A stretch of DNA of 61,067 nt from Modestobacter sp. Leaf380 (lineage in GTDB: Bacteria > Actinomycetota > Actinomycetes > Mycobacteriales > Geodermatophilaceae). The notes below the pieces were generated by a model. That model was not told the DNA's origin and made no database searches. It saw nothing but the letters and a program-made list of their open reading frames with translations. Where the stretch lies: the NCBI RefSeq assembly GCF_001424485.1, contig NZ_LMQC01000010.1, positions 1 through 61,067 on the forward strand, given 5' to 3'. The position numbers and the translations under genes are program-made. This document shows positions 1-61,067 of the stretch, in pieces. Numbering within the stretch: the first letter of the stretch is position 1; each line of letters opens with the position of its first letter.

Positions 1-100
1 AGCGGTTCCTAGACAGCTCCACTTCACACCGGAGGCCCTCCCCGTCTCAACGACAGGCCCCGATCACCTCAGCTCGGGACAACGTCCCTGGACATCACAT

Positions 101-973
101 CTAGCGCGCCGCCAGCACCTCCCGGACGCCGGTCCACGGCCGGCGTCCGTAGCGGTCCCGGTCGTCGCCCAGCAGGGTGCCGTCGCCGCTGAACATCGAG
201 TCGAAGTACTGCATCCCCTGCCACGCCGGGTACAGCGCGTCCTCGTCGCCGAAGGTGCGCCCGACCCGGGCCATCAGGCGCAGCAGCGGCACGGGACCGG
301 CGAAGGTCGGCCTGAAGGTGCGGCCGGTCAACCCGGTCATCGTCTCGGCCAACGACCGGGCGGTGACGGTCTCCCCGGCGACCTGCAGCCAGCGCGGGGC
401 GTCGTCGTCCAGGGCGGCGTCGGCGGTGAACGCGGCGACGTCGTCCTTGGTGGTGAAGTCCAGCGGCTGGTCCGCGCTGCCCCAGAACAGCACCCGGCCG
501 CGGTCGAAGAGCACCAGCGGCGCCTGACCGGTGAGCATGTCGGCGAACGCGCCGTTGAGCACCGACGTCGCCCGCACCGGCGCCGCGTCCACCCGCGCCG
601 CGAACTCCCGCCGCAGCTCCAGGTTGCGGTTGGTGCCGGCCGGCAGCCGACGGAAGTCCGCCGCGTAGTCGCTCGGCACGAACCGGGGGACGCCGGCAGC
701 GACGGCCGCGTCCAGCAGCTGGGTCTGCGCGTCCACGACCACGTCGCGGAGCCCCGCCAGCGTGGACACCACGACGTCGACGCCCGTGCACGCCTCCTGC
801 AACGCCGCAGCGTGGGCGTAGTCGGCCCGCACCACCGTCGTCCCGGGCGGCGGGGTGGAGGTGGAGTCGGTACGGGTCAGCGCCCGGACCTCGGCGCCGC
901 GCGCCAGCAGCTCCCGGGCCACGCGCTGCCCCAGGTCACCGCTCGCGCCGGCCAGCAGGATCGTCGTCGTCAC
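101..973 (-). CDS. NmrA-type NAD(P)-binding reductase (atypical SDR)
   Basis: 290 aa with ATG start. The N-terminus (TILLAGASGDLGQRVARELL, residues 4-23) is a Rossmann nucleotide-binding loop of the GxxGxxG type, followed by a basic RTDS turn that suggests NADP(H). The rest matches NmrA/isoflavone-reductase-like atypical short-chain dehydrogenases, which lack the YxxxK catalytic pair. Members either reduce small aromatics or quinones or act as redox sensors; the substrate cannot be read from the sequence. It is divergent from the 13E12 gene across a 368-base gap. A weak hairpin (GGGAC/GTCCC, 76-88) just past the stop may end its transcript; otherwise I see nothing in bases 1-100. Confidence 0.85.
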   Translation of the reverse strand: MTTTILLAGASGDLGQRVARELLARGAEVRALTRTDSTSTPPPGTTVVRADYAHAAALQEACTGVDVVVSTLAGLRDVVVDAQTQLLDAAVAAGVPRFVPSDYAADFRRLPAGTNRNLELRREFAARVDAAPVRATSVLNGAFADMLTGQAPLVLFDRGRVLFWGSADQPLDFTTKDDVAAFTADAALDDDAPRWLQVAGETVTARSLAETMTGLTGRTFRPTFAGPVPLLRLMARVGRTFGDEDALYPAWQGMQYFDSMFSGDGTLLGDDRDRYGRRPWTGVREVLAAR

Positions 974-1305
974 GGGTCGACCGTAGGAGCCGGGGCGGTG
1001 GGCGGCCTGCCGAGGGAGCTGGTGGTCGAGGCACGGCAGCCGGGAGGCGTCGGGCCGTTGGGCCCTCGCCCTCCCCCTCGCAGGGTGATCCGTCCCCCTG
1101 ACTCGTCAGGGACGGTGATGATCACGTGTGCTGAGGACGCATTCCTGGCCGGGAGTGCGTTGTCATCACACCGACTCCCCTGGGTGGGGGTCCCGCCGTC
1201 TGTGGATGGGTCCGGGCCGTGCGGCGACCCGGTCGAGGTGACACTTCCGTCCGAGAAGGGGTCGCTGACCTGTGGATTCACCTCCGACCAGGGCTCGAGG
1301 TGCGG

Positions 1306-1327
1306 TAGACTTCGAACACGTGATCGA
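1306..1327 (+). promoter_or_regulatory. LexA (SOS) box overlapping a -10-like hexamer upstream of the 13E12 gene
   Basis: TCGAACACGTGATCGA at 1312-1327 matches the mycobacterial/actinobacterial SOS box TCGAAC-N4-GTTCGA at 11 of 12 defined positions (A for T in the right half). It directly follows a -10-like TAGACT (1306-1311) and ends 14 bases before the first GTG at 1342. SOS boxes upstream of 13E12-family genes are known in Mycobacterium tuberculosis. Bound LexA would cover the transcription start. The remaining upstream gap (974-1305) shows no other gene I can support. Confidence 0.7.
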
Positions 1328-1341
1328 ACGACCTGGGGGGT

Positions 1342-2433
1342 GTGGTGAGCGAGATCCGATCGGCGCTCGACGCCCTCGCCGGTGATGACCTGCACGCCCT
1401 CACCGACGGCGCGGTGCTGGACCGTTGCCGTGAGCTGGTGGTCTCGATCAACCGGTTGCAGGCCGAGCTGACCCGCACCGTGCGGCACGCCGACGTGGTC
1501 GGGTCGGCCGAGCACGACGGGCTGACGACCATGGCCTCCTGGCTGCGCGGGCACGCCCACTGGTCCGCCGCAGCAGCCGCCGGCGTCGTCCGCGTCGGAC
1601 GCGCACTGGAACACCTCCCCCACCTGGAGACGGCGTTCGCCGACGGCGCGGTCACCGCAGCGCAGGTCGGGGTCGTCGCCAACGCCCTCGGGCCCACCGA
1701 CGTCGCCCGCGCGCTGGAGCAGGACGTCGACCTCGACCCCTTCGACCAGGCGTGGACCGAGGTCGCCGCGACGCTGCCGCACGCGCAGCTGGCCACCGCC
1801 GTCGGCGCGTTCGCCGCCGCACTGGACCCCGACGGGCCCGAACCGGACCCGACCGAGACCCGGCGGCTGTCGATCAGCCGGCACACCGACGGATCGATCA
1901 CCGGCCGCTTCGACCTCGACGCGGTCGGCGGGGAGAAGGTGCAGGCGGCACTGGAGTCCCTCGTCCAGGCCTCCCGCCCCCAAGGCGACCTGCGCACCCG
2001 CGGGCAGCAGCAGGCCGACGCGCTCGTGCAACTGTGCGACAACCAGCTGGCCCAGGGCGACCTGCCCTTCCTGCGCACCGTCGAGCCGCACGTCGTGGTC
2101 ACCGTCGACATCGAGGACCTCCTCGACCCGGCCACCGGTCCCGCCACCGCCACCACCGGGTTCGGGGCCACCGTGTCCGCCGCCCGGGCACGGTGGATCG
2201 CCTGCGTCTCCGCCGTCCCCCGCATCGTGATGGGCCCCGACGGCGTCCCCCTCGACGTCGGCCGCAGTCACCGGGTCGTACCCCCACACATCCGCCGCGC
2301 CGTCGAACAGCGCGACGGGCACTGCGTGTTCGCCGGCTGCGACGCCCCCACCCACTGGTGCGACGTCCACCACCTGCTCGAGTGGGCCCTCGACCAGGGC
2401 GACACCTCACTGGAGAACTTCGCCCGTCCGTAA
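1342..2433 (+). pseudogene. 13E12/DUF222 HNH endonuclease, 5' part, interrupted by a mobile element
   Basis: GTG start (1342, or 1345) after GGGGGG. Residues 1 to about 270 are the DUF222 helical domain of 13E12-repeat proteins. Then comes the start of the HNH nuclease domain (GHCVFAGCDAPTHWCDVHH, then SLEN). The frame leaves the family after Asn359 (codon 2416-2418) and adds only FARP before TAA (2431-2433), so the last His of the HNH motif is lost. The missing C-terminus is found intact at 6061-6207, in the same orientation and phase. Joining them gives a normal protein of about 406 aa. The truncated form should have no nuclease activity. An SOS box lies upstream. Confidence 0.9.
2416..2425 (+). 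other. attL core
   Basis: AACTTCGCCC. AACT is shared with attR, and host-gene coding sequence lies to its left (CTGGAG). A reconstructed attB would read CTGGAGAACTCCGCCC, encoding the conserved L-E-N-S-A of the HNH domain. The right half of this site comes from the element. Confidence 0.75.
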
Positions 2434-2488
2434 GGCATCCTTCACCAGTTACTGTCCGACGGTGTCTTGAAGCGGGTGACGACGAAAC

Positions 2489-3580
2489 GTGGATTTCGAA
2501 GCCGTAGCGAAGGCCGTGATCTCGATTGCGACCCCGTTGGCTGCAGTGGTGGGTATCGGTGGTCGTCGTCGCCGACTTCGCGCGGAAGTGCGCGACAACT
2601 TGAGTCTGCTTGAAGAATTAAAGAAGGACGAGATTCTTTCAACCCACACGCCGGCCATCGGCTGGATAGCGGGAAAGATTGCACTAGACGTTGCACGGCT
2701 ATCTGGGCAGCCGCTTGGAGCTCGAAAGAAGCCCGTTCCGCGTGGCGCCGTTATATTTGCGGCTCTGTTGACAGTGGGGCTGGGCTACTGGACGTACGTC
2801 TTAACGCGAGATGGGTTCGTTTGGTATTCGGTATTTCCAGGTACGGGTGCAGCCCTATTCGCAATATCGATCTTGGGCATGTTCACGAACCGTCAAATCC
2901 CAGACGATCCTGACCTGCCCGACGGGGCCACTCCAGTCCAGTCCAGCTCCGCCCAGGAGAGGATCGCTAGCTCTGTGCAGCTGGCGGCGTCAGGAGCCGA
3001 CCAGTCGATGTTCGATGACGACGGGCAAGCCGGCGTCGCGTTGAGATTCGTTGAATTAATGCGGAAGGGCCAGTACGAGCTGGCGCTCGATCTGGCCGAC
3101 ACCAACTGGAATCTTTGTCGCATACAGGCTCGGCTTTGGAACATGCATCAGGTTGGCAATCTACCGAGAAATGGGCTTGAAGACTTAGCGTCGAGCCTGC
3201 TGGCCGAGCGCAAGCCAGAGGATTTCTGGCGCGGCTACGTAGAGGCCGAAGCAGAACAGTTTGCGGAGGCTTGGTCGCAGTTCTCGTCATTAGGTGCTGC
3301 GAGCCGCCGCCGACGAGTTGCCCGCGACTACGATTTGGTGGTGCTAGCACCACTGGGATCGACCGGTGGATACTTCGTTACGACGGCAACAGCCGTACCT
3401 AACGCACTACCAATCCTCATGCATAGGGTTGAAGGCCGTTGGCTAGTCGCCAATCACGTTGGAGGCGCACCACCGACGCCTGGGTGGCCACCGACCTGGT
3501 GGGCGCCAGGTGACCAGACATTCGCGAACCTCCCAGCCGACGCTGACGCAACCGGCGCGACTGCTGCACCCGCAAGCTGA
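2489..3580 (+). CDS. Membrane-anchored hypothetical protein, cargo of the element
   Basis: 363 aa, GTG start. I do not recognise a named family. Residues 7-24 are hydrophobic. A basic patch (GRRRRLR) and a helical segment follow, then two confident membrane helices at about 86-104 and 111-132. The remaining 230 residues are soluble. Residues 183-225 (ALRFVELMRKGQYELALDLA and after) resemble the first helices of an NTF2-like fold, in which a 'work-load' helix precedes a cone-shaped sheet; this is only a suggestion. The tail is Pro/Ala-rich. Codon use is mixed, with AT-ending codons unlike the flanking genes, which supports recent transfer. It lies 55 bases after the truncated 13E12 frame on the same strand, so read-through from the SOS promoter is plausible. 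Confidence 0.75.
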   Translation: MDFEAVAKAVISIATPLAAVVGIGGRRRRLRAEVRDNLSLLEELKKDEILSTHTPAIGWIAGKIALDVARLSGQPLGARKKPVPRGAVIFAALLTVGLGYWTYVLTRDGFVWYSVFPGTGAALFAISILGMFTNRQIPDDPDLPDGATPVQSSSAQERIASSVQLAASGADQSMFDDDGQAGVALRFVELMRKGQYELALDLADTNWNLCRIQARLWNMHQVGNLPRNGLEDLASSLLAERKPEDFWRGYVEAEAEQFAEAWSQFSSLGAASRRRRVARDYDLVVLAPLGSTGGYFVTTATAVPNALPILMHRVEGRWLVANHVGGAPPTPGWPPTWWAPGDQTFANLPADADATGATAAPAS

Positions 3581-3676
3581 CCGCTTGGCGGTGGGGGTTC
3601 GGGGGCGTTCTTCCCCCGGGCCCCCGTCTGCCGGGTGCGGTCGTACCGCTTCGCCCACTGACACCGAGGAGCGGCG

Positions 3677-3723
3677 GTCAAGGGTGCCGCAGGCATCGCG
3701 CAGCGACGCGCAGCGCCCTTGAC
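3677..3723. other. Stem-loop inside the element
   Basis: Perfect arms GTCAAGGG (3677-3684) and CCCTTGAC (3716-3723) enclose a GC-rich loop that contains further short repeats (CGCGCAGCGACGCGCAG). It lies in the 248-base gap between the cargo gene and the HTH gene. It could terminate the cargo transcript or be a recombinase/regulator site. No gene is evident in this gap. Confidence 0.45.
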
Positions 3724-3799
3724 GGTCGCGCAACAAGGTCGGGGACGCGTGACGTGCCGAAGGCGAGCCTTGGTAACCATGCGAACAAGTCTTCCGCCT

Positions 3800-3817
3800 G
3801 CGCAACTCTAGTTGCGC
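3800..3817. promoter_or_regulatory. Perfect palindromic operator upstream of the HTH gene
   Basis: GCGCAACT-CT-AGTTGCGC: eight-base arms, perfect, with a two-base spacer. It ends 11 bases before the ATG at 3829. This is the expected place for an autoregulatory site. The best guess for the bound protein is the HTH protein encoded immediately downstream. Confidence 0.6.
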
Positions 3818-3828
3818 TAAAGTCGCGT

Positions 3829-4218
3829 ATGCCCAAGTCAGCGGCTCGTCCGCGCAAGCAACCAAAGCGGCGGCCGGTGCCACCGGCGGCGCGCGCAGCG
3901 CGCACGTCGTTACCCCAACCTGCTACCTCCCCGTACGAGCCAGATGACGTATCAGAGCACGATGACGACGTCGACGACGCTGCGTCAGAGGTGCAGCCGG
4001 GTGCGTCGGGCCGGGGGTACGTGCGGACAGCGACTCTGCGGCTGGGGCGGGTGCCGTACCTGCTTCGCGACGTGATCGACGCACGTCACGAGGTAGCGGT
4101 GGCAGAGCGGAAGCTCACCAGGTCCGTGGAGTCCGCCCGCGACCACGGTGCCAGCTGGGAGGACATCGGGGTCGCGCTAGGCATGTCACGACAAGGTGCG
4201 GCTAAGCGGTTCGGCTGA
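3829..4218 (+). CDS. Small basic protein with C-terminal HTH-like segment
   Basis: 129 aa from ATG 3829. A longer GTG start at 3754 is possible but would place the palindrome at 3800-3817 inside the gene. The N-terminus is very basic (RPRKQPKRR), followed by an acidic linker (EHDDDVDD). The C-terminal 45 residues (about 85-129) are helical and end in GASWEDIGVALGMSRQGAAK, the typical helix-turn-helix of small actinobacterial DNA-binding proteins and sigma-region-4-like folds. It is likely the element's regulator, of recombinase or cargo, or a directionality factor. The function is inferred from fold and position only. Confidence 0.7.
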   Translation: MPKSAARPRKQPKRRPVPPAARAARTSLPQPATSPYEPDDVSEHDDDVDDAASEVQPGASGRGYVRTATLRLGRVPYLLRDVIDARHEVAVAERKLTRSVESARDHGASWEDIGVALGMSRQGAAKRFG

Positions 4219-4471
4219 CGAGAGCTATCGTCAACGCAGGCACGGAGCAGTCGTCGGCTCACCCACTCGGATCCGACGGCGGGTAGGACCCCAATCCCCG
4301 TGCCTGCGACTTCTTATGTCGAGTGGGCGGCACCCTGCTGAGGCCGAAGCAGGACACAGAGCCGAGGGCGTAGGCGCCGGGGTCGATCCCTGACTGGATC
4401 GACGCCTTGGAGCTCGTCATGCACCACCGCATCGTCTGCCCGGTGCCCACTTCGGGGGCGTTGTGGGCAAG

Positions 4472-4696
4472 GTGACCCCGGCGCAGGTCCGCGAGTGGCT
4501 GGCCGCCTCCTGCGCCGCGCAAGGCGTTCCTGTCCGGGTGAGTGATCGGCGTGTGCTGGCGCAGGTGGTGGATCTGCTGCCGCCGGATGGCACGCCCGCG
4601 CAAGCGCGGAGCGCGAGCGGGCGCGGCGCCGGTCGGCCTCAGACCCGCCAGATCGCCTCGACCCGGGATGGGTCCAGCGAGCGGGCGCCACGCTGA
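4472..4696 (+). CDS. Small hypothetical protein convergent with the recombinase
   Basis: 74 aa from GTG 4472 (GTG 4463 is also possible). The first 40 residues (VTPAQVREWLAASCAAQG, then PVRVSDRRVLAQVVDLL) form a well-behaved amphipathic helical segment and look like a short phage or element protein. The Arg/Ser/Gly-rich tail may be non-coding shadow. Its last 58 bases overlap the 3' end of the recombinase on the other strand. Upstream, 4219-4471 holds no gene I can support, apart from a short open frame ending in PVPTSGALWAR. A directionality factor is one possibility, without direct evidence. Confidence 0.4.
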   Translation: MTPAQVREWLAASCAAQGVPVRVSDRRVLAQVVDLLPPDGTPAQARSASGRGAGRPQTRQIASTRDGSSERAPR

Positions 4697-6045
4697 CCCG
4701 GGCCGATCACCGCGTGGTCGATGACGGCGGCGACGATGGCCGCCTGTCGGGAGAGGCTGAGACCACCCCACTGCGCGCGGAGCTGCCCTCCGCCGGGTAG
4801 GTCTGCGAGGGCGTCGGTGCGGGTGAGGACGGCGAGCTGTCGTCGCCGATCCTTCATGCGCCGCTCGATCGGCTCCCGCGCTGCGCGCCACTCCTTCGCG
4901 CTGATCTCCTGCTTGCCGAACATCTCGGCCAACTCCTGCAGCTGGGCTTCATCGCCGGCCAGGCCGTCGCTGAGTTCGCCTGCGCCGGCGTCTCCGCGCT
5001 GGCCGGCCATGACGTCGGCCAGCTCGGGACCGTCCAGCCGTTGCAGTACCGCCTCCACGAGGAAGTCCTCGAGCGGTTCGGCGACCACGGTCAGTCGTCC
5101 GCAGCCGCGATGGTCGGGCCCCGGTAGGCAGACGTAGCGCCGACTCGCCTCACGCGGGGAGGCAAAGAGCTTGCCGCCGCAGCGGCCGCAGCGCAGCAAC
5201 CCGGACAGCACGTAGCGCCGGGGGGTGCGTCGGCCGCTGGTTGCTCGCTCGGTCATGCGGGCCAACACCCGGTCCCGATCGGCCGGGCTGATGATGGCCT
5301 GCCACTGCGCCGGTCCCACGACCTCGCCGCGGTGCTCGCGCAGCCCGGCGATCCGGCCCGACCGCAGCAACCCCCGCAGGGTTGGTGAGCGCCACTGTCC
5401 CCCGGTCACGGTCGGGACGTTCTCCTCACCTAGCCATGTGCACAGCGAGCGCAGGCTCTCACCGGCCAAGTACCGGGCGACCACCTGCCGGACCACGTCC
5501 GCCTCATCGGGTCGAACCGTGATCCGGTCGGCGTCGAAGCCGAATGGTCGAGTGCTGCCGCCGTGCGGGAGCCCTTGGGCGGCGTTCTGGTCCCACTTCC
5601 GGCGCATGCGGCGGCTCTTGGCCGCCGACTCGTTCGCTGCCACCGCCGCCATGATCCTTCCGATCAGCAGACCGTCCCCGGTGCCCAAGTCCATGTTGCC
5701 GGAGACGAAGCGGACCTGGCGGACCCCGGCAGCATCGACCGTGGCCACGAACTGCTCCAGCTCCACCGGTCGGCGGGTGAGCCGATCCACGTGATAGCAG
5801 ACCACGGCATCCCGGCGACCTTCTGCCAGGTCAGCGAGCATCTGCTCGTAGGCGTGACGCCGCTTGCCCGAGTACGCCGACAGGTCGTTGTCGACGTACT
5901 CCTGCCCGATGGTCCACCCCACCCGCTCGGCCAGGCGGCGACAGTCCTCCAGCTGACGCGCGACCCCAAGGGCCTTGCCCTCGGTGTCGCTGCTGATCCG
6001 CGCGTAGATCGCCGCTGCTCTCACCCCTGACACAAGGGGGCACAT
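4639..6045 (-). CDS. Large serine recombinase (integrase of the element)
   Basis: 468 aa from ATG 6045; in-frame GTGs at 6033 and 6024 are alternatives. The longer upstream frame runs out of the element into host sequence and is rejected. The N-terminal resolvase domain has YARIS with the catalytic serine (residues 13-17), the Q-L-E-D-C stretch and VCYHVDRLTRRP. A recombinase domain follows (PFGFDADRITVRPDEADVVR). A zinc ribbon (CGRCGGKLFA, then YVCLPGPDHRGCGR) and a coiled-coil-like helical stretch come next. This order is that of phage-type large serine integrases. Its 5' end is 15 bases from attR, so the integrated gene must borrow a promoter from host sequence, while on the excised circle it would be read from the element's left end. 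Confidence 0.93.
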   Translation of the reverse strand: MCPLVSGVRAAAIYARISSDTEGKALGVARQLEDCRRLAERVGWTIGQEYVDNDLSAYSGKRRHAYEQMLADLAEGRRDAVVCYHVDRLTRRPVELEQFVATVDAAGVRQVRFVSGNMDLGTGDGLLIGRIMAAVAANESAAKSRRMRRKWDQNAAQGLPHGGSTRPFGFDADRITVRPDEADVVRQVVARYLAGESLRSLCTWLGEENVPTVTGGQWRSPTLRGLLRSGRIAGLREHRGEVVGPAQWQAIISPADRDRVLARMTERATSGRRTPRRYVLSGLLRCGRCGGKLFASPREASRRYVCLPGPDHRGCGRLTVVAEPLEDFLVEAVLQRLDGPELADVMAGQRGDAGAGELSDGLAGDEAQLQELAEMFGKQEISAKEWRAAREPIERRMKDRRRQLAVLTRTDALADLPGGGQLRAQWGGLSLSRQAAIVAAVIDHAVIGPGQRGARSLDPSRVEAIWRV

Positions 6046-6060
6046 TAGCGAAGGGTCGTA

Positions 6061-6070
6061 AACTCCGCCC
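6061..6070 (+). other. attR core
   Basis: AACTCCGCCC. AACT is identical to attL, and host coding sequence (SALLCERHH) resumes directly to its right. The left half (AAGGGTCGTA) belongs to the element. Confidence 0.75.
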
Positions 6071-6207
6071 TGCTCTGCGAACGGCACCACACCGAGGTCC
6101 ACCACGGCTACCGGGTCACCCGCGACGACAGCGCGCCACCGGGACGACGGTGGCGCACCCACCGCCCCGACGGCAGCGAGATCCACACCGCACCCCTGCT
6201 GGTCTGA
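6061..6207 (+). pseudogene. 13E12/DUF222 HNH endonuclease, 3' part
   Basis: The open frame encodes NSALLCERHHTEVHHGYRV and a further tail ending APLLV, then TGA at 6205-6207. It contains the C-terminal half of the HNH domain, CxxHHxxVH, which carries the last metal and catalytic histidines, and a WRTHRPDGSEI tail typical of 13E12 proteins. It has no start or RBS of its own. It matches the phase of the 5' part ending at Asn359, so both come from one gene split by the element. Confidence 0.9.
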
Positions 6208-6267
6208 GGTCACGCCCGCCGTGTGACGTCCGACGGCGACCAGCGCGCACCTGGTGGGTGCCCTGCC

Positions 6268-6675
6268 TCACCCGGTCCGCAGCGGGCCCGCCAGCTCCCA
6301 GACGTGACCGGCCGGGTCGGCGAAGGCAGCGGTCCGGACGCCCCACGGGCGGTCCTGCGGGCCGTTGCGCAACGGCACCCCGAGCTCGGCCAGCCGCGCA
6401 CACTCGGCGTCGACGTCGGCGACCGCCACCGTGAGCAGCACCCGGCTCCCACCGGGTGCCGCCACCTCCCCCGGCGTCACCAGTTCCGCCGCCTGGTCGA
6501 CCTGCAGCAGGTTCACCACCACCCCCGGGCCGGCCTCGAACGCCGTCGACACCTCGTCCTCGGCGACCACCCGGCCACCGAACACCGAGGCGTAGAACTC
6601 CCGCGCCGCACCCAGGTCCTCCACGAACACCGTGACCGCCCGCACCTCGCCCAGCTGCACGACTGCACCTCCCAT
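6268..6675 (-). CDS. VOC-superfamily (glyoxalase-fold) protein
   Basis: 135 aa, ATG start. It has the paired beta-alpha-beta-beta-beta modules of the vicinal-oxygen-chelate fold. Module 1 starts at VTVFVEDLGAAREFYASVFG (residues 14-33) and module 2 at VLLTVAVADVDAECARLAEL, and it ends AAFADPAGHVWELAGP. The family includes glyoxalases, dioxygenases and drug-binding resistance proteins. The expected metal ligands are only partly kept (Glu in VWEL), so catalysis is uncertain. It is divergent from the zinc-ribbon gene at 6780. Confidence 0.85.
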   Translation of the reverse strand: MGGAVVQLGEVRAVTVFVEDLGAAREFYASVFGGRVVAEDEVSTAFEAGPGVVVNLLQVDQAAELVTPGEVAAPGGSRVLLTVAVADVDAECARLAELGVPLRNGPQDRPWGVRTAAFADPAGHVWELAGPLRTG

Positions 6676-6779
6676 TCGGGTTCCTGCACACCAGACCTTG
6701 CCGACTGCGCAGAGTCATCGGACTAACCTGGGGTGTACATCGAGCCAGCCCGTGTTCGAACGACCGTGAAGGCTCCTCC

Positions 6780-7598
6780 TTGGCCCTGATCACCTGCCCG
6801 GAATGCTCCTCCGAGGACATCACCGGCACCCCGCAGCCAGACAGCCGCCTCCTCATCCACTGCGCCGCCTGTGGTCACGAGTGGCTGCGTGGCGAGGCCC
6901 GTCGCGACCCGGCCCGCCCGCACGCCCGCACCGCCGAGACGCTGGCCGCGGAGTTCCCGCAGGCCGCCGACGTGCGCCCCGACGTCCGGGAGCGCATCGC
7001 CGCCCTCGAGGCCGAGTTCCTCACCGTCGAGCGCGAGCCCGACCCCGACGCCGAGGGATTCGCCACCCGCTACCGGGAGCAGTTCGCCGCCGAGAACCTG
7101 CGCGACGCCTCCCCCGAGGTGCTGCTGCACTTCGTCACCTCGCCGACCGTCGCCAACTGCGGCAACACCTCCGGGTTCACCCGCGCCTGGAAGACCGCCG
7201 GCGACCACACCGCGGCCCAGGGCGTGCGCGCCTCGATCAACCACCTGCTCTACGGCACCGAGAGCCTGACCCTCGAGGACCGCTTCACCCAGCTCGTCGA
7301 GGGCAAGAAGGGCATCGGCTTCGCCTCCTTCAAGGAGCCGATGCTGGCCAAGGTCCTCACCGTGGTCCAGCCCGACCGGTTCCTTCCGCTGCTGCGCTAC
7401 TCCGCGGCCGCCGACGGCAAGAAGGAGTTGACCAAGGAGGTCTTCGGCCTCGACCTGCCGCCGGTCGACAAGTCCGCGTTCACCGTGGGCCGCGTCGCCG
7501 TCTGGAGCAACGACCTGCTCCGCTCGCTGGTCGGCCTGGAGAGCACCGCGGACACCGCCGCGTTCCTCCGCTGGGCCAAGGGCCGCCCCGCCAGCTGA
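6780..7598 (+). CDS. Zinc-ribbon protein of unknown function
   Basis: 272 aa, probable TTG start 8 bases after AAGG. Residues 5-36 form a two-knuckle zinc ribbon (CPECSSED, then HCAACGHEWL). The rest is soluble and mixed alpha/beta, with no motif I can assign firmly. A region around residues 90-220 (TRYREQFAAENLRDASPEVL, then GIGFASFKEPMLAKVLTV, QPDRFLPLLRY) resembles the N-terminal part of some bacterial restriction-associated or AAA-partner proteins, but this is a weak impression. It is convergent with the ligase gene and shares its terminator. Confidence 0.75.
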   Translation: MALITCPECSSEDITGTPQPDSRLLIHCAACGHEWLRGEARRDPARPHARTAETLAAEFPQAADVRPDVRERIAALEAEFLTVEREPDPDAEGFATRYREQFAAENLRDASPEVLLHFVTSPTVANCGNTSGFTRAWKTAGDHTAAQGVRASINHLLYGTESLTLEDRFTQLVEGKKGIGFASFKEPMLAKVLTVVQPDRFLPLLRYSAAADGKKELTKEVFGLDLPPVDKSAFTVGRVAVWSNDLLRSLVGLESTADTAAFLRWAKGRPAS

Positions 7599-7605
7599 CG
7601 CCCGA

Positions 7606-7641
7606 CCGCCCGGACCGCACGCAGCTCAGCGGTCCGGGCGG
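7606..7641. terminator. Bidirectional hairpin terminator between convergent genes
   Basis: Perfect 12-bp arms CCGCCCGGACCG (7606-7617) and CGGTCCGGGCGG (7630-7641) with a 12-base loop. The hairpin sits in the 57-base gap between the zinc-ribbon gene and the ligase gene. There is no U tract, as is usual for actinobacterial terminators. Confidence 0.8.
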
Positions 7642-7655
7642 GCCCGCCTCTGCGC

Positions 7656-9182
7656 TCAGCGCGGGACGGGCTCCCAGTCGGTCGCCGTCCGCAGCGGGCC
7701 CTTGAGCACCTTGCCGCCGGCGTTGCGGGGCAGGGGACCGTCCAGCACCCGGATGAACTGGGGCACCTTGAAGTCCGCCAGCCGCTCCCGGGCGAACGCG
7801 ACCAGCTCGGGCACCAAGGCGGTGGCTCCCGGTCGGGGCAGCACCACGGCCCCGACCTTCTCCCCCATCACCGGGTCCGGCACGCCGACGACGGCGACCT
7901 CCAGCACGTCGGGGTGCTCGGCCAGCACGTTCTCCACCTCGACGGAGTACACGTTCTCCCCGCCCCGGTTGATCATGTCCTTGGCCCGGTCGACGATGCG
8001 GACCAGACCTCCGGTCAGCGTGGCCAGGTCCCCGGTGTGCAGCCAGCCGTCCCGGAACGTCTCCGCCGTCCGGGCGGCGTCACCCCAGTAGCCGACCGCC
8101 ACGTTCGGTCCGCGGACCAGCAGCTCACCCACCCCGGTGTCGGGGTCCGGGCGGTCCAGCGCGACGTCGACCACCGGCGCGGGGAAGCCCACCGAGTCGG
8201 CGTGCGCGTCGGTCCAGGCGTCGGGCAGGAAGGTCGCCAGCGCGCTGGTCTCGCTCAGCCCGAACCCGTTGCCCAGCCGGGCACCGGGGAACGCCGCCCG
8301 CAGCCGGTGCACCAGCTCGGGGGCGATCGGGGCACCGCCGTAGCTGAGCACCTGCACGCTGGACAGGTCGGTGGTCGCGACGTCGGGGTGCCGCAGCACC
8401 AGCTCGTAGATCGTCGGCACGCTGGTCAGCAGGGTGACCCGGTGCTCGGCGACGGCCGCCAGGAACGCCTCGGGCCGGAAGCGCGCCATCAGCACGCTGG
8501 TCCCGCCGATCCGGACCTGGGTGACCATCTGCGAGCAACAGCCGGTGACGTGGAACAGCGGCACCGAGACCAGGGTGGTGTTCCGCGCCGAGGGGTCCAG
8601 ACCGCGGCAGCGCAGGACGTTCTCCGTCGAGCTGACCAGCGCCTCGTGGGTGAGCATCGCGCCCTTGGGTCGGCCGGTGGTGCCCGAGGTGTAGAACAGC
8701 GCGGCCAGGTCGGTGGGTGCGGGGTCGGCGGGCTCGACCGGGTCGCCGTCGGGCAGCTCGCCCAGGGTCAGCCGGGCGCCGCTGTCAGCCACGACGAACG
8801 CCGACTCCGCCGGGGACAGCCGGGTGTTCAGCGGCACGACGACGGCCCCAACCAGCTGGGCGCCCCAGAAGGCGAGCATCCAGGCCAGCCCGTTCGGCAG
8901 GCCCACCGCGACCCGGTCCCCGGGCTGCACCCCCGCCGCCCGCAGACCACCGGCCACCCGCTGTGCCCGGGCCAGCAGCTGCGCGTAGGTGACGGACTCC
9001 CCGCCGAGCTCGACGACCGCGGTCCGCTCCGGGTGCCCGACCGCAGCGTCCAGCAGCAAGGCGACGGCGTTGCGCGGCAGACCGACGTAGCGGGCGACCC
9101 CGTCCTCCCCGCGCTGGATGCCGCTGGTGTCGAAACCGCTGCCGTCGGAGCCAGTGCCGTCAGAGCCTGCGTCGTCGTCCAC
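7656..9182 (-). CDS. Acyl-CoA synthetase / AMP-dependent ligase
   Basis: 508 aa from GTG 9182; the open frame upstream is antisense to the next gene and is rejected. It belongs to the ANL superfamily. The P-loop-like signature YTSGTTGRPKGAM lies near residue 160. GNGFGLSETS, the adenine/acyl-site motif YGGAP, GWLHTGDLA, and the C-terminal hinge and lysine region (RIVDRAKDMINRGGENVYSVEVE, with PRNAGGKVLK) are all present, so it should be active. It forms an acyl-AMP and then an acyl-CoA from a carboxylic acid. The closest type is medium/long-chain fatty acyl-CoA ligase or cyclohexanecarboxylate-CoA ligase; the substrate is unknown. The 105-base gap to the divergent gene at 9288 likely holds both promoters. 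Confidence 0.9.
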   Translation of the reverse strand: MDDDAGSDGTGSDGSGFDTSGIQRGEDGVARYVGLPRNAVALLLDAAVGHPERTAVVELGGESVTYAQLLARAQRVAGGLRAAGVQPGDRVAVGLPNGLAWMLAFWGAQLVGAVVVPLNTRLSPAESAFVVADSGARLTLGELPDGDPVEPADPAPTDLAALFYTSGTTGRPKGAMLTHEALVSSTENVLRCRGLDPSARNTTLVSVPLFHVTGCCSQMVTQVRIGGTSVLMARFRPEAFLAAVAEHRVTLLTSVPTIYELVLRHPDVATTDLSSVQVLSYGGAPIAPELVHRLRAAFPGARLGNGFGLSETSALATFLPDAWTDAHADSVGFPAPVVDVALDRPDPDTGVGELLVRGPNVAVGYWGDAARTAETFRDGWLHTGDLATLTGGLVRIVDRAKDMINRGGENVYSVEVENVLAEHPDVLEVAVVGVPDPVMGEKVGAVVLPRPGATALVPELVAFARERLADFKVPQFIRVLDGPLPRNAGGKVLKGPLRTATDWEPVPR

Positions 9183-9287
9183 GTGGTCCCCGTCCCGGCA
9201 GCACCGTCGCCACCTCGTTGCATCCTGCACCTGCTCCCTGGGTGGGTAGCGTCCGGACCGACCTGGTGACGACGCGAGGGGCGGCAC

Positions 9288-10589
9288 GTGGACTTCCTGG
9301 AGCTGCAGGACCGGCTGCGTGCGGTCGGCTCGGACCCGCACCTGGCCTGGTCCCCGCGACACGACGGGCTGCCGGCGACCCGGCACTGCCGGGGTGCCTG
9401 GAACCTGCTGGAGCACCAGGGCCGGCTCCTCGTGACGGTGCGCGAGCTGGGTCGACCACCGCAGTACCCGCCGGACACGACCGGACCCGAGCCGGTCGAG
9501 GTGGCCGACGAGGCCGAGGGCTGCGCACTGCTGTGGGAGCTCGTCACCCGGGAGTCCCCGCCCGGCACCCACCGGCTCGTCGGTCCGCCGCCGGACCTGC
9601 TGACCCGGTTCGCCGACATCTGCGGAGCGCCGCCGCGCCCCCCGCTGTTCGGCAACCCGTTCCTGGCCACCCGGCGCGACGAGTCGTGGTGGGTCGCCGA
9701 GGTCGGGGGTGCGGTCGAGCTGCGGGCCCGCAACTCCCGGCCCGAGGTGGCGACGGCGGTGCGGGTCCCCGTCCCGAGCGTGGCGGACGCCCACCGGCTG
9801 CTGCTCCTGGAGCTGGCGTCCGGCGACCGGCACCGCTGGTTCGGGGCACCCCGGCTCGGTCTGCCCGAGGGGCTCAGCCGCGAGCAGCAGCTGGCCCGGG
9901 TGTCCGGGGTGCCCCTGGACGTGCTGGCCACGGCCCTGCTGTCCGAGCGCGGCGACGGGGTCCTCGACGTGCTGGCCGAGGGCATCGCACTGCACCTGCT
10001 GACCCCGGACCTGGTGCGGGTGGTCGAGGAGTGCACCGGGTCGCCCGCGGGCCGGTACGGCGACGGCCGGTCCGCGCAGCTGGGCGGCAACGGCAGCAGA
10101 GGCCCGAGCTGGACCCTGCGCGAGGAGGGTGGCTCCTTCGAGCTGCTCCGCACCGAGGAGCGGTCGAACACCGCCCGGACGGTGGCCAGGTCGGCCTGGC
10201 TGGCCGAGGTGCAGGCCCGGTTACTCACCGAGGTCGGCTTCGCCGGGCGGCCGGCCCGGACCGGTTCGGCCGGTCGGTACCTGAGCAGCCCCGGTGGCTG
10301 CGTCGCCACCCCGTCGGTCCTGGCGGGTGTCCCGGTGCTGTGGGCCCAGCGCGAGCCCTCGGTCGCCCCGGAGGACTGCGGGTGGCGGTTCTTCTCCGCC
10401 GCCGACACCGGCGAGCTCGGTGCCGAGGACGCCGTCGTCGTGGACGTCAACACGGTCGTGCACCTCAGCCCGGCGGTGCTGGCGGTCTACCCGCTGCCGG
10501 TGGGCGCCGACGTCCAGCTCGTGCAGCTGGCCGGGCGGGCCCACTGGTACGACAACCGCACCGGCCGGCCGGTCGACGTCAGGGGCTGA
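9288..10589 (+). CDS. Multi-domain immunity-like protein with C-terminal DUF2185 (Imm33-like) domain
   Basis: 433 aa, GTG start after GAGGGG. Residues about 336-433 fit DUF2185/Imm33: GGCVATPSVLAGVPVLW, then the hallmark CGWRFFSAADTGE and VNTVVHLSPAVLAVYPLPVG. The N-terminal 90 residues (RLLVTVRELG, EAEGCALLWELVTRE) look like the small immunity-type domains with a 'DEAcryl' helix. Residues 265-330 (SWTLREEGGSFELLRTEERS) recall Imm61-like proteins. This architecture is that of polyimmunity proteins, which neutralise polymorphic toxins, but no toxin gene is adjacent. The 3' end overlaps the convergent glycosidase gene by 11 bases. The DUF2185 call is fairly firm; the other domain calls are tentative. 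Confidence 0.7.
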   Translation: MDFLELQDRLRAVGSDPHLAWSPRHDGLPATRHCRGAWNLLEHQGRLLVTVRELGRPPQYPPDTTGPEPVEVADEAEGCALLWELVTRESPPGTHRLVGPPPDLLTRFADICGAPPRPPLFGNPFLATRRDESWWVAEVGGAVELRARNSRPEVATAVRVPVPSVADAHRLLLLELASGDRHRWFGAPRLGLPEGLSREQQLARVSGVPLDVLATALLSERGDGVLDVLAEGIALHLLTPDLVRVVEECTGSPAGRYGDGRSAQLGGNGSRGPSWTLREEGGSFELLRTEERSNTARTVARSAWLAEVQARLLTEVGFAGRPARTGSAGRYLSSPGGCVATPSVLAGVPVLWAQREPSVAPEDCGWRFFSAADTGELGAEDAVVVDVNTVVHLSPAVLAVYPLPVGADVQLVQLAGRAHWYDNRTGRPVDVRG

Positions 10590-11826
10590 GCACGGCCCAG
10601 CCGTGCGCGGGCAGCTCCAGCCCGCGGCCGCGCGGGGTCGCCTGCCCGGCCAGGACCGTCCCGGACGCCGGCACGACGGCGGGCGCGTCGGCCAGGTTCA
10701 ACGCCACGACCAGCGCCTCGCCGTCGGCCGCGGTCCGGTAGACCAGCGCGGTGTTGGTCAGGTGCAGCTGCGTCGTCCGGGCGCGGTGCAGCCAGCGGTG
10801 CCGGCGGCGCAGCCCGATCAGCTCCTGGTGCAGGGCCAGGACCTCACCGCCCGCGACGGAGAGCGGGTCGGCCGGGAACTCGGGGCGGATCGCGTCGTCG
10901 CCACCGGCGCGGTGCTCCTTGATCCCGTGCCAGCCGAACTCGTCACCCGACCAGACCGCGGGCGTGCCGCCGACGGTCGCCCAGACGACCAGCGCGTGCG
11001 GCAAGTGTTCGGGGCGACCGACCTGGTCCACGATCCGGGTGACGTCGTGGTTGCCGACGAACGTCCACGGCGCGAAGGCGTCGAGGAACCCGTCGTGGCG
11101 CTGCAGCGCGTGCGCGGTCTCGAACAGGTTGGCCTCGGCGATGCCGTGCCACAGGCCCTGCCACAGCTCGTACTGGGTGACGGCGTCCACCGTCGAGGCG
11201 CCGACGATGCCGGCGTAGTCGCCGTGGATGACCTCGCCGACCACGTAGACGTCGGGGAACCGCTCCCGGACCGCGGGCAGCACCTGCGCCCAGAACGCCG
11301 GCGGCACCGCGTAGGCGGCGTCCAGCCGCCAGCCGTCGACGCCGCGCTCCAGCCAGTGGCACATCACCTCCACCACGTACGCGACGACGTCGGGCTGGCT
11401 GTGGTCCAGCGCGACCAGGGCGTCGTGGCCCTCGAAGACGGCGGGCCGGTCACCCTCCCAGCGGAACCAGTGCCGGCGGGCGGGGTCGGTGAACGCGGGG
11501 TGCGCGCGGCCGACGTGGTTGAACACGCCGTCCAGCAGCACCCGGACGCCCCTGTCGTGCGCCGCCGTCACCAGGTCGCGGACGTCCTGCTCGTCACCCA
11601 GCCGCGGGTCGATGCGCAGGTGGTCGACGGTGTCGTAACCGTGCGTCTGACTGGCGAACACCGGCCCGAGCGCGAGCCCGTTGCAGCCCAGCGCCAGCAG
11701 GTGGTCCAGCCACCCGGTGATCCGCGGCAGCCGGTGGCTGACCGTGGGGACGGCGTCCCGCTCCGCCCCCACGAACCCCAGCGGGTGGACCTGCCACCAG
11801 ATCGCGTCCTGCACCCAGTCGGGCAC
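10579..11826 (-). CDS. GH13 alpha-amylase-family glycosidase
   Basis: 415 aa, ATG start, no signal peptide, so cytoplasmic. All GH13 conserved regions are visible: region I VLLDGVFNHVG, region II GWRLDAAY (Asp nucleophile), region III VVGEVI (Glu acid/base), region IV FVGNHD (transition-state Asp). It hydrolyses or transfers alpha-glucosidic bonds. At this length it has the catalytic barrel and a short C-terminal beta domain (ALVVALNLADAPAVV) but no carbohydrate-binding module. The substrate is probably maltodextrin or trehalose-type. Its 3' end overlaps the polyimmunity-like gene on the other strand. Confidence 0.92.
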   Translation of the reverse strand: MPDWVQDAIWWQVHPLGFVGAERDAVPTVSHRLPRITGWLDHLLALGCNGLALGPVFASQTHGYDTVDHLRIDPRLGDEQDVRDLVTAAHDRGVRVLLDGVFNHVGRAHPAFTDPARRHWFRWEGDRPAVFEGHDALVALDHSQPDVVAYVVEVMCHWLERGVDGWRLDAAYAVPPAFWAQVLPAVRERFPDVYVVGEVIHGDYAGIVGASTVDAVTQYELWQGLWHGIAEANLFETAHALQRHDGFLDAFAPWTFVGNHDVTRIVDQVGRPEHLPHALVVWATVGGTPAVWSGDEFGWHGIKEHRAGGDDAIRPEFPADPLSVAGGEVLALHQELIGLRRRHRWLHRARTTQLHLTNTALVYRTAADGEALVVALNLADAPAVVPASGTVLAGQATPRGRGLELPAHGWAVLSP

Positions 11827-11837
11827 GTGTCTCCTCC

Positions 11838-11906
11838 GTGATCATGGGGTTGTGCCGGTCGACGCGCCGGCCGACGGCGCGTCCCCGGCGAGAACCCCAT
11901 GATCAC
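11838..11906. repeat. REP-like intergenic palindrome (family A)
   Basis: Perfect 14-bp arms GTGATCATGGGGTT (11838-11851) and AACCCCATGATCAC (11893-11906) around a 41-base GC-rich centre. It fills the 97-base gap between two minus-strand genes. It could end the acyl-CoA dehydrogenase transcript. The length of the arms and the ATCATGGGGTT core look like a dispersed palindromic element rather than a simple terminator. Confidence 0.65.
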
Positions 11907-11923
11907 CGGGGGACGCGCTCGCA

Positions 11924-12952
11924 TCAGACGAGGGTGGTCAGGACCGCCCAGGGGGCGTCGGTGGCTACGGCGGCGCCCAGCACGCGGGCCCAGGTCAGCT
12001 CGTTGCCGGCCTCGTCGCGCCAGGACCACATCCGCTTGGTGAGGTGGTGCAGCCGGTGCTCCTGGGTGAAGCCGATCGCGCCGTGCACCTGGTGCGCCTG
12101 GCGGGCGACGACCTCGACCGCGGCACCGGCGCGCACCTTGGCGGCGGCCGCGGCCAGCTCGAGGGGTTCGCCGCGGTCCAGGCGCTGCACGGCGGCGTCG
12201 ACCAGGGCGGCGACGGCGGTGACCTCGCCGGCCATCTGCGCCAGCTGCATCTGGATGCCCTGGAACCTGGCCAGCGGGCGGCCGAACTGCTGCCGCTCCC
12301 CCGCGTACTGCACGGTCCAGGCCAGCACGGTCTCCGCGGCCGCGGACAGCTGCACCGCCCGGGCCAGCGCGTACCGGGCCCGCAGGTCGGCCGGCAGCGG
12401 TCCGACCTGGGCCGGCACCCCGTCGAAGACGTAGGAGCCGCGCGGCTCACCGGCCAGGTTGGCGGCGTGCGTCGCCTCCAGCCCGGAGACGTCGACCAGC
12501 GCGAGCACCTCGCCGTCCCGGCCCTGCGCGACGACGGCCAGCCAGTGCACGACCCCGGCCCAGGCCACGTCGGTGGCGGTGCCGGTCAGCCGGCCCCCGT
12601 CGTCCACGGTCAGCGCGCCGGACACCGCGACGGACAGCGGCTGCGACGGGTCGGGCAGCGGCAGTCCGGCGGCCAGCACGGCGGGGCCGGCGACCAGCAG
12701 CTGCTCGGCGGCCGGGACCGCACCGGCGCCCGAGGCCAGCGTGGCGACGACGGCGACCGCGTCGGCCAGCTCGCCGCCGGAGCCGCCGGCCTCCTCGGGC
12801 AGCCCGACGCCGGTCAGCCCGGCCTCGGCCAGCTCGGTCCACAGGGCGGCGTCCCAGCGGCGCTCGGGGGTCAGCTGGGTCGGCTCGTGCCCGGTGAGGA
12901 TCTCGCGCACGGTGGAGACCACCAGGTCGGTGTCGTAGACGTCGTCGCTCAT
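11924..12952 (-). CDS. Acyl-CoA dehydrogenase, beta-type partner subunit
   Basis: 342 aa from ATG 12952, overlapping the upstream gene's stop as ATGA; the longer open frame is a shadow. The acyl-CoA dehydrogenase fold is recognisable in its C-terminal half: WTVQYAGERQQFGRPLARFQ, and the FAD/tetramer segment ARQAHQVHGAIGFTQEH. It is shorter than usual (about 380), and its middle FAD-binding beta domain is degenerate (no clear E-x-x-x-G-S motif). In mycobacterial steroid and lipid pathways such short members pair with a full-length partner as alpha2beta2 heterotetramers that share FAD sites. That pairing is inferred here from tight coupling with the gene at 12949. Confidence 0.88.
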   Translation of the reverse strand: MSDDVYDTDLVVSTVREILTGHEPTQLTPERRWDAALWTELAEAGLTGVGLPEEAGGSGGELADAVAVVATLASGAGAVPAAEQLLVAGPAVLAAGLPLPDPSQPLSVAVSGALTVDDGGRLTGTATDVAWAGVVHWLAVVAQGRDGEVLALVDVSGLEATHAANLAGEPRGSYVFDGVPAQVGPLPADLRARYALARAVQLSAAAETVLAWTVQYAGERQQFGRPLARFQGIQMQLAQMAGEVTAVAALVDAAVQRLDRGEPLELAAAAAKVRAGAAVEVVARQAHQVHGAIGFTQEHRLHHLTKRMWSWRDEAGNELTWARVLGAAVATDAPWAVLTTLV

Positions 12953-14109
12953 CGGAGACCCAGCCCGCGCGCCACGATCCCGCGGAGGATCTCGTTGGTG
13001 CCCCCGCGCAGCGTGTAGCCCGGCGCGTGGAGCACCGCCTCGGCCAACGCCCTGCCCAGCGGGTCCGGTGAGTCCAGCGACGCGGGCACGTCGACCACCT
13101 TCCGCACCTCCTCGGCGACGTCGGCCTCGAACGTCGTCCCCACGTCCTTGACCAGCGCGGCCGGGATGTCGGGCAGCTCGCCGCGGTCCAGCGCGGCGGC
13201 GATCCGCAGCGAGAGCTGACGCAGCGCCAGCAGCCGCGCGGACAGCCGGCCCAGGGTGGCCAGCTGGGCCGGGTCCTGCGTGGCGGCGGCCCGGCGGGCG
13301 AACTCGGCCAGCAACGGGAAGGTGGACAGGAAGCGCTCCGGGCCGCTGCGCTCGAAGGCCAGCTCGGCGGTCACCTGGTGCCAGCCCGCGCCCTCCTCGC
13401 CCAGCAGCATGTCCCCGGGGATCACGACGTCGTCGAAGACGACCTCGTTGAAGTGGTGGCCGCCGTCCAGGATGCGGATCGGGTTGATCGTGATGCCCGG
13501 TGTCGACAGGTCGACGAGCAGCTGGCTCATCCCGGCGTGCCGGTTGGTCGGGTCCGCGGGCGCGGTGCGCACCAGGGTGATGGCGTAGTGGCTGTGGTGG
13601 GCGTTCGACGTCCACACCTTGGCGCCGTTGACGACCCAGTCGCCGTCGCCGTTGCGCACGGCCTTCGTGCGGATGGAGGCGAGGTCCGAGCCGCTGTCGG
13701 GCTCGCTCATGCCGATCACGAAGAAGCACTCGCCCGCGGCGATCTTGGGCAGGATCTCCCTGCGCTGGGCCTCGGTGCCGTAGCGCAGCAGGTTGGGCCC
13801 GGACTGCCGGTCGGCGATCCAGTGCGCGGCGACCGGGGCGCCGGCGGCCAGCAGCTCCTCGGTGACGGCGTAGCGCTCCATCGCGGTGCGCTCGTGGCCG
13901 CCGTACTCCTTGGGCCAGGTCATCCCCAGCCAGCCCCGCGCGCCCAGCTTGGCGCTGAACTCCGGGTCCACACCGGACAGCCAGGTGTCCACGTGCGTGC
14001 TGAACGAGCCCGCGGCGAGCTCGGCGGCCAGGAACTCACGGACCTTCAGGCGCACCGCCTCGGCGGCCTCGGAGGGTGGGGCGGGGGCGAGCGTCAGCGT
14101 CGACGGCAT
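12949..14109 (-). CDS. Acyl-CoA dehydrogenase, alpha-type subunit
   Basis: 386 aa, normal length for the family. The FAD/substrate signature FFVIGMSEPDSGSDLASIRT (residues 126-145) is clear, with WVVNGAKVWTSNAHH for the flavin-stacking Trp region. The C-terminal LRGGTNEILRGIVARGLGL carries the conserved NEI-R element. It introduces a trans-2,3 double bond into an acyl-CoA in beta-oxidation or side-chain removal. The long helical insert before the C-terminus (residues 250-300) is like the FadE26/28-type enzymes. It is second in a P450-ACAD-ACAD operon, 22 bases after the P450 stop, and translationally coupled to the next gene. Confidence 0.92.
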   Translation of the reverse strand: MPSTLTLAPAPPSEAAEAVRLKVREFLAAELAAGSFSTHVDTWLSGVDPEFSAKLGARGWLGMTWPKEYGGHERTAMERYAVTEELLAAGAPVAAHWIADRQSGPNLLRYGTEAQRREILPKIAAGECFFVIGMSEPDSGSDLASIRTKAVRNGDGDWVVNGAKVWTSNAHHSHYAITLVRTAPADPTNRHAGMSQLLVDLSTPGITINPIRILDGGHHFNEVVFDDVVIPGDMLLGEEGAGWHQVTAELAFERSGPERFLSTFPLLAEFARRAAATQDPAQLATLGRLSARLLALRQLSLRIAAALDRGELPDIPAALVKDVGTTFEADVAEEVRKVVDVPASLDSPDPLGRALAEAVLHAPGYTLRGGTNEILRGIVARGLGLR

Positions 14110-14131
14110 GCCGCCGATGGAACCACGACGC

Positions 14132-15445
14132 TCACCGCACCGTGAGCAGCATCGGCCCCTTCGGCTTGGGGATCGGGATCGGGGAGATGACGACGCCGGC
14201 CGCCGGGTCCGCGGTCACCCGCCGGGTGGCCAGCAGCCGGGCGACGATCGCCTTCACCATCACCTCGGCCACGTGGTTGCCGATGCACAGGTGCGCGCCG
14301 CCACCGAAGGGGACGAAGAGGTGGCTGTGCTGCTTGTGCTCGTCCCGGCCGGGGGCGAAGCGGTCGGGGTCGAAGGCCGCCGGGCGGGTCCACCAGTCCG
14401 GGTGCCGGTGCAGGGCCAGGCTGGACACGCTGACGCCGGTGCCGGCCGGCACGTGCACCCCGGCGATCTCCACGTCGGCCAGCGCCCGCCGCGGGGAGAA
14501 CGGCACCGGCGGGCTCAACCGCAGCGCCTCCGACATCGCCCGCGAGGTGTGCACCAGCCCGCCGTGGTCGGCCGGGGTGACCGGGGCACCGTCCAGCGCG
14601 CGCACCTCCTCGGCGACCCGGTCCTGCTCGGCCGGGTGCAGTGCGAGCTGCCAGAGCAGCACCGCCAGGGTCGACGTCGTGGTGTCGTGCGCGGCCAGCA
14701 TCAGGAAGACCATGTGGTCCACGACGTCGCCGACCGGCAGCAGCTCACCGTCGTCGGTGGTGGCGTGCGAGAGCCGGGACAGCAGGTCGGTGCGCGGCTC
14801 CTCCCGGCGGCGGGCGGCCACCAGGTCCCCGAAGACCCGGGTCAGCTCGGCCCGGCCGCGCAGCCCCCGGCGGTACGGCGTGCCCGGCAGGGCGACCCGC
14901 AGCGGGGTGATCGAGGCGGCGACGGCGTCGGCGAAGGCCCGGTTGACCCGCTCGGACTCCTCCCCCAGCGAGACGCCGACGAAGACCTCCGCGGCGATGT
15001 CCAGGGTCAGCCGCTTCATCAGCAGGTAGACGTCGACGTCCCCGTCGGGCAGTGCGCGCAGGTGCCGGTCGGTGACGTCGTGGATGGCGTCGACGTACCC
15101 GGTGAGCGCCGCCCGGCTGAACGCCTGCTGCATGACCCGGCGGTGCCGGTGGTGGTCGTCGAAGTCGCGCAGCATCAGCCCGTTGCGGAACAGCTCGCCG
15201 ATCGTGTTCGACCAGCCCTGCTCGCTGGAGAGCACCTTGCCCGGGTCCAGGAACACCTCGCGGGTGGCCTGCGGGGTCAGGAAGGTGATGCCCTCCCGGC
15301 CCAGCACCCGCATCCGGAAGACGTCGCCGTGCTGCTGGCGGCGGCGGTCGATCAACCCCGCGGCGTCCCGGACGAACATCAGCGTGTGGCCCACGACGGG
15401 CCACCCCCGGTCACCGGGGACGTGCGCGAGCGGGTCAGCGGCCAC
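14132..15445 (-). CDS. Cytochrome P450
   Basis: 437 aa, ATG start, no membrane anchor. The oxygen-activation I-helix is AAHDTTTS (residues near 248). ExxR is in SEALRLSPPVPFSPRR, and the haem-binding loop is FVPFGGGAHLCIG with Cys387 as the thiolate ligand. It resembles the CYP51/CYP120/CYP136-like group rather than camphor-type class I enzymes. Substrates in that group are sterols, terpenoids or lipids. First gene of an operon with two acyl-CoA dehydrogenases, so oxidation of a lipid side chain followed by beta-oxidation is a reasonable reading. No ferredoxin or reductase gene is nearby. Confidence 0.92.
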   Translation of the reverse strand: MAADPLAHVPGDRGWPVVGHTLMFVRDAAGLIDRRRQQHGDVFRMRVLGREGITFLTPQATREVFLDPGKVLSSEQGWSNTIGELFRNGLMLRDFDDHHRHRRVMQQAFSRAALTGYVDAIHDVTDRHLRALPDGDVDVYLLMKRLTLDIAAEVFVGVSLGEESERVNRAFADAVAASITPLRVALPGTPYRRGLRGRAELTRVFGDLVAARRREEPRTDLLSRLSHATTDDGELLPVGDVVDHMVFLMLAAHDTTTSTLAVLLWQLALHPAEQDRVAEEVRALDGAPVTPADHGGLVHTSRAMSEALRLSPPVPFSPRRALADVEIAGVHVPAGTGVSVSSLALHRHPDWWTRPAAFDPDRFAPGRDEHKQHSHLFVPFGGGAHLCIGNHVAEVMVKAIVARLLATRRVTADPAAGVVISPIPIPKPKGPMLLTVR

Positions 15446-15462
15446 GGGCCAGCACCTCCACC

Positions 15463-15482
15463 GGGCCGCACCGTTGCGGCCC
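15463..15482. terminator. Hairpin between the TPP enzyme and P450 genes
   Basis: GGGCCGC (15463-15469) and GCGGCCC (15476-15482), a perfect 7-bp stem with a 6-base loop. It lies 39 bases past the stop of the minus-strand TPP gene and upstream of the P450 start, so it probably separates two transcripts. Confidence 0.55.
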
Positions 15483-15520
15483 GCACCGACCCTAGGGCCG
15501 CGCGGACGCTGAGACCAGCA

Positions 15521-17047
15521 TCACCTCAGGACGGCGTCGACCAGGTGCGGGCCCGGCTCGGCGAACGCCCGGCGCAGCGCGTCGGCGAGCTCCGGGCCGG
15601 TCGTCACCCGCTCACCCGGCACGCCCATCCCGGCGGCGAGCGCGACGAAGTCCAGCGACGGCGACCCCAGGTCCAGCAGCCGGCCGGCACGCTCGCCACC
15701 CGCGGTGGCCCCCACGTTCTCCAGCTCACCGGCCAGGATCGCGTAGGCCCCGTTGTCGCAGACCAGCACGGTGACGTCGAGCTGCTCGCGGGCCATCGTC
15801 CACAACGCCTGCACGGTGTACATGGCCGAGCCGTCGGCCTGCACCGCGAGCACCGGCCGGTCCGGGCAGGCCACCGCCGCACCGACCGCCATCGGCAGGC
15901 CGTCGCCGATCGCCCCACCGGTCAACGACAGCACGTCGTGCCGGGCCGCCCCCGCCGTGGCCGGGAACAGCGCGGGACCACTGGTCAGCGACTCGTCGAC
16001 GAGCACCGCGTCCGCGGGCAGCACGGCGGCGACGACGGCGGCCAGCACCTCCGGGTCCAGCGCCCGGTCCGGCACCTCGGGGACGGCGGGCTGGGCCAGC
16101 ACCGGGTCCCCGCCCACCTCGTCGGCCAGCGCGGTGAGCGCGGCCAGCGCCGACTCCCCCGGCTCGGTGAGCACGTCCACCCGGCAGCCCTCGGGCACGA
16201 AGGACCCGGGCACGTCGGGGTAGGCGAAGAAGGCCACCGGGGCGGGGGCGCCGACCAGCACCAGCTGCCGGACGCCGTCCAGCGCGGCCAGCGCCGGCCC
16301 CGGCGGGTAGGGCAGCTTGGGGACGTCGGGCAGCCCGGCGCCGCGCGCCATCCGGGCCGGGAACGTCTGGGCCATCAGCCGCGCCCCGGTGCCGGCGGCG
16401 ACCCGGGCGGCCGCGTGCAGGGACTCGGCGGTGAGCGCGTCCCCGCCCAGGAAGAGCACCGTGTCCCGGTCCAGCGTGCCCGCCAGCGCGGTCGGGTCGG
16501 GCACCTGCGGGCGGGCCCGCCGCCGGAGCGCCACGCCGGGCGAGGCGCCGCGGGACCAGGAGACGTCGGCGGGCAGCACCAGGGTGGCCACCTGGCCACG
16601 GCCGGCGGCGGTGACCGCGTCGGCGACGTCGTCCCCGACCGTGCCGGGGGTCAGCGAGCGGCGGAGCCAGCCGACCGCGCCGGCCAGCGCGTCGAGGTCG
16701 GACTCCAGCGGGGCGTCCAGCCGCTTGTGGGCCAGCGCGTGGTCACCGACGACGACCACCACCGGGGCCCCGCCGCGGCGGGCGTTGTGCAGGTTGGCCC
16801 AGCCGTTGGCGAACCCCGGGCCCAGGTGCAGCAGGGTGGCCGCCGGCCGCCCGGCCATCCGCGCGTACCCGTCGGCGGCCCCGGTGGCCACGCCCTCGAA
16901 GAGCGTCAGCACCGCCCGCATCTCCGGGACGTCGTCGAGCGCCGCCACGAAGTGCATCTCCGAGGTGCCCGGGTTGGCGAAGCACACGTCGACCCCGGCG
17001 TCGACGAGCGTGCGGATGACTGCCTGGGCACCGTTCACGCCTCGCAC
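15521..17047 (-). CDS. Thiamine-diphosphate enzyme, acetolactate synthase large-subunit-like
   Basis: 508 aa, GTG start (17047, or 17038). The N-terminal pyrimidine-binding domain has CFANPGTSEMHFVAALDD and the catalytic Glu in TLFEGVATGAADGYARM. A central transhydrogenase-type domain follows, then a C-terminal PP domain with ADG...N in VLAVQADGSAMY and CDNGAYAIL. The cofactor motif is therefore ADG rather than GDG. The family includes acetolactate synthases, benzoylformate decarboxylases and oxalyl-CoA decarboxylase relatives. No regulatory small subunit is nearby, so a catabolic decarboxylase or carboligase is more likely than isoleucine/valine synthesis. Confidence 0.88.
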   Translation of the reverse strand: MRGVNGAQAVIRTLVDAGVDVCFANPGTSEMHFVAALDDVPEMRAVLTLFEGVATGAADGYARMAGRPAATLLHLGPGFANGWANLHNARRGGAPVVVVVGDHALAHKRLDAPLESDLDALAGAVGWLRRSLTPGTVGDDVADAVTAAGRGQVATLVLPADVSWSRGASPGVALRRRARPQVPDPTALAGTLDRDTVLFLGGDALTAESLHAAARVAAGTGARLMAQTFPARMARGAGLPDVPKLPYPPGPALAALDGVRQLVLVGAPAPVAFFAYPDVPGSFVPEGCRVDVLTEPGESALAALTALADEVGGDPVLAQPAVPEVPDRALDPEVLAAVVAAVLPADAVLVDESLTSGPALFPATAGAARHDVLSLTGGAIGDGLPMAVGAAVACPDRPVLAVQADGSAMYTVQALWTMAREQLDVTVLVCDNGAYAILAGELENVGATAGGERAGRLLDLGSPSLDFVALAAGMGVPGERVTTGPELADALRRAFAEPGPHLVDAVLR

Positions 17048-17132
17048 CCTGGCACCTGGCCGGGCCGCCCGCGCGGTGGTCTGATCAGCGCAGGGGCCGG
17101 CACCGACGCCGGCCCGGAGACCGGAGGTACCC

Positions 17133-17447
17133 GTGACCCACCGCCTGCTCGTGACCTACGGCCAGCCCACCGACCCGGCCGCCTTCGACACGCACTACCG
17201 GGACGTGCACGCCGGCCTGGCCCAGGCGATCCCGGGCCTCGTCCGGTTCAGCACCGGGCACGCCGAGACGATGGACGGCTCGCCGTCCCCGGCCTACCTG
17301 GTCGCCGAGCTGGACTTCGAGTCCGCCGAGGCGATGGCGTCCGGGATGGGCTCGGAGGCCGGGCGGGCGGCCGGTGCCGACGTCGCCACCTTCGCCTCCG
17401 GCGGGGCGACGATGGTGCACTTCGACGTCGCCGAGGTCGCGGTCTGA
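17133..17447 (+). CDS. EthD-family (dimeric alpha/beta barrel) protein
   Basis: 104 aa, GTG start directly after GGAGGT. The sequence LVTYGQPTDPAAFDTHYRDV, followed by HAGLAQAIPGL and AYLVAELDFESAEAMASGMG, is the EthD-type ferredoxin-like fold, which works as a homodimer. Relatives assist P450 or other degradative enzymes, but their chemistry is poorly known. It is divergent from the TPP-enzyme gene across 85 bases. Confidence 0.87.
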   Translation: MTHRLLVTYGQPTDPAAFDTHYRDVHAGLAQAIPGLVRFSTGHAETMDGSPSPAYLVAELDFESAEAMASGMGSEAGRAAGADVATFASGGATMVHFDVAEVAV

Positions 17448-17453
17448 GCTGCC

Positions 17454-17480
17454 GCCCGCCCCGGCAACGCCGGGGCGGGC
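17454..17480. terminator. Strong hairpin terminator after the EthD-like gene
   Basis: GCCCGCCCCGGC (17454-17465), loop AAC, GCCGGGGCGGGC (17469-17480). A perfect 12-bp all-GC stem starting 6 bases after the stop codon. Confidence 0.85.
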
Positions 17481-17528
17481 GTGCCCCGGAGCGCACCGGG
17501 TAGGGGCCCGGCCGACCCTGGAGGCCCC

Positions 17529-18344
17529 ATGAGCGACACCCGTCGCGAGCTCGGCAGCACCGACGACCCGGTCGAGGACGAACTGGGCGACGCGTTCGAC
17601 GCGATCGTCAGCGAGGGCGCCCAGCGCCTGCACCGGACCTGGCGCGAGGTGCTCACCACCGGCCTGGCCGGCGGCCTCGAGGTGGGCACCGGCGTCCTGG
17701 CGCTGCTGGCCGTGCTGGCCGAGACCGACAGCCACCTGCTGGCCGGACTGGCGTTCAGCATCGGCTTCATCGCCCTGCTGCTGGCCCGCAGCGAGCTGTT
17801 CACCGAGGGCTTCCTGGTCCCGGTCACCGCGGTCGCCGCCAAGCGGGCGAGCGGGGCGCAGCTGGCCGAGCTGTGGAGCGGCACGCTGGTCGCCAACCTC
17901 GCCGGCGGCTGGCTGGTCATGTGGCTGGTCGTGCAGGCCTTCCCGGACCTGCACGCCACCGCGGTGGAGTCCGCGGTGCACGTCGTGGACGCCCCGCTGG
18001 ACCTGCGGTCGGTGTGCCTGGCGGTGCTGGCCGGCAGCACCCTCACGCTGATGACCCGGATGCAGCACGGCACCACCTCCGACGGCGCCAAGATCGTCGC
18101 GGCGGTCGCCGGGGCGTTCGTGCTGGCCGGGCTGCAGCTGTTCCACTCGGTGCTGGACAGCCTGCTGGTCTTCGCCGCGCTCATCGCCGGCGCCCCGTTC
18201 GGCTACGGAGACTGGCTGGCCTGGTTCTGGTACACCGCCCTGGGCAACACCGCGGGCGGGCTGCTCGTGGTCACGCTGCTGCGGCTGGTGCGCAGCAAGG
18301 ACCTGCTGCAGCAGGAGCGGGCCGAGGTCGACGCCGGCCGCTGA
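17529..18344 (+). CDS. Formate/nitrite transporter-family membrane channel
   Basis: 271 aa from ATG 17529 with GGAGG 7 bases upstream; the longer frame to 17481 lacks an RBS. After a soluble acidic N-terminus come six membrane segments, at about residues 40-62, 68-86, 110-133, 155-175, 188-212 and 225-250, with the FNT-type ARSELFTEGFLVPV stretch and the Thr/Met-rich AGSTLTLMTRMQHGT half-helix. It belongs to the YfdC-like branch of the FNT superfamily, which includes pentameric channels for small monovalent anions. The ion specificity is unknown. Confidence 0.88.
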   Translation: MSDTRRELGSTDDPVEDELGDAFDAIVSEGAQRLHRTWREVLTTGLAGGLEVGTGVLALLAVLAETDSHLLAGLAFSIGFIALLLARSELFTEGFLVPVTAVAAKRASGAQLAELWSGTLVANLAGGWLVMWLVVQAFPDLHATAVESAVHVVDAPLDLRSVCLAVLAGSTLTLMTRMQHGTTSDGAKIVAAVAGAFVLAGLQLFHSVLDSLLVFAALIAGAPFGYGDWLAWFWYTALGNTAGGLLVVTLLRLVRSKDLLQQERAEVDAGR

Positions 18345-18360
18345 GGAGGACGATCAGGGG

Positions 18361-19059
18361 GTGGCCGCCGACCTCGTCCTGCCCAGCGCCGGGCCCGACC
18401 CGCTCCCGGCCGCGGTCGCCCGCGCCGCGGTGCGCGGCTACCAGCAGGGACGGCGCCCGCTGTGGTTCCGCCCACCGGGCACCCGGGAGGGCCGTTGGGT
18501 GCAGCTGCCCGCGTTCGGCTGGGCCCGCTTCGACCAGGCCCCGACCGGCACGGACGACGCCGACCTGCTGGCCGCCGAGGGCCTGCACGGCCGGCTGGAC
18601 CCGGCGGGCTGGGCCGCCGCGACCGACGCGCTCACCGGGCTGCGACCCCGGGTGGACGCAGCCGTCGACCGGGCCGCGGGACGGTCCTTCGAGCAGCTCC
18701 CGCCCGACGAGCTCTCGGTCCTCGGCGAGCCCGGCACGGTCGGCGCCGCGTTGCGCGGGGTGCAGCGCGAGCCGCTGTACCCCCACGTCAGCGCCGCCCT
18801 GCACCACCGGCACCCGGGTCTCCTGCCGCATGTGGACCGGGTGACCCGGCTGCAGCTGCTGCCGCACGTGGAGGAGGGCGACAGCGACCTGCACGCCGTC
18901 GTCCACCGGGAGCTGCAGGCCAACGCCGCGGCCTTCGCCGAGCTGTCCGGCGACACCGGGCTGACCCCGCTGCGGCTGCACGACGTGCTGGTCTGGCTGG
19001 CCGGCAGCCTGCGGCTGACCCACGCCGTCGCGCTCGGCGGGGGCCCGGGGGACAGTTGA
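18361..19059 (+). CDS. DUF6308-like hypothetical protein
   Basis: 232 aa, GTG start after GGAGGACGATCAGGGG, 16 bases after the transporter gene and so probably in one operon with it. Soluble, helical in the second half. The stretch HPGLLPHVDRVTRL, followed by a conserved-looking LRLHDVLVWLAGSLRLTHA, resembles the DUF6308 family of actinobacterial proteins. I do not know a function for that family. The next gene starts 4 bases after the stop. Confidence 0.65.
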   Translation: MAADLVLPSAGPDPLPAAVARAAVRGYQQGRRPLWFRPPGTREGRWVQLPAFGWARFDQAPTGTDDADLLAAEGLHGRLDPAGWAAATDALTGLRPRVDAAVDRAAGRSFEQLPPDELSVLGEPGTVGAALRGVQREPLYPHVSAALHHRHPGLLPHVDRVTRLQLLPHVEEGDSDLHAVVHRELQANAAAFAELSGDTGLTPLRLHDVLVWLAGSLRLTHAVALGGGPGDS

Positions 19060-19063
19060 GCCC

Positions 19064-20023
19064 ATGCCCCTGATCAGCACGCAGTTCGACGCCACCAGCA
19101 CCGCCCTCGACGTCGTCGCCGGGCACGACCTCACCGGCCGCCGCGCGGTCGTCACCGGCGGTGGGTCCGGGATCGGCGTGGAGACCGTGCGCGCCCTGGC
19201 CGCCGCGGGCGCCGAGGTCACCATCGCCGTCCGCGACCCCGAGCAGGGGGCGGCCGCCGCGCAGGACGTCGTGGGCACGACGGGCAACACCACGCTGCGG
19301 GTCGCCCGGCTGGACCTGCTGGACCTGGACTCGGTCGCGGCGTTCGTCGCCGACTGGGACGGCCCGCTGGACCTGCTGGTCGACAACGCCGGCGTCATGG
19401 CGCTGCCCGCCCTGACCCTCACCGACCGCGGCTGGGAGACCCAGTTCGCCACCAACCACCTGGGCCACTTCGCGCTCACCACCGGCCTGCACGGCGCGCT
19501 GGCCGCCGCCGACGGCGCCCGCGTCGTGTCGGTGTCCTCCGCGGGCCACCTGCGCTCCCCCGTGCACTTCGACGACCTCCACTTCGCCCGGCGCGAGTAC
19601 GACGCCTGGGCGGCCTACGGCCAGTCCAAGACGGCCAACGTGCTGATGGCCGTGGAGGCCACCCGCCGCTGGGCCGACGACGGCATCGTGGCCAACGCGC
19701 TGATGCCCGGCGGGATCATGACCAACCTGCAGCGCCACGTCTCCGCAGAGGTCGTCGAGGGCTGGGAGAAGGCCGACCGCGAGGGCACGATCACCCTGAA
19801 GACCCCCGCCCAGGGCGCCGCGACGACGCTGGTCGCCGCCGTCGCCCCGGAGTTCGCCACCGGCGGGCACTACCTGGAGGACTGCGTCGAGGCCCCGACG
19901 GTCGCCGACGACGCCACCGGCGTGCGGGCCGGGGTCCGCGAGTACGCCCTGGACCCCGGGAACGCGCAGCGGCTGTGGGAGGTCAGCGAGGAGCACCTCG
20001 CCCAGCGCCCCGACGCCGACTGA
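19064..20023 (+). CDS. Short-chain dehydrogenase/reductase (retinol-dehydrogenase-like)
   Basis: 319 aa. Cofactor motif TGGGSGIGVETVRAL (TGxxxGxG, residues 28-42), VDNAGVM for the NNAG-type turn, and the active site SVSSAGH with YGQSKTANVL (YxxxK). The long form with ATNHLGHFALT is typical of retinol/WW-oxidoreductase-like SDRs, which use NADP(H). The N-terminus is longer than in classical SDRs. It follows the DUF6308-like gene by 4 bases and is likely co-transcribed. Substrate unknown. Confidence 0.92.
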   Translation: MPLISTQFDATSTALDVVAGHDLTGRRAVVTGGGSGIGVETVRALAAAGAEVTIAVRDPEQGAAAAQDVVGTTGNTTLRVARLDLLDLDSVAAFVADWDGPLDLLVDNAGVMALPALTLTDRGWETQFATNHLGHFALTTGLHGALAAADGARVVSVSSAGHLRSPVHFDDLHFARREYDAWAAYGQSKTANVLMAVEATRRWADDGIVANALMPGGIMTNLQRHVSAEVVEGWEKADREGTITLKTPAQGAATTLVAAVAPEFATGGHYLEDCVEAPTVADDATGVRAGVREYALDPGNAQRLWEVSEEHLAQRPDAD

Positions 20024-20077
20024 GCCCGTTCCCGGACTCGACCTGCAGGTCCGCGCGTCATCGCGCAGGCTGGGCCG

Positions 20078-21109
20078 GTGAGCAACGAGAAGGGCTACGT
20101 CGAGCCCGGGAAGTCCTTCGAGCGCGACACCAACTACATCCCCGACCGGATCCTGGCCGATGGGTCGCAGGGCTGGCCCGTGGCGGCCGACCGGTACCGC
20201 CTCGTCGTCGCCCGGGCCTGCCCGTGGGCGAACCGGGCGACCATCGTGCGCCGGCTGCTGGGCCTGGAGTCCGCGTTCTCGATGGGGATCTGCGGGCCCA
20301 CGCACGACCAGCGGTCCTGGACCTTCGACCTGGACCCCGGCGGCCGGGACCCGGTGCTGGGCTACGAGCGGCTGCAGGAGGCCTTCTTCGCCCGTGACCC
20401 GGAGTACCCGCGCGGCATCACCGTGCCGGCGATGGTCGACCTGCCGACCGGGGCGGTGGTCACCAACGACTTCGCGCAGATGACGTTGGACTTCTCCACC
20501 GAGTGGACGGCGTTCCACCGCGACGGCGCCCCCGACCTCTACCCCGAGCACCTGCGGGACGAGATGGACGACGTCATGAAGCGGGTGTTCACCGAGATCA
20601 ACAACGGTGTCTACCGCTGCGGGTTCGCCGGCTCCCAGGAGTCCTACGCCAGCGCCTACGACCGGCTGTTCACCGCGCTGGACTGGGTCAGCGAGCGGCT
20701 GGAGACCCGCCGCTACCTGATGGGCGACACGATCACCGAGGCCGACGTCCGGCTGTTCACCACGCTGGCCCGCTTCGACGCCGTCTACCACGGCCACTTC
20801 AAGTGCAACCGGACCAAGCTGACCGAGATGCCGGTGCTGTGGGGCTACGCCCGGGACCTGTTCCAGACCCCGGGGTTCGGCGACACCACCGACTTCCCGC
20901 AGATCAAGCGGCACTACTACGTGGTGCACGCCGACATCAACCCGACGCAGATCGTCCCGGTCGGGCCGGACACCTCGGTGTGGCTGACCCCGCACGGGCG
21001 CGCGGAGCTGGGCGGCTCGCCGTTCGGCGACGGCACCCCGCCCGGGCCGGTGGCCGCGGGCGAGGAGGTCCCGGAGTCCGAGGGCGCCGGGGGCTCCACC
21101 TCGTACTGA
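20078..21109 (+). CDS. Xi-class glutathione S-transferase (glutathionyl- or mycothiyl-hydroquinone reductase type)
   Basis: 343 aa, GTG start. The catalytic cysteine lies in RACPWANRA (Cys48), the CPWA motif of xi-class enzymes such as YqjG and EcM4. The thioredoxin-like N domain is followed by the helical C domain with TEINNGVYRCGFA and YLMGDTITEADVRLFTTLAR. These enzymes reduce thiol conjugates of hydroquinones. As actinobacteria mostly make mycothiol, mycothiyl conjugates may be the true substrates. The last 55 residues are a Gly/Pro-rich extension beyond the usual family end. Confidence 0.92.
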   Translation: MSNEKGYVEPGKSFERDTNYIPDRILADGSQGWPVAADRYRLVVARACPWANRATIVRRLLGLESAFSMGICGPTHDQRSWTFDLDPGGRDPVLGYERLQEAFFARDPEYPRGITVPAMVDLPTGAVVTNDFAQMTLDFSTEWTAFHRDGAPDLYPEHLRDEMDDVMKRVFTEINNGVYRCGFAGSQESYASAYDRLFTALDWVSERLETRRYLMGDTITEADVRLFTTLARFDAVYHGHFKCNRTKLTEMPVLWGYARDLFQTPGFGDTTDFPQIKRHYYVVHADINPTQIVPVGPDTSVWLTPHGRAELGGSPFGDGTPPGPVAAGEEVPESEGAGGSTSY

Positions 21110-21112
21110 GGC

Positions 21113-21862
21113 TCAGTCCAGCAGCGGGGCCAGGGCGGCGGCGCACTCCTGCGCCGCCGCCAGGTACTCCACCGGCACGACGCCGCGGGCCGAGCTGACC
21201 GCGACCGCGGCGACCAGCAGGCCGGTGGCCCCGCGCACGGGCACCGCGAGGCACGCGACCCCCTCGTGCAGCTGACCGCTCTGCCCGGCCCAGCCGTGCG
21301 CCCGCACCTGACCCAGGCAGGCCTCGACGTCGGCGGGGCGGGTCGGGGTGGCAGCGGTGAGCGCGACCAGCCGGCCCGGGTGGTGCACCGCGTCCCGCCA
21401 GTCGTCCTCCTCGGCCAGCACCAGGTGGCCGACGGCGGTGGCGTGCAGGTGGCCCTCGACGAGGCCCACCGAGGCCAGCGGCAGGTCGGGGTCGACGTCC
21501 GCGCAGCGCAGCGTGGCCCCGGCGACCAGCACCAGGTGGACGCCGGCCCGGACCTGCCCGCGCAGGCCGCCGAGGACGTCGCGGGCCGCCGTCGGGACCC
21601 GGGCGGGGGCGATGGCGCCGGCCAGCCCGGCGACCTTGGCGCCGAGCGCGAAGCCGTGCAGGTCGGGGAGCCGGACCAGGTACTCCTCGCCGACCAGCAG
21701 GTTCAGCAGCCGGTACGTGGTGGCCGGGGGCATGCCGAGGGCCTCGGCGACCTCCTTGGCGTTGACCCCGGCACCGGCCCGGGCCACCTCCTCCAGCACG
21801 GCCAGCGCCGAGCGCACCGCCTGGGGCTGGCGGCCGGTGACACCGCGGTCGACGTCGGTCAC
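21113..21862 (-). CDS. IclR-family transcriptional regulator
   Basis: 249 aa from GTG 21862, overlapping the permease stop (GTGA). The N-terminal winged HTH (AVRSALAVLEEVARAGAGVN, then KEVAEALGMPPATTYRLLNLL, residues 12-55) is followed by the GAF-like effector domain (VEGHLHATAVGHLVLAEED, LAVPVRGATGLLVAAVAVS). It probably senses an amine or its aldehyde/acid product and controls the permease-amine oxidase cluster next to it. Third-position GC and length are normal. Confidence 0.9.
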   Translation of the reverse strand: MTDVDRGVTGRQPQAVRSALAVLEEVARAGAGVNAKEVAEALGMPPATTYRLLNLLVGEEYLVRLPDLHGFALGAKVAGLAGAIAPARVPTAARDVLGGLRGQVRAGVHLVLVAGATLRCADVDPDLPLASVGLVEGHLHATAVGHLVLAEEDDWRDAVHHPGRLVALTAATPTRPADVEACLGQVRAHGWAGQSGQLHEGVACLAVPVRGATGLLVAAVAVSSARGVVPVEYLAAAQECAAALAPLLD

Positions 21863-23316
21863 CGCCGCACCCCCTGCCCGGGCAGCAGCGAGGACGCCGT
21901 CGCCTGGTCGTAGACGCCGACCCGGGCCAGCCGCTCGGGCGCCCGCCGCGCCAGCACCGCCCACAGCACCGGTCCGGGCAGCCAGGCCACGGCGAAGACC
22001 ACGACCATCGCGCCGCTGCCGGCCCACGACGCCCCTGCCAGCGCGACCACCAGCACCCCGCTGGCCAGCGCGGCGGCCGTCACCCCGCCCGCGAGCGCCG
22101 GCCGGGTGAGCTCGCCGATCCGGTGCAGGAACAGCGGCATCGCGGCGGCGGCCAGGGCGTAGGCCAGCACGTAGCCCAGCGCCGAGACGGTCAACGAGGC
22201 CGCCAGCACGTCCCGGGCCCGGGCACCGCTGCCCAGCGCGACCGCGGGCACCCCGACCAGCACGGGCAGCACGACCGCCAGCGCGACCGCCGGGGTGCTG
22301 AAGCGGCGGTGCGTGCGCCCCAGCGCCCGGGGCAGCACGCCCTCCCGCGACATCGAGAACAGCACCCGGGACAGCGCGTTGGTGGAGCCGGTGACGCAGG
22401 CGAAGAACGAGGCCGCGATGCCGGCGTCCAGCAGCCGGGACAGCGCGCCGAGACCCTCGGCGTCGGCGAGCCGGGCGACCGGCACGTCGCTGGTGAGCAC
22501 CTCCACCGGGGCCGCGCTCAGCAGGACGACCTGGGCCAGCCCGGCCGCCAGGAACAGCACGCCCGCGGCGACCGGCGTCCACAACACCGCCCGGGGGACG
22601 ACGACCAGCGGCCGGCGGGCCTCCACGCCCAGGGTGGCCGCGCTCTCGAAGCCCATGAAGGCGGCCACCGCCAGCACCACCCCGGTCGCCACCCCACCGG
22701 CGGTCACCGGGCCCTCCACGACGGCGGCACCGGTGCCGGTGCCGCCGTCGTGGGCCACCAGCAGCACCCCGAGGACGACGACGACCACCGCGACCGAGAC
22801 GACCTCCAGGGCCAGCGCGACGCGCGCGGACAGCCGGATGCCGCGCACCGTGGTCAGCGTGGCCAGCGCCCCGATGCCCAGCGCGAGCAGGGCCGGCGAC
22901 CAGCCCGTCGGCGGCAGGCCGGTGGCCGAGGTCAGGTAGGCGACCGAGCCGACCAGGGCGGACACCGCCACCGCCGCGTAGCCCACGACCAGAGCCCACC
23001 CGGCCAGCAGCGCACCACCGGGGCCCAGGCCCTTGGCCGTGTAGCTGTAGACCCCGCCGACGGCGGCCATCCGGCGGGCGAAGTGGGTCAGGCACCAGCC
23101 GACCAGCACCACCAGCGCCGTCCCGGCCAGCATGACCGGCAGCGTGGCCGCGCCGGCCTGCACCATGACGATGGAGGGCACCGCGACCACGGCGGCCGAG
23201 GGGGCCAGCGCGCTCACCGACTGGGCGAGCACCTCCGCGACGCTCAGCCCGCGCCGGCGCAGACCCGCTACGGGCGAGCGGACGGGGAGCTCACCGAGCG
23301 GAGCACGCTGGGTCAC
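21859..23316 (-). CDS. APC-superfamily amino acid/polyamine permease
   Basis: 485 aa from GTG 23316 with a very good GGAGGA 4 bases upstream; the frame continues open to 23727 but only as shadow. Twelve hydrophobic segments. TM1 opens with SVSALAPSAAVVAVPSIV, the discontinuous helix that binds the substrate amine, and FMGFESAATLGVEARRP is the conserved loop of the family. It imports an amine or amino acid with protons. Translationally coupled to the IclR gene and divergent from a second APC permease. Confidence 0.9.
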   Translation of the reverse strand: MTQRAPLGELPVRSPVAGLRRRGLSVAEVLAQSVSALAPSAAVVAVPSIVMVQAGAATLPVMLAGTALVVLVGWCLTHFARRMAAVGGVYSYTAKGLGPGGALLAGWALVVGYAAVAVSALVGSVAYLTSATGLPPTGWSPALLALGIGALATLTTVRGIRLSARVALALEVVSVAVVVVVLGVLLVAHDGGTGTGAAVVEGPVTAGGVATGVVLAVAAFMGFESAATLGVEARRPLVVVPRAVLWTPVAAGVLFLAAGLAQVVLLSAAPVEVLTSDVPVARLADAEGLGALSRLLDAGIAASFFACVTGSTNALSRVLFSMSREGVLPRALGRTHRRFSTPAVALAVVLPVLVGVPAVALGSGARARDVLAASLTVSALGYVLAYALAAAAMPLFLHRIGELTRPALAGGVTAAALASGVLVVALAGASWAGSGAMVVVFAVAWLPGPVLWAVLARRAPERLARVGVYDQATASSLLPGQGVRR

Positions 23317-23480
23317 GGTCCTCCTCCGGGCGGCACGGCGACGACCCGGGGGCAGCCGGGTGGAGGCGCAGCGTAGCCAGCCCGGGGCGCGGACAGGTGT
23401 CCCCCAGCGTGTCCCCGAATGAGAATCACCGGGCCCCGCCGTCCCGTTCGGTGTCACGGGGATGTTGCGCACAGATGACG

Positions 23481-23502
23481 GGCGTGTAACCGGGGTCACG
23501 CC
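23481..23502. promoter_or_regulatory. Candidate operator in the divergent permease promoter region
   Basis: GGCGTG (23481-23486) and CACGCC (23497-23502), an imperfect dyad whose inner bases (TAACC/GGGT) also pair partly. It lies between the two divergent APC permease genes, 50 bases before the GTG at 23552. The IclR protein encoded at 21113 is the obvious candidate to bind it. The dyad is short and the region is GC-rich, so chance is possible. Confidence 0.3.
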
Positions 23503-23551
23503 TGGGAGGGCCAGTCTCGGCAGCCACCACCCGCCGTCCCCGAGGAGCCCC

Positions 23552-25033
23552 GTGTCCACCGTCTCCGACCCCGCTCCCCCACCGACGACGTCCTCCGGTG
23601 ACGGCCCCGGGGGCCACCGGCTCACCGGGAAGCTGGGCGTCGGCGCCATCGTCTTCATGGTGGTCGCCGCGGCCGCGCCGCTGACCGTCGTCGCCGGCAC
23701 CGTGCCCATCGGCATCGCCGCCGGCAACGGACCCGGCTTCCCGGCCAGCTACCTGGTGTCGGCGATCGTGCTCGGGTTCTTCGCCGTCGGCTTCACCGCG
23801 ATGACCCGGCACGTGCCGAACGCCGGCGCCTTCTACTCCTACGTCGGCGTCGGCCTGGGCCGCGGCTGGGGCCTGGGCAGCGCCCTCGTGGCCCTGGTCA
23901 GCTACGTGACCGTGCAGGGCGCCGTCTACGGCTACCTCGGCTTCGCCCTGGGTGGGCTGGTCGAGTCCTACGGCGGGCCGTCGCTGCCCTGGTGGCTGTG
24001 GACCTTCGTCGTCCTCGCCGTCACCGGGCTGCTCGGCTTCCGGCACATCGAGCTGTCCTCCAAGGTCCTCGGGGTCCTGCTGGTCGCCGAGGTCGCCATC
24101 GTGCTGGTCCTCGACGCCGTGGTCGTCGGGAAGGGGGGCACCGAGGAGGGCCTGTCGACGGCGTTCCTGACGCCCTCGGAGGTGCTGTCCGGCGCACCCG
24201 GCCTGGGCCTGATGTTCGCCATCGCCGGGTTCATCGGCTTCGAGGCCACCGCGATCTTCCGCGACGAGGCCCGCGACCCCGACCGGACCATCCCGCGGGC
24301 CACCTACGCGGCACTGGCCATCATCGGCGTCTTCTACACCGTCAGCGCGTGGGCAGTGGTGAGCGCCTGGGGCGACAGCCAGGTGGTCGCCGTCGCCGCG
24401 GCCGACCCCGGCAACATGCTCGTCGTCACCGCCCAGGAGTACCTGGGCACCGCCGCCGGCGACGTGCTGCAGGTCCTGTTCATCACCAGCCTGTTCGCCG
24501 CGGTGCTCAGCTTCCACAACGTGCTCAGCCGGTACTTCTTCTCCCTGGGCAACACCGGCGTGGTGCCGGCCTCCTTCGGCCGCAGCCACCCCCGGCACTC
24601 CTCGCCGCACGTCGCCTCGCTGGTCACCAGCGTCGTCGGCGCCGCCGTGATGGCGGTCAGCGCGATCGCCGGGCTGGACCCGGTGCTGGAGGTCTTCACC
24701 TGGCTCGCCGGGATCGCCAGCGTCGGGATCGTCGCGCTGATGCTGCTGGCCTGCGTCGCGGTCCTGGTCTTCTTCCGGCGCACCGGGGTGGACCGCCGGC
24801 CGTGGCAGACCCTGGTCGCGCCCGTCCTGGGGGTCGTCGGGCTGACCGCGATCCTCGTGCTGCTGGTGGAGAACCTGCCGCTGCTGATGGGCGGCTCGAC
24901 CGCCCTGGGCATCAGCGCCGGCGTCCTGCTGCTCGTCGCCCTCGCCGCCGGGTTCGTCCTGGCGAAGGCCCGCCCGTCCGCCGCCCGTGACCTCGTCCGC
25001 GCCACCCGCGCGGACGCCGCCCCGCAGATCTGA
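23552..25033 (+). CDS. APC-superfamily amino acid/amine permease
   Basis: 493 aa from GTG 23552 with GAGGAG upstream. Twelve to thirteen membrane segments; TM1 has VVAAAAPLTVVAGTVPIGIA and the family loop is FIGFEATAIFRDEARDPDRT. C-terminal LAKARPSAARDLVRA is cytoplasmic. It is 11 bases upstream of the copper amine oxidase gene and almost surely co-transcribed, so it likely brings in the amine that the oxidase uses. It differs clearly from the divergent permease at 21859, so the two probably have different substrates or directions. Confidence 0.92.
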   Translation: MSTVSDPAPPPTTSSGDGPGGHRLTGKLGVGAIVFMVVAAAAPLTVVAGTVPIGIAAGNGPGFPASYLVSAIVLGFFAVGFTAMTRHVPNAGAFYSYVGVGLGRGWGLGSALVALVSYVTVQGAVYGYLGFALGGLVESYGGPSLPWWLWTFVVLAVTGLLGFRHIELSSKVLGVLLVAEVAIVLVLDAVVVGKGGTEEGLSTAFLTPSEVLSGAPGLGLMFAIAGFIGFEATAIFRDEARDPDRTIPRATYAALAIIGVFYTVSAWAVVSAWGDSQVVAVAAADPGNMLVVTAQEYLGTAAGDVLQVLFITSLFAAVLSFHNVLSRYFFSLGNTGVVPASFGRSHPRHSSPHVASLVTSVVGAAVMAVSAIAGLDPVLEVFTWLAGIASVGIVALMLLACVAVLVFFRRTGVDRRPWQTLVAPVLGVVGLTAILVLLVENLPLLMGGSTALGISAGVLLLVALAAGFVLAKARPSAARDLVRATRADAAPQI

Positions 25034-25044
25034 GGAGACCAGCG

Positions 25045-26949
25045 ATGACCACCACCGAGAACCGCACCGCCACCCACCCCCTGTCCCGGATGACCGCCGA
25101 GGAGATCGAGATCGCCCGCGCGCTGGTCACCGAGGCCGGCTTGGTGCAGCCCAGCACCGTGTTCGTCTACGTCGGCCTGGCCGAGCCGCACCGGCGCGAC
25201 GTGCAGGAGTTCACCCCCGGCAGCCCGGTCGAGCGCCGGCTGCGCCTGCTGCTGCTGGACCGGGCCACCGGGGACGGCCGCGACGTGCTGGTGTCCGTCA
25301 CCGGCGGCACCGTCGTCCTCGACACCGAGATCGACGGGGTGGCCGACGGGCAGCTGCCGATCACCGACACCGAGTTCGAGGCCATCGAGCCGATCCTGGC
25401 CGCCGATGCGGGCTGGGTCGCCGCGATGGCCAAGCGCGGGCTGGACGTCGCCGACGTCCGGGCCGTCCCGCTGTCCGCCGGCTCGTACTACCCGGAGGAG
25501 CACGGGCACCGCGTCGTCCGGGTGCTCGGCTTCCACCAGGCCGACCCCGACGACCTGCCCTGGGCGCACCCCGTGGACGGCGTCGTGGCCTACGTCGACA
25601 TCACCCGCGGCGTGACGACGGCGGTGCACGACCACTTCGACCTGCCGGTCCCCGCCGAGCGGGTGTCCCTGGAGGGCACCCCGCGCGACCTCAAGCCGAT
25701 CGAGATCACCCAGCCGCAGGGCCGCTCGTTCACCGTCGAGGACGACGTCGTCCGCTGGGCCGGCTGGGAGTTCCGCGTGGGCTTCGACGTCCGCGAGGGG
25801 CTGACGATCAACCAGCTCTCCATCGACGGCCGGTCGGTGGTGCACCGCGCCTCGATCGCCGAGATGGTCGTGCCCTACGCCGACCCGTCACCGGTCCGGT
25901 TCTGGCAGAACTACTTCGACACCGGCGAGTACCTCTTCGCCCGCTACACCAACAGCCTGGAGCTGGGCTGCGACTGTCTGGGCGACATCCAGTACTTCGA
26001 CGCCACCATCGCCGACGAGACCGGCGCCCCGCGGGTGATGCGCAACGCGATCTGCCTGCACGAGGAGGACTTCGGCGTGGGCTGGAAGCACACCGACCTG
26101 TTCACCGGGATGGCCGAGACCCGGCGCTCGCGGCGGCTGGTGATCAGCTTCTTCACCACGATCGGCAACTACGACTACGGCTTCTACTGGTACCTCTACA
26201 CCGACGGCACCATCCAGCTGGAGTCCAAGGCGACCGGCGTGGTGTTCACCTCGGCCTACCGCGGCGAGGAGCACCCCTACGCCACCGAGATCGCCCCGGG
26301 CCTGGGTGCCCCGTTCCACCAGCACCTGTTCTCCGCCCGGCTGGACATGGCCGTGGACGCCGCCGACGGCTCGGGCAACACCGTGCACGAGGTGGACGCC
26401 GTCCGGGTGCCGATCAGCGACACCAACCCCCACGGCAACGCCTTCACCCGCTCGCTGACCCCGATCACCCGGGAGTCCGAGGGCGGCCGGCTCACCGACG
26501 CCACCAAGGGCCGGACCTGGCACGTGGTCAACCCGGGCAAGACCAACCGGCTCGGCCAGCCGGTGGGCTACGCGCTGCACCCGGAGAACGCGCCGGTGCT
26601 GCTCGCCGACGAGGGGAGCTCCATCCACCAGCGCGCGACGTTCTCCACGAGGTCGCTGTGGGTCACCGGGTACGACCCGGCCGAGCGCTACCCGGCCGGT
26701 GACTTCGTGAACCAGCACCCCGGTGCCGCCGGGATCCCGGCGTTCATCGAGGGCGACGCCCCGCTGGAGGACACCGACGTCGTCCTCTGGCACACCTTCG
26801 GGCTCACCCACTTCCCACGCCCGGAGGACTGGCCGGTCATGCCCACCGACTACGCCGGCTTCGTGCTCAAGCCGGTCGGCTTCTTCGACCAGAACCCGGC
26901 GCTGGGGGTGCCCGCCTCGACGTCCTCGCACTGCGCGGGCCAGGGGTGA
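25045..26949 (+). CDS. Copper-containing primary-amine oxidase
   Basis: 634 aa, ATG start after GAGGAGACC. The topaquinone precursor is Tyr376 in TIGNYDYG. The catalytic base is Asp292 (WQNYFDTGEY). Copper ligands are His425 and His427 (PFHQH) and His589 (LTHFPRPEDWP). Length and domain order (N2, N3, catalytic) match Arthrobacter phenylethylamine and histamine oxidases. It converts a primary amine plus O2 and water to an aldehyde, NH3 and H2O2. No signal peptide, so cytoplasmic. Paired with an importer and, across the divergent region, with an IclR regulator and second permease. Confidence 0.96.
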   Translation: MTTTENRTATHPLSRMTAEEIEIARALVTEAGLVQPSTVFVYVGLAEPHRRDVQEFTPGSPVERRLRLLLLDRATGDGRDVLVSVTGGTVVLDTEIDGVADGQLPITDTEFEAIEPILAADAGWVAAMAKRGLDVADVRAVPLSAGSYYPEEHGHRVVRVLGFHQADPDDLPWAHPVDGVVAYVDITRGVTTAVHDHFDLPVPAERVSLEGTPRDLKPIEITQPQGRSFTVEDDVVRWAGWEFRVGFDVREGLTINQLSIDGRSVVHRASIAEMVVPYADPSPVRFWQNYFDTGEYLFARYTNSLELGCDCLGDIQYFDATIADETGAPRVMRNAICLHEEDFGVGWKHTDLFTGMAETRRSRRLVISFFTTIGNYDYGFYWYLYTDGTIQLESKATGVVFTSAYRGEEHPYATEIAPGLGAPFHQHLFSARLDMAVDAADGSGNTVHEVDAVRVPISDTNPHGNAFTRSLTPITRESEGGRLTDATKGRTWHVVNPGKTNRLGQPVGYALHPENAPVLLADEGSSIHQRATFSTRSLWVTGYDPAERYPAGDFVNQHPGAAGIPAFIEGDAPLEDTDVVLWHTFGLTHFPRPEDWPVMPTDYAGFVLKPVGFFDQNPALGVPASTSSHCAGQG

Positions 26950-27326
26950 GCGCCCTCGGGGTCGCCCCCCGCGTCCTGCCGCTGGGCCAGGCCGCCGCCG
27001 TCCTGGCGGTCGGCTCGGCGGGGGTGCACCTGGCCCTCGCGGGGTCCGGCGATCTGTCGGCGCTGGCGATGGCGCTGATGGCGCTGGTCTGCCTGCCGTG
27101 CTCGCTGCACCTGTGGCGGGCGCCGACGGCCTCGGTCTGGGGGCTCACCGCACTGGTCGACCTCGGGATGCTGGCCGTGCACCTGCCGATGGTGGTCGGG
27201 ACGGGCCACGCCGGGATGCACGGGGCACACACGGCGGCCTCCGGGCCCTCGGCCCTGGTCGTGGGCGGCCTGGTGCTGGTCGGCGGTCAGCTGCTGCTGG
27301 CCGGGACGGCGCTGCTGCGCCGCTGA
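26946..27326 (+). CDS. Small four-helix membrane protein
   Basis: 126 aa, GTG start overlapping the amine oxidase stop (GTGA), so translationally coupled. Four hydrophobic segments: about 12-30, 38-56, 62-82 and 102-122. His/Met-rich loop HLPMVVGTGHAGMHGAHTA between helices 3 and 4. I do not recognise a family. Because it is coupled to a copper enzyme and has an HxxM-type loop, a role in copper handling is possible, but this is a guess. Confidence 0.6.
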   Translation: MSALGVAPRVLPLGQAAAVLAVGSAGVHLALAGSGDLSALAMALMALVCLPCSLHLWRAPTASVWGLTALVDLGMLAVHLPMVVGTGHAGMHGAHTAASGPSALVVGGLVLVGGQLLLAGTALLRR

Positions 27327-27375
27327 GGTGGTGTGGAGGTGGGCCCGCCGCGGTGCGGGTCCACCTCCCGCGGCG

Positions 27376-27534
27376 TCAGTGCCGGGTGGTGCCGCACTCG
27401 GTGCAGCGCTTGCGGTGCACCTCGTTGGTGGTGGGGCAGTTGGCGCAGGTCCAGGCGCCGCGCTCGAGCGTGCGTACGGCCACGGGGTCCCCCTGGGGGT
27501 CGACGTCGGGTGTGACGTGCACGACGGTAGGCAC
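27376..27534 (-). CDS. RanBP2-type zinc-finger microprotein
   Basis: 52 aa, GTG start at 27534; a stop codon lies two codons upstream, so the start is fixed. The C-terminal half matches the RanBP2 zinc-finger pattern W-x-C-x2-C-x3-N-x6-C-x2-C exactly: WTCANCPTTN then EVHRKRCTECGTT. The N-terminal half (VVHVTPDVDPQGDPVAVRTL) looks like an extended strand. Such fingers bind single-stranded RNA or ubiquitin in eukaryotes; bacterial roles are little known. The start codon abuts a perfect 12-base palindrome TCGTCATGACGA (27535-27546) that could be its operator. It lies between the amine cluster and a lipoprotein gene. Confidence 0.75.
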   Translation of the reverse strand: MPTVVHVTPDVDPQGDPVAVRTLERGAWTCANCPTTNEVHRKRCTECGTTRH

Positions 27535-27619
27535 TCGTCATGACGAATCGGTGAACCCACGGTTGCGATCCGGCGCCGTCCGCCCCGCGGGTCGCCCCCG
27601 GGCCAGCGAGGATGGGCCC

Positions 27620-28807
27620 ATGCGCCGACCCCCGCTCCTGCTCCTGGCCGGCGTGCTGCCGCTGACCGCCTGCACCTCCTTCGCCGCCTCGAGCCCCGCC
27701 GCGAGCACCCCGTCCGGCTCGTCGGCGACGACGACCGCGACCCCCACGACCCCCACGACGCCCGCGGGCGACCTCGAGGTCCTCGACGAGACCGACCTGG
27801 GCACGGCCGCCACCGGCGTGACGGCCGCGCGGGTCGTCGTGTCCCCGGACGGCACGCCCACCACGCTCGTCGTCAGTGCCTCGACCTCCGCCGTCCGCAC
27901 CGGGGGCACCACCACGCTGGTGGAGGGCACCGTGCTGGCCGACCTCGTCGCCACCGCCCGGGGCACCGTCGCGGTCACCCTCACCGCGGAGGCCGCACCC
28001 ACCGACCCGGTGCTCGGCGTGCTGCCGCTCGCCGCTGCCGAGGCACCCAACGGCGACGGCGTCACCGCCGCCCCGGTCCCGCTGTCCCCCGAGCAGACCG
28101 CCCCCCGCGGGCTCCCCGTCTTCGCGGCCCTGTCCCCGGGCGGCGACGTGCTCTACGTGCTGGCCGAGTCCACCGACGCCGTCGGCGCCACCGTCTACGC
28201 CGTCGACCCGACCACCGGTGCCCTGCAGGACTCCGCCGAGGTGGACACCGGCTTCACCGACGTCACCGCACTGGCCCTGGGCGGCCTGGCCGTGACCGGG
28301 GACGGCGACCTCGTCGTCGGGCTGAGCCTGGACAGCGACGACCCGCTGGCCGGCGGCGGCACGGCCGCGCCGCTGCTGCGCCTGGACGCCGACCTGCGGC
28401 CCAGCGGCGTCCCGGTCGACACCCAGGAGGGCGCCGAGCGCGCCGAGGTCCTCGCGGTGACCGCCGACGCCGGCGGCGGCCCGCTGGCCGTGGTCTCCGA
28501 CGCCCGGTCGGGCCTGCGGCTCGTCGACCCCGACCTGGACGCCGGCACCACCACCGACGAGCAGGTCGCCGGGGCGGACGTGGCCACCCGCGCAGGCTCG
28601 CTGGCCGCGGACGCCGACCGGGCGGTGGTCGCGCTGCTGGACCAGGAGCAGCCCACGGTCGCCGTGGTGCCCTCCGACGGGTCGCCGGCCACCACCCTGC
28701 AGCTGTGCGCCGACGCCGGGGACGCGCTGTCCGTCAGTACGACCGGGGACGGGTTCGTCGTCCTCGGGACCTGCGACGGGGCGACGGTGCTCTGGACGCT
28801 GGGCTGA
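27620..28807 (+). CDS. Putative secreted lipoprotein with beta-propeller-like repeats
   Basis: 395 aa, ATG start. The signal peptide MRRPPLLLLAGVLPLTAC has a lipobox (L-T-A-C18), followed by a Ser/Thr/Pro linker to residue 50. The mature part has recurring strands of the kind ARVVVSPDGTPTTLVV, LPVFAALSPGGDVLYVLAES, VTALALGGLAVTGDGDLVVG and AGSLAADADRAVVALLDQ. Their spacing of 45-60 residues suggests a beta-propeller. Anchored outside the membrane. No enzyme motif seen, so probably a binding or structural protein. Confidence 0.8.
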   Translation: MRRPPLLLLAGVLPLTACTSFAASSPAASTPSGSSATTTATPTTPTTPAGDLEVLDETDLGTAATGVTAARVVVSPDGTPTTLVVSASTSAVRTGGTTTLVEGTVLADLVATARGTVAVTLTAEAAPTDPVLGVLPLAAAEAPNGDGVTAAPVPLSPEQTAPRGLPVFAALSPGGDVLYVLAESTDAVGATVYAVDPTTGALQDSAEVDTGFTDVTALALGGLAVTGDGDLVVGLSLDSDDPLAGGGTAAPLLRLDADLRPSGVPVDTQEGAERAEVLAVTADAGGGPLAVVSDARSGLRLVDPDLDAGTTTDEQVAGADVATRAGSLAADADRAVVALLDQEQPTVAVVPSDGSPATTLQLCADAGDALSVSTTGDGFVVLGTCDGATVLWTLG

Positions 28808-28836
28808 GCCGCCTCACCCTGGGTCGTACCGAGGGG

Positions 28837-29508
28837 TCAGATGCGCTGCAGGCCGCCGCAGCCGCCGGCACCGCACGCACAGCCGCCGCACCCGGCGGGG
28901 GCGGCCGGGGCGGGACGACGGGAGAGCCGCAGGGTGCTGACCGCGGCCACGCCGGTCGCGACACCCAGCACCAGGACGGCGACGGCCACCGCGACGGTCG
29001 CGACCTGGGGCAGCCAGCCCGGACCGGCGAGCACGGCACCGGCGACCACCGCGGCCGCGACCACCGCGACGAGGACCCCGACCCGCACCCGGCGGGCACC
29101 GGCGCGCGCGACCATCGCACCCAGCGCGAGGGCGGCGAGCACCACGAACGTCCAGCCGGCGACGGCAGCACCCAACAGCGAGAGGCCCAGGCCGACCAGG
29201 CCCAGCCACAGCGCGCCGGCGCCCACGACCGCGCCCTGCCGGTCGACGCGACCGGCCCGCGCGCCCCGCAGCGCGGCCGCCCCACGGGCCACGCCGACCA
29301 GGCCGAGCCCGGCCAGCAGCACCCGCGGACCGCCGTCGGCCCACACCACCGCGACGACGGCCAGCAGCACCAGGAACGCGCCCTGGACCGCGAGCCAGGG
29401 CCAGGCCCGGCCGGCCTGCTCGGGGGTGACCGGCGCGGTGGCTGCGGTCGCGCGCGCGGAGGCAGACGTACTCGAGGCAGACGTACTCACCCGGCCAGTG
29501 TCCCCCAT
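28837..29508 (-). CDS. Membrane protein with Cys/Gly-rich C-terminal tail
   Basis: 223 aa, ATG start (a GTG six codons later is an alternative). A Ser/Ala/Thr-rich N-terminus is followed by six hydrophobic segments between residues 38 and 190. The tail GCGGCACGAGGCGGLQRI has four cysteines as CGGCAC and GC, which could bind a metal or a haem-free cluster. I do not recognise the family. It is convergent with the lipoprotein gene; the 29-base gap leaves little room for a terminator. Confidence 0.65.
   Translation of the reverse strand: MGDTGRVSTSASSTSASARATAATAPVTPEQAGRAWPWLAVQGAFLVLLAVVAVVWADGGPRVLLAGLGLVGVARGAAALRGARAGRVDRQGAVVGAGALWLGLVGLGLSLLGAAVAGWTFVVLAALALGAMVARAGARRVRVGVLVAVVAAAVVAGAVLAGPGWLPQVATVAVAVAVLVLGVATGVAAVSTLRLSRRPAPAAPAGCGGCACGAGGCGGLQRI
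29459..29488. repeat. 15-bp tandem duplication in the membrane-protein gene
   Basis: Two perfect copies of GAGGCAGACGTACTC (29459-29473 and 29474-29488). On the coding strand they give the repeated S-T-S-A/S near the N-terminus, so the duplication keeps the frame. This is probably slippage. Confidence 0.8.
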
Positions 29509-29537
29509 GGCAGGTCGCTCCCGGCGGGGCAGACTGG

Positions 29538-30308
29538 GTGACGATGCGAACCCCCGACGACGCAGACGCGGTGCGCAACGTGCCGGCCCAGCAGGCCCTG
29601 GCCGCCTTCGCCGCCCACCGCGACCGGCAGCACTGGGTGCTCGCCGTCCGCACCCTGCTGCAGGGCCGGTTGCTCACCGACGTGACCCAGGCCGTGCGCG
29701 ACCCCGAGGACGGCACCCCGGCCTCGGTCAGCGGCGGCCGGACCACCGGCGGGGTGCCCGTGGTGTTCGCCTACACCGACCTGTCCGCCGTCGTGGCGCA
29801 CACCGGGGTGGCCCGGCCCGACGTCGCCCCGGTCACCGCGGTGGGGGCCTTGCAGCTGGCGGCCGCCGCCGGTCCCGGCACCGGTCTCGCCGTCGACCCG
29901 GCCGGCGCCGGCCTGGTGGTCGACCCGGCCGAGCTCGCCGCGGTGCTGCGCAGCCACCGGAACGGCCCGGTCAAGGAGGCCCTCGTCCTGGGCGACCGCG
30001 ACCTGCTGCTGCGGGTGCTGGCGGCCCAGCTGGCCGGCGACGCGGTCCTGCTGGAGGCGGTGACCGCGCCCACCCCCAGCGCCCCGGTGGTGACCACGCA
30101 CCTGCCCGACGGGCGGGCCGCGGCCCTGGCGTTCAGCTCCGCACTGGAGGTCGAGGCCGTGCTGCCGGGGTCGGCCTCCGCCGTCCGGCCGCTGCGGGCG
30201 TACCTGGAGCACCTGCTGGCCGTCGGGCGGCCGGGGCTCGTCCTGGACCCGGCCGGGCCGTCGGTGACGGTGACCCCGGACGAGCTGCGCCGGGTCCTGG
30301 GGGCCTGA
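29538..30308 (+). CDS. SseB-like protein with two repeats
   Basis: 256 aa; GTG 29538 or, perhaps better, ATG 29544. Residues 18-125 fit the SseB N-terminal domain (QHWVLAVRTLLQGRLL, then VFAYTDLSAVVAH and GLAVDPAGAGLVVDPAEL). Residues 145-256 repeat the pattern (DAVLLEAVTA, then LAFSSALEVEAVL and PGLVLDPAGPSVTVTPDEL). SseB was named for serine-sensitivity enhancement; in actinobacteria the fold is frequent near ESX and toxin genes, with no clear biochemistry. It is divergent from the Cys-rich membrane protein gene. Confidence 0.8.
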   Translation: MTMRTPDDADAVRNVPAQQALAAFAAHRDRQHWVLAVRTLLQGRLLTDVTQAVRDPEDGTPASVSGGRTTGGVPVVFAYTDLSAVVAHTGVARPDVAPVTAVGALQLAAAAGPGTGLAVDPAGAGLVVDPAELAAVLRSHRNGPVKEALVLGDRDLLLRVLAAQLAGDAVLLEAVTAPTPSAPVVTTHLPDGRAAALAFSSALEVEAVLPGSASAVRPLRAYLEHLLAVGRPGLVLDPAGPSVTVTPDELRRVLGA

Positions 30309-30332
30309 GGGCCACCCGGACCCACCCGGACC

Positions 30333-30743
30333 TCAGCCCCGGCGGCGCTGCTCGTCCAGGCGGCGGTCGGCCGGTGAACGGACGTCGACGGTGGACTGCG
30401 GGGTGCGTTCGGTCGCCGCGTGCCGGGTGCAGGCAGCGAGCGCGTCGAGCTCGTTGGCGTCGTCCCGGCGGCCGCTGCTGTGCAACCACCGACCGGTCGC
30501 CTCGTCCCCGCGCACGGTGACCGCGATGGGGCCCTGGGACCACGGCACCGCGTAGGACAGCCCGGCACCGATGTCGTCGATGACCCCGGCGACCGGGCGC
30601 GGCGACCAGTCCTGGTGGGCTCCACCGCACAGGTCGGTGACCCGCCCCTCGCCATCGCGGTGACAGGTGAACACGAAGCGCGTGGATCGCACGGGGTCCT
30701 CGGGACTGGGGGGCGGTGCCACCCGACCGGGCGACGTGTCCAC
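30333..30743 (-). CDS. DUF3892-domain protein
   Basis: 136 aa from GTG 30743; the frame is open further upstream but there overlaps the DUF1206 gene. Residues 20-105 match DUF3892: FVFTCHRDGEGRVTDLCGG, VAGVIDDIGAGLSYAVP, then a RWLHSSGRRDDANELDALAA stretch equivalent to the family's 'YLRT-DNLL-L-C' end. The function of the family is unknown. Divergent from the DUF1206 operon, with 91 bases between them. Confidence 0.75.
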   Translation of the reverse strand: MDTSPGRVAPPPSPEDPVRSTRFVFTCHRDGEGRVTDLCGGAHQDWSPRPVAGVIDDIGAGLSYAVPWSQGPIAVTVRGDEATGRWLHSSGRRDDANELDALAACTRHAATERTPQSTVDVRSPADRRLDEQRRRG

Positions 30744-30834
30744 TGTCCCACCCCGGCCCGCCCGTCGCCGGGCGGCTGGGTGCCCGCTGTGCCACGCTCG
30801 CCCACGGCACGGGGCCGTTCGAGGAGGACCACAG

Positions 30835-31662
30835 ATGAGTGCCCAGCAGTCGGCCCAGCGCGCCGCGTCGTCGAACACCCTGGAGCGCCTGGCGCGGGTC
30901 GGCCTGATCGCCTACGGCGTCGTCCACCTGCTCATCGCCTGGCTCGCCCTCCAGCTGGCCTGGGGCGGCGGCGGTGGCGAGGCCTCGCAGTCCGGCGCCA
31001 TGCAGACCCTCGCCCAGGAGCCCTACGGCACGCCGCTGCTGTGGGTCCTCGGGCTGGGCCTCATCGCCCTCGCGCTGTGGCAGGCCGGGTCGGTGCTGGC
31101 CTTCGTCGGCCGGCTCGGCGGCGGCGGTGACGCGAAGAAGAAGGCCGTCACCGGCATCGTCAAGTGCGTCGCCAAGGTCGTCGTCTACGGCTTCCTGGCC
31201 TTCACCGCGCTCCGGTTCGCCACCGGCAGCGGCTCCTCCAGCTCCGACCAGCAGCAGCAGACGACGTCCGGGGTCTTCGCCCTGCCCGGCGGCCGCTACC
31301 TGGTGGGCATCGCCGCCCTGGTCGTCATCGGCGTCGGCGTCTACCAGGTGGTCAAGGGCGTGCAGGCCTCCTTCATGAAGGAGATCGACACCTCCGAGGC
31401 CTCCGGCTCGCAGGTCCGGGTCGTCCGGCGGCTGGGCCAGGTCGGGTACGTCGCCAAGGGCATCGCCTTCGTCGTCGTCGGTGGCCTGCTGGCCTACGCC
31501 GCGATCACGTTCGACGCCTCGGAGTCCACCGGGCTGGACGGCGCCATGCGCACCATCCTCGACGCCCCCTTCGGCACGTGGCTGCTCACCCTGGTCGCGC
31601 TGGGCATCGCCGCGTTCGGCGTCTTCTGCTTCGCCCGCGCCCGCTGGCCCCAGCGCACGTGA
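30835..31662 (+). CDS. DUF1206 membrane protein (copy 1)
   Basis: 275 aa from ATG 30835 with GAGGAGG upstream; the longer frame to 30667 is rejected. Three DUF1206 repeats of two helices each, starting at LERLARVGLIAYGVVHL, then IVKCVAKVVVYGFLAFTALR and RRLGQVGYVAKGIAFVVVGG. The K/R-G-(I/L)-(A/V)-Y-G kernel recurs. Six membrane helices. A Ser/Gln-rich loop (SSSSDQQQQ) separates repeats 2a and 2b. The role of the family is unknown. Confidence 0.9.
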   Translation: MSAQQSAQRAASSNTLERLARVGLIAYGVVHLLIAWLALQLAWGGGGGEASQSGAMQTLAQEPYGTPLLWVLGLGLIALALWQAGSVLAFVGRLGGGGDAKKKAVTGIVKCVAKVVVYGFLAFTALRFATGSGSSSSDQQQQTTSGVFALPGGRYLVGIAALVVIGVGVYQVVKGVQASFMKEIDTSEASGSQVRVVRRLGQVGYVAKGIAFVVVGGLLAYAAITFDASESTGLDGAMRTILDAPFGTWLLTLVALGIAAFGVFCFARARWPQRT

Positions 31663-32549
31663 GCCCCCGGCTCCACCCCGGGGTGCTCCCCCGGGTCCTG
31701 GACCGGGTGCGCACCGCCGTCGCGCACGCCCGCGAGGTCACCGACCACCCCTGGCTGGAGCGGCTGGCCCGCGTCGGGCTGGTCGCCTACGCGGTCATGC
31801 ACTTCACCATCGCCTGGCTGGCGTTCACCGTCGCCTGGCGGATCGACCCCGACGCGGCCGACGCCGACCAGGCCGGCGCCCTGAGCACCCTGGGCTCCAG
31901 CCCGGGCGGGCTGCTGCTGCTGTGGGTGCTGGGCCTGGGGCTGCTGAGCCTGGCCGTCTGGCAGGCCGGTGAGGTGCTCCGCTGGTGGACCGGGCTGCTG
32001 GACCCCGACCACCGCCTCCGCGCTGCGTTCGTCTGCATCAAGTGCCTGGCCAAGGCCACCGTCTACGGGGCGTTCGGGCTGCTCGCGCTGGTGTTCGCCG
32101 TCGGCGCCGAGTACGACGCCGCGGAGAACACCCAGGAGCTCACCGACGACGTCCTCGGCGTCCCGCTGGGCAACTGGCTGGTCGGCGCCGCTGGCCTCGT
32201 CGTCATCGGTGTCGGCGGCTACCTGGTGGTCCGCGGGGTCACCGGCGGCTTCATGAAGGACGTCGACCTGCACGCCGCCCCGGACCGGTACGAGCCGACC
32301 ATCGAGGGCCTGGGCCGGGTCGGCTACCTCGCCAAGGGCGCCGCCTTCGCCGTCGCCGGCGGCCTGCTGGTCTTCGCCGCCGTCACCTCCGACGTGGCGA
32401 CGGCGACCGGCCTGGACGGGGCGGTCAACGCCATCGGCGCCGTCCCCACCGGGCAGTGGCTGCTGACCGCGGTCGCCCTGGGCTTCGCCGCGTTCGGCGT
32501 CTACGCCCTGGCCCGCGCCCGCTACCCCGACCGCGACCCCAGCAGCTGA
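31659..32549 (+). CDS. DUF1206 membrane protein (copy 2)
   Basis: 296 aa, GTG start overlapping the stop of copy 1 (GTGA). Same three-repeat plan: LERLARVGLVAYAVMHFTIA, FVCIKCLAKATVYGAFGLLA, EGLGRVGYLAKGAAFAVAGG. It has a longer hydrophilic N-terminus (35 residues) and an acidic loop DPDAADADQ in place of copy 1's Gly/Ser loop. Tight coupling of two different paralogues suggests a hetero-oligomeric membrane complex, by inference. Confidence 0.9.
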   Translation: MSPRLHPGVLPRVLDRVRTAVAHAREVTDHPWLERLARVGLVAYAVMHFTIAWLAFTVAWRIDPDAADADQAGALSTLGSSPGGLLLLWVLGLGLLSLAVWQAGEVLRWWTGLLDPDHRLRAAFVCIKCLAKATVYGAFGLLALVFAVGAEYDAAENTQELTDDVLGVPLGNWLVGAAGLVVIGVGGYLVVRGVTGGFMKDVDLHAAPDRYEPTIEGLGRVGYLAKGAAFAVAGGLLVFAAVTSDVATATGLDGAVNAIGAVPTGQWLLTAVALGFAAFGVYALARARYPDRDPSS

Positions 32550-32771
32550 GGCTGCGGCGCAGGCGGTCCGCTGCTACCCCCGCCCGTCCCCGGCGGCAGC
32601 AGCGCGCACCCGTGCCACCTGCGCGCGCCGACACGGCCCTCGACCTCCCGTCACCCGCCCGGGCGCGCACCCGCGGCGGGAGTGCGCGCCTGCGCGCGCC
32701 GACGGTCCGCTCCCCCGGCCTGGGCACGCAGCCACACCACCCCGGCGCGCCGCCGCCGCCGCACAGCACAG

Positions 32772-32801
32772 CGGCCGGCCTCCCCGAGGGGAGACCGGCC
32801 G
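32772..32801. terminator. Hairpin terminator, end of the ABC-transporter operon
   Basis: CGGCCGGCCTCCCC (32772-32785) pairs with GGGGAGACCGGCCG (32788-32801), with one wobble and a 2-base loop. It lies 24 bases past the stop of the binding-protein gene (minus strand). The 220 bases between it and the DUF1206 stop contain only low-complexity GC repeats, including two copies of CTGCGCGCGCCGAC at 32619 and 32690. Confidence 0.75.
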
Positions 32802-32824
32802 TCGTGGTGGTGCGGACCGGGGCG

Positions 32825-34147
32825 TCAGCCCAGGTCGACCTCCTCGTAGCAGGGGCCGGTGAACTCGTAGCCCTCGGCGGTCGAGCCCTCCAGGTCGGCC
32901 TCGGCCACGGTGACGCCGGTGGAGGCGTCCGCGCTGACGTCGGAGAGCTGGGTGGTGCGGACCGCAGCGGCGTCCCCGCCGTTGGCGTAGTTGCCCGAGC
33001 CCTCGGGCAGGATGCCCTCGTAGTCCACGGACTCCAGCGCGGCCGAGGCCTCGGCCAGACCGGCGCGGGTGAGGTCGCCGTTCTCCGCGGCCGCCTCGAG
33101 CGCGGCCTTCATCGGGTAGGACCAGACCCAGCCCGACAGGAAGAACTCGTTGGGCGTGGTGTCGCCGGCGGCCTCACGCATGGCCTCGTGGCCCGGGGTC
33201 TCGGTGTCCCAGGGACCCCACGGCCCGAGCAGCTGGTAGGCCGCGGTCAGCGCCGGGGCGGCCGGGCTCTGCAGCAGGGCGACGTTCCAGGTGGGCGAGG
33301 AGCCCAGGAAGCGGCCCTGGAAGCCGGCGGCGACGGACTGGCCGACGATCGTGGCCATGTCGGCCGGGCCGGTCGAGACGACGACGACGTCGGGGGCCTG
33401 GTCGACGATGGCGGCGACGGCGGCCGACTGGTTGTCGGTGCCGGCGGTCGTCTCGACGTTGGCGAACTCCAGGCCGTTGGCCTCGGCCGCGACCGAGGCA
33501 CCGGCGGCGGCGTCCCCGCCGTAGTCACCGGCGTAGTGCACGGCCATCACCGACTCCGCGGAGTAGGTCTCGGCCGCGTAATCGACGCCGTTCATGGCCT
33601 CGGCGCAGTAGGTCGGGCCGGACTCCAGGATGACGTCCTGGAAGAGGTACAGCGACGTCCAGCCGGCGGGTGCGGCGACGATGTCCTCGGCGGCCAGGTC
33701 CTCCACGATGGAGGCGGTGGGGGGCGAGCCGAGGGTCTGCGCCAGGCCCAGGATGTCGGGCTTGATCTCCTGGTACACCTGGTTGGTGACCTGCGGGTTG
33801 TACTGGTTGTCCCGCACGTACTCGCTGACGTCCACGTCGTAGCCACCGATGCCGCCGGCCTCGTTGACCCGGGCCCAGAACGCCTCCTGGCCCGCGACGA
33901 TCGTCGGGCCGGCCGCGGCGAAGGGGCCGACGGTGAGGTCGGACAGGGTGCCCAGGTAGATGCACCCGTTGTCCGGGTTCACCGCCTCGGGGCAGGCCTC
34001 GCTGGTGACGCCGACGTCGGTGGCGATGCCGCCCTCGCCGCCGCCGTCACCCGGGTCCTCGCTGCCGCCGCGGCAGCCCGCGGCGAAGACGGCGAGACCG
34101 GCCAGGGAGGCCGCCGCCACCCGCCGGCGTGTCGTGGTGCTGCTCAT
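32825..34147 (-). CDS. ABC-transporter substrate-binding lipoprotein (branched-chain amino acid type)
   Basis: 440 aa. Signal peptide MSSTTTRRRVAAASLAGLAV, then FAAGC, with the lipobox Cys25. An acidic Gly linker precedes a periplasmic-binding-protein fold of the Leu/Ile/Val class (LGTLSDLTVGPFAAAGPTIV, then QEAFWARVNEAGGIGGYDV). Ligands of this class include amino acids, amides, urea and aromatic acids. It is the last gene of the six-gene minus-strand operon 39888-32825. A hairpin separates it from the permease gene. The long run from 250-330 with VVVVSTGPADMATIVGQSVA keeps the inter-lobe hinge. Confidence 0.93.
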   Translation of the reverse strand: MSSTTTRRRVAAASLAGLAVFAAGCRGGSEDPGDGGGEGGIATDVGVTSEACPEAVNPDNGCIYLGTLSDLTVGPFAAAGPTIVAGQEAFWARVNEAGGIGGYDVDVSEYVRDNQYNPQVTNQVYQEIKPDILGLAQTLGSPPTASIVEDLAAEDIVAAPAGWTSLYLFQDVILESGPTYCAEAMNGVDYAAETYSAESVMAVHYAGDYGGDAAAGASVAAEANGLEFANVETTAGTDNQSAAVAAIVDQAPDVVVVSTGPADMATIVGQSVAAGFQGRFLGSSPTWNVALLQSPAAPALTAAYQLLGPWGPWDTETPGHEAMREAAGDTTPNEFFLSGWVWSYPMKAALEAAAENGDLTRAGLAEASAALESVDYEGILPEGSGNYANGGDAAAVRTTQLSDVSADASTGVTVAEADLEGSTAEGYEFTGPCYEEVDLG

Positions 34148-34190
34148 CTGTCGTGCTCCCTTCGTGCCGGCGTCGGTGCCGGTCGGGTGA

Positions 34191-34216
34191 CCCTCCCGGC
34201 GTCGTCGCCGAGAGGG
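34191..34216. other. Intercistronic hairpin before the binding-protein gene
   Basis: CCCTCCCGGCG (34191-34201) pairs with CGCCGAGAGGG (34206-34216) with one mismatch and a 4-base loop. It lies between livM-like and the binding-protein gene. Such hairpins often protect or separately stabilise the mRNA of binding proteins, which are needed in excess. Confidence 0.45.
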
Positions 34217-34286
34217 AGTTCAGGGGCGGCCCCGTCGCAGGGTCCCGCGGCGTGCGGAGCACGTCGCGGGGGGCGAGGGGGTCCTT

Positions 34287-35465
34287 CTAGTAGGAGAAGG
34301 GCCAGGACTTCCAGTAGTTCCGGGCTCGGACCCACACGCCGAACAGGCCGCGGGGTTCGAAGATCAGGAAGGCCACGATGAGCAACCCGTAGAGCAGCGT
34401 CTCCACCTGGAAGACGTTGGGGAACTCGGTGGCCGAGGAGGAGAGGAAGGGCAGGTACTCCGGCAGCTCGCGGGTCAGCCGCGGCAGGATCGCGATGAAG
34501 TAGGCGCCCATGATCGAGCCGGAGATCGTGGCGACCCCGCCGATGAGCACCATCGCGACGAACTGCACGCTGACCAGCAGCCCGAACGAGCTGGGGTCCA
34601 GGTAGCCCGAGATCGAGTACAGCAGCGCCCCGGCGCAACCGGCGTAGAAGCCGGAGATGACGAACGCCAGCCGCTTGGCCTTGCGGACGTCGACGCCGGT
34701 GACCTCCGCGGCGATGTCCCGGTCGCGGACGGCGGCGAAGCTGCGGCCGATGGCCGAGCGGGCGATGTTGCGCCCCAGCAGCGCGAAGAGCACCAGCAGC
34801 CCGGTCATCAGCAGGTACAGCTGCTGGTCGGCGGAGAAGGACGCCGTGCTGCGGGACAGGTCCACCCCGAACAGCACCGGGTCCGCGGCCGGGCGGCCCA
34901 CGCCGACGCCGCCGGTGACGGCGTCCCACTCGCGGAAGACGTGCTCGCCGAGGAAGACCAGGCCCAGGGTGACGATGGCGAGGTACAGCCCGCGCAGCCG
35001 GGAGGCCAGCGGGGAGACGACCAGCCCGACCAGTGCTGCCATGGCGCCACCGGCCAGCAGCCACACCGGCAGGAACGTGATGCCGAACCCGTAGAGGTCC
35101 TCGTCGCCGGTCTCGCCGCTGACCACGGCCGCGGTGTAGGCCCCGATGCCCAGGAAGAAGGCGTGGCCCAGGCTGACCTGCCCGGCGTACCCGGTGACCA
35201 GGTTCAGCCCGATCGCGCCGATGGCCAGCACGGCGCCGGTGGCCAGCAGCCGCAGCAGGTCGTCCTCCAGGACGAAGGGCAGCAGCAGCGCCAGCACCAT
35301 CAGCACGCCGAGGGCGGCCTTCTTGGCACCGGTGTTGAGCAGCGCCATGTCCTGGCCGTAGCCGGTGTAGAGCGCCGGGCGGCCCCAGGGCCGGCGGCCC
35401 TTGGCACCCGGTGCGGCGGAGCGCGACGGCGACGTCGTCGTCGGCCGGTCGTCGGTGGTGGTCAC
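34287..35465 (-). CDS. Branched-chain-type ABC permease, LivM-like
   Basis: 392 aa, GTG start. After a Pro/Ser/Arg-rich cytoplasmic N-terminus of about 45 residues come about ten membrane segments. LivM signatures are GYAGQVSLGHAFFLGIGAYTAA and the coupling loop RSAIGRSFAAVRDRDIAAEV, followed by GVDVRKAKRLAFVISGFYAG. Pairs with the LivH-like permease to form the pore. It lies 37 bases downstream of livH-like. Confidence 0.93.
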   Translation of the reverse strand: MTTTDDRPTTTSPSRSAAPGAKGRRPWGRPALYTGYGQDMALLNTGAKKAALGVLMVLALLLPFVLEDDLLRLLATGAVLAIGAIGLNLVTGYAGQVSLGHAFFLGIGAYTAAVVSGETGDEDLYGFGITFLPVWLLAGGAMAALVGLVVSPLASRLRGLYLAIVTLGLVFLGEHVFREWDAVTGGVGVGRPAADPVLFGVDLSRSTASFSADQQLYLLMTGLLVLFALLGRNIARSAIGRSFAAVRDRDIAAEVTGVDVRKAKRLAFVISGFYAGCAGALLYSISGYLDPSSFGLLVSVQFVAMVLIGGVATISGSIMGAYFIAILPRLTRELPEYLPFLSSSATEFPNVFQVETLLYGLLIVAFLIFEPRGLFGVWVRARNYWKSWPFSY

Positions 35466-35502
35466 GCGGTCCCCCCGGGGAGCGTCAGGGTCAGGTGGGC
35501 GG

Positions 35503-36390
35503 TCACACGCGTTCCACTTCTCGGGTGCCGAAGAGGCCGTAGGGCTTCACCAGCAGCACGACCAGCAGCAGCACGTAGGGCGAGACGAGGGAGAAGTTCT
35601 GGCCCAGCCAGGGCAGGTACTCGCCCTGGTAGGTGGCGAAGAAGGACTCCACGACGCCGACCAGCAGACCGCCCACGACGGCGCCCTCGATGGAGTCCAG
35701 GCCGCCGATGATGATCGCCGGCAGCGCCTTGAGCGCGATGACCCAGGTGGACTGGTCCACGCCACCACCGGCACCGACGAAGGCCCCGGCGACCGCGGCG
35801 AGACCGCCGGCCATCGCCCAGGACAGGGCGGTCATGGCACCGACCGAGACCCCCTGCACCAGCGCCGTCTCCTGGTCCAGCGAGGCGGCACGCATGGCCA
35901 GGCCGTAGCGGCTGTAGCGGAAGAAGGCGAACAGCGCGCCGACGACCACGACCAGCACGACGACCATCGCGATGTAGCGCTCCTGGATCGGGAGCCCGGC
36001 CACGCTCACCGTGTCCAGCCCCCACGGGTCACCGACGTTGCGGACGTCGGTGCCGATGAAGACGTTCACCACGACCCGGATCGCGATGTCCAGGCCCAGG
36101 GTGATGATCGCGACGACGAACACCGGCCGGCCGATCATCGGCCGGATGGTGGTGCGCTCCAGGCCCAGTCCCAGGGCGGCGATGCCCAGCGCGGCCAGCG
36201 GCACGGCGAGGTAGAAGCCGACCGGTCCGGCCAGGTAGGAGACGAGCACCGCACCGGCCAGCATGAGCGCCGGCTGGGCGAAGCTGATCACCTTGGAGGA
36301 CTTGTAGATGATCACGAAGCTGACCGCGAGCATCGCGTAGACCGAGCCGAAGCCCAGCCCGCGGATGGTGGTCAGCAGGACGTCCCTCAT
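35503..36390 (-). CDS. Branched-chain-type ABC permease, LivH-like
   Basis: 295 aa, ATG start overlapping the stop of the acyl-CoA synthetase (ATGA). Eight to nine membrane segments; TIRGLGFGSVYAMLAVSFVI at the N-terminus and the coupling loop RYSRYGLAMRAASLDQETA, followed by LVQGVSVG, are typical of LivH. Partner of the LivM-like protein. Confidence 0.93.
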   Translation of the reverse strand: MRDVLLTTIRGLGFGSVYAMLAVSFVIIYKSSKVISFAQPALMLAGAVLVSYLAGPVGFYLAVPLAALGIAALGLGLERTTIRPMIGRPVFVVAIITLGLDIAIRVVVNVFIGTDVRNVGDPWGLDTVSVAGLPIQERYIAMVVVLVVVVGALFAFFRYSRYGLAMRAASLDQETALVQGVSVGAMTALSWAMAGGLAAVAGAFVGAGGGVDQSTWVIALKALPAIIIGGLDSIEGAVVGGLLVGVVESFFATYQGEYLPWLGQNFSLVSPYVLLLVVLLVKPYGLFGTREVERV

Positions 36391-38263
36391 CGGGCGGCAC
36401 CTCTCGTGGCTGCAGCACCGACGTACATCCCCTCGACGAGGGGACCGAAGCGCTCGGCGAGTGCGGAACGACGGACCTTCTGGGTGGCGGTGAGCTCGCC
36501 GTCCTCGTGGTCGAGGAGCTTGGGCAGCAGCCGGAACGCCTTGATCTGCTCGACGCTGGCCAGGGTCGCGTTGACCTTGTCCACCTGCTCCTGGACCAGC
36601 GCGACGACCTCGGGCTTCTCGGTCAGGTCGCGGTAGGTGGTGAAGGAGATCTTGTGCCGCTGGGCCCAGTCGGAGACGGTGTCGGGCTCGATGCCGATCA
36701 ACGCCACCAGGTAGGGACGCCGGTCGCCGATGACGACGGCCTCCTTGATCAACGGGCTCACCTTGACCGCGTTCTCGATCTCCGAGGGGGCGATGTTCTT
36801 GCCACCGGCGGTGATCAGGATGTCCTTCATCCGGTCGGTGATCCGCAGCCGACCGTCCTCCAGGACGCCGACGTCCCCGGTGTGCAGCCAGCCCTCGGCG
36901 TCGACGGCCTCGGCGGTGGCGTCGGGGCGCTGCCAGTAGCCCAGGAAGGTGGCCGGCCCGCGGGTCAGCACCTCACCGGTGCCCTCGGCGATCCGCAGCT
37001 CGACCGAGTCGTGCGGCTCCCCCACGGTGCCCAGCCGGATCCGGCCGGGCCGGTTGGCAGTCGCCGACGCGGTGTTCTCCGTCATCCCGTACACCTCGTG
37101 CACCGGGACGCCCAGGCCCATGAAGAACTGCAGGACGTCGGTGGCGACGGGGGCGGCACCGCAGCCGGCCCAGCGCACCCGGCGCAGGCCGAGGCGGTCG
37201 CGCAGCGCCCGGACGACGAGCACCCAGGCCAGCGCGTGCTGCACCCGGCTGCCCAGGGTGTGCGTGCCGCCGGTGCGGACCAGGGTCTCCCCCACCCGTC
37301 GGGCCAGCGCGAGGCCGGCGTTGCCGACGTTGCGCTTGAGCGGGCTGGCCGAGGCCTGCCGCACCTGCACGGTGGCCAGCAGCTTCTCCCAGATCCGCGG
37401 GACGGCGAAGAAGAAGGTCGGCTGGATCTCCCGCAGGTTCTCCGGGACGGTGTCGATGGACTCGGCGAAGTTCACCTGGATGCCGGTGGCGGCGTTGTTC
37501 CAGGTGGTGAAGATCCGCTCCGCCACGTGGCACAGCGGCAGGTAGGACAGCGTGAGGTCCTTGGGGCCGGCCGGCGGGTCGAGCAGGCCGCCGTCCCCGG
37601 TGAAGGAGGCGATGGTGGCCTCGGCGTTGGCCACCGAGAGCATCGCTCCCTTGGGCAGCCCCGTCGTCCCCGAGGTGTAGATCAGGGTCATCAGGTCCCC
37701 GGGCGCGGTGGCGGCCAGCGAGCGGTCGACGGCGTCGGGGTGGGCGGCGCGGTGCTCCCGGCCCAGGGCCAGGAAGTCGTCCCAGTGCAGCAGCCGCGGG
37801 TCGGTGTAGCGGCCGCGGATGCCGCGGTGCTCCAGGTAGACCAGGTGGCGCAGAGCCGGGGTGCGGTCGGCGACCTCCAGGGCCTTGTCCAGCTGCTCCT
37901 GGTCCTCGGCGACCAGCACGACCGCGCCGGAGTCGGCGAGCACGTGCACGACCTCGGCCGCGGGGTTGGTCGGGTAGAGCCCGACGGTCACCGCACCGGC
38001 GGCGACGGTGCCGAGGTCGGCGGCCAGCCACTCCCGGCGGTTCTCCGACTGGATGGCCACCCGGTCCCCGCGGTCGACGCCCAGGGCCATCAGCGCGTGG
38101 GCGACGTCCTGCACGTCGTCCCAGTACTGCGCCCAGGAGGTCTCCCGCCACAGGCCCAGCTGCTTGCTGCGCATGGCCACGCCGGTCGGCGTCTGCCGGG
38201 CCCGGTCGCGGACCCGGGTGACGATGGAGGTGGTGCCCTGCGTCGTGGTGTCGAGGGTGGCCG

Positions 38264-38267
<4 letters not shown>
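36387..38267 (-). CDS. Long-chain acyl-CoA synthetase (FadD-like) inside the ABC operon
   Basis: 626 aa, GTG start overlapping the LivG-like stop (GTGA). ANL superfamily: IYTSGTTGLPKGAML near residue 196, then VYGMTENTASATANRP, and GWLHTGDVGVLEDGRLRITD with the catalytic region KDILITAGGKNIAPSEIEN. The order and the long C-terminal domain are those of eukaryotic-type long-chain synthetases (FAA1/FadD15). It makes acyl-CoA from a carboxylic acid and ATP. Its position between the ATPases and the permeases suggests that the transported solute, or a fatty acid, is activated on entry. Confidence 0.93.
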
Positions 38268-39102
<835 letters not shown>

Positions 39103-39106
<4 letters not shown>

Positions 39107-39888
39107 GAGAGCCACCGCTTCCGGCGCCGGTAGTGCTTCACGTCGCGGAAGCTGCGTTCTGCGCCCTCGGCACCCAGGCCGAGGTAGAACTCCTTGATGT
39201 CGTCGTCGTCGAGCAGCTCGGCGGCCGGCTTGTCCATCACCACGCGGCCGTTCTCCAGCACGTAGCCGTGCTCGGAGATCGACAGCGCCATCGAGGCGTT
39301 CTGCTCGACCAGCAGCACCGTGGTGCCCTGCTCGTTGATCGTGGTGATCAAGTCGCGGATGTTGGCCACCAGCTGCGGCGCGAGGCCCAGGCTGGGCTCG
39401 TCCAGCAGCAGGTAGCGCGGGTTGCTCATCAGCGCGCGGCCCATGGCGAGCATCTGCTGCTCACCGCCGGAGAGGTAGCCGGCAGCCTGGGTGCGGCGCT
39501 CGAGCAGTCGGGGGAAGAGCGTGTAGACGCGCTCCAGGTTGGCCGCGCGGTCCTTGGGCTTGGTGTGGGCGCCGACCCGGAGGTTCTCCTCGACGGAGAA
39601 CTCCCCGAAGACCCGGCGGCCCTCGAGCACCTGGCTGACCCCGCGGGCGACGACCTGCTGGGGGTCGAGGTGGTCGATCCGCTCGCCGTCCAGGGTCACC
39701 TGCCCGCGGGTGACGGAGCCGTGGTGGATGTCCAGGAGGCCGGACAGGGCCCGGAGCAGGGTCGTCTTACCGGCGCCGTTGGCGCCCAGGAGGCCCACGA
39801 CCTGTCCCTCCGGGACCTCGAGGCTCACCCCCCGGAGCACCAGCACGACGTCGTCGTAGACGACCTCGAGGTTGCTGACTGCGAGCAC
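39103..39888 (-). CDS. ABC ATPase, LivF-like; first gene of the operon
   Basis: 261 aa, GTG start after GAAGGGCGG. Walker A GANGAGKTT, signature YLSGGEQQMLAMGRALM, Walker B YLLLDEPSLGLAP, H-loop VEQNASMAL. The C-terminus carries an extra basic stretch (RSFRDVKHYRRRKRWLS) not usual in LivF. Order livF-livG-fadD-livH-livM-binding protein, all on the minus strand; five of six genes overlap or nearly overlap. Confidence 0.94.
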
Positions 39889-39927
39889 GTGCCGCCCTTC
39901 GTCGATGGAGGTGCACGCACCGACGCT

Positions 39928-39941
39928 GTGAGGTGACTCAC
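39928..39941. promoter_or_regulatory. Candidate operator upstream of the ABC operon
   Basis: GTGAG-GTGA-CTCAC, perfect 5-bp arms, 40 bases upstream of the livF-like start. A second short palindrome CACTAAGTG lies at 39962-39970. The 207-base gap to the next gene (39889-40095) holds no other feature I can support. The cognate regulator is not encoded nearby. Confidence 0.35.
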
Positions 39942-40095
39942 GGGGCCGGCGTGAGGCAGGACACTAAGTGCCACCTGTGACAGAGCGGAAGACCCGACGC
40001 GCCGTTCGGCATCCGGAGGGGTGTTTCGTTATGCGCCCGTTATCCACGACGGAGTGACGGCACGGGGCCGTCTCGGGTGGAGCACGTGCAGTCGC

Positions 40096-41022
40096 TCAGC
40101 GGACCCCGGGCAGCTCGCGTGCGGCCGCCAGCGCCGTCTCCAGGGCGGCGGCGCAGGCCGGGTCCAGCGCCGTCAGGTGCGCGAACCCGTGCGGGACGCC
40201 GGGCAGCTCCAGTGCGGTGACCGCGCCCCCCGCGGCCGCGAGCCCCTCGGCGTAGGCGCGCCCGGAGTCGCGCAGCGCGTCGACGGCGGCGGTCACCACC
40301 AGCGCCGGGGGCAGCCCGGCCAGGTCGCCCTCCAGCGGGCTGATCCGCGGGTCGGTGAGCGCGGTGCCGCGCGGCACGTAGGAACGGCTGTAGAAGCCCA
40401 TGTCGGCCAGTGCCAGGAACGGCGAGGAGCCCCACTCGGCGACCGAGGGCCAGTCGGCGCCGGCCCCCACCGAGGGGTAGAGCAGCAGCTGCGCGGCCGG
40501 CTGCGGTCCCCCGGCGTCCCGGAGCAGCTGGCAGGCGACGGCGGCCAGGTTGCCCCCGCCGCTGTCACCGGCCACCACGACCCGTCCGGCGTCCCCGCCC
40601 AGCTCACCGGCGTGCGCCAAGGCCCACCGGACAGCAGCCACGACGTCGTCGACGGCGGCCGGGAACGGGTGCTCCGGGGCCCGCCGGAACTCCACGGCCA
40701 CCACGTCGGCGGACAGCCCCACCGCGAGCCGGGCGACCAGCCCGGCGTACTCGGCGACCGTGCCCACCGTCCAGCCGCCGCCGTGGCAGAACACGACCGT
40801 CGCGCCGTCCCGCTGCGCCGGTCGGGTCAGCGTGGCGGCCGGCCCGTCCCCGAGGTCCAGCGCCGTCGTCGTCACCGCGGGGGCGCCGGCCGTGCCGAGG
40901 GCGAGCACCTCGGCGAACCGGGCGCGCGCGGCGTCCAGGCCGACCTCGCGTGCCGAGGGGACCAGCAGCGGGCCGAGCCGGTCGGCGAGGGCGTGCAGGT
41001 GCGGGGGCAGCGGGGTGGTCAC
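40096..41022 (-). CDS. Alpha/beta-hydrolase, hormone-sensitive-lipase (HSL) family esterase
   Basis: 308 aa, ATG start. Oxyanion-hole motif FCHGGGW (residues 78-84), nucleophile in GDSGGGNLA, acidic residue in the region VTAAVDALRDSG, and catalytic His in GVPHGF. A helical cap is formed by residues 1-55. Soluble, no signal peptide. HSL-family enzymes cleave short to medium acyl esters. The 16-base gap to the STAS gene suggests that the two may share a transcript. Confidence 0.92.
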   Translation of the reverse strand: MTTPLPPHLHALADRLGPLLVPSAREVGLDAARARFAEVLALGTAGAPAVTTTALDLGDGPAATLTRPAQRDGATVVFCHGGGWTVGTVAEYAGLVARLAVGLSADVVAVEFRRAPEHPFPAAVDDVVAAVRWALAHAGELGGDAGRVVVAGDSGGGNLAAVACQLLRDAGGPQPAAQLLLYPSVGAGADWPSVAEWGSSPFLALADMGFYSRSYVPRGTALTDPRISPLEGDLAGLPPALVVTAAVDALRDSGRAYAEGLAAAGGAVTALELPGVPHGFAHLTALDPACAAALETALAAARELPGVR

Positions 41023-41038
41023 CCCCGCATCCTGTCGG

Positions 41039-41413
41039 TCAGTCCGCGGTGTGGCCCAGCACGTCCCACAGACCGGTGATCTGCAGCGGGCGCAGCACCG
41101 CCCGATTGTCCCCCGCGCGCAGCAGCAGGGTCCGTCCGGTCGACCGGACGTCGCGGTGCGCGGCGGCCAGCGCGCACAGGCCCGCGGAGTCCAGGAACGT
41201 CACCGCCGCCAGGTCGACCACGACCCGGACGGCACCCGGCCGGGCGAGCACCTCGGCCAGGCTCTCGCGCAGCCCCGGCGCGGTCATCGAGTCGACCTCG
41301 CCGGAGACGACGACCACCAGGTCCTCGCCGGCACCCTCGACGTCGACACGCATGGCGGTCGTCGCACCGACGACGGGTCCGGGGACGGTCCGGGGGCCAG
41401 GTACAGCCGTCAT
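41039..41413 (-). CDS. STAS-domain anti-anti-sigma factor
   Basis: 124 aa from ATG 41413; a GTG at 41434 and an ATG at 41353 are alternatives. Residues 30-115 are a STAS domain: VVVSGEVDSMTAPGLRESLA, then the phosphorylation motif VTFLDSAGLCAL, where the Ser after Asp would be the site for a cognate kinase. Such proteins bind an anti-sigma kinase and release a stress sigma factor. No kinase or sigma gene lies next to it. It stands alone with respect to partners. Confidence 0.85.
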   Translation of the reverse strand: MTAVPGPRTVPGPVVGATTAMRVDVEGAGEDLVVVVSGEVDSMTAPGLRESLAEVLARPGAVRVVVDLAAVTFLDSAGLCALAAAHRDVRSTGRTLLLRAGDNRAVLRPLQITGLWDVLGHTAD

Positions 41414-41573
41414 GAGGTCACTGCTTCCACTCACGCGGAGCCCCGGGTCGTCCGACCCGGTCCGCGGGGACTACCCGACGACGGCTGGCGACTCAACCGT
41501 TGGACAGGACCGTAGGGCCCCTCACGACCCGGTGTCCAGCAGTGCGCGCACCGTCACCCCCGGCGACGGCAGA

Positions 41574-42698
41574 TCAGCCCCAGACCTCCGCCGCGGTCTC
41601 CACCACCAGCTCCAGCTTGGCCCGCTGGTCGTCGTGGGTCAGCGCGTTGCCCTCCACCGTGGAGGAGAACCCGCACTGCGGGGACAGCGCCAGCTGCTCG
41701 ATCGGGACGTACCGGGCGGCCTCGTCGATGCGCCGCTTGAGGTCGTCCTTGCGCTCCAGCTCCGGGCGCTTGGTGGTCACCAGGCCCAGCACCACCCGCT
41801 TGCCCGGGGGGACGAAGCGCAGCGGCTCGAACCCGCCGGAGCGGGCGTCGTCGAACTCCAGGAAGAAGCCGTCGACCTCCAGCCCGCCGAACAGCGCCTC
41901 GGCGACGAAGTCGTAGCCGCCCTCGGCGACCCAGCTGGACCGGAAGTTGCCCCGGCACATGTGGGTGGTGACCGTCAGCCCCTCGGGCCGGTCCCGCAGC
42001 GCGGCGTTGATCTGGGCGATGTAGCGCTCGTGCTGGTGCTCGGCGTCCCGGCCCTGACCGGCCAGCTCGGCCCGCTGCGCCGGGTCGTTGAGGTAGGCCA
42101 GCGAGGTGTCGTCGAGCTGCAGGTACCGGCAGCCCTGCGCGGCGATGCCGGCGACCTGCTGGCGGTAGGCACCCGACAGCGCGTCCCAGAAGGCGTCCTC
42201 GTCGGGGTAGACGGCCGGGTCGATCGCCGCGGCACCGCCCCGGTAGTGGACCATCGAGGGCGAGGGGATCGTCAGCTTCGCCGTCTGGGCGGGCTGCACC
42301 GCGCCCTGCAGGTGGGCGAAGTCGTCGGCGAAGACCGGCTCGTCGATCGACAGCGGACCCTCGACCCGCAGCCCGGCCGGCGTGTAGTCCAGGGACCCGT
42401 CGGCGTTCTGGAAGTGCACCGTGATGTTCTCGGTGACCTTCGTGATCCCACTGATCCGGTAGATGAAGTCCATGTGCCACGACGCGCGGCGGAACTCCCC
42501 GTCCGTGGCGGTCTGCAGGCCGACGTCGGCCTGCATGCGCACCACCTCGTCGACGGCCTCGTCCTCGGCGGCGCGCAGGCCGTCGGCGTCCAGCTCACCG
42601 TCGGCGAACCGGGCCCGCGCGGTGAGCAGCGAGGCCGGGCGCAGCAGGCTGCCGACGTGGTCGGCGCGGAACGGGGGGCCGTCGGTCGGGCTGGTCAT
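41574..42698 (-). CDS. MetE-like methyltransferase (cobalamin-independent methionine synthase C-domain family)
   Basis: 374 aa from ATG 42698. Single-barrel enzymes of this size (YxjG/YxjH and epoxyalkane:coenzyme M transferase types) match MetE's C-terminal half. FRADHVGSLLRP is the conserved N-terminus. Zn ligands are in THMCRGN (His, Cys) and LSPQCGFSS (Cys), plus a Glu near LQLDDTSLA. It transfers a methyl or alkyl group to a thiol, such as homocysteine. The folate-polyglutamate N-domain of MetE is missing, so the methyl donor may be a different small molecule. Confidence 0.9.
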   Translation of the reverse strand: MTSPTDGPPFRADHVGSLLRPASLLTARARFADGELDADGLRAAEDEAVDEVVRMQADVGLQTATDGEFRRASWHMDFIYRISGITKVTENITVHFQNADGSLDYTPAGLRVEGPLSIDEPVFADDFAHLQGAVQPAQTAKLTIPSPSMVHYRGGAAAIDPAVYPDEDAFWDALSGAYRQQVAGIAAQGCRYLQLDDTSLAYLNDPAQRAELAGQGRDAEHQHERYIAQINAALRDRPEGLTVTTHMCRGNFRSSWVAEGGYDFVAEALFGGLEVDGFFLEFDDARSGGFEPLRFVPPGKRVVLGLVTTKRPELERKDDLKRRIDEAARYVPIEQLALSPQCGFSSTVEGNALTHDDQRAKLELVVETAAEVWG

Positions 42699-42759
42699 GT
42701 CCTGATCGTCACGCAGTCCCCGCCGACGTGCCCGCCGGGGAGCGCGGATACTCGAGGGC

Positions 42760-43056
42760 ATGAGCAAGCGCGTGCTGACCGGCGCCGTCACCTGGGTCGT
42801 CCTCACCGTCGGGGCCTTCCTGCTGGACCCGATCCTGGGCGCCGCGGTGCTGGTCTTCGGCGGCATCCTGGTGACCATCGGCCACGTCGCCAGCACCTGG
42901 GGGGACGCCTCCTCCTACGAGGAGCGGGAACTGGTGCGCGCCCGCCGCCGGGCCGAGGCCCGGCAGGCCAACTCGGGCAAGCGGGAGAAGGAGCGGGCCC
43001 GGTACCGGGCGGCGATGGAGCGCAAGGCGGCGCGGGCGGCCCGCAAGGGCGCCTGA
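42760..43056 (+). CDS. Small membrane protein with basic coiled-coil tail
   Basis: 98 aa, ATG start. Two membrane helices (residues 8-22 and 27-46), then a strongly charged helix rich in Glu, Arg and Ala (SYEERELVRARRRAEARQAN) that could form a coiled coil. I do not recognise the family. It is divergent from the MetE-like gene, with 61 bases between them. Confidence 0.65.
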   Translation: MSKRVLTGAVTWVVLTVGAFLLDPILGAAVLVFGGILVTIGHVASTWGDASSYEERELVRARRRAEARQANSGKREKERARYRAAMERKAARAARKGA

Positions 43057-43093
43057 CCCAGCTGCGACACCGCAGCCTGCGACGACAGATCGG

Positions 43094-43123
43094 GTTACCC
43101 GCCGGTAACAACCGGCGTAGTCT
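43094..43123 (+). promoter_or_regulatory. Operator and promoter of the aldehyde dehydrogenase-GMC operon
   Basis: Perfect palindrome GTTACC-CGCC-GGTAAC (43094-43109). A second, overlapping dyad CGCCGGT-AACA-ACCGGCG lies at 43100-43117. A -10-like TAGTCT (43118-43123) follows, 8 bases before the ATG. The spacing fits a leaderless transcript, and no RBS is seen. The operator overlaps the -35 to -10 region, so the bound regulator would repress. TTACC-N-GGTAA palindromes are common TetR-family sites; the regulator gene is not in the window. Confidence 0.6.
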
Positions 43124-43131
43124 CCCGCGGC

Positions 43132-44637
43132 ATGACCCTGGTCGAGTCGCCGGTCGGCAGCGCCGCCACCGACACCTTCGAGTCCACCTCCCCCGCCACC
43201 GGCGCCCGCATCGGGCAGTTCCCGGTGCACACCGCCGAGGACGTCGACGCCGTCGTCGCGCGGGCCCGGGTGGCTGCCGAGCGGTGGGCCGCCCTCGGCT
43301 TCGCCGGGCGCAAGCAGCGGCTGGCCGCCTACCGCGGCTACCTCGCGCGCCGGATGCACGAGCTCGCCGACCTGGTGCACCGGGAGAACGGCAAGCCGCA
43401 CGCCGACGCGATCCTGGAGATCACCCTCGCCGTCGACCACCTGGCCTGGGCCGCGGCGCACGCGAGGAAGACCCTGGGTCCCCGGTCGGTCGCCCCCGGC
43501 CTGCTCGCGGCCAACCACCAGGCGACGTTGGAGTACCAGCCGCTGGGCGTCGTCGGGGTCATCGGGCCGTGGAACTACCCGGTCTTCACCCCGATGGGCT
43601 CGATCGCCTACGCGCTGGCCGCCGGCAACGCCGTGGTCTTCAAGCCCAGCGAGTTCACCCCCGCCATCGGCGCGTGGCTCGCGCAGGCCTGGTCGGCCGC
43701 CGTCCCGGATGCCGCGGACGCCTTCCAGGTGGTCACCGGGCTCGGCGCCACCGGCACCGCGCTGTGCCGCGCCCGGGTCGGCAAGATCGCCTTCACCGGG
43801 TCCGCGGCGACCGGCCGGAAGGTGATGGCCACCTGCGCCGAGACGCTCACCCCGGTGCTCATGGAGTGCGGCGGCAAGGACGCCATGATCGTCGACGACG
43901 ACGCCGACGTGACCGCTGCGGCCGACGCGGCCGTGTGGGGCGCGATGAGCAACGCCGGGCAGACCTGCATCGGCATCGAGCGGGTCTACGCGACGTCGGC
44001 GGTCTACGACTCCTTCGTCGCCGCCGTGACGACCCAGGTGCAGGGCCTGCGCCCCGGCGCCGACGACGGCGCCTCCTACGGCCCGATGACGATGCCCGCG
44101 CAGACCGACGTCGTACAGCGCCACCTGGACGAGGCCGCGGCCACCGGTGGGCGGGCGGTCGTCGGCGGCACCGTCGACGGCGGCTACGTCTCCCCCACCG
44201 TGCTGCTGGACGTGCCGGAGTCCTCGTCCGCGGTGCAGGAGGAGACCTTCGGCCCGACGATCACGATCACCCGGGTCGCCGACGCCGAGGAGGCGCTGCG
44301 GCTGGCCAACGGCACCTCGCTGGGCCTGGGCGGCTCGGTGTTCAGCGGCTCCGCGGAGCGCGGGATGGACCTGGCCCGGCGGATGCGCAGCGGCATGACG
44401 TCGGTCAACTCGGTGATCACGTTCGCCTCGGTGCCCGCGCTGCCCTTCGGCGGCGTCGGCGAGAGCGGCTTCGGCCGGATCCACGGGGAGGACGGGCTGC
44501 GCGAGTTCACCCGGGCCAAGGCGATCACCCGACAGCGCTTCCCGTTGCCGGTGGCGCTGATGAGCTTCGGCCGGCCCGCGTCGGCCGCCGACGCCCTGGC
44601 CCGGGTCATGGGCCTGGTGCACGGACGCCACCGGTGA
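43132..44637 (+). CDS. NAD(P)+-dependent aldehyde dehydrogenase
   Basis: 501 aa. GPWNYPVFTPM and AGNAVVFKPSEFTP for cofactor binding, catalytic Glu245 in MECGGKDAM, nucleophile Cys279 in NAGQTCIGIE, and the conserved ETFGPTITI. It oxidises an aldehyde to an acid. The sequence is closest to succinic-semialdehyde or PEG/benzaldehyde-type enzymes rather than betaine aldehyde dehydrogenases. It is translationally coupled (GTGA) to a GMC alcohol oxidoreductase, which would supply its aldehyde. Confidence 0.93.
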   Translation: MTLVESPVGSAATDTFESTSPATGARIGQFPVHTAEDVDAVVARARVAAERWAALGFAGRKQRLAAYRGYLARRMHELADLVHRENGKPHADAILEITLAVDHLAWAAAHARKTLGPRSVAPGLLAANHQATLEYQPLGVVGVIGPWNYPVFTPMGSIAYALAAGNAVVFKPSEFTPAIGAWLAQAWSAAVPDAADAFQVVTGLGATGTALCRARVGKIAFTGSAATGRKVMATCAETLTPVLMECGGKDAMIVDDDADVTAAADAAVWGAMSNAGQTCIGIERVYATSAVYDSFVAAVTTQVQGLRPGADDGASYGPMTMPAQTDVVQRHLDEAAATGGRAVVGGTVDGGYVSPTVLLDVPESSSAVQEETFGPTITITRVADAEEALRLANGTSLGLGGSVFSGSAERGMDLARRMRSGMTSVNSVITFASVPALPFGGVGESGFGRIHGEDGLREFTRAKAITRQRFPLPVALMSFGRPASAADALARVMGLVHGRHR

Positions 44638-46253
44638 GCGAGGACCGGTTCGACGTCGTCGTCGTGGGTGCCGGCTCGGCCGGCTGCGCGCTGGCCGGGC
44701 GGCTGAGCGAGGACCCGTCGCTGCAGGTGCTGCTGCTGGAGGCCGGCGGGTCCGACGACGTCCTCGAGGTGCAGGTGCCGGCCGCGCTCTACAAGACCTT
44801 CCGCACCCGGCGGGACTGGAACTACAGCACCGAGCCGCAGCCCGCTGCGGCCGGCCGGTCGGTGTTCTGGCCGCGCGGCAAGCTGCTGGGCGGGTCCAGC
44901 TCGATCAACGCGATGATCTACGTCCGCGGTGCCGCGGCGGACTACGACGAGTGGGCGCAGCTGACCGGGGACCCCCGCTGGTCCTACGACGAGGTGCTGC
45001 CGGTCTTCCGCCGGATGGAGGACAACGCCCGCGGCGCCGACGCCTTCCACGGCGTCGGCGGACCGCTGCGCGTGGAGGACCCGCGCAGCCCGCACCCGTG
45101 GAGCCGCGCCGTCGTGGAGTCCGCGGTGGCCGCCGGGTACCCGCGCAACACCGACTTCAACGGCGCCGCACAGGAGGGCGCCGGGCTCTACCAGCTCACC
45201 CAGAAGCGCGGCCGGCGCTGGTCGACAGCCGACGCCTACCTGCGCCCCGCGCTGGGCCGGCCGAACCTCACCGTCCGCACCGGCGCCCAGGCCACCCGGG
45301 TGGTGCTGGAGGGTGCCGACGGTGACCTGCGAGCCACCGGCGTCGAGTACCGCTCCGGCGGGTCCGTGCACCAGGTGCACGCCGAAGAGGTGGTGCTCTC
45401 CGGCGGCGCGATCAACTCCCCGCAGCTGCTGATGCTCTCGGGCATCGGGCCCGCCGAGCACCTGCGCGCCGTCGGCGTCGAGGTGCGGCACGACCTGCCC
45501 GGGGTCGGCCAGGGCCTGCAGGACCACCCGCTGGTGCCGACCATCTGGCACGTCCGGAGCGGGAAGTCGCTGTTCCGCGGCGAGTCCCCCGCCGGGTACG
45601 CGCAGTGGTTCGCCGCCCGCCGCGGCCCGCTGACCTCCAACCTGGCCGAGGCCGGGCTGTTCACCCGCTCCCAGGACGGCCTCGCCGAGCCCGACCTGCA
45701 GTACCACTTCCTGCCCGTGAAGTACTGGCAGCAGGCCCTCGTCGACCCCGACGTGGACGCCTTCACCGCCTGCGCGGTGCTGGTCCGGGTGGCCTCCCGC
45801 GGGTCGGTGACCCTGCGCTCGGCCGACCCGACCTGGGCACCGGCCATCGACGCGGGTTACCTCACCGAGGACAGCGACCTCGAGGCGCTCGTCACCGGGG
45901 TGGAGAAGGCCCGGGAGATCGCCGCCGTCGGACCCCTGGCGCGGGTGCTGGCCGACGAGTGGTCACCGGGCGGCACCGTCTCCACCCGCGCCGCGCTGCG
46001 GCAGAGGGTGCGGGAGACCCTCGAGTCGCTGTACCACCCGGTCGGCTCGGCCCGGATGGGCACCGACGAGGACGCCGTCGTGGACCCCGAGCTGCGGGTG
46101 CGCGGCGTCGCCGGGCTCCGCGTCGTCGACGCCTCGGTGATGCCGACGCTGGTCCGCGGCAACACCAACGCCCCGACGATCATGGTCGCCGAGCGCGGCG
46201 CGGACCTGGTGGCGGCGTCCCTGGGCGCCCGGAGCGCGGCCACGACCCGCTGA
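44634..46253 (+). CDS. GMC-family FAD-dependent alcohol dehydrogenase
   Basis: 539 aa from GTG 44634, overlapping the ALDH stop; the open frame upstream is shadow. FAD Rossmann motif VVVVGAGSAGCALAGRLSE, GMC signature 1 RGKLLGGSSSINAMIYVRG and signature 2 GGAINSPQLLMLSGIG. The active-site His468 is in SLYHPVGSARMG, and the FAD-binding end is NTNAPTIMVAERGADLV. It oxidises a primary alcohol to an aldehyde, passing electrons to quinone or O2. Choline-, PEG- and sulfopropanediol-type enzymes share these motifs; the substrate is unknown. Confidence 0.93.
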   Translation: MSEDRFDVVVVGAGSAGCALAGRLSEDPSLQVLLLEAGGSDDVLEVQVPAALYKTFRTRRDWNYSTEPQPAAAGRSVFWPRGKLLGGSSSINAMIYVRGAAADYDEWAQLTGDPRWSYDEVLPVFRRMEDNARGADAFHGVGGPLRVEDPRSPHPWSRAVVESAVAAGYPRNTDFNGAAQEGAGLYQLTQKRGRRWSTADAYLRPALGRPNLTVRTGAQATRVVLEGADGDLRATGVEYRSGGSVHQVHAEEVVLSGGAINSPQLLMLSGIGPAEHLRAVGVEVRHDLPGVGQGLQDHPLVPTIWHVRSGKSLFRGESPAGYAQWFAARRGPLTSNLAEAGLFTRSQDGLAEPDLQYHFLPVKYWQQALVDPDVDAFTACAVLVRVASRGSVTLRSADPTWAPAIDAGYLTEDSDLEALVTGVEKAREIAAVGPLARVLADEWSPGGTVSTRAALRQRVRETLESLYHPVGSARMGTDEDAVVDPELRVRGVAGLRVVDASVMPTLVRGNTNAPTIMVAERGADLVAASLGARSAATTR

Positions 46254-46284
46254 GGGTCGCCGCACACTGCGCCCCTTGCCCGGG

Positions 46285-46342
46285 GCATAGGAAGCTCTAC
46301 ACCCCCTCATCGCCCCCGCGGGGGGTGTGGAGCTTCCTATGC
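46285..46342. repeat. REP-like intergenic palindrome (family B) at a convergent junction
   Basis: Arms GCATAGGAAGCT (46285-46296) and AGCTTCCTATGC (46331-46342) are perfect. The inner ACACCCCC/GGGGGTGT also pairs, so the stem is interrupted and about 20 bp long. It lies between the GMC gene and the convergent LysR gene. It may act as a bidirectional terminator. Its AT-containing arms differ from the surrounding GC-rich text and from palindrome A at 11838. Confidence 0.65.
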
Positions 46343-46364
46343 CGCCGAGGGGGCGGCCGACGGG

Positions 46365-47201
46365 TCAGAGCCGCAGGGCGGTGCGCACCAGCCCGGCGAC
46401 GGCGAGCGACCGGCTGTGCGGGGGCCAGGCGACCACCGTCGTCACCGGCTCGGCGTCGAGCACGGGCACGGTGGTCAGGCCCTCCCCCAGCTGCGAGCGC
46501 ACCGACTCCGGGAACACCGCGAAGGTGCGGCCCAGCGCGACCAGTTGCAGCAGCTGGGCGTGGTCGCGGACCTCGGGGCCGGACCCGTCGGGGCGCCCGG
46601 CCGGCCCGGACCAGCGCGGGGCGGGCAGCCCGGGCAGGTCCGCGAGGTCGGCCAGGACCACGTCGGTGCGCCCGGCCAGCGCGTGCCCGGCCGGCAGGAC
46701 GGCGACCTGCCCCTCGGTGCCCAGCTCCTCCACGTCGAGGCCGGTCAGGTCGTCGTAGGGGCGGTGCAGCAGGGCGACGTCGGCCCGACCGTCACGCAGC
46801 ACCGCGCCCTGCTCGCCGACGCCGACCAGCAGCACCTCGACCGGAACGGCGTCGGGTTCGGCGGCGTGCGCGTCCAGCAGCTCGGCCAGCAGCTCGGCCG
46901 ACGCCCCGGCCTTGACCGCGAGCACGACCTCGGCCCGGCCGGGGGCGGCCCGCCGGGTGCGACGCTCGGCGGCCTCGACGGCGGCCAGGGCGGCTCGGCC
47001 CTCCCTCAGCAACACCGCGCCCGCCGGGGTCAGCGCGACCACCCGGCTGGTGCGCTCCAGCAGCGCGCCGCCCAGCCTGCGCTCCAGCTGGGCGATCGCC
47101 CGGGACAGCGGCGGCTGCGCCATCCCGAGCCGCTGGGCGGCACGGCCGAAGTGCAGCTCCTCCGCGACCGCGACGAAGTACCGCAGCTCCCGGGTCTCCA
47201 C
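46365..47201 (-). CDS. LysR-family transcriptional regulator
   Basis: 278 aa from GTG 47201; the longer frame enters the divergent promoter region and is rejected. The N-terminal winged HTH (RELRYFVAVAEELHFGRAAQ, then RLGMAQPPLSRAIAQLERRL, residues 4-44) is followed by an effector-binding domain (PVEVLLVGVGEQGAVLRDGR). It is divergent from the SDR at 47290, 88 bases apart, the usual arrangement of a LysR protein and its target. Confidence 0.92.
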   Translation of the reverse strand: METRELRYFVAVAEELHFGRAAQRLGMAQPPLSRAIAQLERRLGGALLERTSRVVALTPAGAVLLREGRAALAAVEAAERRTRRAAPGRAEVVLAVKAGASAELLAELLDAHAAEPDAVPVEVLLVGVGEQGAVLRDGRADVALLHRPYDDLTGLDVEELGTEGQVAVLPAGHALAGRTDVVLADLADLPGLPAPRWSGPAGRPDGSGPEVRDHAQLLQLVALGRTFAVFPESVRSQLGEGLTTVPVLDAEPVTTVVAWPPHSRSLAVAGLVRTALRL

Positions 47202-47289
47202 GTCCTCGACGGTACCGATACCCACAGGGCATCGGTGGGCACCGGACCGGTCCTGGCCCCCCGGCCGGGACGGGACGACGCTGGAGCCC

Positions 47290-48012
47290 GTGAGCACACA
47301 GACGACCGCGCTGGTCACCGGCGCGAACAAGGGCATCGGCTACGAGATCGCCGCGGGGCTGGGCCGGCTGGGCTGGGCCGTCGGCATCGGTGCCCGGGAC
47401 GACGAGCGCCGCGAGGCCGCGGTGGCACGGCTGCGGGAGGCCGGGGTGGATGCGTTCGGCGTCCCGCTGGACGTCACCGACGACGCGAGCGTCGCGGCCG
47501 CGGCCGCGCTGCTGACCGAGCGGGGCGGGCTGGACGTGCTGGTGAACAACGCCGGCGTCACCGGCGGCGGGGTGCAGACCCCCAGCGAGGTCGACATGGA
47601 CGCCGTCCGGGCCGCCGTGGAGGTCAACGTCTGGGGTGTCGTCCGGCTGACCAACGCGGTGCTGCCGATGCTGCGCCGCTCGCCGTCCCCACGGATCGTG
47701 AACGTGTCCAGCGGGGTCGGGTCGCTGACCCGGCAGAGCGCCGACGACGGCACGACCGGCCCGCTGTCGGCGGCCTACTCCCCGTCCAAGACCTACCTGA
47801 ACGCGATCACCGTGCAGTACGCCAAGGAGCTGGCCGGCGCCGGCGTCCTGGTCAACGCGGGCTGCCCCGGCTTCGTGGCCACCGACCTCAACGGCTTCCG
47901 CGGCACCCGGACCCCCGAGGAGGGTGCGCGCACGCCCATCCGGTTGGCCACCCTCCCCGACGGCGGACCGACCGGCACGTACTCCGACGACGACGGCCCG
48001 ATCCCCTGGTGA
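47290..48012 (+). CDS. Short-chain dehydrogenase/reductase
   Basis: 240 aa, GTG start. TGANKGIGYEIAAGL (TGxxxGxG), NNAGV, and NVSSGVG with YSPSKTYLN (Ser-Tyr-Lys triad). The TGANKGIG form and the length are those of carbonyl reductase-like SDRs that use NADPH. The likely target of the divergent LysR regulator. Confidence 0.93.
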   Translation: MSTQTTALVTGANKGIGYEIAAGLGRLGWAVGIGARDDERREAAVARLREAGVDAFGVPLDVTDDASVAAAAALLTERGGLDVLVNNAGVTGGGVQTPSEVDMDAVRAAVEVNVWGVVRLTNAVLPMLRRSPSPRIVNVSSGVGSLTRQSADDGTTGPLSAAYSPSKTYLNAITVQYAKELAGAGVLVNAGCPGFVATDLNGFRGTRTPEEGARTPIRLATLPDGGPTGTYSDDDGPIPW

Positions 48013-48064
48013 GCACACCGCTGGTGTCCTACGGTCGCGGCACCGAGCTGGGGAGGGACCGTCG

Positions 48065-48553
48065 ATGACCACCCGTGAACGCGCCGACCTGATCGAGTCG
48101 CTGCAGACCCACCGCTGGTTCCTGGTGCGCACCGTCGAGGGCCTGACCGACGAGCAGGCGAGCCTGCGGCCGACGGCCAGCGCGCTCTGCCTGGCCGGGA
48201 TCGTCAAGCACACGTCCTGGACCGAGGCGGGCTGGGCCCGCTTCACGACCGACGGCGCGGCGGGGATGGCCGACACCACCGACGACCGCGAGGACCAGTG
48301 GGACCTCGCCGACGGCGAGGCCCTGGCCGACGTGCTGGCCCGGTACGCCGAGGTGGCCGAGCACACCGACTCCCTCGCCGCGACGCTGGACCTGGACGCC
48401 GAGCACCCCCTGCCCGAGGCGCCGTGGTTCCCGCCCGGGGCCGGCCGCTCGGTGCGGCGGGTGCTCCTGCACCTGGTCGGGGAGACCGCGCAGCACGCCG
48501 GGCACGCCGACGTGCTGCGCGAGTCGATCGACGGTCGGCGGACGATGGGCTGA
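48065..48553 (+). CDS. DinB/DUF664-family protein
   Basis: 162 aa, ATG start with GGGGAGGG upstream. Four-helix bundle typical of DinB-like proteins: RADLIESLQTHRWFLVRTVE, then SLRPTASALCLAGIVKH and a C-terminal LLHLVGETAQHAGHADVLRE. The histidines KHTSW and QHAGHAD are the metal-site residues. The family includes mycothiol- and bacillithiol-dependent transferases; activity is not certain here. Confidence 0.87.
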   Translation: MTTRERADLIESLQTHRWFLVRTVEGLTDEQASLRPTASALCLAGIVKHTSWTEAGWARFTTDGAAGMADTTDDREDQWDLADGEALADVLARYAEVAEHTDSLAATLDLDAEHPLPEAPWFPPGAGRSVRRVLLHLVGETAQHAGHADVLRESIDGRRTMG

Positions 48554-48557
48554 GGCC

Positions 48558-49898
48558 TCACCCGCGGGTGACGGCGTCCTCCGCGGCGGCCAGCTCGGGG
48601 TCGGGCGCCGGGGCAGGCGCGGGGGTCCGGCTCTTCGCGATGGCGAAGGACAGGCCCGCGGCGACGACGCAGAGCAGCGCGGCGCCGTACCAGGCGGCGT
48701 CGTAGGTGCCGGTGACGTCGCGGACCACGCCCGCGGAGTAGGCGGCGATCGCCGCGCCGACCTGGTGGGAGGCGAACACCCACCCGAAGACGACGGGGGC
48801 CCGGGCCCCGAAGTGCTGCCGGCACAGCGCCAGGGTCGGCGGCACGGTGGCCACCCAGTCCAGGCCGTAGAAGACGATGAACGCGATCATCGAGGCCTGC
48901 AGGTCCGACCCGAACAGCGGCGGCAGCAGGGACAACGACAGCCCGCGCAGGCCGTAGTAGGCGACCAGCAGCAACCGGGGGTCCACCCGGTCGGTGAGCC
49001 AGCCCGAGGCGATGGTGCCAGCGATGTCGAAGAGCCCGACCAGCGCCAGCAGGGACGCCGCCGTGGTCACCGGCATGCCGTGGTCGTGCGCGGCGGGGAT
49101 GAAGTGCGGCTGGACCAGGCCGTTGGTGGTGGCCCCGCAGATGGCGAAGCCCGCGGCCAGCAACCAGAACACCCGGGTCCGTGCGGCCAGCGCCAGCCCG
49201 GCCAGCGCCGTCCTCGCGGCGTTGCCGGTGACCCGGGGCGGCTCGTCGGCGGCGGTCCCGCCGTAGGGCACGGCGCCGACGTCGCTGGGCCGGTCGCGCA
49301 GCAGCCAGGCCACGAACGGGGTGACGACGAGGGCGGCGGCCGTCGTCCCGAGCGCTGCCGGGCGCCAGCCGTACGCCTGGCTGACCTGCGCCACGATCGG
49401 CAGGAAGACCAGTTGCCCGGCGGCCCCGCCCGCGGTCAGGACGCCGGAGACCAGGCCGCGCCGCTGCACGAACCAGCGTCCGGTCACCGTGGCCACCAGC
49501 GACATCGCCATCGACCCGGTGCCCAGCCCCACCAGCAGTCCCCAGCACACGACCAGCTGCCACGCAGAGGTCATGAAGACCGTCAGCCCCGACCCGATGG
49601 CCACCACCAGCAGCGCGGCCACGACGACCCGGCGGATGCCGAAGCGCTCCATCAGCGCGGCGGCGAAGGGCGCGGTGAGCCCGTAGAGGGCCATGTTCAG
49701 CCCGACGGCGGCCGAGATGGTCGAGGTCGACCAGCCGAACTCGGCCTGCAGCGGCTCGATCAGCACGCCGGGCACGGCCCGGAACGCGGCGGCGCCCACC
49801 AGGGCCAGGAAGGTCACCGCGGCCACCCACCAGGCGGGGTGGACCCGGCGGGCACGCTGCTGCGGGGCGGTCTCCTGCGTGGTCACGGCGGAGAGCAT
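48558..49898 (-). CDS. Major facilitator superfamily transporter (12 helices)
   Basis: 446 aa from ATG 49898; a GTG at 49886 is possible. Twelve membrane helices. The loop 2-3 motif is ALMERFGIRRVVV, with EFGWSTSTISAAVGLNMALY for TM1-2, and the family is of the oxalate/formate antiporter (OFA) or monocarboxylate type. The C-terminus is an Ala/Pro-rich tail. Divergent from the GlxA-type regulator at 49959, 60 bases apart, which probably controls it. Confidence 0.9.
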   Translation of the reverse strand: MLSAVTTQETAPQQRARRVHPAWWVAAVTFLALVGAAAFRAVPGVLIEPLQAEFGWSTSTISAAVGLNMALYGLTAPFAAALMERFGIRRVVVAALLVVAIGSGLTVFMTSAWQLVVCWGLLVGLGTGSMAMSLVATVTGRWFVQRRGLVSGVLTAGGAAGQLVFLPIVAQVSQAYGWRPAALGTTAAALVVTPFVAWLLRDRPSDVGAVPYGGTAADEPPRVTGNAARTALAGLALAARTRVFWLLAAGFAICGATTNGLVQPHFIPAAHDHGMPVTTAASLLALVGLFDIAGTIASGWLTDRVDPRLLLVAYYGLRGLSLSLLPPLFGSDLQASMIAFIVFYGLDWVATVPPTLALCRQHFGARAPVVFGWVFASHQVGAAIAAYSAGVVRDVTGTYDAAWYGAALLCVVAAGLSFAIAKSRTPAPAPAPDPELAAAEDAVTRG

Positions 49899-49958
49899 GA
49901 CGGCCGGGGACGCCGCACGACCAGTGGCCGGACAGCCAACACGTGCAAGGATCCGGCC

Positions 49959-50927
49959 ATGTCCGTCCACCGGGTCGTCGTGCTGGCCCTGGAGAACACC
50001 GTGGCCTTCGAGCTGGGCCTCCCGCACGCCTTCCTGGCCGGCGCCCGCGACGAGCACGAGGCCGCGCTCTACGACGTCGTCACCGCCACGGTCGACGGCG
50101 GCCCGGTCACCACGAGCGCGGGGTACCGGGTGCTCCCCGACGGCGACCTCTCGCTGCTGGGCGGCGCGGACACCGTCGTCGTCCCCGGGGTGGCCGGCGG
50201 GCCGGCGATGCGCGGCGAGGGGCTGCCGGAGGAGCTCACCGCCGCACTGCACGGGCCCGCCCGGCTCGTGTCGATCTGCACCGGGGCCTTCGTGCTGGCC
50301 GCCGCGGGCCGCCTCGACGGGCGCCCGGCGACCACGCACTGGATGCACGCCGAGCGCTTCGCCGCGCTGTACCCGCGGGTCCGGCTGGACCCCGACGTGC
50401 TCTACGTCGACGACGGCGACGTCCTCACCAGCGCCGGCAACGCCGCCGGCATCGACCTGCTGCTGCACGTCGTCCGCCGGGACCACGGCAGCGCCGTGGC
50501 CACCCGGGTGGCGAGGCGGCGGGTGGTCTCCCCCTGGCGGGACGGCGGGCAGTCCCAGTTCGTCGACCGGCCGGTCCCCGAGCCCACCGGCCCTGGGACC
50601 GCGACCACCCGGGCATGGGCCACCCGGCGGCTGGACCAGCCCCTCACCCTGGACCAGCTCGCCGGGCACGCGGCGATGAGCGTGCGGACCTTCACCCGCC
50701 GCTTCCGCGAGGAGACCGGGCTGAGCCCGTCGCGGTGGCTGACCCAGCAGCGGGTCGACCTGGCCCGGCACCTGCTGGAGACCACCGACGCCAGCGTGGA
50801 CCGGGTCGCCGAGCAGGCCGGCTTCGGCACCGCCACCTCGCTGCGCCAGCACCTGCACGCCGCGATCGGCGTCGCCCCGCTGGCCTACCGGCGCACGTTC
50901 CGCGGGAGCGTCGCCACGGGCAGGTGA
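49959..50927 (+). CDS. GlxA-type transcriptional regulator (DJ-1/PfpI-like + AraC HTH)
   Basis: 322 aa, ATG start. N-terminal DJ-1/PfpI domain with the nucleophile elbow SICTGAF (Cys107), used as a sensor in this family. C-terminal AraC HTH from about residue 220 (LDQLAGHAAMSVRTFTRRFR and GFGTATSLRQHLHAAIGVAP). It probably activates the divergent MFS gene when a small molecule binds. Its 3' end lies in a short tandem repeat. Confidence 0.92.
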   Translation: MSVHRVVVLALENTVAFELGLPHAFLAGARDEHEAALYDVVTATVDGGPVTTSAGYRVLPDGDLSLLGGADTVVVPGVAGGPAMRGEGLPEELTAALHGPARLVSICTGAFVLAAAGRLDGRPATTHWMHAERFAALYPRVRLDPDVLYVDDGDVLTSAGNAAGIDLLLHVVRRDHGSAVATRVARRRVVSPWRDGGQSQFVDRPVPEPTGPGTATTRAWATRRLDQPLTLDQLAGHAAMSVRTFTRRFREETGLSPSRWLTQQRVDLARHLLETTDASVDRVAEQAGFGTATSLRQHLHAAIGVAPLAYRRTFRGSVATGR

Positions 50928-50947
50928 GGGTCGGTGCACGTCGTCCG

Positions 50948-50986
50948 TGGACGTGGTCGCTGGACGTGGTCAGTGCACGTGGTGGC
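50948..50986. repeat. Three tandem 13-bp repeats at a convergent junction
   Basis: TGGACGTGGTCGC (50948-50960), TGGACGTGGTCAG (50961-50973), TGCACGTGGTGGC (50974-50986). The third copy runs into the end of the DHA2 transporter gene, encoding part of its His-rich tail. Confidence 0.7.
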
Positions 50987-52484
50987 CGTGCGCGTGCTCG
51001 TCCTCGCGCCGGTCGGCCTGCTCCTGCTGCTCCTGCTGCTGCAGGGAGGGCCGGTCCCGGCGCCAGTCCAGCACCGCGATGACCAGGGCGGCCAGCGCCC
51101 CGAGCACCGCCGTCCCCAGGGCGACGCCGGCCGCGACCGGGTACTCCCCCGAGCCGGACAGCACCACGTAGAACAGCCCGGGCAGCACCGCCGAGCCCAG
51201 CGCGGCGCCGAAGCGCTGCATGGTCTGCAGCCCACCGCCGGCCGCCCCGGCCATCCGCACCGGCACGTCGCGCAGGGTGAGCGTGATGTTCGGGCTGATC
51301 ACGAAGCCGCCGCCCAGCCCGGCCAGGAAGAGGGTGGGCACCACGACCCAGCCCAGGATCTCGGTGGGCACCAGCCAGACGACGACCGCGGTGGCGGCCA
51401 GTCCGGTGGAGACGACGCTGAGCCCGATGACGGTCAGCAGCCGACCGAACCGGCTGACCAGCCGCCCGGCCAGTGCCGCGGACCCGGCCGCGCCGATCGC
51501 GAAGGGCACCACCGCCAGCCCGGACTGCAGGGGCGTCCAGCCCAGACCGGTCTGGAAGAACAGCGCGAACACCAGCCAGATCCCGCTGAACCCGATGAAG
51601 TACACGGTGCCGACGGCGACCCCGGAGGCGTAGCCGCGGGTCTCGGTCAGCAGCCGGACGTCGAAGACCGGCTCCCGGCCACGGGCGACCACCCGCCGCT
51701 CCCAGACGGCGAACGCGGCCAGCGCGACCGCACCCAGCAGGAAGAGCCACCAGAGCCGGGCGATGCCGCCGGACTCGGCCTGCACCAGCGGCAGCAGCAC
51801 GAACGTCGCGCCGACACCGAGCAGCAGCACCCCGACGACGTCGATGTCGGTGCTGGTCCCGGCGGGCTCCGCCTTGGGCAGCAGCCGGGTGGCCAGCACG
51901 AACGCGACGACGCCGATGGGCACGTTGACGAAGAAGATCGCCCGCCAGCCCAGGTCCTCCCCGAACAGCCCGATCAGCAGCCCGCCGACGACCGGGCCGA
52001 TCGCCGTGGAGACACCGACGGTGGCACCGAAGAGCCCGAACGCCTTGCCGCGCTCGGGCCCGCGGAACAGCTGCTGGATGAACGCCGAGTTCTGCGGGGC
52101 CAGGAAGCCGGCGGCCACGCCCTGCACCAGCCGCGCCACCACCAGCAGCAGCACGCTGGGCGCGGCACCGGCGGCGGCACTGGAGAGCACGAAGACCACC
52201 AGGGCGACCAGGAAGATCCGGCGTCGTCCGAACGCGTCGCCCAGCCGCCCGGCCGGCACGAGCACCAACCCGAAGGTCAGCGCGTAACCCGACACCACCC
52301 ACTGCACGCCCGACGCCGTCGTCCCCAGGGCGTCCTGCATGGAGGGCAGCGCGACGGAGACGATGCTGACGTCGAGCAGGGTCATGAACCCGACGACCAG
52401 GGTGACCGAGAGCGCCTTCCACCGCCGGGGGTCCGGTTCGTAGGGCGGGTCCTGGCGGTCCTGCTGCTGGGGGGACGCGCTCAC
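50970..52484 (-). CDS. DHA2-family (EmrB/QacA-type) MFS drug transporter
   Basis: 504 aa from GTG 52484. Fourteen membrane helices. TM1 motif LLDVSIVSVALPSMQ, motif A GRLGDAFGRRRIF, and motif C region AIGPVVGGLLIGLFG are typical of proton-driven multidrug exporters. The C-terminal tail is unusual: a Gln/Glu/Arg stretch, then DEHAHGHHVH, which could bind a transition metal. It is convergent with the GlxA gene. Confidence 0.92.
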   Translation of the reverse strand: MSASPQQQDRQDPPYEPDPRRWKALSVTLVVGFMTLLDVSIVSVALPSMQDALGTTASGVQWVVSGYALTFGLVLVPAGRLGDAFGRRRIFLVALVVFVLSSAAAGAAPSVLLLVVARLVQGVAAGFLAPQNSAFIQQLFRGPERGKAFGLFGATVGVSTAIGPVVGGLLIGLFGEDLGWRAIFFVNVPIGVVAFVLATRLLPKAEPAGTSTDIDVVGVLLLGVGATFVLLPLVQAESGGIARLWWLFLLGAVALAAFAVWERRVVARGREPVFDVRLLTETRGYASGVAVGTVYFIGFSGIWLVFALFFQTGLGWTPLQSGLAVVPFAIGAAGSAALAGRLVSRFGRLLTVIGLSVVSTGLAATAVVVWLVPTEILGWVVVPTLFLAGLGGGFVISPNITLTLRDVPVRMAGAAGGGLQTMQRFGAALGSAVLPGLFYVVLSGSGEYPVAAGVALGTAVLGALAALVIAVLDWRRDRPSLQQQEQQEQADRREDEHAHGHHVH

Positions 52485-52786
52485 GCTGCACTCACCCCGC
52501 CGTTCTACGCCGCGACGGCGGTGCGGACGACTCGGGCGGTTCGGGTGTGACCACCGACTCGCCCCGCACCGGGCCGTCCGGCGTCCCGGGCGTGGCAGAG
52601 TGGTGATCACCGGCGTTGCCCCCCGCTCATCCGAGAGCAGGTGGACTCGACGTCGGCGCGACAGGCTGCGCCACCGAGGCGCGCCGGCGACCCGACGTCC
52701 GACCGGACGGTGCGGCCCCAGGTGTGACCACCGCGGGCCCCGCCCTGGCGACGGACGGTGGCCACCACACGGTGAGGACCCCCGAC

Positions 52787-54556
52787 GTGAACGCAGAACA
52801 GCCCGCAGGCGAGCGCCCCCGCCGCCGCGCCACCCGCCCCGCCGGCACCGCCGACGGCCGCACCACCCCCGCCTTCCGCGCCCCCTCGGCCCCCCGGCCG
52901 CAGCCGCTGGTGACCACCCACGAGCCGCACCGGCCCGAGGTGCAGGGCGAGCCGGGCACCGGCCGTCGCCGTCGCGGCGGCCGGGGTCGCGGGAACGCCT
53001 CTGGCTCGGCCCCCGCCGAGCAGGGCGCCGGCACGCAGGCCGCGACCACGCCGCCGGCCGAGGCGCCGGTGGCCAACCCGCGCGCCCAGCAGCCGGTCGT
53101 CCAGCCGCGGGTGGAGACGGTGCCCGCCGGCGCCGACGCCACCGTGCTGCCCACCGACACCACGTTCGCCGCCCTCGGCGTCCCCGCCCCGCTGGTCGAG
53201 GTGCTGACCGCCAGCGGGATCGCCTCGCCGTTCCCGATCCAGGTCGCCACGCTGCCCGACACGCTGGCCGGCAAGGACGTGCTGGGGCGCGGGCGCACCG
53301 GCTCGGGCAAGACGCTGGCCTTCTCCATCCCGCTGGTGGCCCGGCTCGCCGGCTCCACCGCGAAGCGCCAGCCGCGCAAGCCGCGCGCCCTGATCCTGGT
53401 GCCGACCCGCGAGCTGGCCAACCAGGTCTCGGCCGTCGTCGACCCGCTGGCCCGTGCCCTGGGCATGAAGACCACCACCGTCTTCGGCGGCGTCGGCCAG
53501 AACCCCCAGGTGCAGGCCCTCATGGGCGGCATCGACGTGCTCATCGCCTGCCCCGGCCGGCTCGAGGACCTCATCAAGCAGGGGCACTGCGACCTGTCCG
53601 CCATCGAGGTCACCATCCTCGACGAGGCCGACCACATGGCCGACCTGGGCTTCCTGCCCGGCGTCAAGCGCCTGATGGACCGCACCCCGAAGGTCGGTCA
53701 GCGACTGCTGTTCTCGGCCACCCTGGACAACGGCGTCGACGTCCTGGTCAAGCGGTACCTGGACCACCCGAAGACGCACTCGGTCGACCCCGCCGTCGCC
53801 CCGGTCTCCACCATGACCCACCACGTGTTCCGGGTCGACACCCTGGACAAGAACCAGGTCGTCAAGGAGCTGGCCTCCGGGCTGGACCGGGTGGTGCTCT
53901 TCACCCGGACCAAGCACCAGGCCAAGAAGCTGGCCAAGCAGCTCACCGCCGGCGGTGTGCCCGCCGTCGACCTGCACGGCAACCTGAGCCAGAACGCCCG
54001 CGAGCGCAACCTCGAGGCCTTCACCAACGGCTCGACCCGGGTGCTGTGCGCGACCGACATCGCCGCCCGCGGCATCCACGTGGACGACGTCGCCATCGTC
54101 GTGCACGTCGACCCGCCGGCCGAGCACAAGGCCTACCTGCACCGCTCCGGGCGCACCGCCCGGGCCGGCGCCGGCGGCACCGTCGTCACCATCGCCACGC
54201 CCGACCAGGCCGGCGAGGTCCGGCTGCTGGCCCGCCAGGCCGGGATCACCCCCGAGGTGACCGCGGTCAAGCCCGGCGCCCGCGAGATCGTCGCGCTGAC
54301 CGGCCCGGCTGCGCCCTACGTGGAGCCGGCGCCCGTCGTCGAGCAGCCCCAGGGCGGCGGCGGTGGCGGCAACGGCGGCCGACGTCGCAGCCCGGCCGGT
54401 GGCGGCGCGACCGGTGCCCGCTCCGGCGGGCGCTCCGGCGGCTCGGGTTCCGGCGGCGGCCAGGGCCGCTCCTCGGGTCCGGCCCGGACCCGCGCCGAGC
54501 TCGCCGCCCGCGCCGGGCAGCAGCCCGCCGGGCGCTCGCGTCGCGCGAGCCGCTGA
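52787..54556 (+). CDS. DEAD-box RNA helicase
   Basis: 589 aa from GTG 52787. Core motifs in order: Q motif (SPFPIQ), I GRTGSGKT, Ia PTRELANQ, GG, II DEAD (279-282), III SAT, V ATDIAARGIHV, VI HRSGRTARAG. A disordered basic N-terminus (residues 1-115, GRRRRGGRGRG) and a Gly/Arg/Ser-rich C-terminus (from about 520) flank the core, as in RNA helicases that act on ribosome assembly or cold-shock mRNA. The 300-base gap from the DHA2 start to this start (52485-52786) has no other gene; it may hold a long 5' leader, as in cold-regulated helicases. Confidence 0.93.
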   Translation: MNAEQPAGERPRRRATRPAGTADGRTTPAFRAPSAPRPQPLVTTHEPHRPEVQGEPGTGRRRRGGRGRGNASGSAPAEQGAGTQAATTPPAEAPVANPRAQQPVVQPRVETVPAGADATVLPTDTTFAALGVPAPLVEVLTASGIASPFPIQVATLPDTLAGKDVLGRGRTGSGKTLAFSIPLVARLAGSTAKRQPRKPRALILVPTRELANQVSAVVDPLARALGMKTTTVFGGVGQNPQVQALMGGIDVLIACPGRLEDLIKQGHCDLSAIEVTILDEADHMADLGFLPGVKRLMDRTPKVGQRLLFSATLDNGVDVLVKRYLDHPKTHSVDPAVAPVSTMTHHVFRVDTLDKNQVVKELASGLDRVVLFTRTKHQAKKLAKQLTAGGVPAVDLHGNLSQNARERNLEAFTNGSTRVLCATDIAARGIHVDDVAIVVHVDPPAEHKAYLHRSGRTARAGAGGTVVTIATPDQAGEVRLLARQAGITPEVTAVKPGAREIVALTGPAAPYVEPAPVVEQPQGGGGGGNGGRRRSPAGGGATGARSGGRSGGSGSGGGQGRSSGPARTRAELAARAGQQPAGRSRRASR

Positions 54557-54574
54557 CGCACGCACCGCACCACC

Positions 54575-54615
54575 CACACCGCCCCGCGGACCGCTCCGGT
54601 CCGTGGGGCGGTGTG
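54575..54615. terminator. Long hairpin terminator after the helicase gene
   Basis: CACACCGCCCCGCGGACCG (54575-54593), a 3-base loop, then CGGTCCGTGGGGCGGTGTG (54597-54615). A 19-bp stem with one G-U wobble, 19 bases after the stop. Confidence 0.88.
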
Positions 54616-54670
54616 CTGCGGGGTGCGGGAGACTCGGACCCGACGATCCACCACTGCTGAACGAGGTCCC

Positions 54671-55102
54671 ATGCGCCTGCCCATCACCCCCGCCGAGATC
54701 GCCCCCCGCATCGCGACCGGGGCGTTCATCCTCAACTCCGGTCTCGGGAAGCGGAACGCCGACGAGGGCACCGCGGCCGGCCTGCACGGCTTCGCGACGG
54801 GCACCTACCCGTTCCTGTCCAAGGTCGCCCCGGCCACCTTCGCCAAGGCCCTGTCGACGGCGGAGATCGCCATCGGCGCCGCGCTGCTCACCCCGTTCGT
54901 GCCCACCGCCGTCGCCGGCGCCGCGCTGACCGCCTTCTCCGGCGGCCTGCTCGGGCTCTACCTGCGCACCCCGGGGATGACCAAGCCGGGCACGTCGGTC
55001 GCCCCCACCCAGGACGGGCTGCCGGTCTCCAAGGACGTCTGGATGTTCGGCATCGGCCTGGGCCTGCTGACCCAGGCCGTGCTGGACCGCCGCGCGAAGT
55101 AG
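54671..55102 (+). CDS. DoxX-like small membrane protein
   Basis: 143 aa from ATG 54671. Four hydrophobic segments (about 10-28, 55-72, 78-98 and 118-138). The pattern AGAFILNSGLGKRNADEGTA, without the first residue as TGAFILNSG, and the loop LRTPGMTKPGTSVAPTQDG resemble the DoxX/DoxD superfamily of quinone-linked or integral proteins. Function unknown. The helicase terminator separates it from the gene before. Confidence 0.75.
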   Translation: MRLPITPAEIAPRIATGAFILNSGLGKRNADEGTAAGLHGFATGTYPFLSKVAPATFAKALSTAEIAIGAALLTPFVPTAVAGAALTAFSGGLLGLYLRTPGMTKPGTSVAPTQDGLPVSKDVWMFGIGLGLLTQAVLDRRAK

Positions 55103-55879
55103 CGCCGCAGCACCCACCACAGCACCGCAGCACCCGGGGCCGATGGTCCAGGTCCCCCGGCGTCGCTCGGCGGAGGCCAGCGAACGCTCGTGGGCGTCGA
55201 CCAGCCGCTGGGCCAGGTCGCGCAGCTTCTCGTTGCTCTCCTGGCTCTGCCGCTTGAGCGCCATCAGGGCGGTGTCCGAGCTGCACCGGGCGCGCTCCAT
55301 CAGCATGCCCACGGCCTGCCCGATCACCTGCCGGCTGACCAGCGCCTTCTGCAGGTGGTCGACCTCGGCGTCGTGGTCGCTCATCCGCAGCGCCACCGAC
55401 AACGCGCCGGTGGCCTGCGCTGCCCAGGCCTGGGCGGCCGAGGCGTCGGCCTCGGTGAACGCCCGCGGCCGGGTCGCGTACAGGTTCAGCGCCCCGCGGG
55501 CGGTGCTGCCGATCTGCAGCGGCAGCGAGAGCGTCGACCGGATGCCGGCCTGCACCGCCCGCTCCGGGTAGGGCGCCCACCGGGTCTCGGTCGCCATGTC
55601 CGCGACGCTCACCATGCCCCCCGTGCGGAGGGACTCCAGGCACGGGCCGGCGTCGAGCTCGTACTGCCGCTCGTCACCGACACGTGCCAGTTCACCGCTG
55701 TAGGCGATCGTCTCGCCCCGGCCGGCTCTCTCCAGGCTCAACCCGCAGGCCTCGGCCCCGGGCGTGGTCTCCACGGCCCTCTGCAGCAGCTGCTGCAGGA
55801 AGTCCGCGCTGTCGCTGGCGGAGTCCAGGATGTCCCCGAAGTCCACCGACCCGTCGACGACGGGCTCCCCGCCGGTCAT
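55103..55879 (-). CDS. GAF-ANTAR sensor/antiterminator; reading frame has no stop at its natural end
   Basis: ATG 55879 with GGAGGA 6 bases upstream. Residues 25-150 form a GAF domain (ACGLSLERAGRGETIAYSGE, LPLQIGSTARGALNLY). Residues 175-235 form an ANTAR RNA-binding domain (QKALVSRQVIGQAVGMLMER, ALMALKRQSQESNEKLRDLA). ANTAR proteins bind tandem hairpins to prevent transcription termination. The family normally ends about 10-20 residues later. Here the frame stays open, antisense through the DoxX and helicase genes, to 52607 (1,090 codons from this start). The coordinates given cover only the supported part. No stop exists in any minus-strand frame between 54961 and 55140. Confidence 0.75.
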
Positions 55880-56087
55880 GCAGTCCTCCACACGCACGAA
55901 CCCGCCCCGCTGTCTCGAGGTGGCCCGAAGTCACTGGGGGAGAATCTAGACGACCGGCGGAACCAGAGCGGACGGTGGCGCGACACACCGCGGCGGGGCA
56001 GGCTGTGCGCAACGTCGCACGCACGGTGGACGCGCAGGTCGCACACGTCCCGTGCCGCCACGCGCGGCGTGGGACGATGGAGACATC

Positions 56088-57542
56088 ATGACGACATCCG
56101 GAGCTGCTGTGCCCACGAACCAGACCACCGGCCACCGACCGCGGGTCGTCATCATCGGTTCCGGATTCGGCGGGCTCTTCGCCGCCCAGCGGCTCCGCAA
56201 GGCCGACGTCGACGTCACCCTCGTGGCCAAGACCGGCCACCACCTCTTCCAGCCGCTGCTCTACCAGGTGGCCACCGGGATCCTGTCCGAGGGCGAGATC
56301 GCCCCGCCCACCCGGGACATCCTGAAGAACCAGGCCAACGCCAAGGTCGTCCTCGGCGAGGTCGTCGACATCGACCTGTCGGCCAGGACGATCACCTCCT
56401 GGCTCCTGGGCCGGGAGACCGAGCACCCCTACGACCACCTCATCGTGGCCGCCGGTGCCGGGCAGTCCTACTTCGGCAACAGCCAGTTCTCCCAGTACGC
56501 CCCCGGCATGAAGAGCGTCGACGACGCCCTCGAGCTGCGCGGCCGCATCCTGGGCGCCTTCGAGATGGCCGAGGTCGCCACCGACCCGGCCGAGATCGAC
56601 CGGCTGCTGACCTTCGTCGTCGTCGGCGCCGGCCCGACCGGGGTGGAGATGGCCGGCCAGATCGCCGAGCTCGCCCGCCGCACGCTGAAGAAGAACTTCC
56701 GCAACATCGACCCGAAGACCGCCCGGGTCATCCTGCTCGACGCCGCACCTGTCGTGCTGCCGCCGTTCAAGGAGAAGCTGCAGAAGAACGCGCACCGGCA
56801 GCTCAACGAGATCGGCGTCGAGGTCCAGCTGGGCGCGATGGTCACCGGCCTGGACGCCAACGGCCTGGACGTCAAGGACACCACCTCGGGCGCCACCCGC
56901 CGGATCGTGGCGGCCACCAAGATCTGGGCCGCCGGCGTGCAGGCCTCGCCGCTGGGTGCGCTGCTGGCCCAGCAGTCCGACGTCACGATCGACCGGGCCG
57001 GCCGGGTCGAGGTCCAGCCCGACCTGACCATCCCGGGTCACCCCGAGGTCTTCGTGGTCGGGGACATGATGAGCCTGGACAAGCTGCCCGGCGTCGCCCA
57101 GGTCGCCATCCAGGGTGGGCGCTTCGCCGCCGACCGGATCGCCGCCACGGTCTCGGGCAAGAAGGGCAAGGAGAAGTTCCAGTACTTCGACAAGGGCTCG
57201 ATGGCCACCATCAGCCGGTACCACGCGGTCGCCGACCTCGGGAAGTTCAACGTCACCGGCTTCCTGGCCTGGGCGATGTGGCTGCTGGTCCACCTGGTCT
57301 ACATCGTGGGCTTCAAGAGCCGCGTGGTGACCACCTTCAGCTGGATCGTGTCCTTCCTGGGCAAGGGCCGCGCGCAGCGGGTGGCCACCCAGCAGCAGGT
57401 CTACGGCCGGCTCGCGCTGGAGAAGCTCGGCCCGGACTTCGAGGTGTCCCAGACCGGCGGCCTCGGGGCCGCTGACGCCGACGACGTCCAGGGCGCGCTC
57501 GACGTCGCCGACGGTGCCCCCGTGGGCGGCGCCCGCAGCTGA
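56088..57542 (+). CDS. ndh: Type II NADH dehydrogenase (NDH-2)
   Basis: 484 aa from ATG 56088 with GGAG upstream. Two Rossmann folds: FAD at VVIIGSGFGGLFAAQRL, NADH at VVVGAGPTGVEMAGQI. HHLFQPLLYQVATG and the FAD end FVVGDMMSLD with AIQGGRFAA are typical of NDH-2. The C-terminal amphipathic helices (FLAWAMWLLVHLVYIVGF, then TFSWIVSFL) anchor it on the inner membrane face. It oxidises NADH and reduces menaquinone without pumping protons. Divergent from the ANTAR gene. Confidence 0.93.
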   Translation: MTTSGAAVPTNQTTGHRPRVVIIGSGFGGLFAAQRLRKADVDVTLVAKTGHHLFQPLLYQVATGILSEGEIAPPTRDILKNQANAKVVLGEVVDIDLSARTITSWLLGRETEHPYDHLIVAAGAGQSYFGNSQFSQYAPGMKSVDDALELRGRILGAFEMAEVATDPAEIDRLLTFVVVGAGPTGVEMAGQIAELARRTLKKNFRNIDPKTARVILLDAAPVVLPPFKEKLQKNAHRQLNEIGVEVQLGAMVTGLDANGLDVKDTTSGATRRIVAATKIWAAGVQASPLGALLAQQSDVTIDRAGRVEVQPDLTIPGHPEVFVVGDMMSLDKLPGVAQVAIQGGRFAADRIAATVSGKKGKEKFQYFDKGSMATISRYHAVADLGKFNVTGFLAWAMWLLVHLVYIVGFKSRVVTTFSWIVSFLGKGRAQRVATQQQVYGRLALEKLGPDFEVSQTGGLGAADADDVQGALDVADGAPVGGARS

Positions 57543-57559
57543 CGGCCGCACCCGACCCG

Positions 57560-57597
57560 CGACGGGCGGTCCTCCCCACCGGGAGGGCCGCCCGTCG
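57560..57597. terminator. Hairpin terminator after ndh
   Basis: CGACGGGCGG-T-CCTCCC (57560-57576), loop CACC, GGGAGG-G-CCGCCCGTCG (57581-57597). A 16-bp stem with one T/G wobble, 18 bases after the stop. Confidence 0.88.
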
Positions 57598-57629
57598 TCG
57601 TCGGTGGGTGGTGGCTAGCGTCTGAGGGC

Positions 57630-58397
57630 GTGACGTCGCCCCGCACCCGCTCGCTGGTCACCGGTTCCTCCCGCGGCATCGGCGCCGCCGTCGCGCAGGC
57701 CCTCGCCGCTCGAGGCGACCGGGTCGCCGTGCACTACGGCAGCAACGCCGACGCCGCCCGCGAGGTGCTCGCCGGGCTGCCCGGCGACGGGCACGTGCTG
57801 GTGTCCGGCGACCTGGCCGACCCGGCCGCCGTCGCCGACCTCGTGGCCGCGGCCGTCGAGGGGCTGGGCGGGGTCGACGTGCTGGTGAACAACGCCGCGG
57901 CGCACGACCACCTGGTCGTCGAGGACTCCGACTACGACCAGTGGCAAGCGTCGTGGCAGCGGGTGCTGTCGGTCAACGTCCTCGGGACGGCGAACGTCAG
58001 CTGGCAGGTGGTCCGGTACCTGCTCGACCGGCCCGAGGGTCCCGAGGGAGGGCGGCTCGTCACGGTCGGCTCGCGCGGGGCGTTCCGCGGGGAGCCGCAG
58101 GCGATGGCCTACGGGGCGTCCAAGGCGGCAGTGCACTCCCTCACCCAGTCCCTCGCGCTCGCGCTGGGTGGGCACGGCATCGGGGTCAGTGCCGTCGCCC
58201 CCGGGTTCGTGGCCACCGACATGGCCACCACGCTGCTGGCCGGCCCCGTCGGTGAGGGCATCCGCGCGCAGAGCCCGTTCGGTCGCGTGGGCGAGCCCCC
58301 AGAGATCGCCGCCGCGATCGCGTTCCTGACCGGCCCGGACGCGCTGTGGTGCAGCGGAGCGGTGCTGGACGTGAACGGCGCCTCCTACCTGCGGTGA
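57630..58397 (+). CDS. Short-chain dehydrogenase/reductase (FabG-like)
   Basis: 255 aa, GTG start. TGSSRGIGAAVAQAL, NNAA, TVGSRGAFRGEPQAMAYGAS with YGASK (Tyr-Lys), and the C-terminal CSGAVLDVNGASYLR. Classical SDR of the 3-oxoacyl-ACP reductase/glucose dehydrogenase type. The GTGA overlap couples it to the DUF6578-like gene. Confidence 0.92.
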   Translation: MTSPRTRSLVTGSSRGIGAAVAQALAARGDRVAVHYGSNADAAREVLAGLPGDGHVLVSGDLADPAAVADLVAAAVEGLGGVDVLVNNAAAHDHLVVEDSDYDQWQASWQRVLSVNVLGTANVSWQVVRYLLDRPEGPEGGRLVTVGSRGAFRGEPQAMAYGASKAAVHSLTQSLALALGGHGIGVSAVAPGFVATDMATTLLAGPVGEGIRAQSPFGRVGEPPEIAAAIAFLTGPDALWCSGAVLDVNGASYLR

Positions 58398-58947
58398 CGG
58401 TCCGCCGGGTGCAGGTCGAGGTGCACGACGTCGAGCTGTCCTGTTGCGGGGGGCCGCTGGGCATCGGCGACCGGGTCGGGTGGAGCCTGCTGCTGTCGAC
58501 CGACCCGGACGAGGCGCCGGGGACGCCGTCGACACGGTGTGGACGGTGACGGCGCTGTCCGGGTCAGCCCGCCACCTGGACGGTGGCGACCTCTGCGCGA
58601 CCTGGGTCGGGTCCGGGCCACCGCCCCCGCTGGGCATCTCCCGGCTGAGTGGTCACCTCTCCGCCACCTGGCACGGCGGGACGACCGACGAGGACCTGGC
58701 CACCACGGCGGCGCGCATCGAGCGCATCCAGGTGGTGAGCCGGGAGTGGGAGGAGGTCGCCGTCGTCCCCGCGGGCCGGTCGGCCGCGCACGGCGGGCGG
58801 TCCTTCGCCGCGGTGCCCGAGAGTGTCGGACTGCGGGACGTCGACACCGCACCCGGCGGCCTCGTCGACTCCTCTCCCCCCGGACGACGGGACACCTCCT
58901 ACCGCGACGAGTCCGGGTGGCTCGTCGACCTCCGCATCGAGGGCTGA
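58394..58947 (+). pseudogene. DUF6578-like protein gene with a frameshift
   Basis: GTG 58394 (GTGA overlap) opens VTVRRVQVEVHDVELSCCGG, then PLGIGDRVGWSLLLS, the normal N-terminus of DUF6578 proteins (cf. 'CCG-PF-VG--V-W'). After about residue 40 this frame runs into TRCGR and a stop at 58547-58549. The family's C-terminus continues in the -1 frame (AVDTVWTVTALSGSARHLDG to DLRIEG, stop 58945-58947). One base deleted near 58510-58517 (in GCCGGGG) explains both. Function of the family is unknown. Either a recent pseudogene or a sequence error. Confidence 0.7.
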
Positions 58948-59009
58948 CCCCGGCGGGCCAACCTGCCGACGGCGGTCGTGACGCCGGGGACGACGGGTAG
59001 GCGCCGGGG

Positions 59010-59794
59010 ATGACGACTCCCACGAAGCCCCTCGCCCTGGTGACCGGCGCCTCCTCCGGCATCGGCCTCGAACTCGCTGACCAGTTCGCCCGGCACGGCC
59101 ACGACCTGCTCATCGCCGCCGATGACGCCTCCGGGCTGTCCACCGCCGCGCACCGGCTGACGGCGCTCGGCGCTCAGGTGACCGAGGTGGTGGGCGACCT
59201 CCGCCGCGGTGCGGAGGTCGAACGGCTGGCGGCCGCGGTCGGGGACCGCCCCCTGGACGCGCTCGTGCTGGACGCGGGGATCGGGGCCGGCGGCGCGTTC
59301 GTCGAGCAGGATCTCGCGGACGTGCTCTCGGTGGTCGACCTCGACGTCCGGTCGACCGTGCACCTGGCCAGGTTGCTGTTGCCGGCGATGGTCGAGCGGG
59401 GCAGGGCCGGGTGCTGGTGCTGTCACCGATCGCTGCGACGATGCCCGGCTCGTACCAGGCGGTCTACAACGCGTCCAAGTCGTTCGTGCAGTCCTGGACG
59501 GAGGCGCTGCAGTCGGAGCTGTCGGACTCCGGGGTCACGCTGACCGCACTGACGCCCGGACCGGTGGACACCGACTTCTTCCGCCGCGGTGGGCTGCTGG
59601 GCACCGGCATGGGCCAGGGACCCAAGGACGACCCGGCCGACGTCGCCCGGCACGGCTACGAGGCGCTCATGGCCGGCCGCAAGAAGGTCTTCTCCGCGTC
59701 GATCCCGACGCGCGTGATGGGGGCCGTCAACGCCGTCGTGCCGGACACCGTGAAGGCCGCGCTGCACAAGCAGATGGCCAAGCCGAGGAGCTGA
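59010..59794 (+). pseudogene. Short-chain dehydrogenase gene with a frameshift
   Basis: ATG 59010 begins a standard SDR: LVTGASSGIGLELADQFARH, VLDAGIGAGG, LDVRSTVHLARLLLPAMVER. At about 59400-59409 the frame breaks (GGGGCAGGGCCGGGTG). The rest is in the -1 frame: VLVLSPIAATMPGSYQAVYN, ASKSFVQSWTEALQSEL (YxxSK), TPGPVDTDFF, ending AKPRS at 59794. One missing G would restore an uninterrupted protein of about 261 aa. The domain is otherwise complete, including the triad. Same direction of shift as in the gene at 58394. Confidence 0.8.
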
Positions 59795-59872
59795 TCCACC
59801 CGGGGGGCCTACGGAACGTGACCGGCCGGTTCCATCGGTCCACCCCATCGGAGGACGTCTGCCCCCGTGCCT

Positions 59873-59888
59873 GGAACCCCTTGGTTCC
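59873..59888. promoter_or_regulatory. Hairpin/palindrome upstream of the secreted-protein gene
   Basis: GGAACC-CCTT-GGTTCC, perfect 6-bp arms, 48 bases before GTG 59937. A second dyad (GGAAC...GTTCC) lies 40 bases earlier. It could be a regulator site or an element of the leader RNA. The gap 59795-59936 holds no gene. Confidence 0.4.
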
Positions 59889-59936
59889 GTTGTACTGGGT
59901 GTCGTCGTCCGTCGACCCTGGGTGGAGGTGTGCACT

Positions 59937-60983
59937 GTGTCTTCTCGTCGTGGTGTGCGTCTGTCCCGGGTCGCCGGGCGGGCCCTGACCGTTGCTGGGC
60001 TGGGCGTGGGGGTGTGGCTGGCCGGTCAGGCGACCGCGCAGGCCGATGAGGCCCCCTCGCTGGGTTCTGCGCTGGCCGGGGTGACGGCACCGGTCGCTGA
60101 CCTGGTGACGACGGTGACGGCGCCGGTGGCGCCGGTGGTGGCCCAGGTGGCTGCCCCGGTGGCTCAGGTGGCCGCCCCCGTGGTCGCGGAGGTCGCGGCA
60201 CCGGTGACGCAGGTGGCACTTCCGGTGGCGCGGGTCGTGGCGCCGGTCGCCGAGGTGGCTGCGCCCGTGGTGGCGCCGGTCGCCGCAGTGGTGGCGCCGG
60301 TCGTGCAGGCCGCGGCACCGGTGGTGACGCCGGTCGTGCAGGCCGCGGCGCCGGTGGTGACACCGGTGGCCGGTTCCCTCGCCCCCGTCACCGCCCCGGT
60401 CCTCGTCCCGGTGGTCGACCTCGTCTCCCCGGTGACCGACGCCCTCGCGCCGGTCCTGTCGGCGCTCTCGCCGGTGACCAGCGCGTTGTCGCCGGTGGCG
60501 GGTGCTCTGGCGCCGGTGGTCGGGCCGGTCGTGGGGCCGCTGGCCCCCGTTCTCGGGCCGCTGGCCCCCGTCATCGGGTCGTTGGCCGTGGTCCTCGCTC
60601 CCCCGGCCGCCCCTGCTGACGGGTCCGCCATCGAGCTCGTGACGGCTCGCACCGCGGGCCCCGTCGCCCTGTCCTCCCCCGCCTCCGGCGCGTCGCCGGC
60701 CGATGCTGCTCTCGGGTCCGCCATCGCCGTCCCCGCTGCGGCTGCCGCTGCCGGAACCCTGCCTGCTGGTGCGGTCCCCGCGCCGTTGGCTCCGGTTCCC
60801 GCCGCCCCGGTCTCCCCGCTGCACGGCTCGGCCGCCGGCGGTTCTCCCTCCTCCGACCAGACGGCGGCCGACCTGTCGGACGCCACCCTGGCCGCCCTCG
60901 GCGCGGGCCTGTCCGCCGTCGCCGACACCGCCCGCTCTGCTGCGGGCAACACCGCGTTCGACCCCTCTTTCTCCCCCGACTGA
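59937..60983 (+). CDS. Secreted Pro/Val/Ala-repeat protein
   Basis: 348 aa from GTG 59937 with GGAGG upstream; a GTG 15 bases earlier is possible. Basic N-terminus SSRRGVRLSRVAGRA, then a hydrophobic helix TVAGLGVGVWLAGQATA and a probable AQA cleavage. Residues 50-225 are repeats of the APVV/APVAxV type (period about 7-11), which would form an extended or beta-helical rod. A Pro/Ala/Ser-rich part follows. The end GNTAFDPSFSPD is distinctive and has no LPxTG motif. It is likely a cell-wall or surface structural protein. Two 33-bp DNA repeats lie inside. Confidence 0.75.
   Translation: MSSRRGVRLSRVAGRALTVAGLGVGVWLAGQATAQADEAPSLGSALAGVTAPVADLVTTVTAPVAPVVAQVAAPVAQVAAPVVAEVAAPVTQVALPVARVVAPVAEVAAPVVAPVAAVVAPVVQAAAPVVTPVVQAAAPVVTPVAGSLAPVTAPVLVPVVDLVSPVTDALAPVLSALSPVTSALSPVAGALAPVVGPVVGPLAPVLGPLAPVIGSLAVVLAPPAAPADGSAIELVTARTAGPVALSSPASGASPADAALGSAIAVPAAAAAAGTLPAGAVPAPLAPVPAAPVSPLHGSAAGGSPSSDQTAADLSDATLAALGAGLSAVADTARSAAGNTAFDPSFSPD
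60300..60365 (+). repeat. 33-bp tandem repeat within the secreted-protein gene
   Basis: Two copies of a 33-base unit starting GTCGTGCAGGCCGCGGC (60300-60332 and 60333-60365), differing at two bases. Each encodes VVQAAAPVVTP. This is expansion by slippage in the rod domain. Confidence 0.8.
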
Positions 60984-60994
60984 CACCGCCGCCC

Positions 60995-61016
60995 GCTCAG
61001 CCTCTGCGCGCTGAGC
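60995..61016. terminator. Hairpin after the secreted-protein gene
   Basis: GCTCAGC (60995-61001), 8-base loop, GCTGAGC (61010-61016), 12 bases past the stop. Short, with no U tract. The last 51 bases of the window hold nothing I can name. Confidence 0.5.
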
Positions 61017-61067
61017 CCGGCAGTCCCCAGCCCCCCGCCTCTCGTGCGGGTGCTGGTCCACCTCAGT

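Follow-up and report, generated by a model that had tools for sequence, protein, structure and literature searches.

A DUF222/13E12 host gene of Modestobacter sp. Leaf380 is split at the asparagine codon of its HNH domain (Asn359) by an element of 3,645 bp. The insert is a genuine, compact integrative element, and its host gene belongs to a multi-copy family. We consider it highly probable that the integrase of this site-specific element recombined attP with an attB centred on the HNH Asn codon and thereby split the gene in frame. This model rests on both junctions, the use of the same codon by ten further elements, a single clade of forward-site integrases and cargo that differs between elements. 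Positions below refer to the window, the whole 61,067-nucleotide stretch of DNA analysed (Table 1).

Table 1. Features of the split gene and of the element within it.
Feature	Position	Strand	Remarks
N-terminal half, DUF222/13E12 HNH gene	1342..2418	+	359 codons, the last being the HNH Asn codon
Left core AACT, cargo end of element	2416..2419		First two bases (AA) common to 11/11 double junctions
Cargo gene, 363 aa, no family assigned	2489..3580	+	N-terminus with hydrophobic stretches, judged by eye
Conserved non-coding block with large inverted repeats	3579..3785		Shared with L049 and L050 at 76-81% identity
Small HTH-type protein, 129 aa	3829..4218	+	PHROG 686 HTH DNA-binding, 2.6e-6; longer frame from 3754
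Conserved non-coding block	4240..4420		Four Rep-bearing relatives have it immediately before rep
Small conserved ORF, 77 aa	4463..4696	+	Convergent with integrase, overlaps its 3' end
Large serine integrase	4639..6045	-	ATG at 6045; YARIS, DRLTR, zinc ribbon
Right core AACT, integrase end of element	6061..6064		From junction comparison
C-terminal half, HNH gene	6061..6207	+	48 codons and stop; continues the N-half frame; aligns with paralogues

The N-terminal half of the host gene carries DUF222 (Pfam, 5.9e-29) and is 75% identical to two intact paralogues in the same genome, L022 and L023. Past Asn359 its frame diverges from these paralogues and meets a TAA stop at 2431-2433; from 6061 the host phase is picked up again as NSALLCERHHTEVHHGYRV... 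and runs to a stop at 6205-6207. Both paralogues read on uninterrupted (...LDNSALLCERHH...) and so define the empty site. Removing the insert in silico joins two open halves into 358+48 = 406 codons with no internal stops, bearing out the initial annotation, which had the host frame ending at Asn359, restarting in the same phase at 6061 and giving a frame of about 406 aa on excision; the predicted product would be restored exactly in frame. An annotation split is ruled out by the intact paralogues and by the C-half continuing the N-half frame.

The two borders share AACT, as previously read, and after one mismatch (2420 T / 6065 C) five more bases agree. Both ends thus lie at a short core from which the empty site can be restored, which places the insert among site-specific integrative elements. 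Its G+C content is 66.7%, versus 74.5% outside.

Inside the element are four plausible ORFs. The integrase has the domain make-up of a large serine recombinase (Pfam Resolvase 2.2e-27, Recombinase 7.8e-14, Zn_ribbon_recom 5e-8; PHROG 95 integrase, 5.5e-93), with domains and motifs intact; we take YARIS and DRLTR to be serine-recombinase motifs that include the catalytic serine. None of the other three ORFs matched a Pfam family. The 363-aa cargo gene also had no match in PADLOC, NCBIfam or PHROG; it is missing from the other 111 of 112 genomes of the host's taxonomic family, and partial matches occur in 2 other genomes (of 394 in the class) and one Streptomyces plasmid. The HTH-type protein, also without a Pfam match, has a homologue in L049 (55%). 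For the 77-aa ORF, Pfam, NCBIfam and PHROG searches returned no family; of the 11 elements whose two ends are defined, 9 have a similar ORF, and the pattern found none in L055 and L081. No RDF was identified in the element, for which the 77-aa ORF is perhaps a candidate.

As the initial annotation had stated, Pfam revealed no transfer genes among the four ORFs. Neither an FtsK/TraB transfer domain nor a Rep family was found there (Pfam), which separates the element from pSAM2-like AICEs with their FtsK/TraB protein and replication initiator (RepSA, RepAM or Prim-Pol), and the lack of capsid, terminase and packaging genes in the same ORFs (Pfam, PHROG) separates it from PICIs and phage satellites. 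Two non-coding blocks are conserved among relatives. The first, at 3579, had no match in the 7 other elements given; folded as RNA, 3580-3760 gave z = -3.96, and as DNA 3580-3650 gave z = -3.05 and 3672-3735 z = -0.87. The second, at 4240, matched L049, L050, L053, L054, L055 and L056 by blastn and gave no match in L051, L057 and L081; the DNA fold of 4330-4430 is unremarkable (z = -1.12). Positions 1-10000 of the window contained no Rfam families.

Relatives' loci, retrieved through integrase similarity, show that the docking codon is shared. In eleven elements of 3.1-8.6 kb, including that of Leaf380, left and right ends alike fall at this HNH Asn codon. Across these 11 double junctions no bases other than AA, with which the codon opens, are invariant; the integrases of the eleven elements form one clade. 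The initial annotation had proposed looking in related genomes for uninterrupted 13E12 genes and for the same element in other 13E12 copies; uninterrupted paralogues exist in the Leaf380 genome itself, and the ten further elements are relatives at the same codon. Among distinct integrase places of at least 51% identity with the 5' end held, 12 of 15 directly adjoin an HNH C-terminal half, compared with 0/26 control places at 29-50% identity. Because docking recurs in this way (12/15 close versus 0/26 distant), chance coincidence is answered. A repeat control on 33 loci of 29-49% identity (the 26 plus 7 more) again gave 0/33 forward; the inverted-gene pattern appeared in 5/33 of them, among which visual inspection left a single HNH gene, that of L092 (41%), its junction lying beyond the HNH codons.

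DUF222 is present in the Leaf380 N-half and in 7 of the 10 other N-halves; those of L054 and L056 matched no family, and that of L050 (64 aa, contig end) gave only a sub-threshold HNH match. The docking site is a conserved HNH Asn codon found across several subfamilies of HNH genes. The earlier proposal that the LENSALL stretch serves as attB holds in so far as HNH codons of a 13E12/DUF222 gene are used, but the site is not special to LENSALL, since elements also dock at this codon in NLCCLC, NLVLLC and further HNH versions. Nor are integrases of this type always in HNH genes, a generalization ruled out by the 0/33 distant forward loci and by insertions elsewhere: L042/L093 (54%) and L019/L094 (53%) sit in a secretion-ATPase gene, not an HNH gene. 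By eye, L059, L060, L093 and L094 have GKTT-like secretion-ATPase codons, and of these four Pfam confirmed T2SSE in L059 and L094 alone. Site choice can therefore change. A scan of genome contigs gave one relative; the viral contigs searched gave none.

In the mycobacterial sister clade this codon is often the target too, and the gene then lies inverted. At the integrase-end junction, a forward HNH C-half was found in 15/17 non-mycobacterial loci and an inverted HNH N-half in 17/26 mycobacterial or plasmid loci (9/26 gave no HNH score), counts whose underlying patterns themselves require AA. With AA-independent patterns (12 forward and 17 inverted matches), Asn and Lys codons stood at the junction in every case. 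On the integrase tree a branch (99/95) sets off the forward-HNH group (12 rows), and its neighbour is the mycobacterial group, within which rows with an undefined site are scattered. The shared AA and the two orientations fit one attachment site read in two directions. On that reading the two leading bases of the Asn codon, AA, would form the central dinucleotide; the sister clade would read them as TT and hence integrate in the opposite direction. The best attP symmetry centre falls at the same place in 7/11 elements, although in absolute terms the symmetry is slight, at 8-13 of 21 pairs versus control means of 8.9-9.4, and L057 was anchored 3 bases off.

No passenger gene is common to any two of the 11 elements, and the left-hand cargo genes are unrelated. 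Cargo among relatives includes a Fic protein and, in L053, a Thoeris system, an anti-phage system complete within an island of <5 kb. Seven of ten relatives encode a Rep protein; the Leaf380 element and its two nearest relatives are without Rep, yet keep the block that precedes rep elsewhere. The Leaf380 element may thus descend from a Rep-bearing integrative element, now without rep and transfer genes and with one passenger gene where some relatives carry defence genes. 13E12/DUF222 genes would serve as abundant, tolerated docking sites, and if an RDF, perhaps encoded by the ORF at 4463, directed excision, the 406-aa gene would be re-formed.

The lack of rep and transfer genes in the ORFs could also mark a defective remnant of a larger element (an AICE or prophage), immobile and compact through deletion. 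Close to a relative on an M. avium plasmid lie a replication initiator and an FtsK/SpoIIIE protein, and an L053 Rep query found no match in the Leaf380 genome; this query also missed the Rep of G121, whose element has a Pfam Rep, so a divergent Rep in the Leaf380 genome is possible. We nevertheless regard a remnant as unlikely: the integrase is intact, as are the two junctions and the host halves on either side, and two other elements that share this layout and gave no Rep match, in other genera, pair integrases 83-84% identical with different cargo, so the reduced plan has persisted or moved.

The exactness of the restored frame would suit a regulated gene in pieces, in which timed excision restores a useful nuclease as in the skin element or comK, a likeness drawn by the initial annotation. 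Host genes differ from element to element, however, the Leaf380 genome has four gene copies besides the split one (5 matches), and the right-hand host half of L049 has already decayed by frameshift; together these point to docking-site behaviour and make a switch very improbable. The minimal serine-integrase element, the HNH-codon attB and the in-frame restorable gene of that annotation stand, while its skin/comK likeness has no support. Neither refuting outcome foreseen there, the split in distant relatives that lack the recombinase or a C-terminal gene with its own start, turned up among these integrase-retrieved loci. We give hardly any credence to a pair of separate genes or an old split that arose apart from the recombinase, having found no evidence for either: intact paralogues share the genome, the same split recurs beside related integrases, and C-terminal fragments begin at the junction in the N-half frame, not as genes of their own.

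Building on the preferred reading of a compact integrative element, we tentatively raise a broader, rather doubtful possibility: exchangeable mini-islands may share the HNH docking codon of DUF222 genes across families, Rep-less ones keeping a replication origin as satellites of Rep-bearing members docked in other copies. Because there are many docking genes per genome, islands with different defence cargo might coexist and swap, and a change of central dinucleotide (AA or TT) might have given the sister clades their opposite orientations. For finding actinobacterial islands and their cargo, this HNH Asn codon in DUF222/13E12 genes offers a genomic address, and the elements supply a set of integrase/att pairs. 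An integrase clade that keeps its target while flipping orientation is a natural test case, and docking may explain the broken state of some 13E12 genes.

AICEs carry replication and FtsK-type transfer functions, neither of which is present in the Leaf380 element. In the available part of PMC3218068, serine-integrase AICEs of Mycobacteriales (the Mmar2129, Mav3790 and Srot1958 group) resemble it in their serine integrase and insertion in protein-coding genes, and our mycobacterial sister clade may be that group. Excerpts of PMC10083194 describe diverse large serine recombinases loyal to one conserved coding site of a gene family (a magnesium chelatase-like gene, a prolyl isomerase), as here, whereas our sister clades use the site in opposite orientations; its main text lacks DUF222, HNH and 13E12. 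The integrase clade of helper-embedded satellites likewise repeatedly targets one kind of gene, but according to part of PMC10111431 these are late genes of the helper prophage. Neither PMC12884075 nor PMC8190616 refers to DUF222, HNH or 13E12, the excerpts of PMC3783163 and PMC10589994 bear only loosely on the docking site, PMC4015280 and PMC4748531 yielded just mentions in their reference lists, and nothing on an HNH Asn docking site was found in the open-licence literature searched.

A close likeness is phiRv1 of Mycobacterium tuberculosis, whose serine integrase Rv1586c integrates in REP13E12 (PMC9317374, in part), a 13E12-family repeat, just as the Leaf380 element lies in a 13E12/DUF222 gene. 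Partial sources give phiRv1 as 9.3 kb with a 12-bp flanking repeat (PMC3986857) and call it PICI-like (PMC10654092). We mapped that repeat to codons LDHGQP in the C-terminal tail of mycobacterial 13E12 proteins, by eye ~34 codons after the place aligning with the HNH Asn. The attB position in the gene thus differs between the two elements. Insertion into a 13E12 repeat is already known from phiRv1 at another site, and the HNH Asn site is a variant of such docking.

The window is an entire contig. The DUF222/13E12 HNH nuclease gene that starts at its position 1342 follows the conserved frame as far as Asn359, loses it there and picks it up in the same phase at 6061. The uninterrupted order, LDNSALLCERHH, is seen in intact paralogues elsewhere in this genome; joining the two halves gives a stop-free frame of 358 + 48 codons, and AACT stands at both borders of the 3,645-bp insert. 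The insert is lower in G+C (66.7% versus 74.5%), and GC3 is 0.61 in the cargo gene versus 0.93 in the host N-terminal half. Of its four ORFs, one encodes a large serine integrase that has the full set of expected domains and motifs, another a helix-turn-helix (HTH) protein (PHROG 686, 2.6e-6); a third spans 77 aa, and the fourth encodes a 363-aa cargo protein that matched no known family in searches that included Pfam, PADLOC and PHROG. Pfam and PHROG returned no replication, capsid or transfer families for these four ORFs, and the search of 112 family genomes gave no cargo-gene match in any of the other 111. A strongly structured non-coding block (3579-3785; RNA fold z near -4), for which an origin, a terminator or an RNA are possible roles, is kept in the two nearest elements.

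This docking site recurs. Integrase relatives (E <= 1e-60) occur in 25 of the 112 family genomes, and at least 10 of these 112 have HNH-half junctions (the window genome G000, G110, G077 with two elements, G121, G083, G005, G016, G079, G111 and G014); these relatives come from sampled genomes, many with short contigs, at loci found via the integrase. An HNH C-terminal half directly adjoins 12 of the 15 distinct integrase places that retain the 5' end and show 51% identity or more. The three exceptions are L042 and L019, which lie in a secretion-ATPase gene and were also seen as loci L093 and L094, and L044, which ends after the Asn codon. Among 26 places with 29-50% identity, none adjoined such a half when forward genes were considered. 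A wider control applied forward and inverted patterns to these 26 places and seven further loci: the forward pattern was found in 0 of 33 and the inverted in 5 of 33, with an HNH gene visible by eye only in L092 (41%), where the junction lies beyond the HNH codons. DUF222 exceeded the Pfam cut-off in seven of the ten non-window N-terminal halves with elements delimited at both ends (L049, L051, L057, L081, L061, L053 and L055); that of L050, cut at a contig end, gave an HNH match below threshold only, and those of L054 and L056 matched no Pfam family.

Elements with both ends at the HNH Asn codon, and secretion-ATPase junctions
Feature	Length or position	Cargo or family
Window element	3,645 bp	no family
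L049 element	3,281 bp	no family
L050 element	4,003 bp	no family
L051 element	4,798 bp	Fic protein (SoFic 3.9e-22)
L057 element	4,065 bp	no family
L081 element	3,144 bp	no family
L061 element	8,586 bp	PIN protein, RHS-repeat protein
L053 element	4,659 bp	ThsA, ThsB (PADLOC 1e-131, 3.6e-91), HIT protein
L054 element	5,365 bp	AAA/NACHT-like protein (below cut-offs)
L055 element	4,819 bp	DndB-like protein (Pfam 1.1e-12, PADLOC 8.7e-5)
L056 element	5,080 bp	NOV_C protein, DUF4062 protein
L059 ATPase junction	1469-1890	Pfam T2SSE
L060 ATPase junction	around 6990	
L093 ATPase junction	around 9581	
L094 ATPase junction	around 9364-10155	Pfam T2SSE

We infer that genus g19 is Mycobacterium from integrases nearly identical to one on M. 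avium plasmid NZ_CP076860.1. At g19 loci, the integrase end meets the inverted N-terminal half of the HNH gene. Across 43 loci, scored with a pattern that itself demands an Asn or Lys codon, orientation was forward in 15 of 17 non-mycobacterial loci (not L044 or L089) and inverted in 17 of 26 mycobacterial or plasmid loci. The other nine (L088, L079, L080, L100, L103, L104, L107, L109 and L111) did not score; on visual inspection, L100 and the out-of-frame L088 look like HNH halves as well. Scans free of the codon demand found Asn or Lys in 12/12 forward and 17/17 inverted matches, so AA is always at the junction in these matches; the 11 double junctions likewise share AA and no other stretch. 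In rebuilt attP sites, the best symmetry centre was identical in 7 of 11 elements, with scores close to the control. On the simplest reading, the central dinucleotide would be AA in the forward clade and TT in the inverted clade; according to the title of a Bxb1 paper, integration orientation reportedly follows the central dinucleotide.

The tree of 54 integrases, from which the fragmentary L057, L058, L061, L089 and L090 were left out, places 12 forward-HNH rows on one side of a branch (99/95), L044 and L082 being labelled by eye owing to a truncated or degenerate HNH half. The g19 rows, together with one row from M. avium and one from a Gordonia plasmid, make up the neighbouring group (100/99). 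Neither group includes the two secretion-ATPase rows, and a further 18 rows form one group. Because unknown-site rows are scattered within the mycobacterial group, either its members keep less strictly to their target or their sites are less well resolved. Five integrases from different g19 genomes and the M. avium plasmid (L085, L086, L107, L109 and L079, NZ_CP076860.1) are identical or nearly so; two lie in HNH genes and three have no HNH score.

All-versus-all blastp of the ORFs called in the 11 elements linked elements only through the integrase, a replication protein (Rep) and a small ORF, plus one frame that runs antisense across a non-coding block. Left-hand cargo genes had no blastp match in any other of the 11. 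Competing frames partly replaced the HTH genes of the window, L049 and L050 among the ORFs compared here; separate comparisons relate these genes to each other. PADLOC received 10 cargo proteins from nine elements (window, L049, L050, L051, L057, L053 twice, L054, L055 and L056), L061, L081 and some second genes being outside this input; defence calls are firm in two of the 11 elements and suggestive in four more. Positions 5749-7555 of L053 hold a complete Thoeris pair and the HIT-domain protein within a 4.7-kb element.

The small ORF lies beside the integrase 3' end in 9 of 11 elements (the pattern missed L055 and L081); judging by its location and conservation, it is a candidate excision factor. 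Rep proteins (REP_ORF2-G2P or RepSA) are encoded in L051, L057, L081 and L053, and homologues of the L053 Rep in L054, L055 and L056 (G077:C218, G005 and G079), giving seven of ten relatives; none was found among the called ORFs of L061. The L053 Rep matched nothing in the window, L049 or L050, although the same query also failed to detect the divergent Rep in G121 (L051). A block at 4240-4420 of the window is kept in L049 and L050, with a core common to L053-L056, where it sits just upstream of rep; blastn found no match to it in L051, L057 or L081 (L061 lay outside this comparison). Of the three elements that lack Rep, two share their genome (G110, G077) with a Rep-bearing relative; the window genome gave no match to the L053 Rep. 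This pattern suggests a possible satellite state of the Rep-less elements.

In the four ATPase loci of the table, related integrases (47-54% identical) adjoin GKTT-like codons of a gene for a type II/IV secretion ATPase, which reads as CpaF/TadA-like; in L094 this gene is inverted. Judged from sequence, these codons are a second conserved-motif docking site. In L090, an apparently intact HNH C-terminus lies ~6 kb from a similar interrupted one (3151-3315, 9316-9450).

Judged by the gene family it targets, the nearest known case is phiRv1, which lies in a 13E12 repeat (PMC9317374). The phiRv1 core (PMC3986857) encodes LDHGQP in the C-terminal tail, whereas the window element sits at the HNH Asn codon. 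Among 20 loci fetched by the phiRv1 core pattern with one mismatch allowed, the LDHGQP tail was judged present in 10, two in a shifted frame. Five exact copies of the pattern occur in each of the g19 genomes G438, G473 and G458 (L118, L122), and the single copies read in G438 and in G473 both fit, in a shifted frame, the C-terminal tail of 13E12. Serine-integrase AICEs that insert in protein genes have been described (PMC3218068), and integrases that keep to one conserved site in coding sequence are a known phenomenon (PMC10083194).
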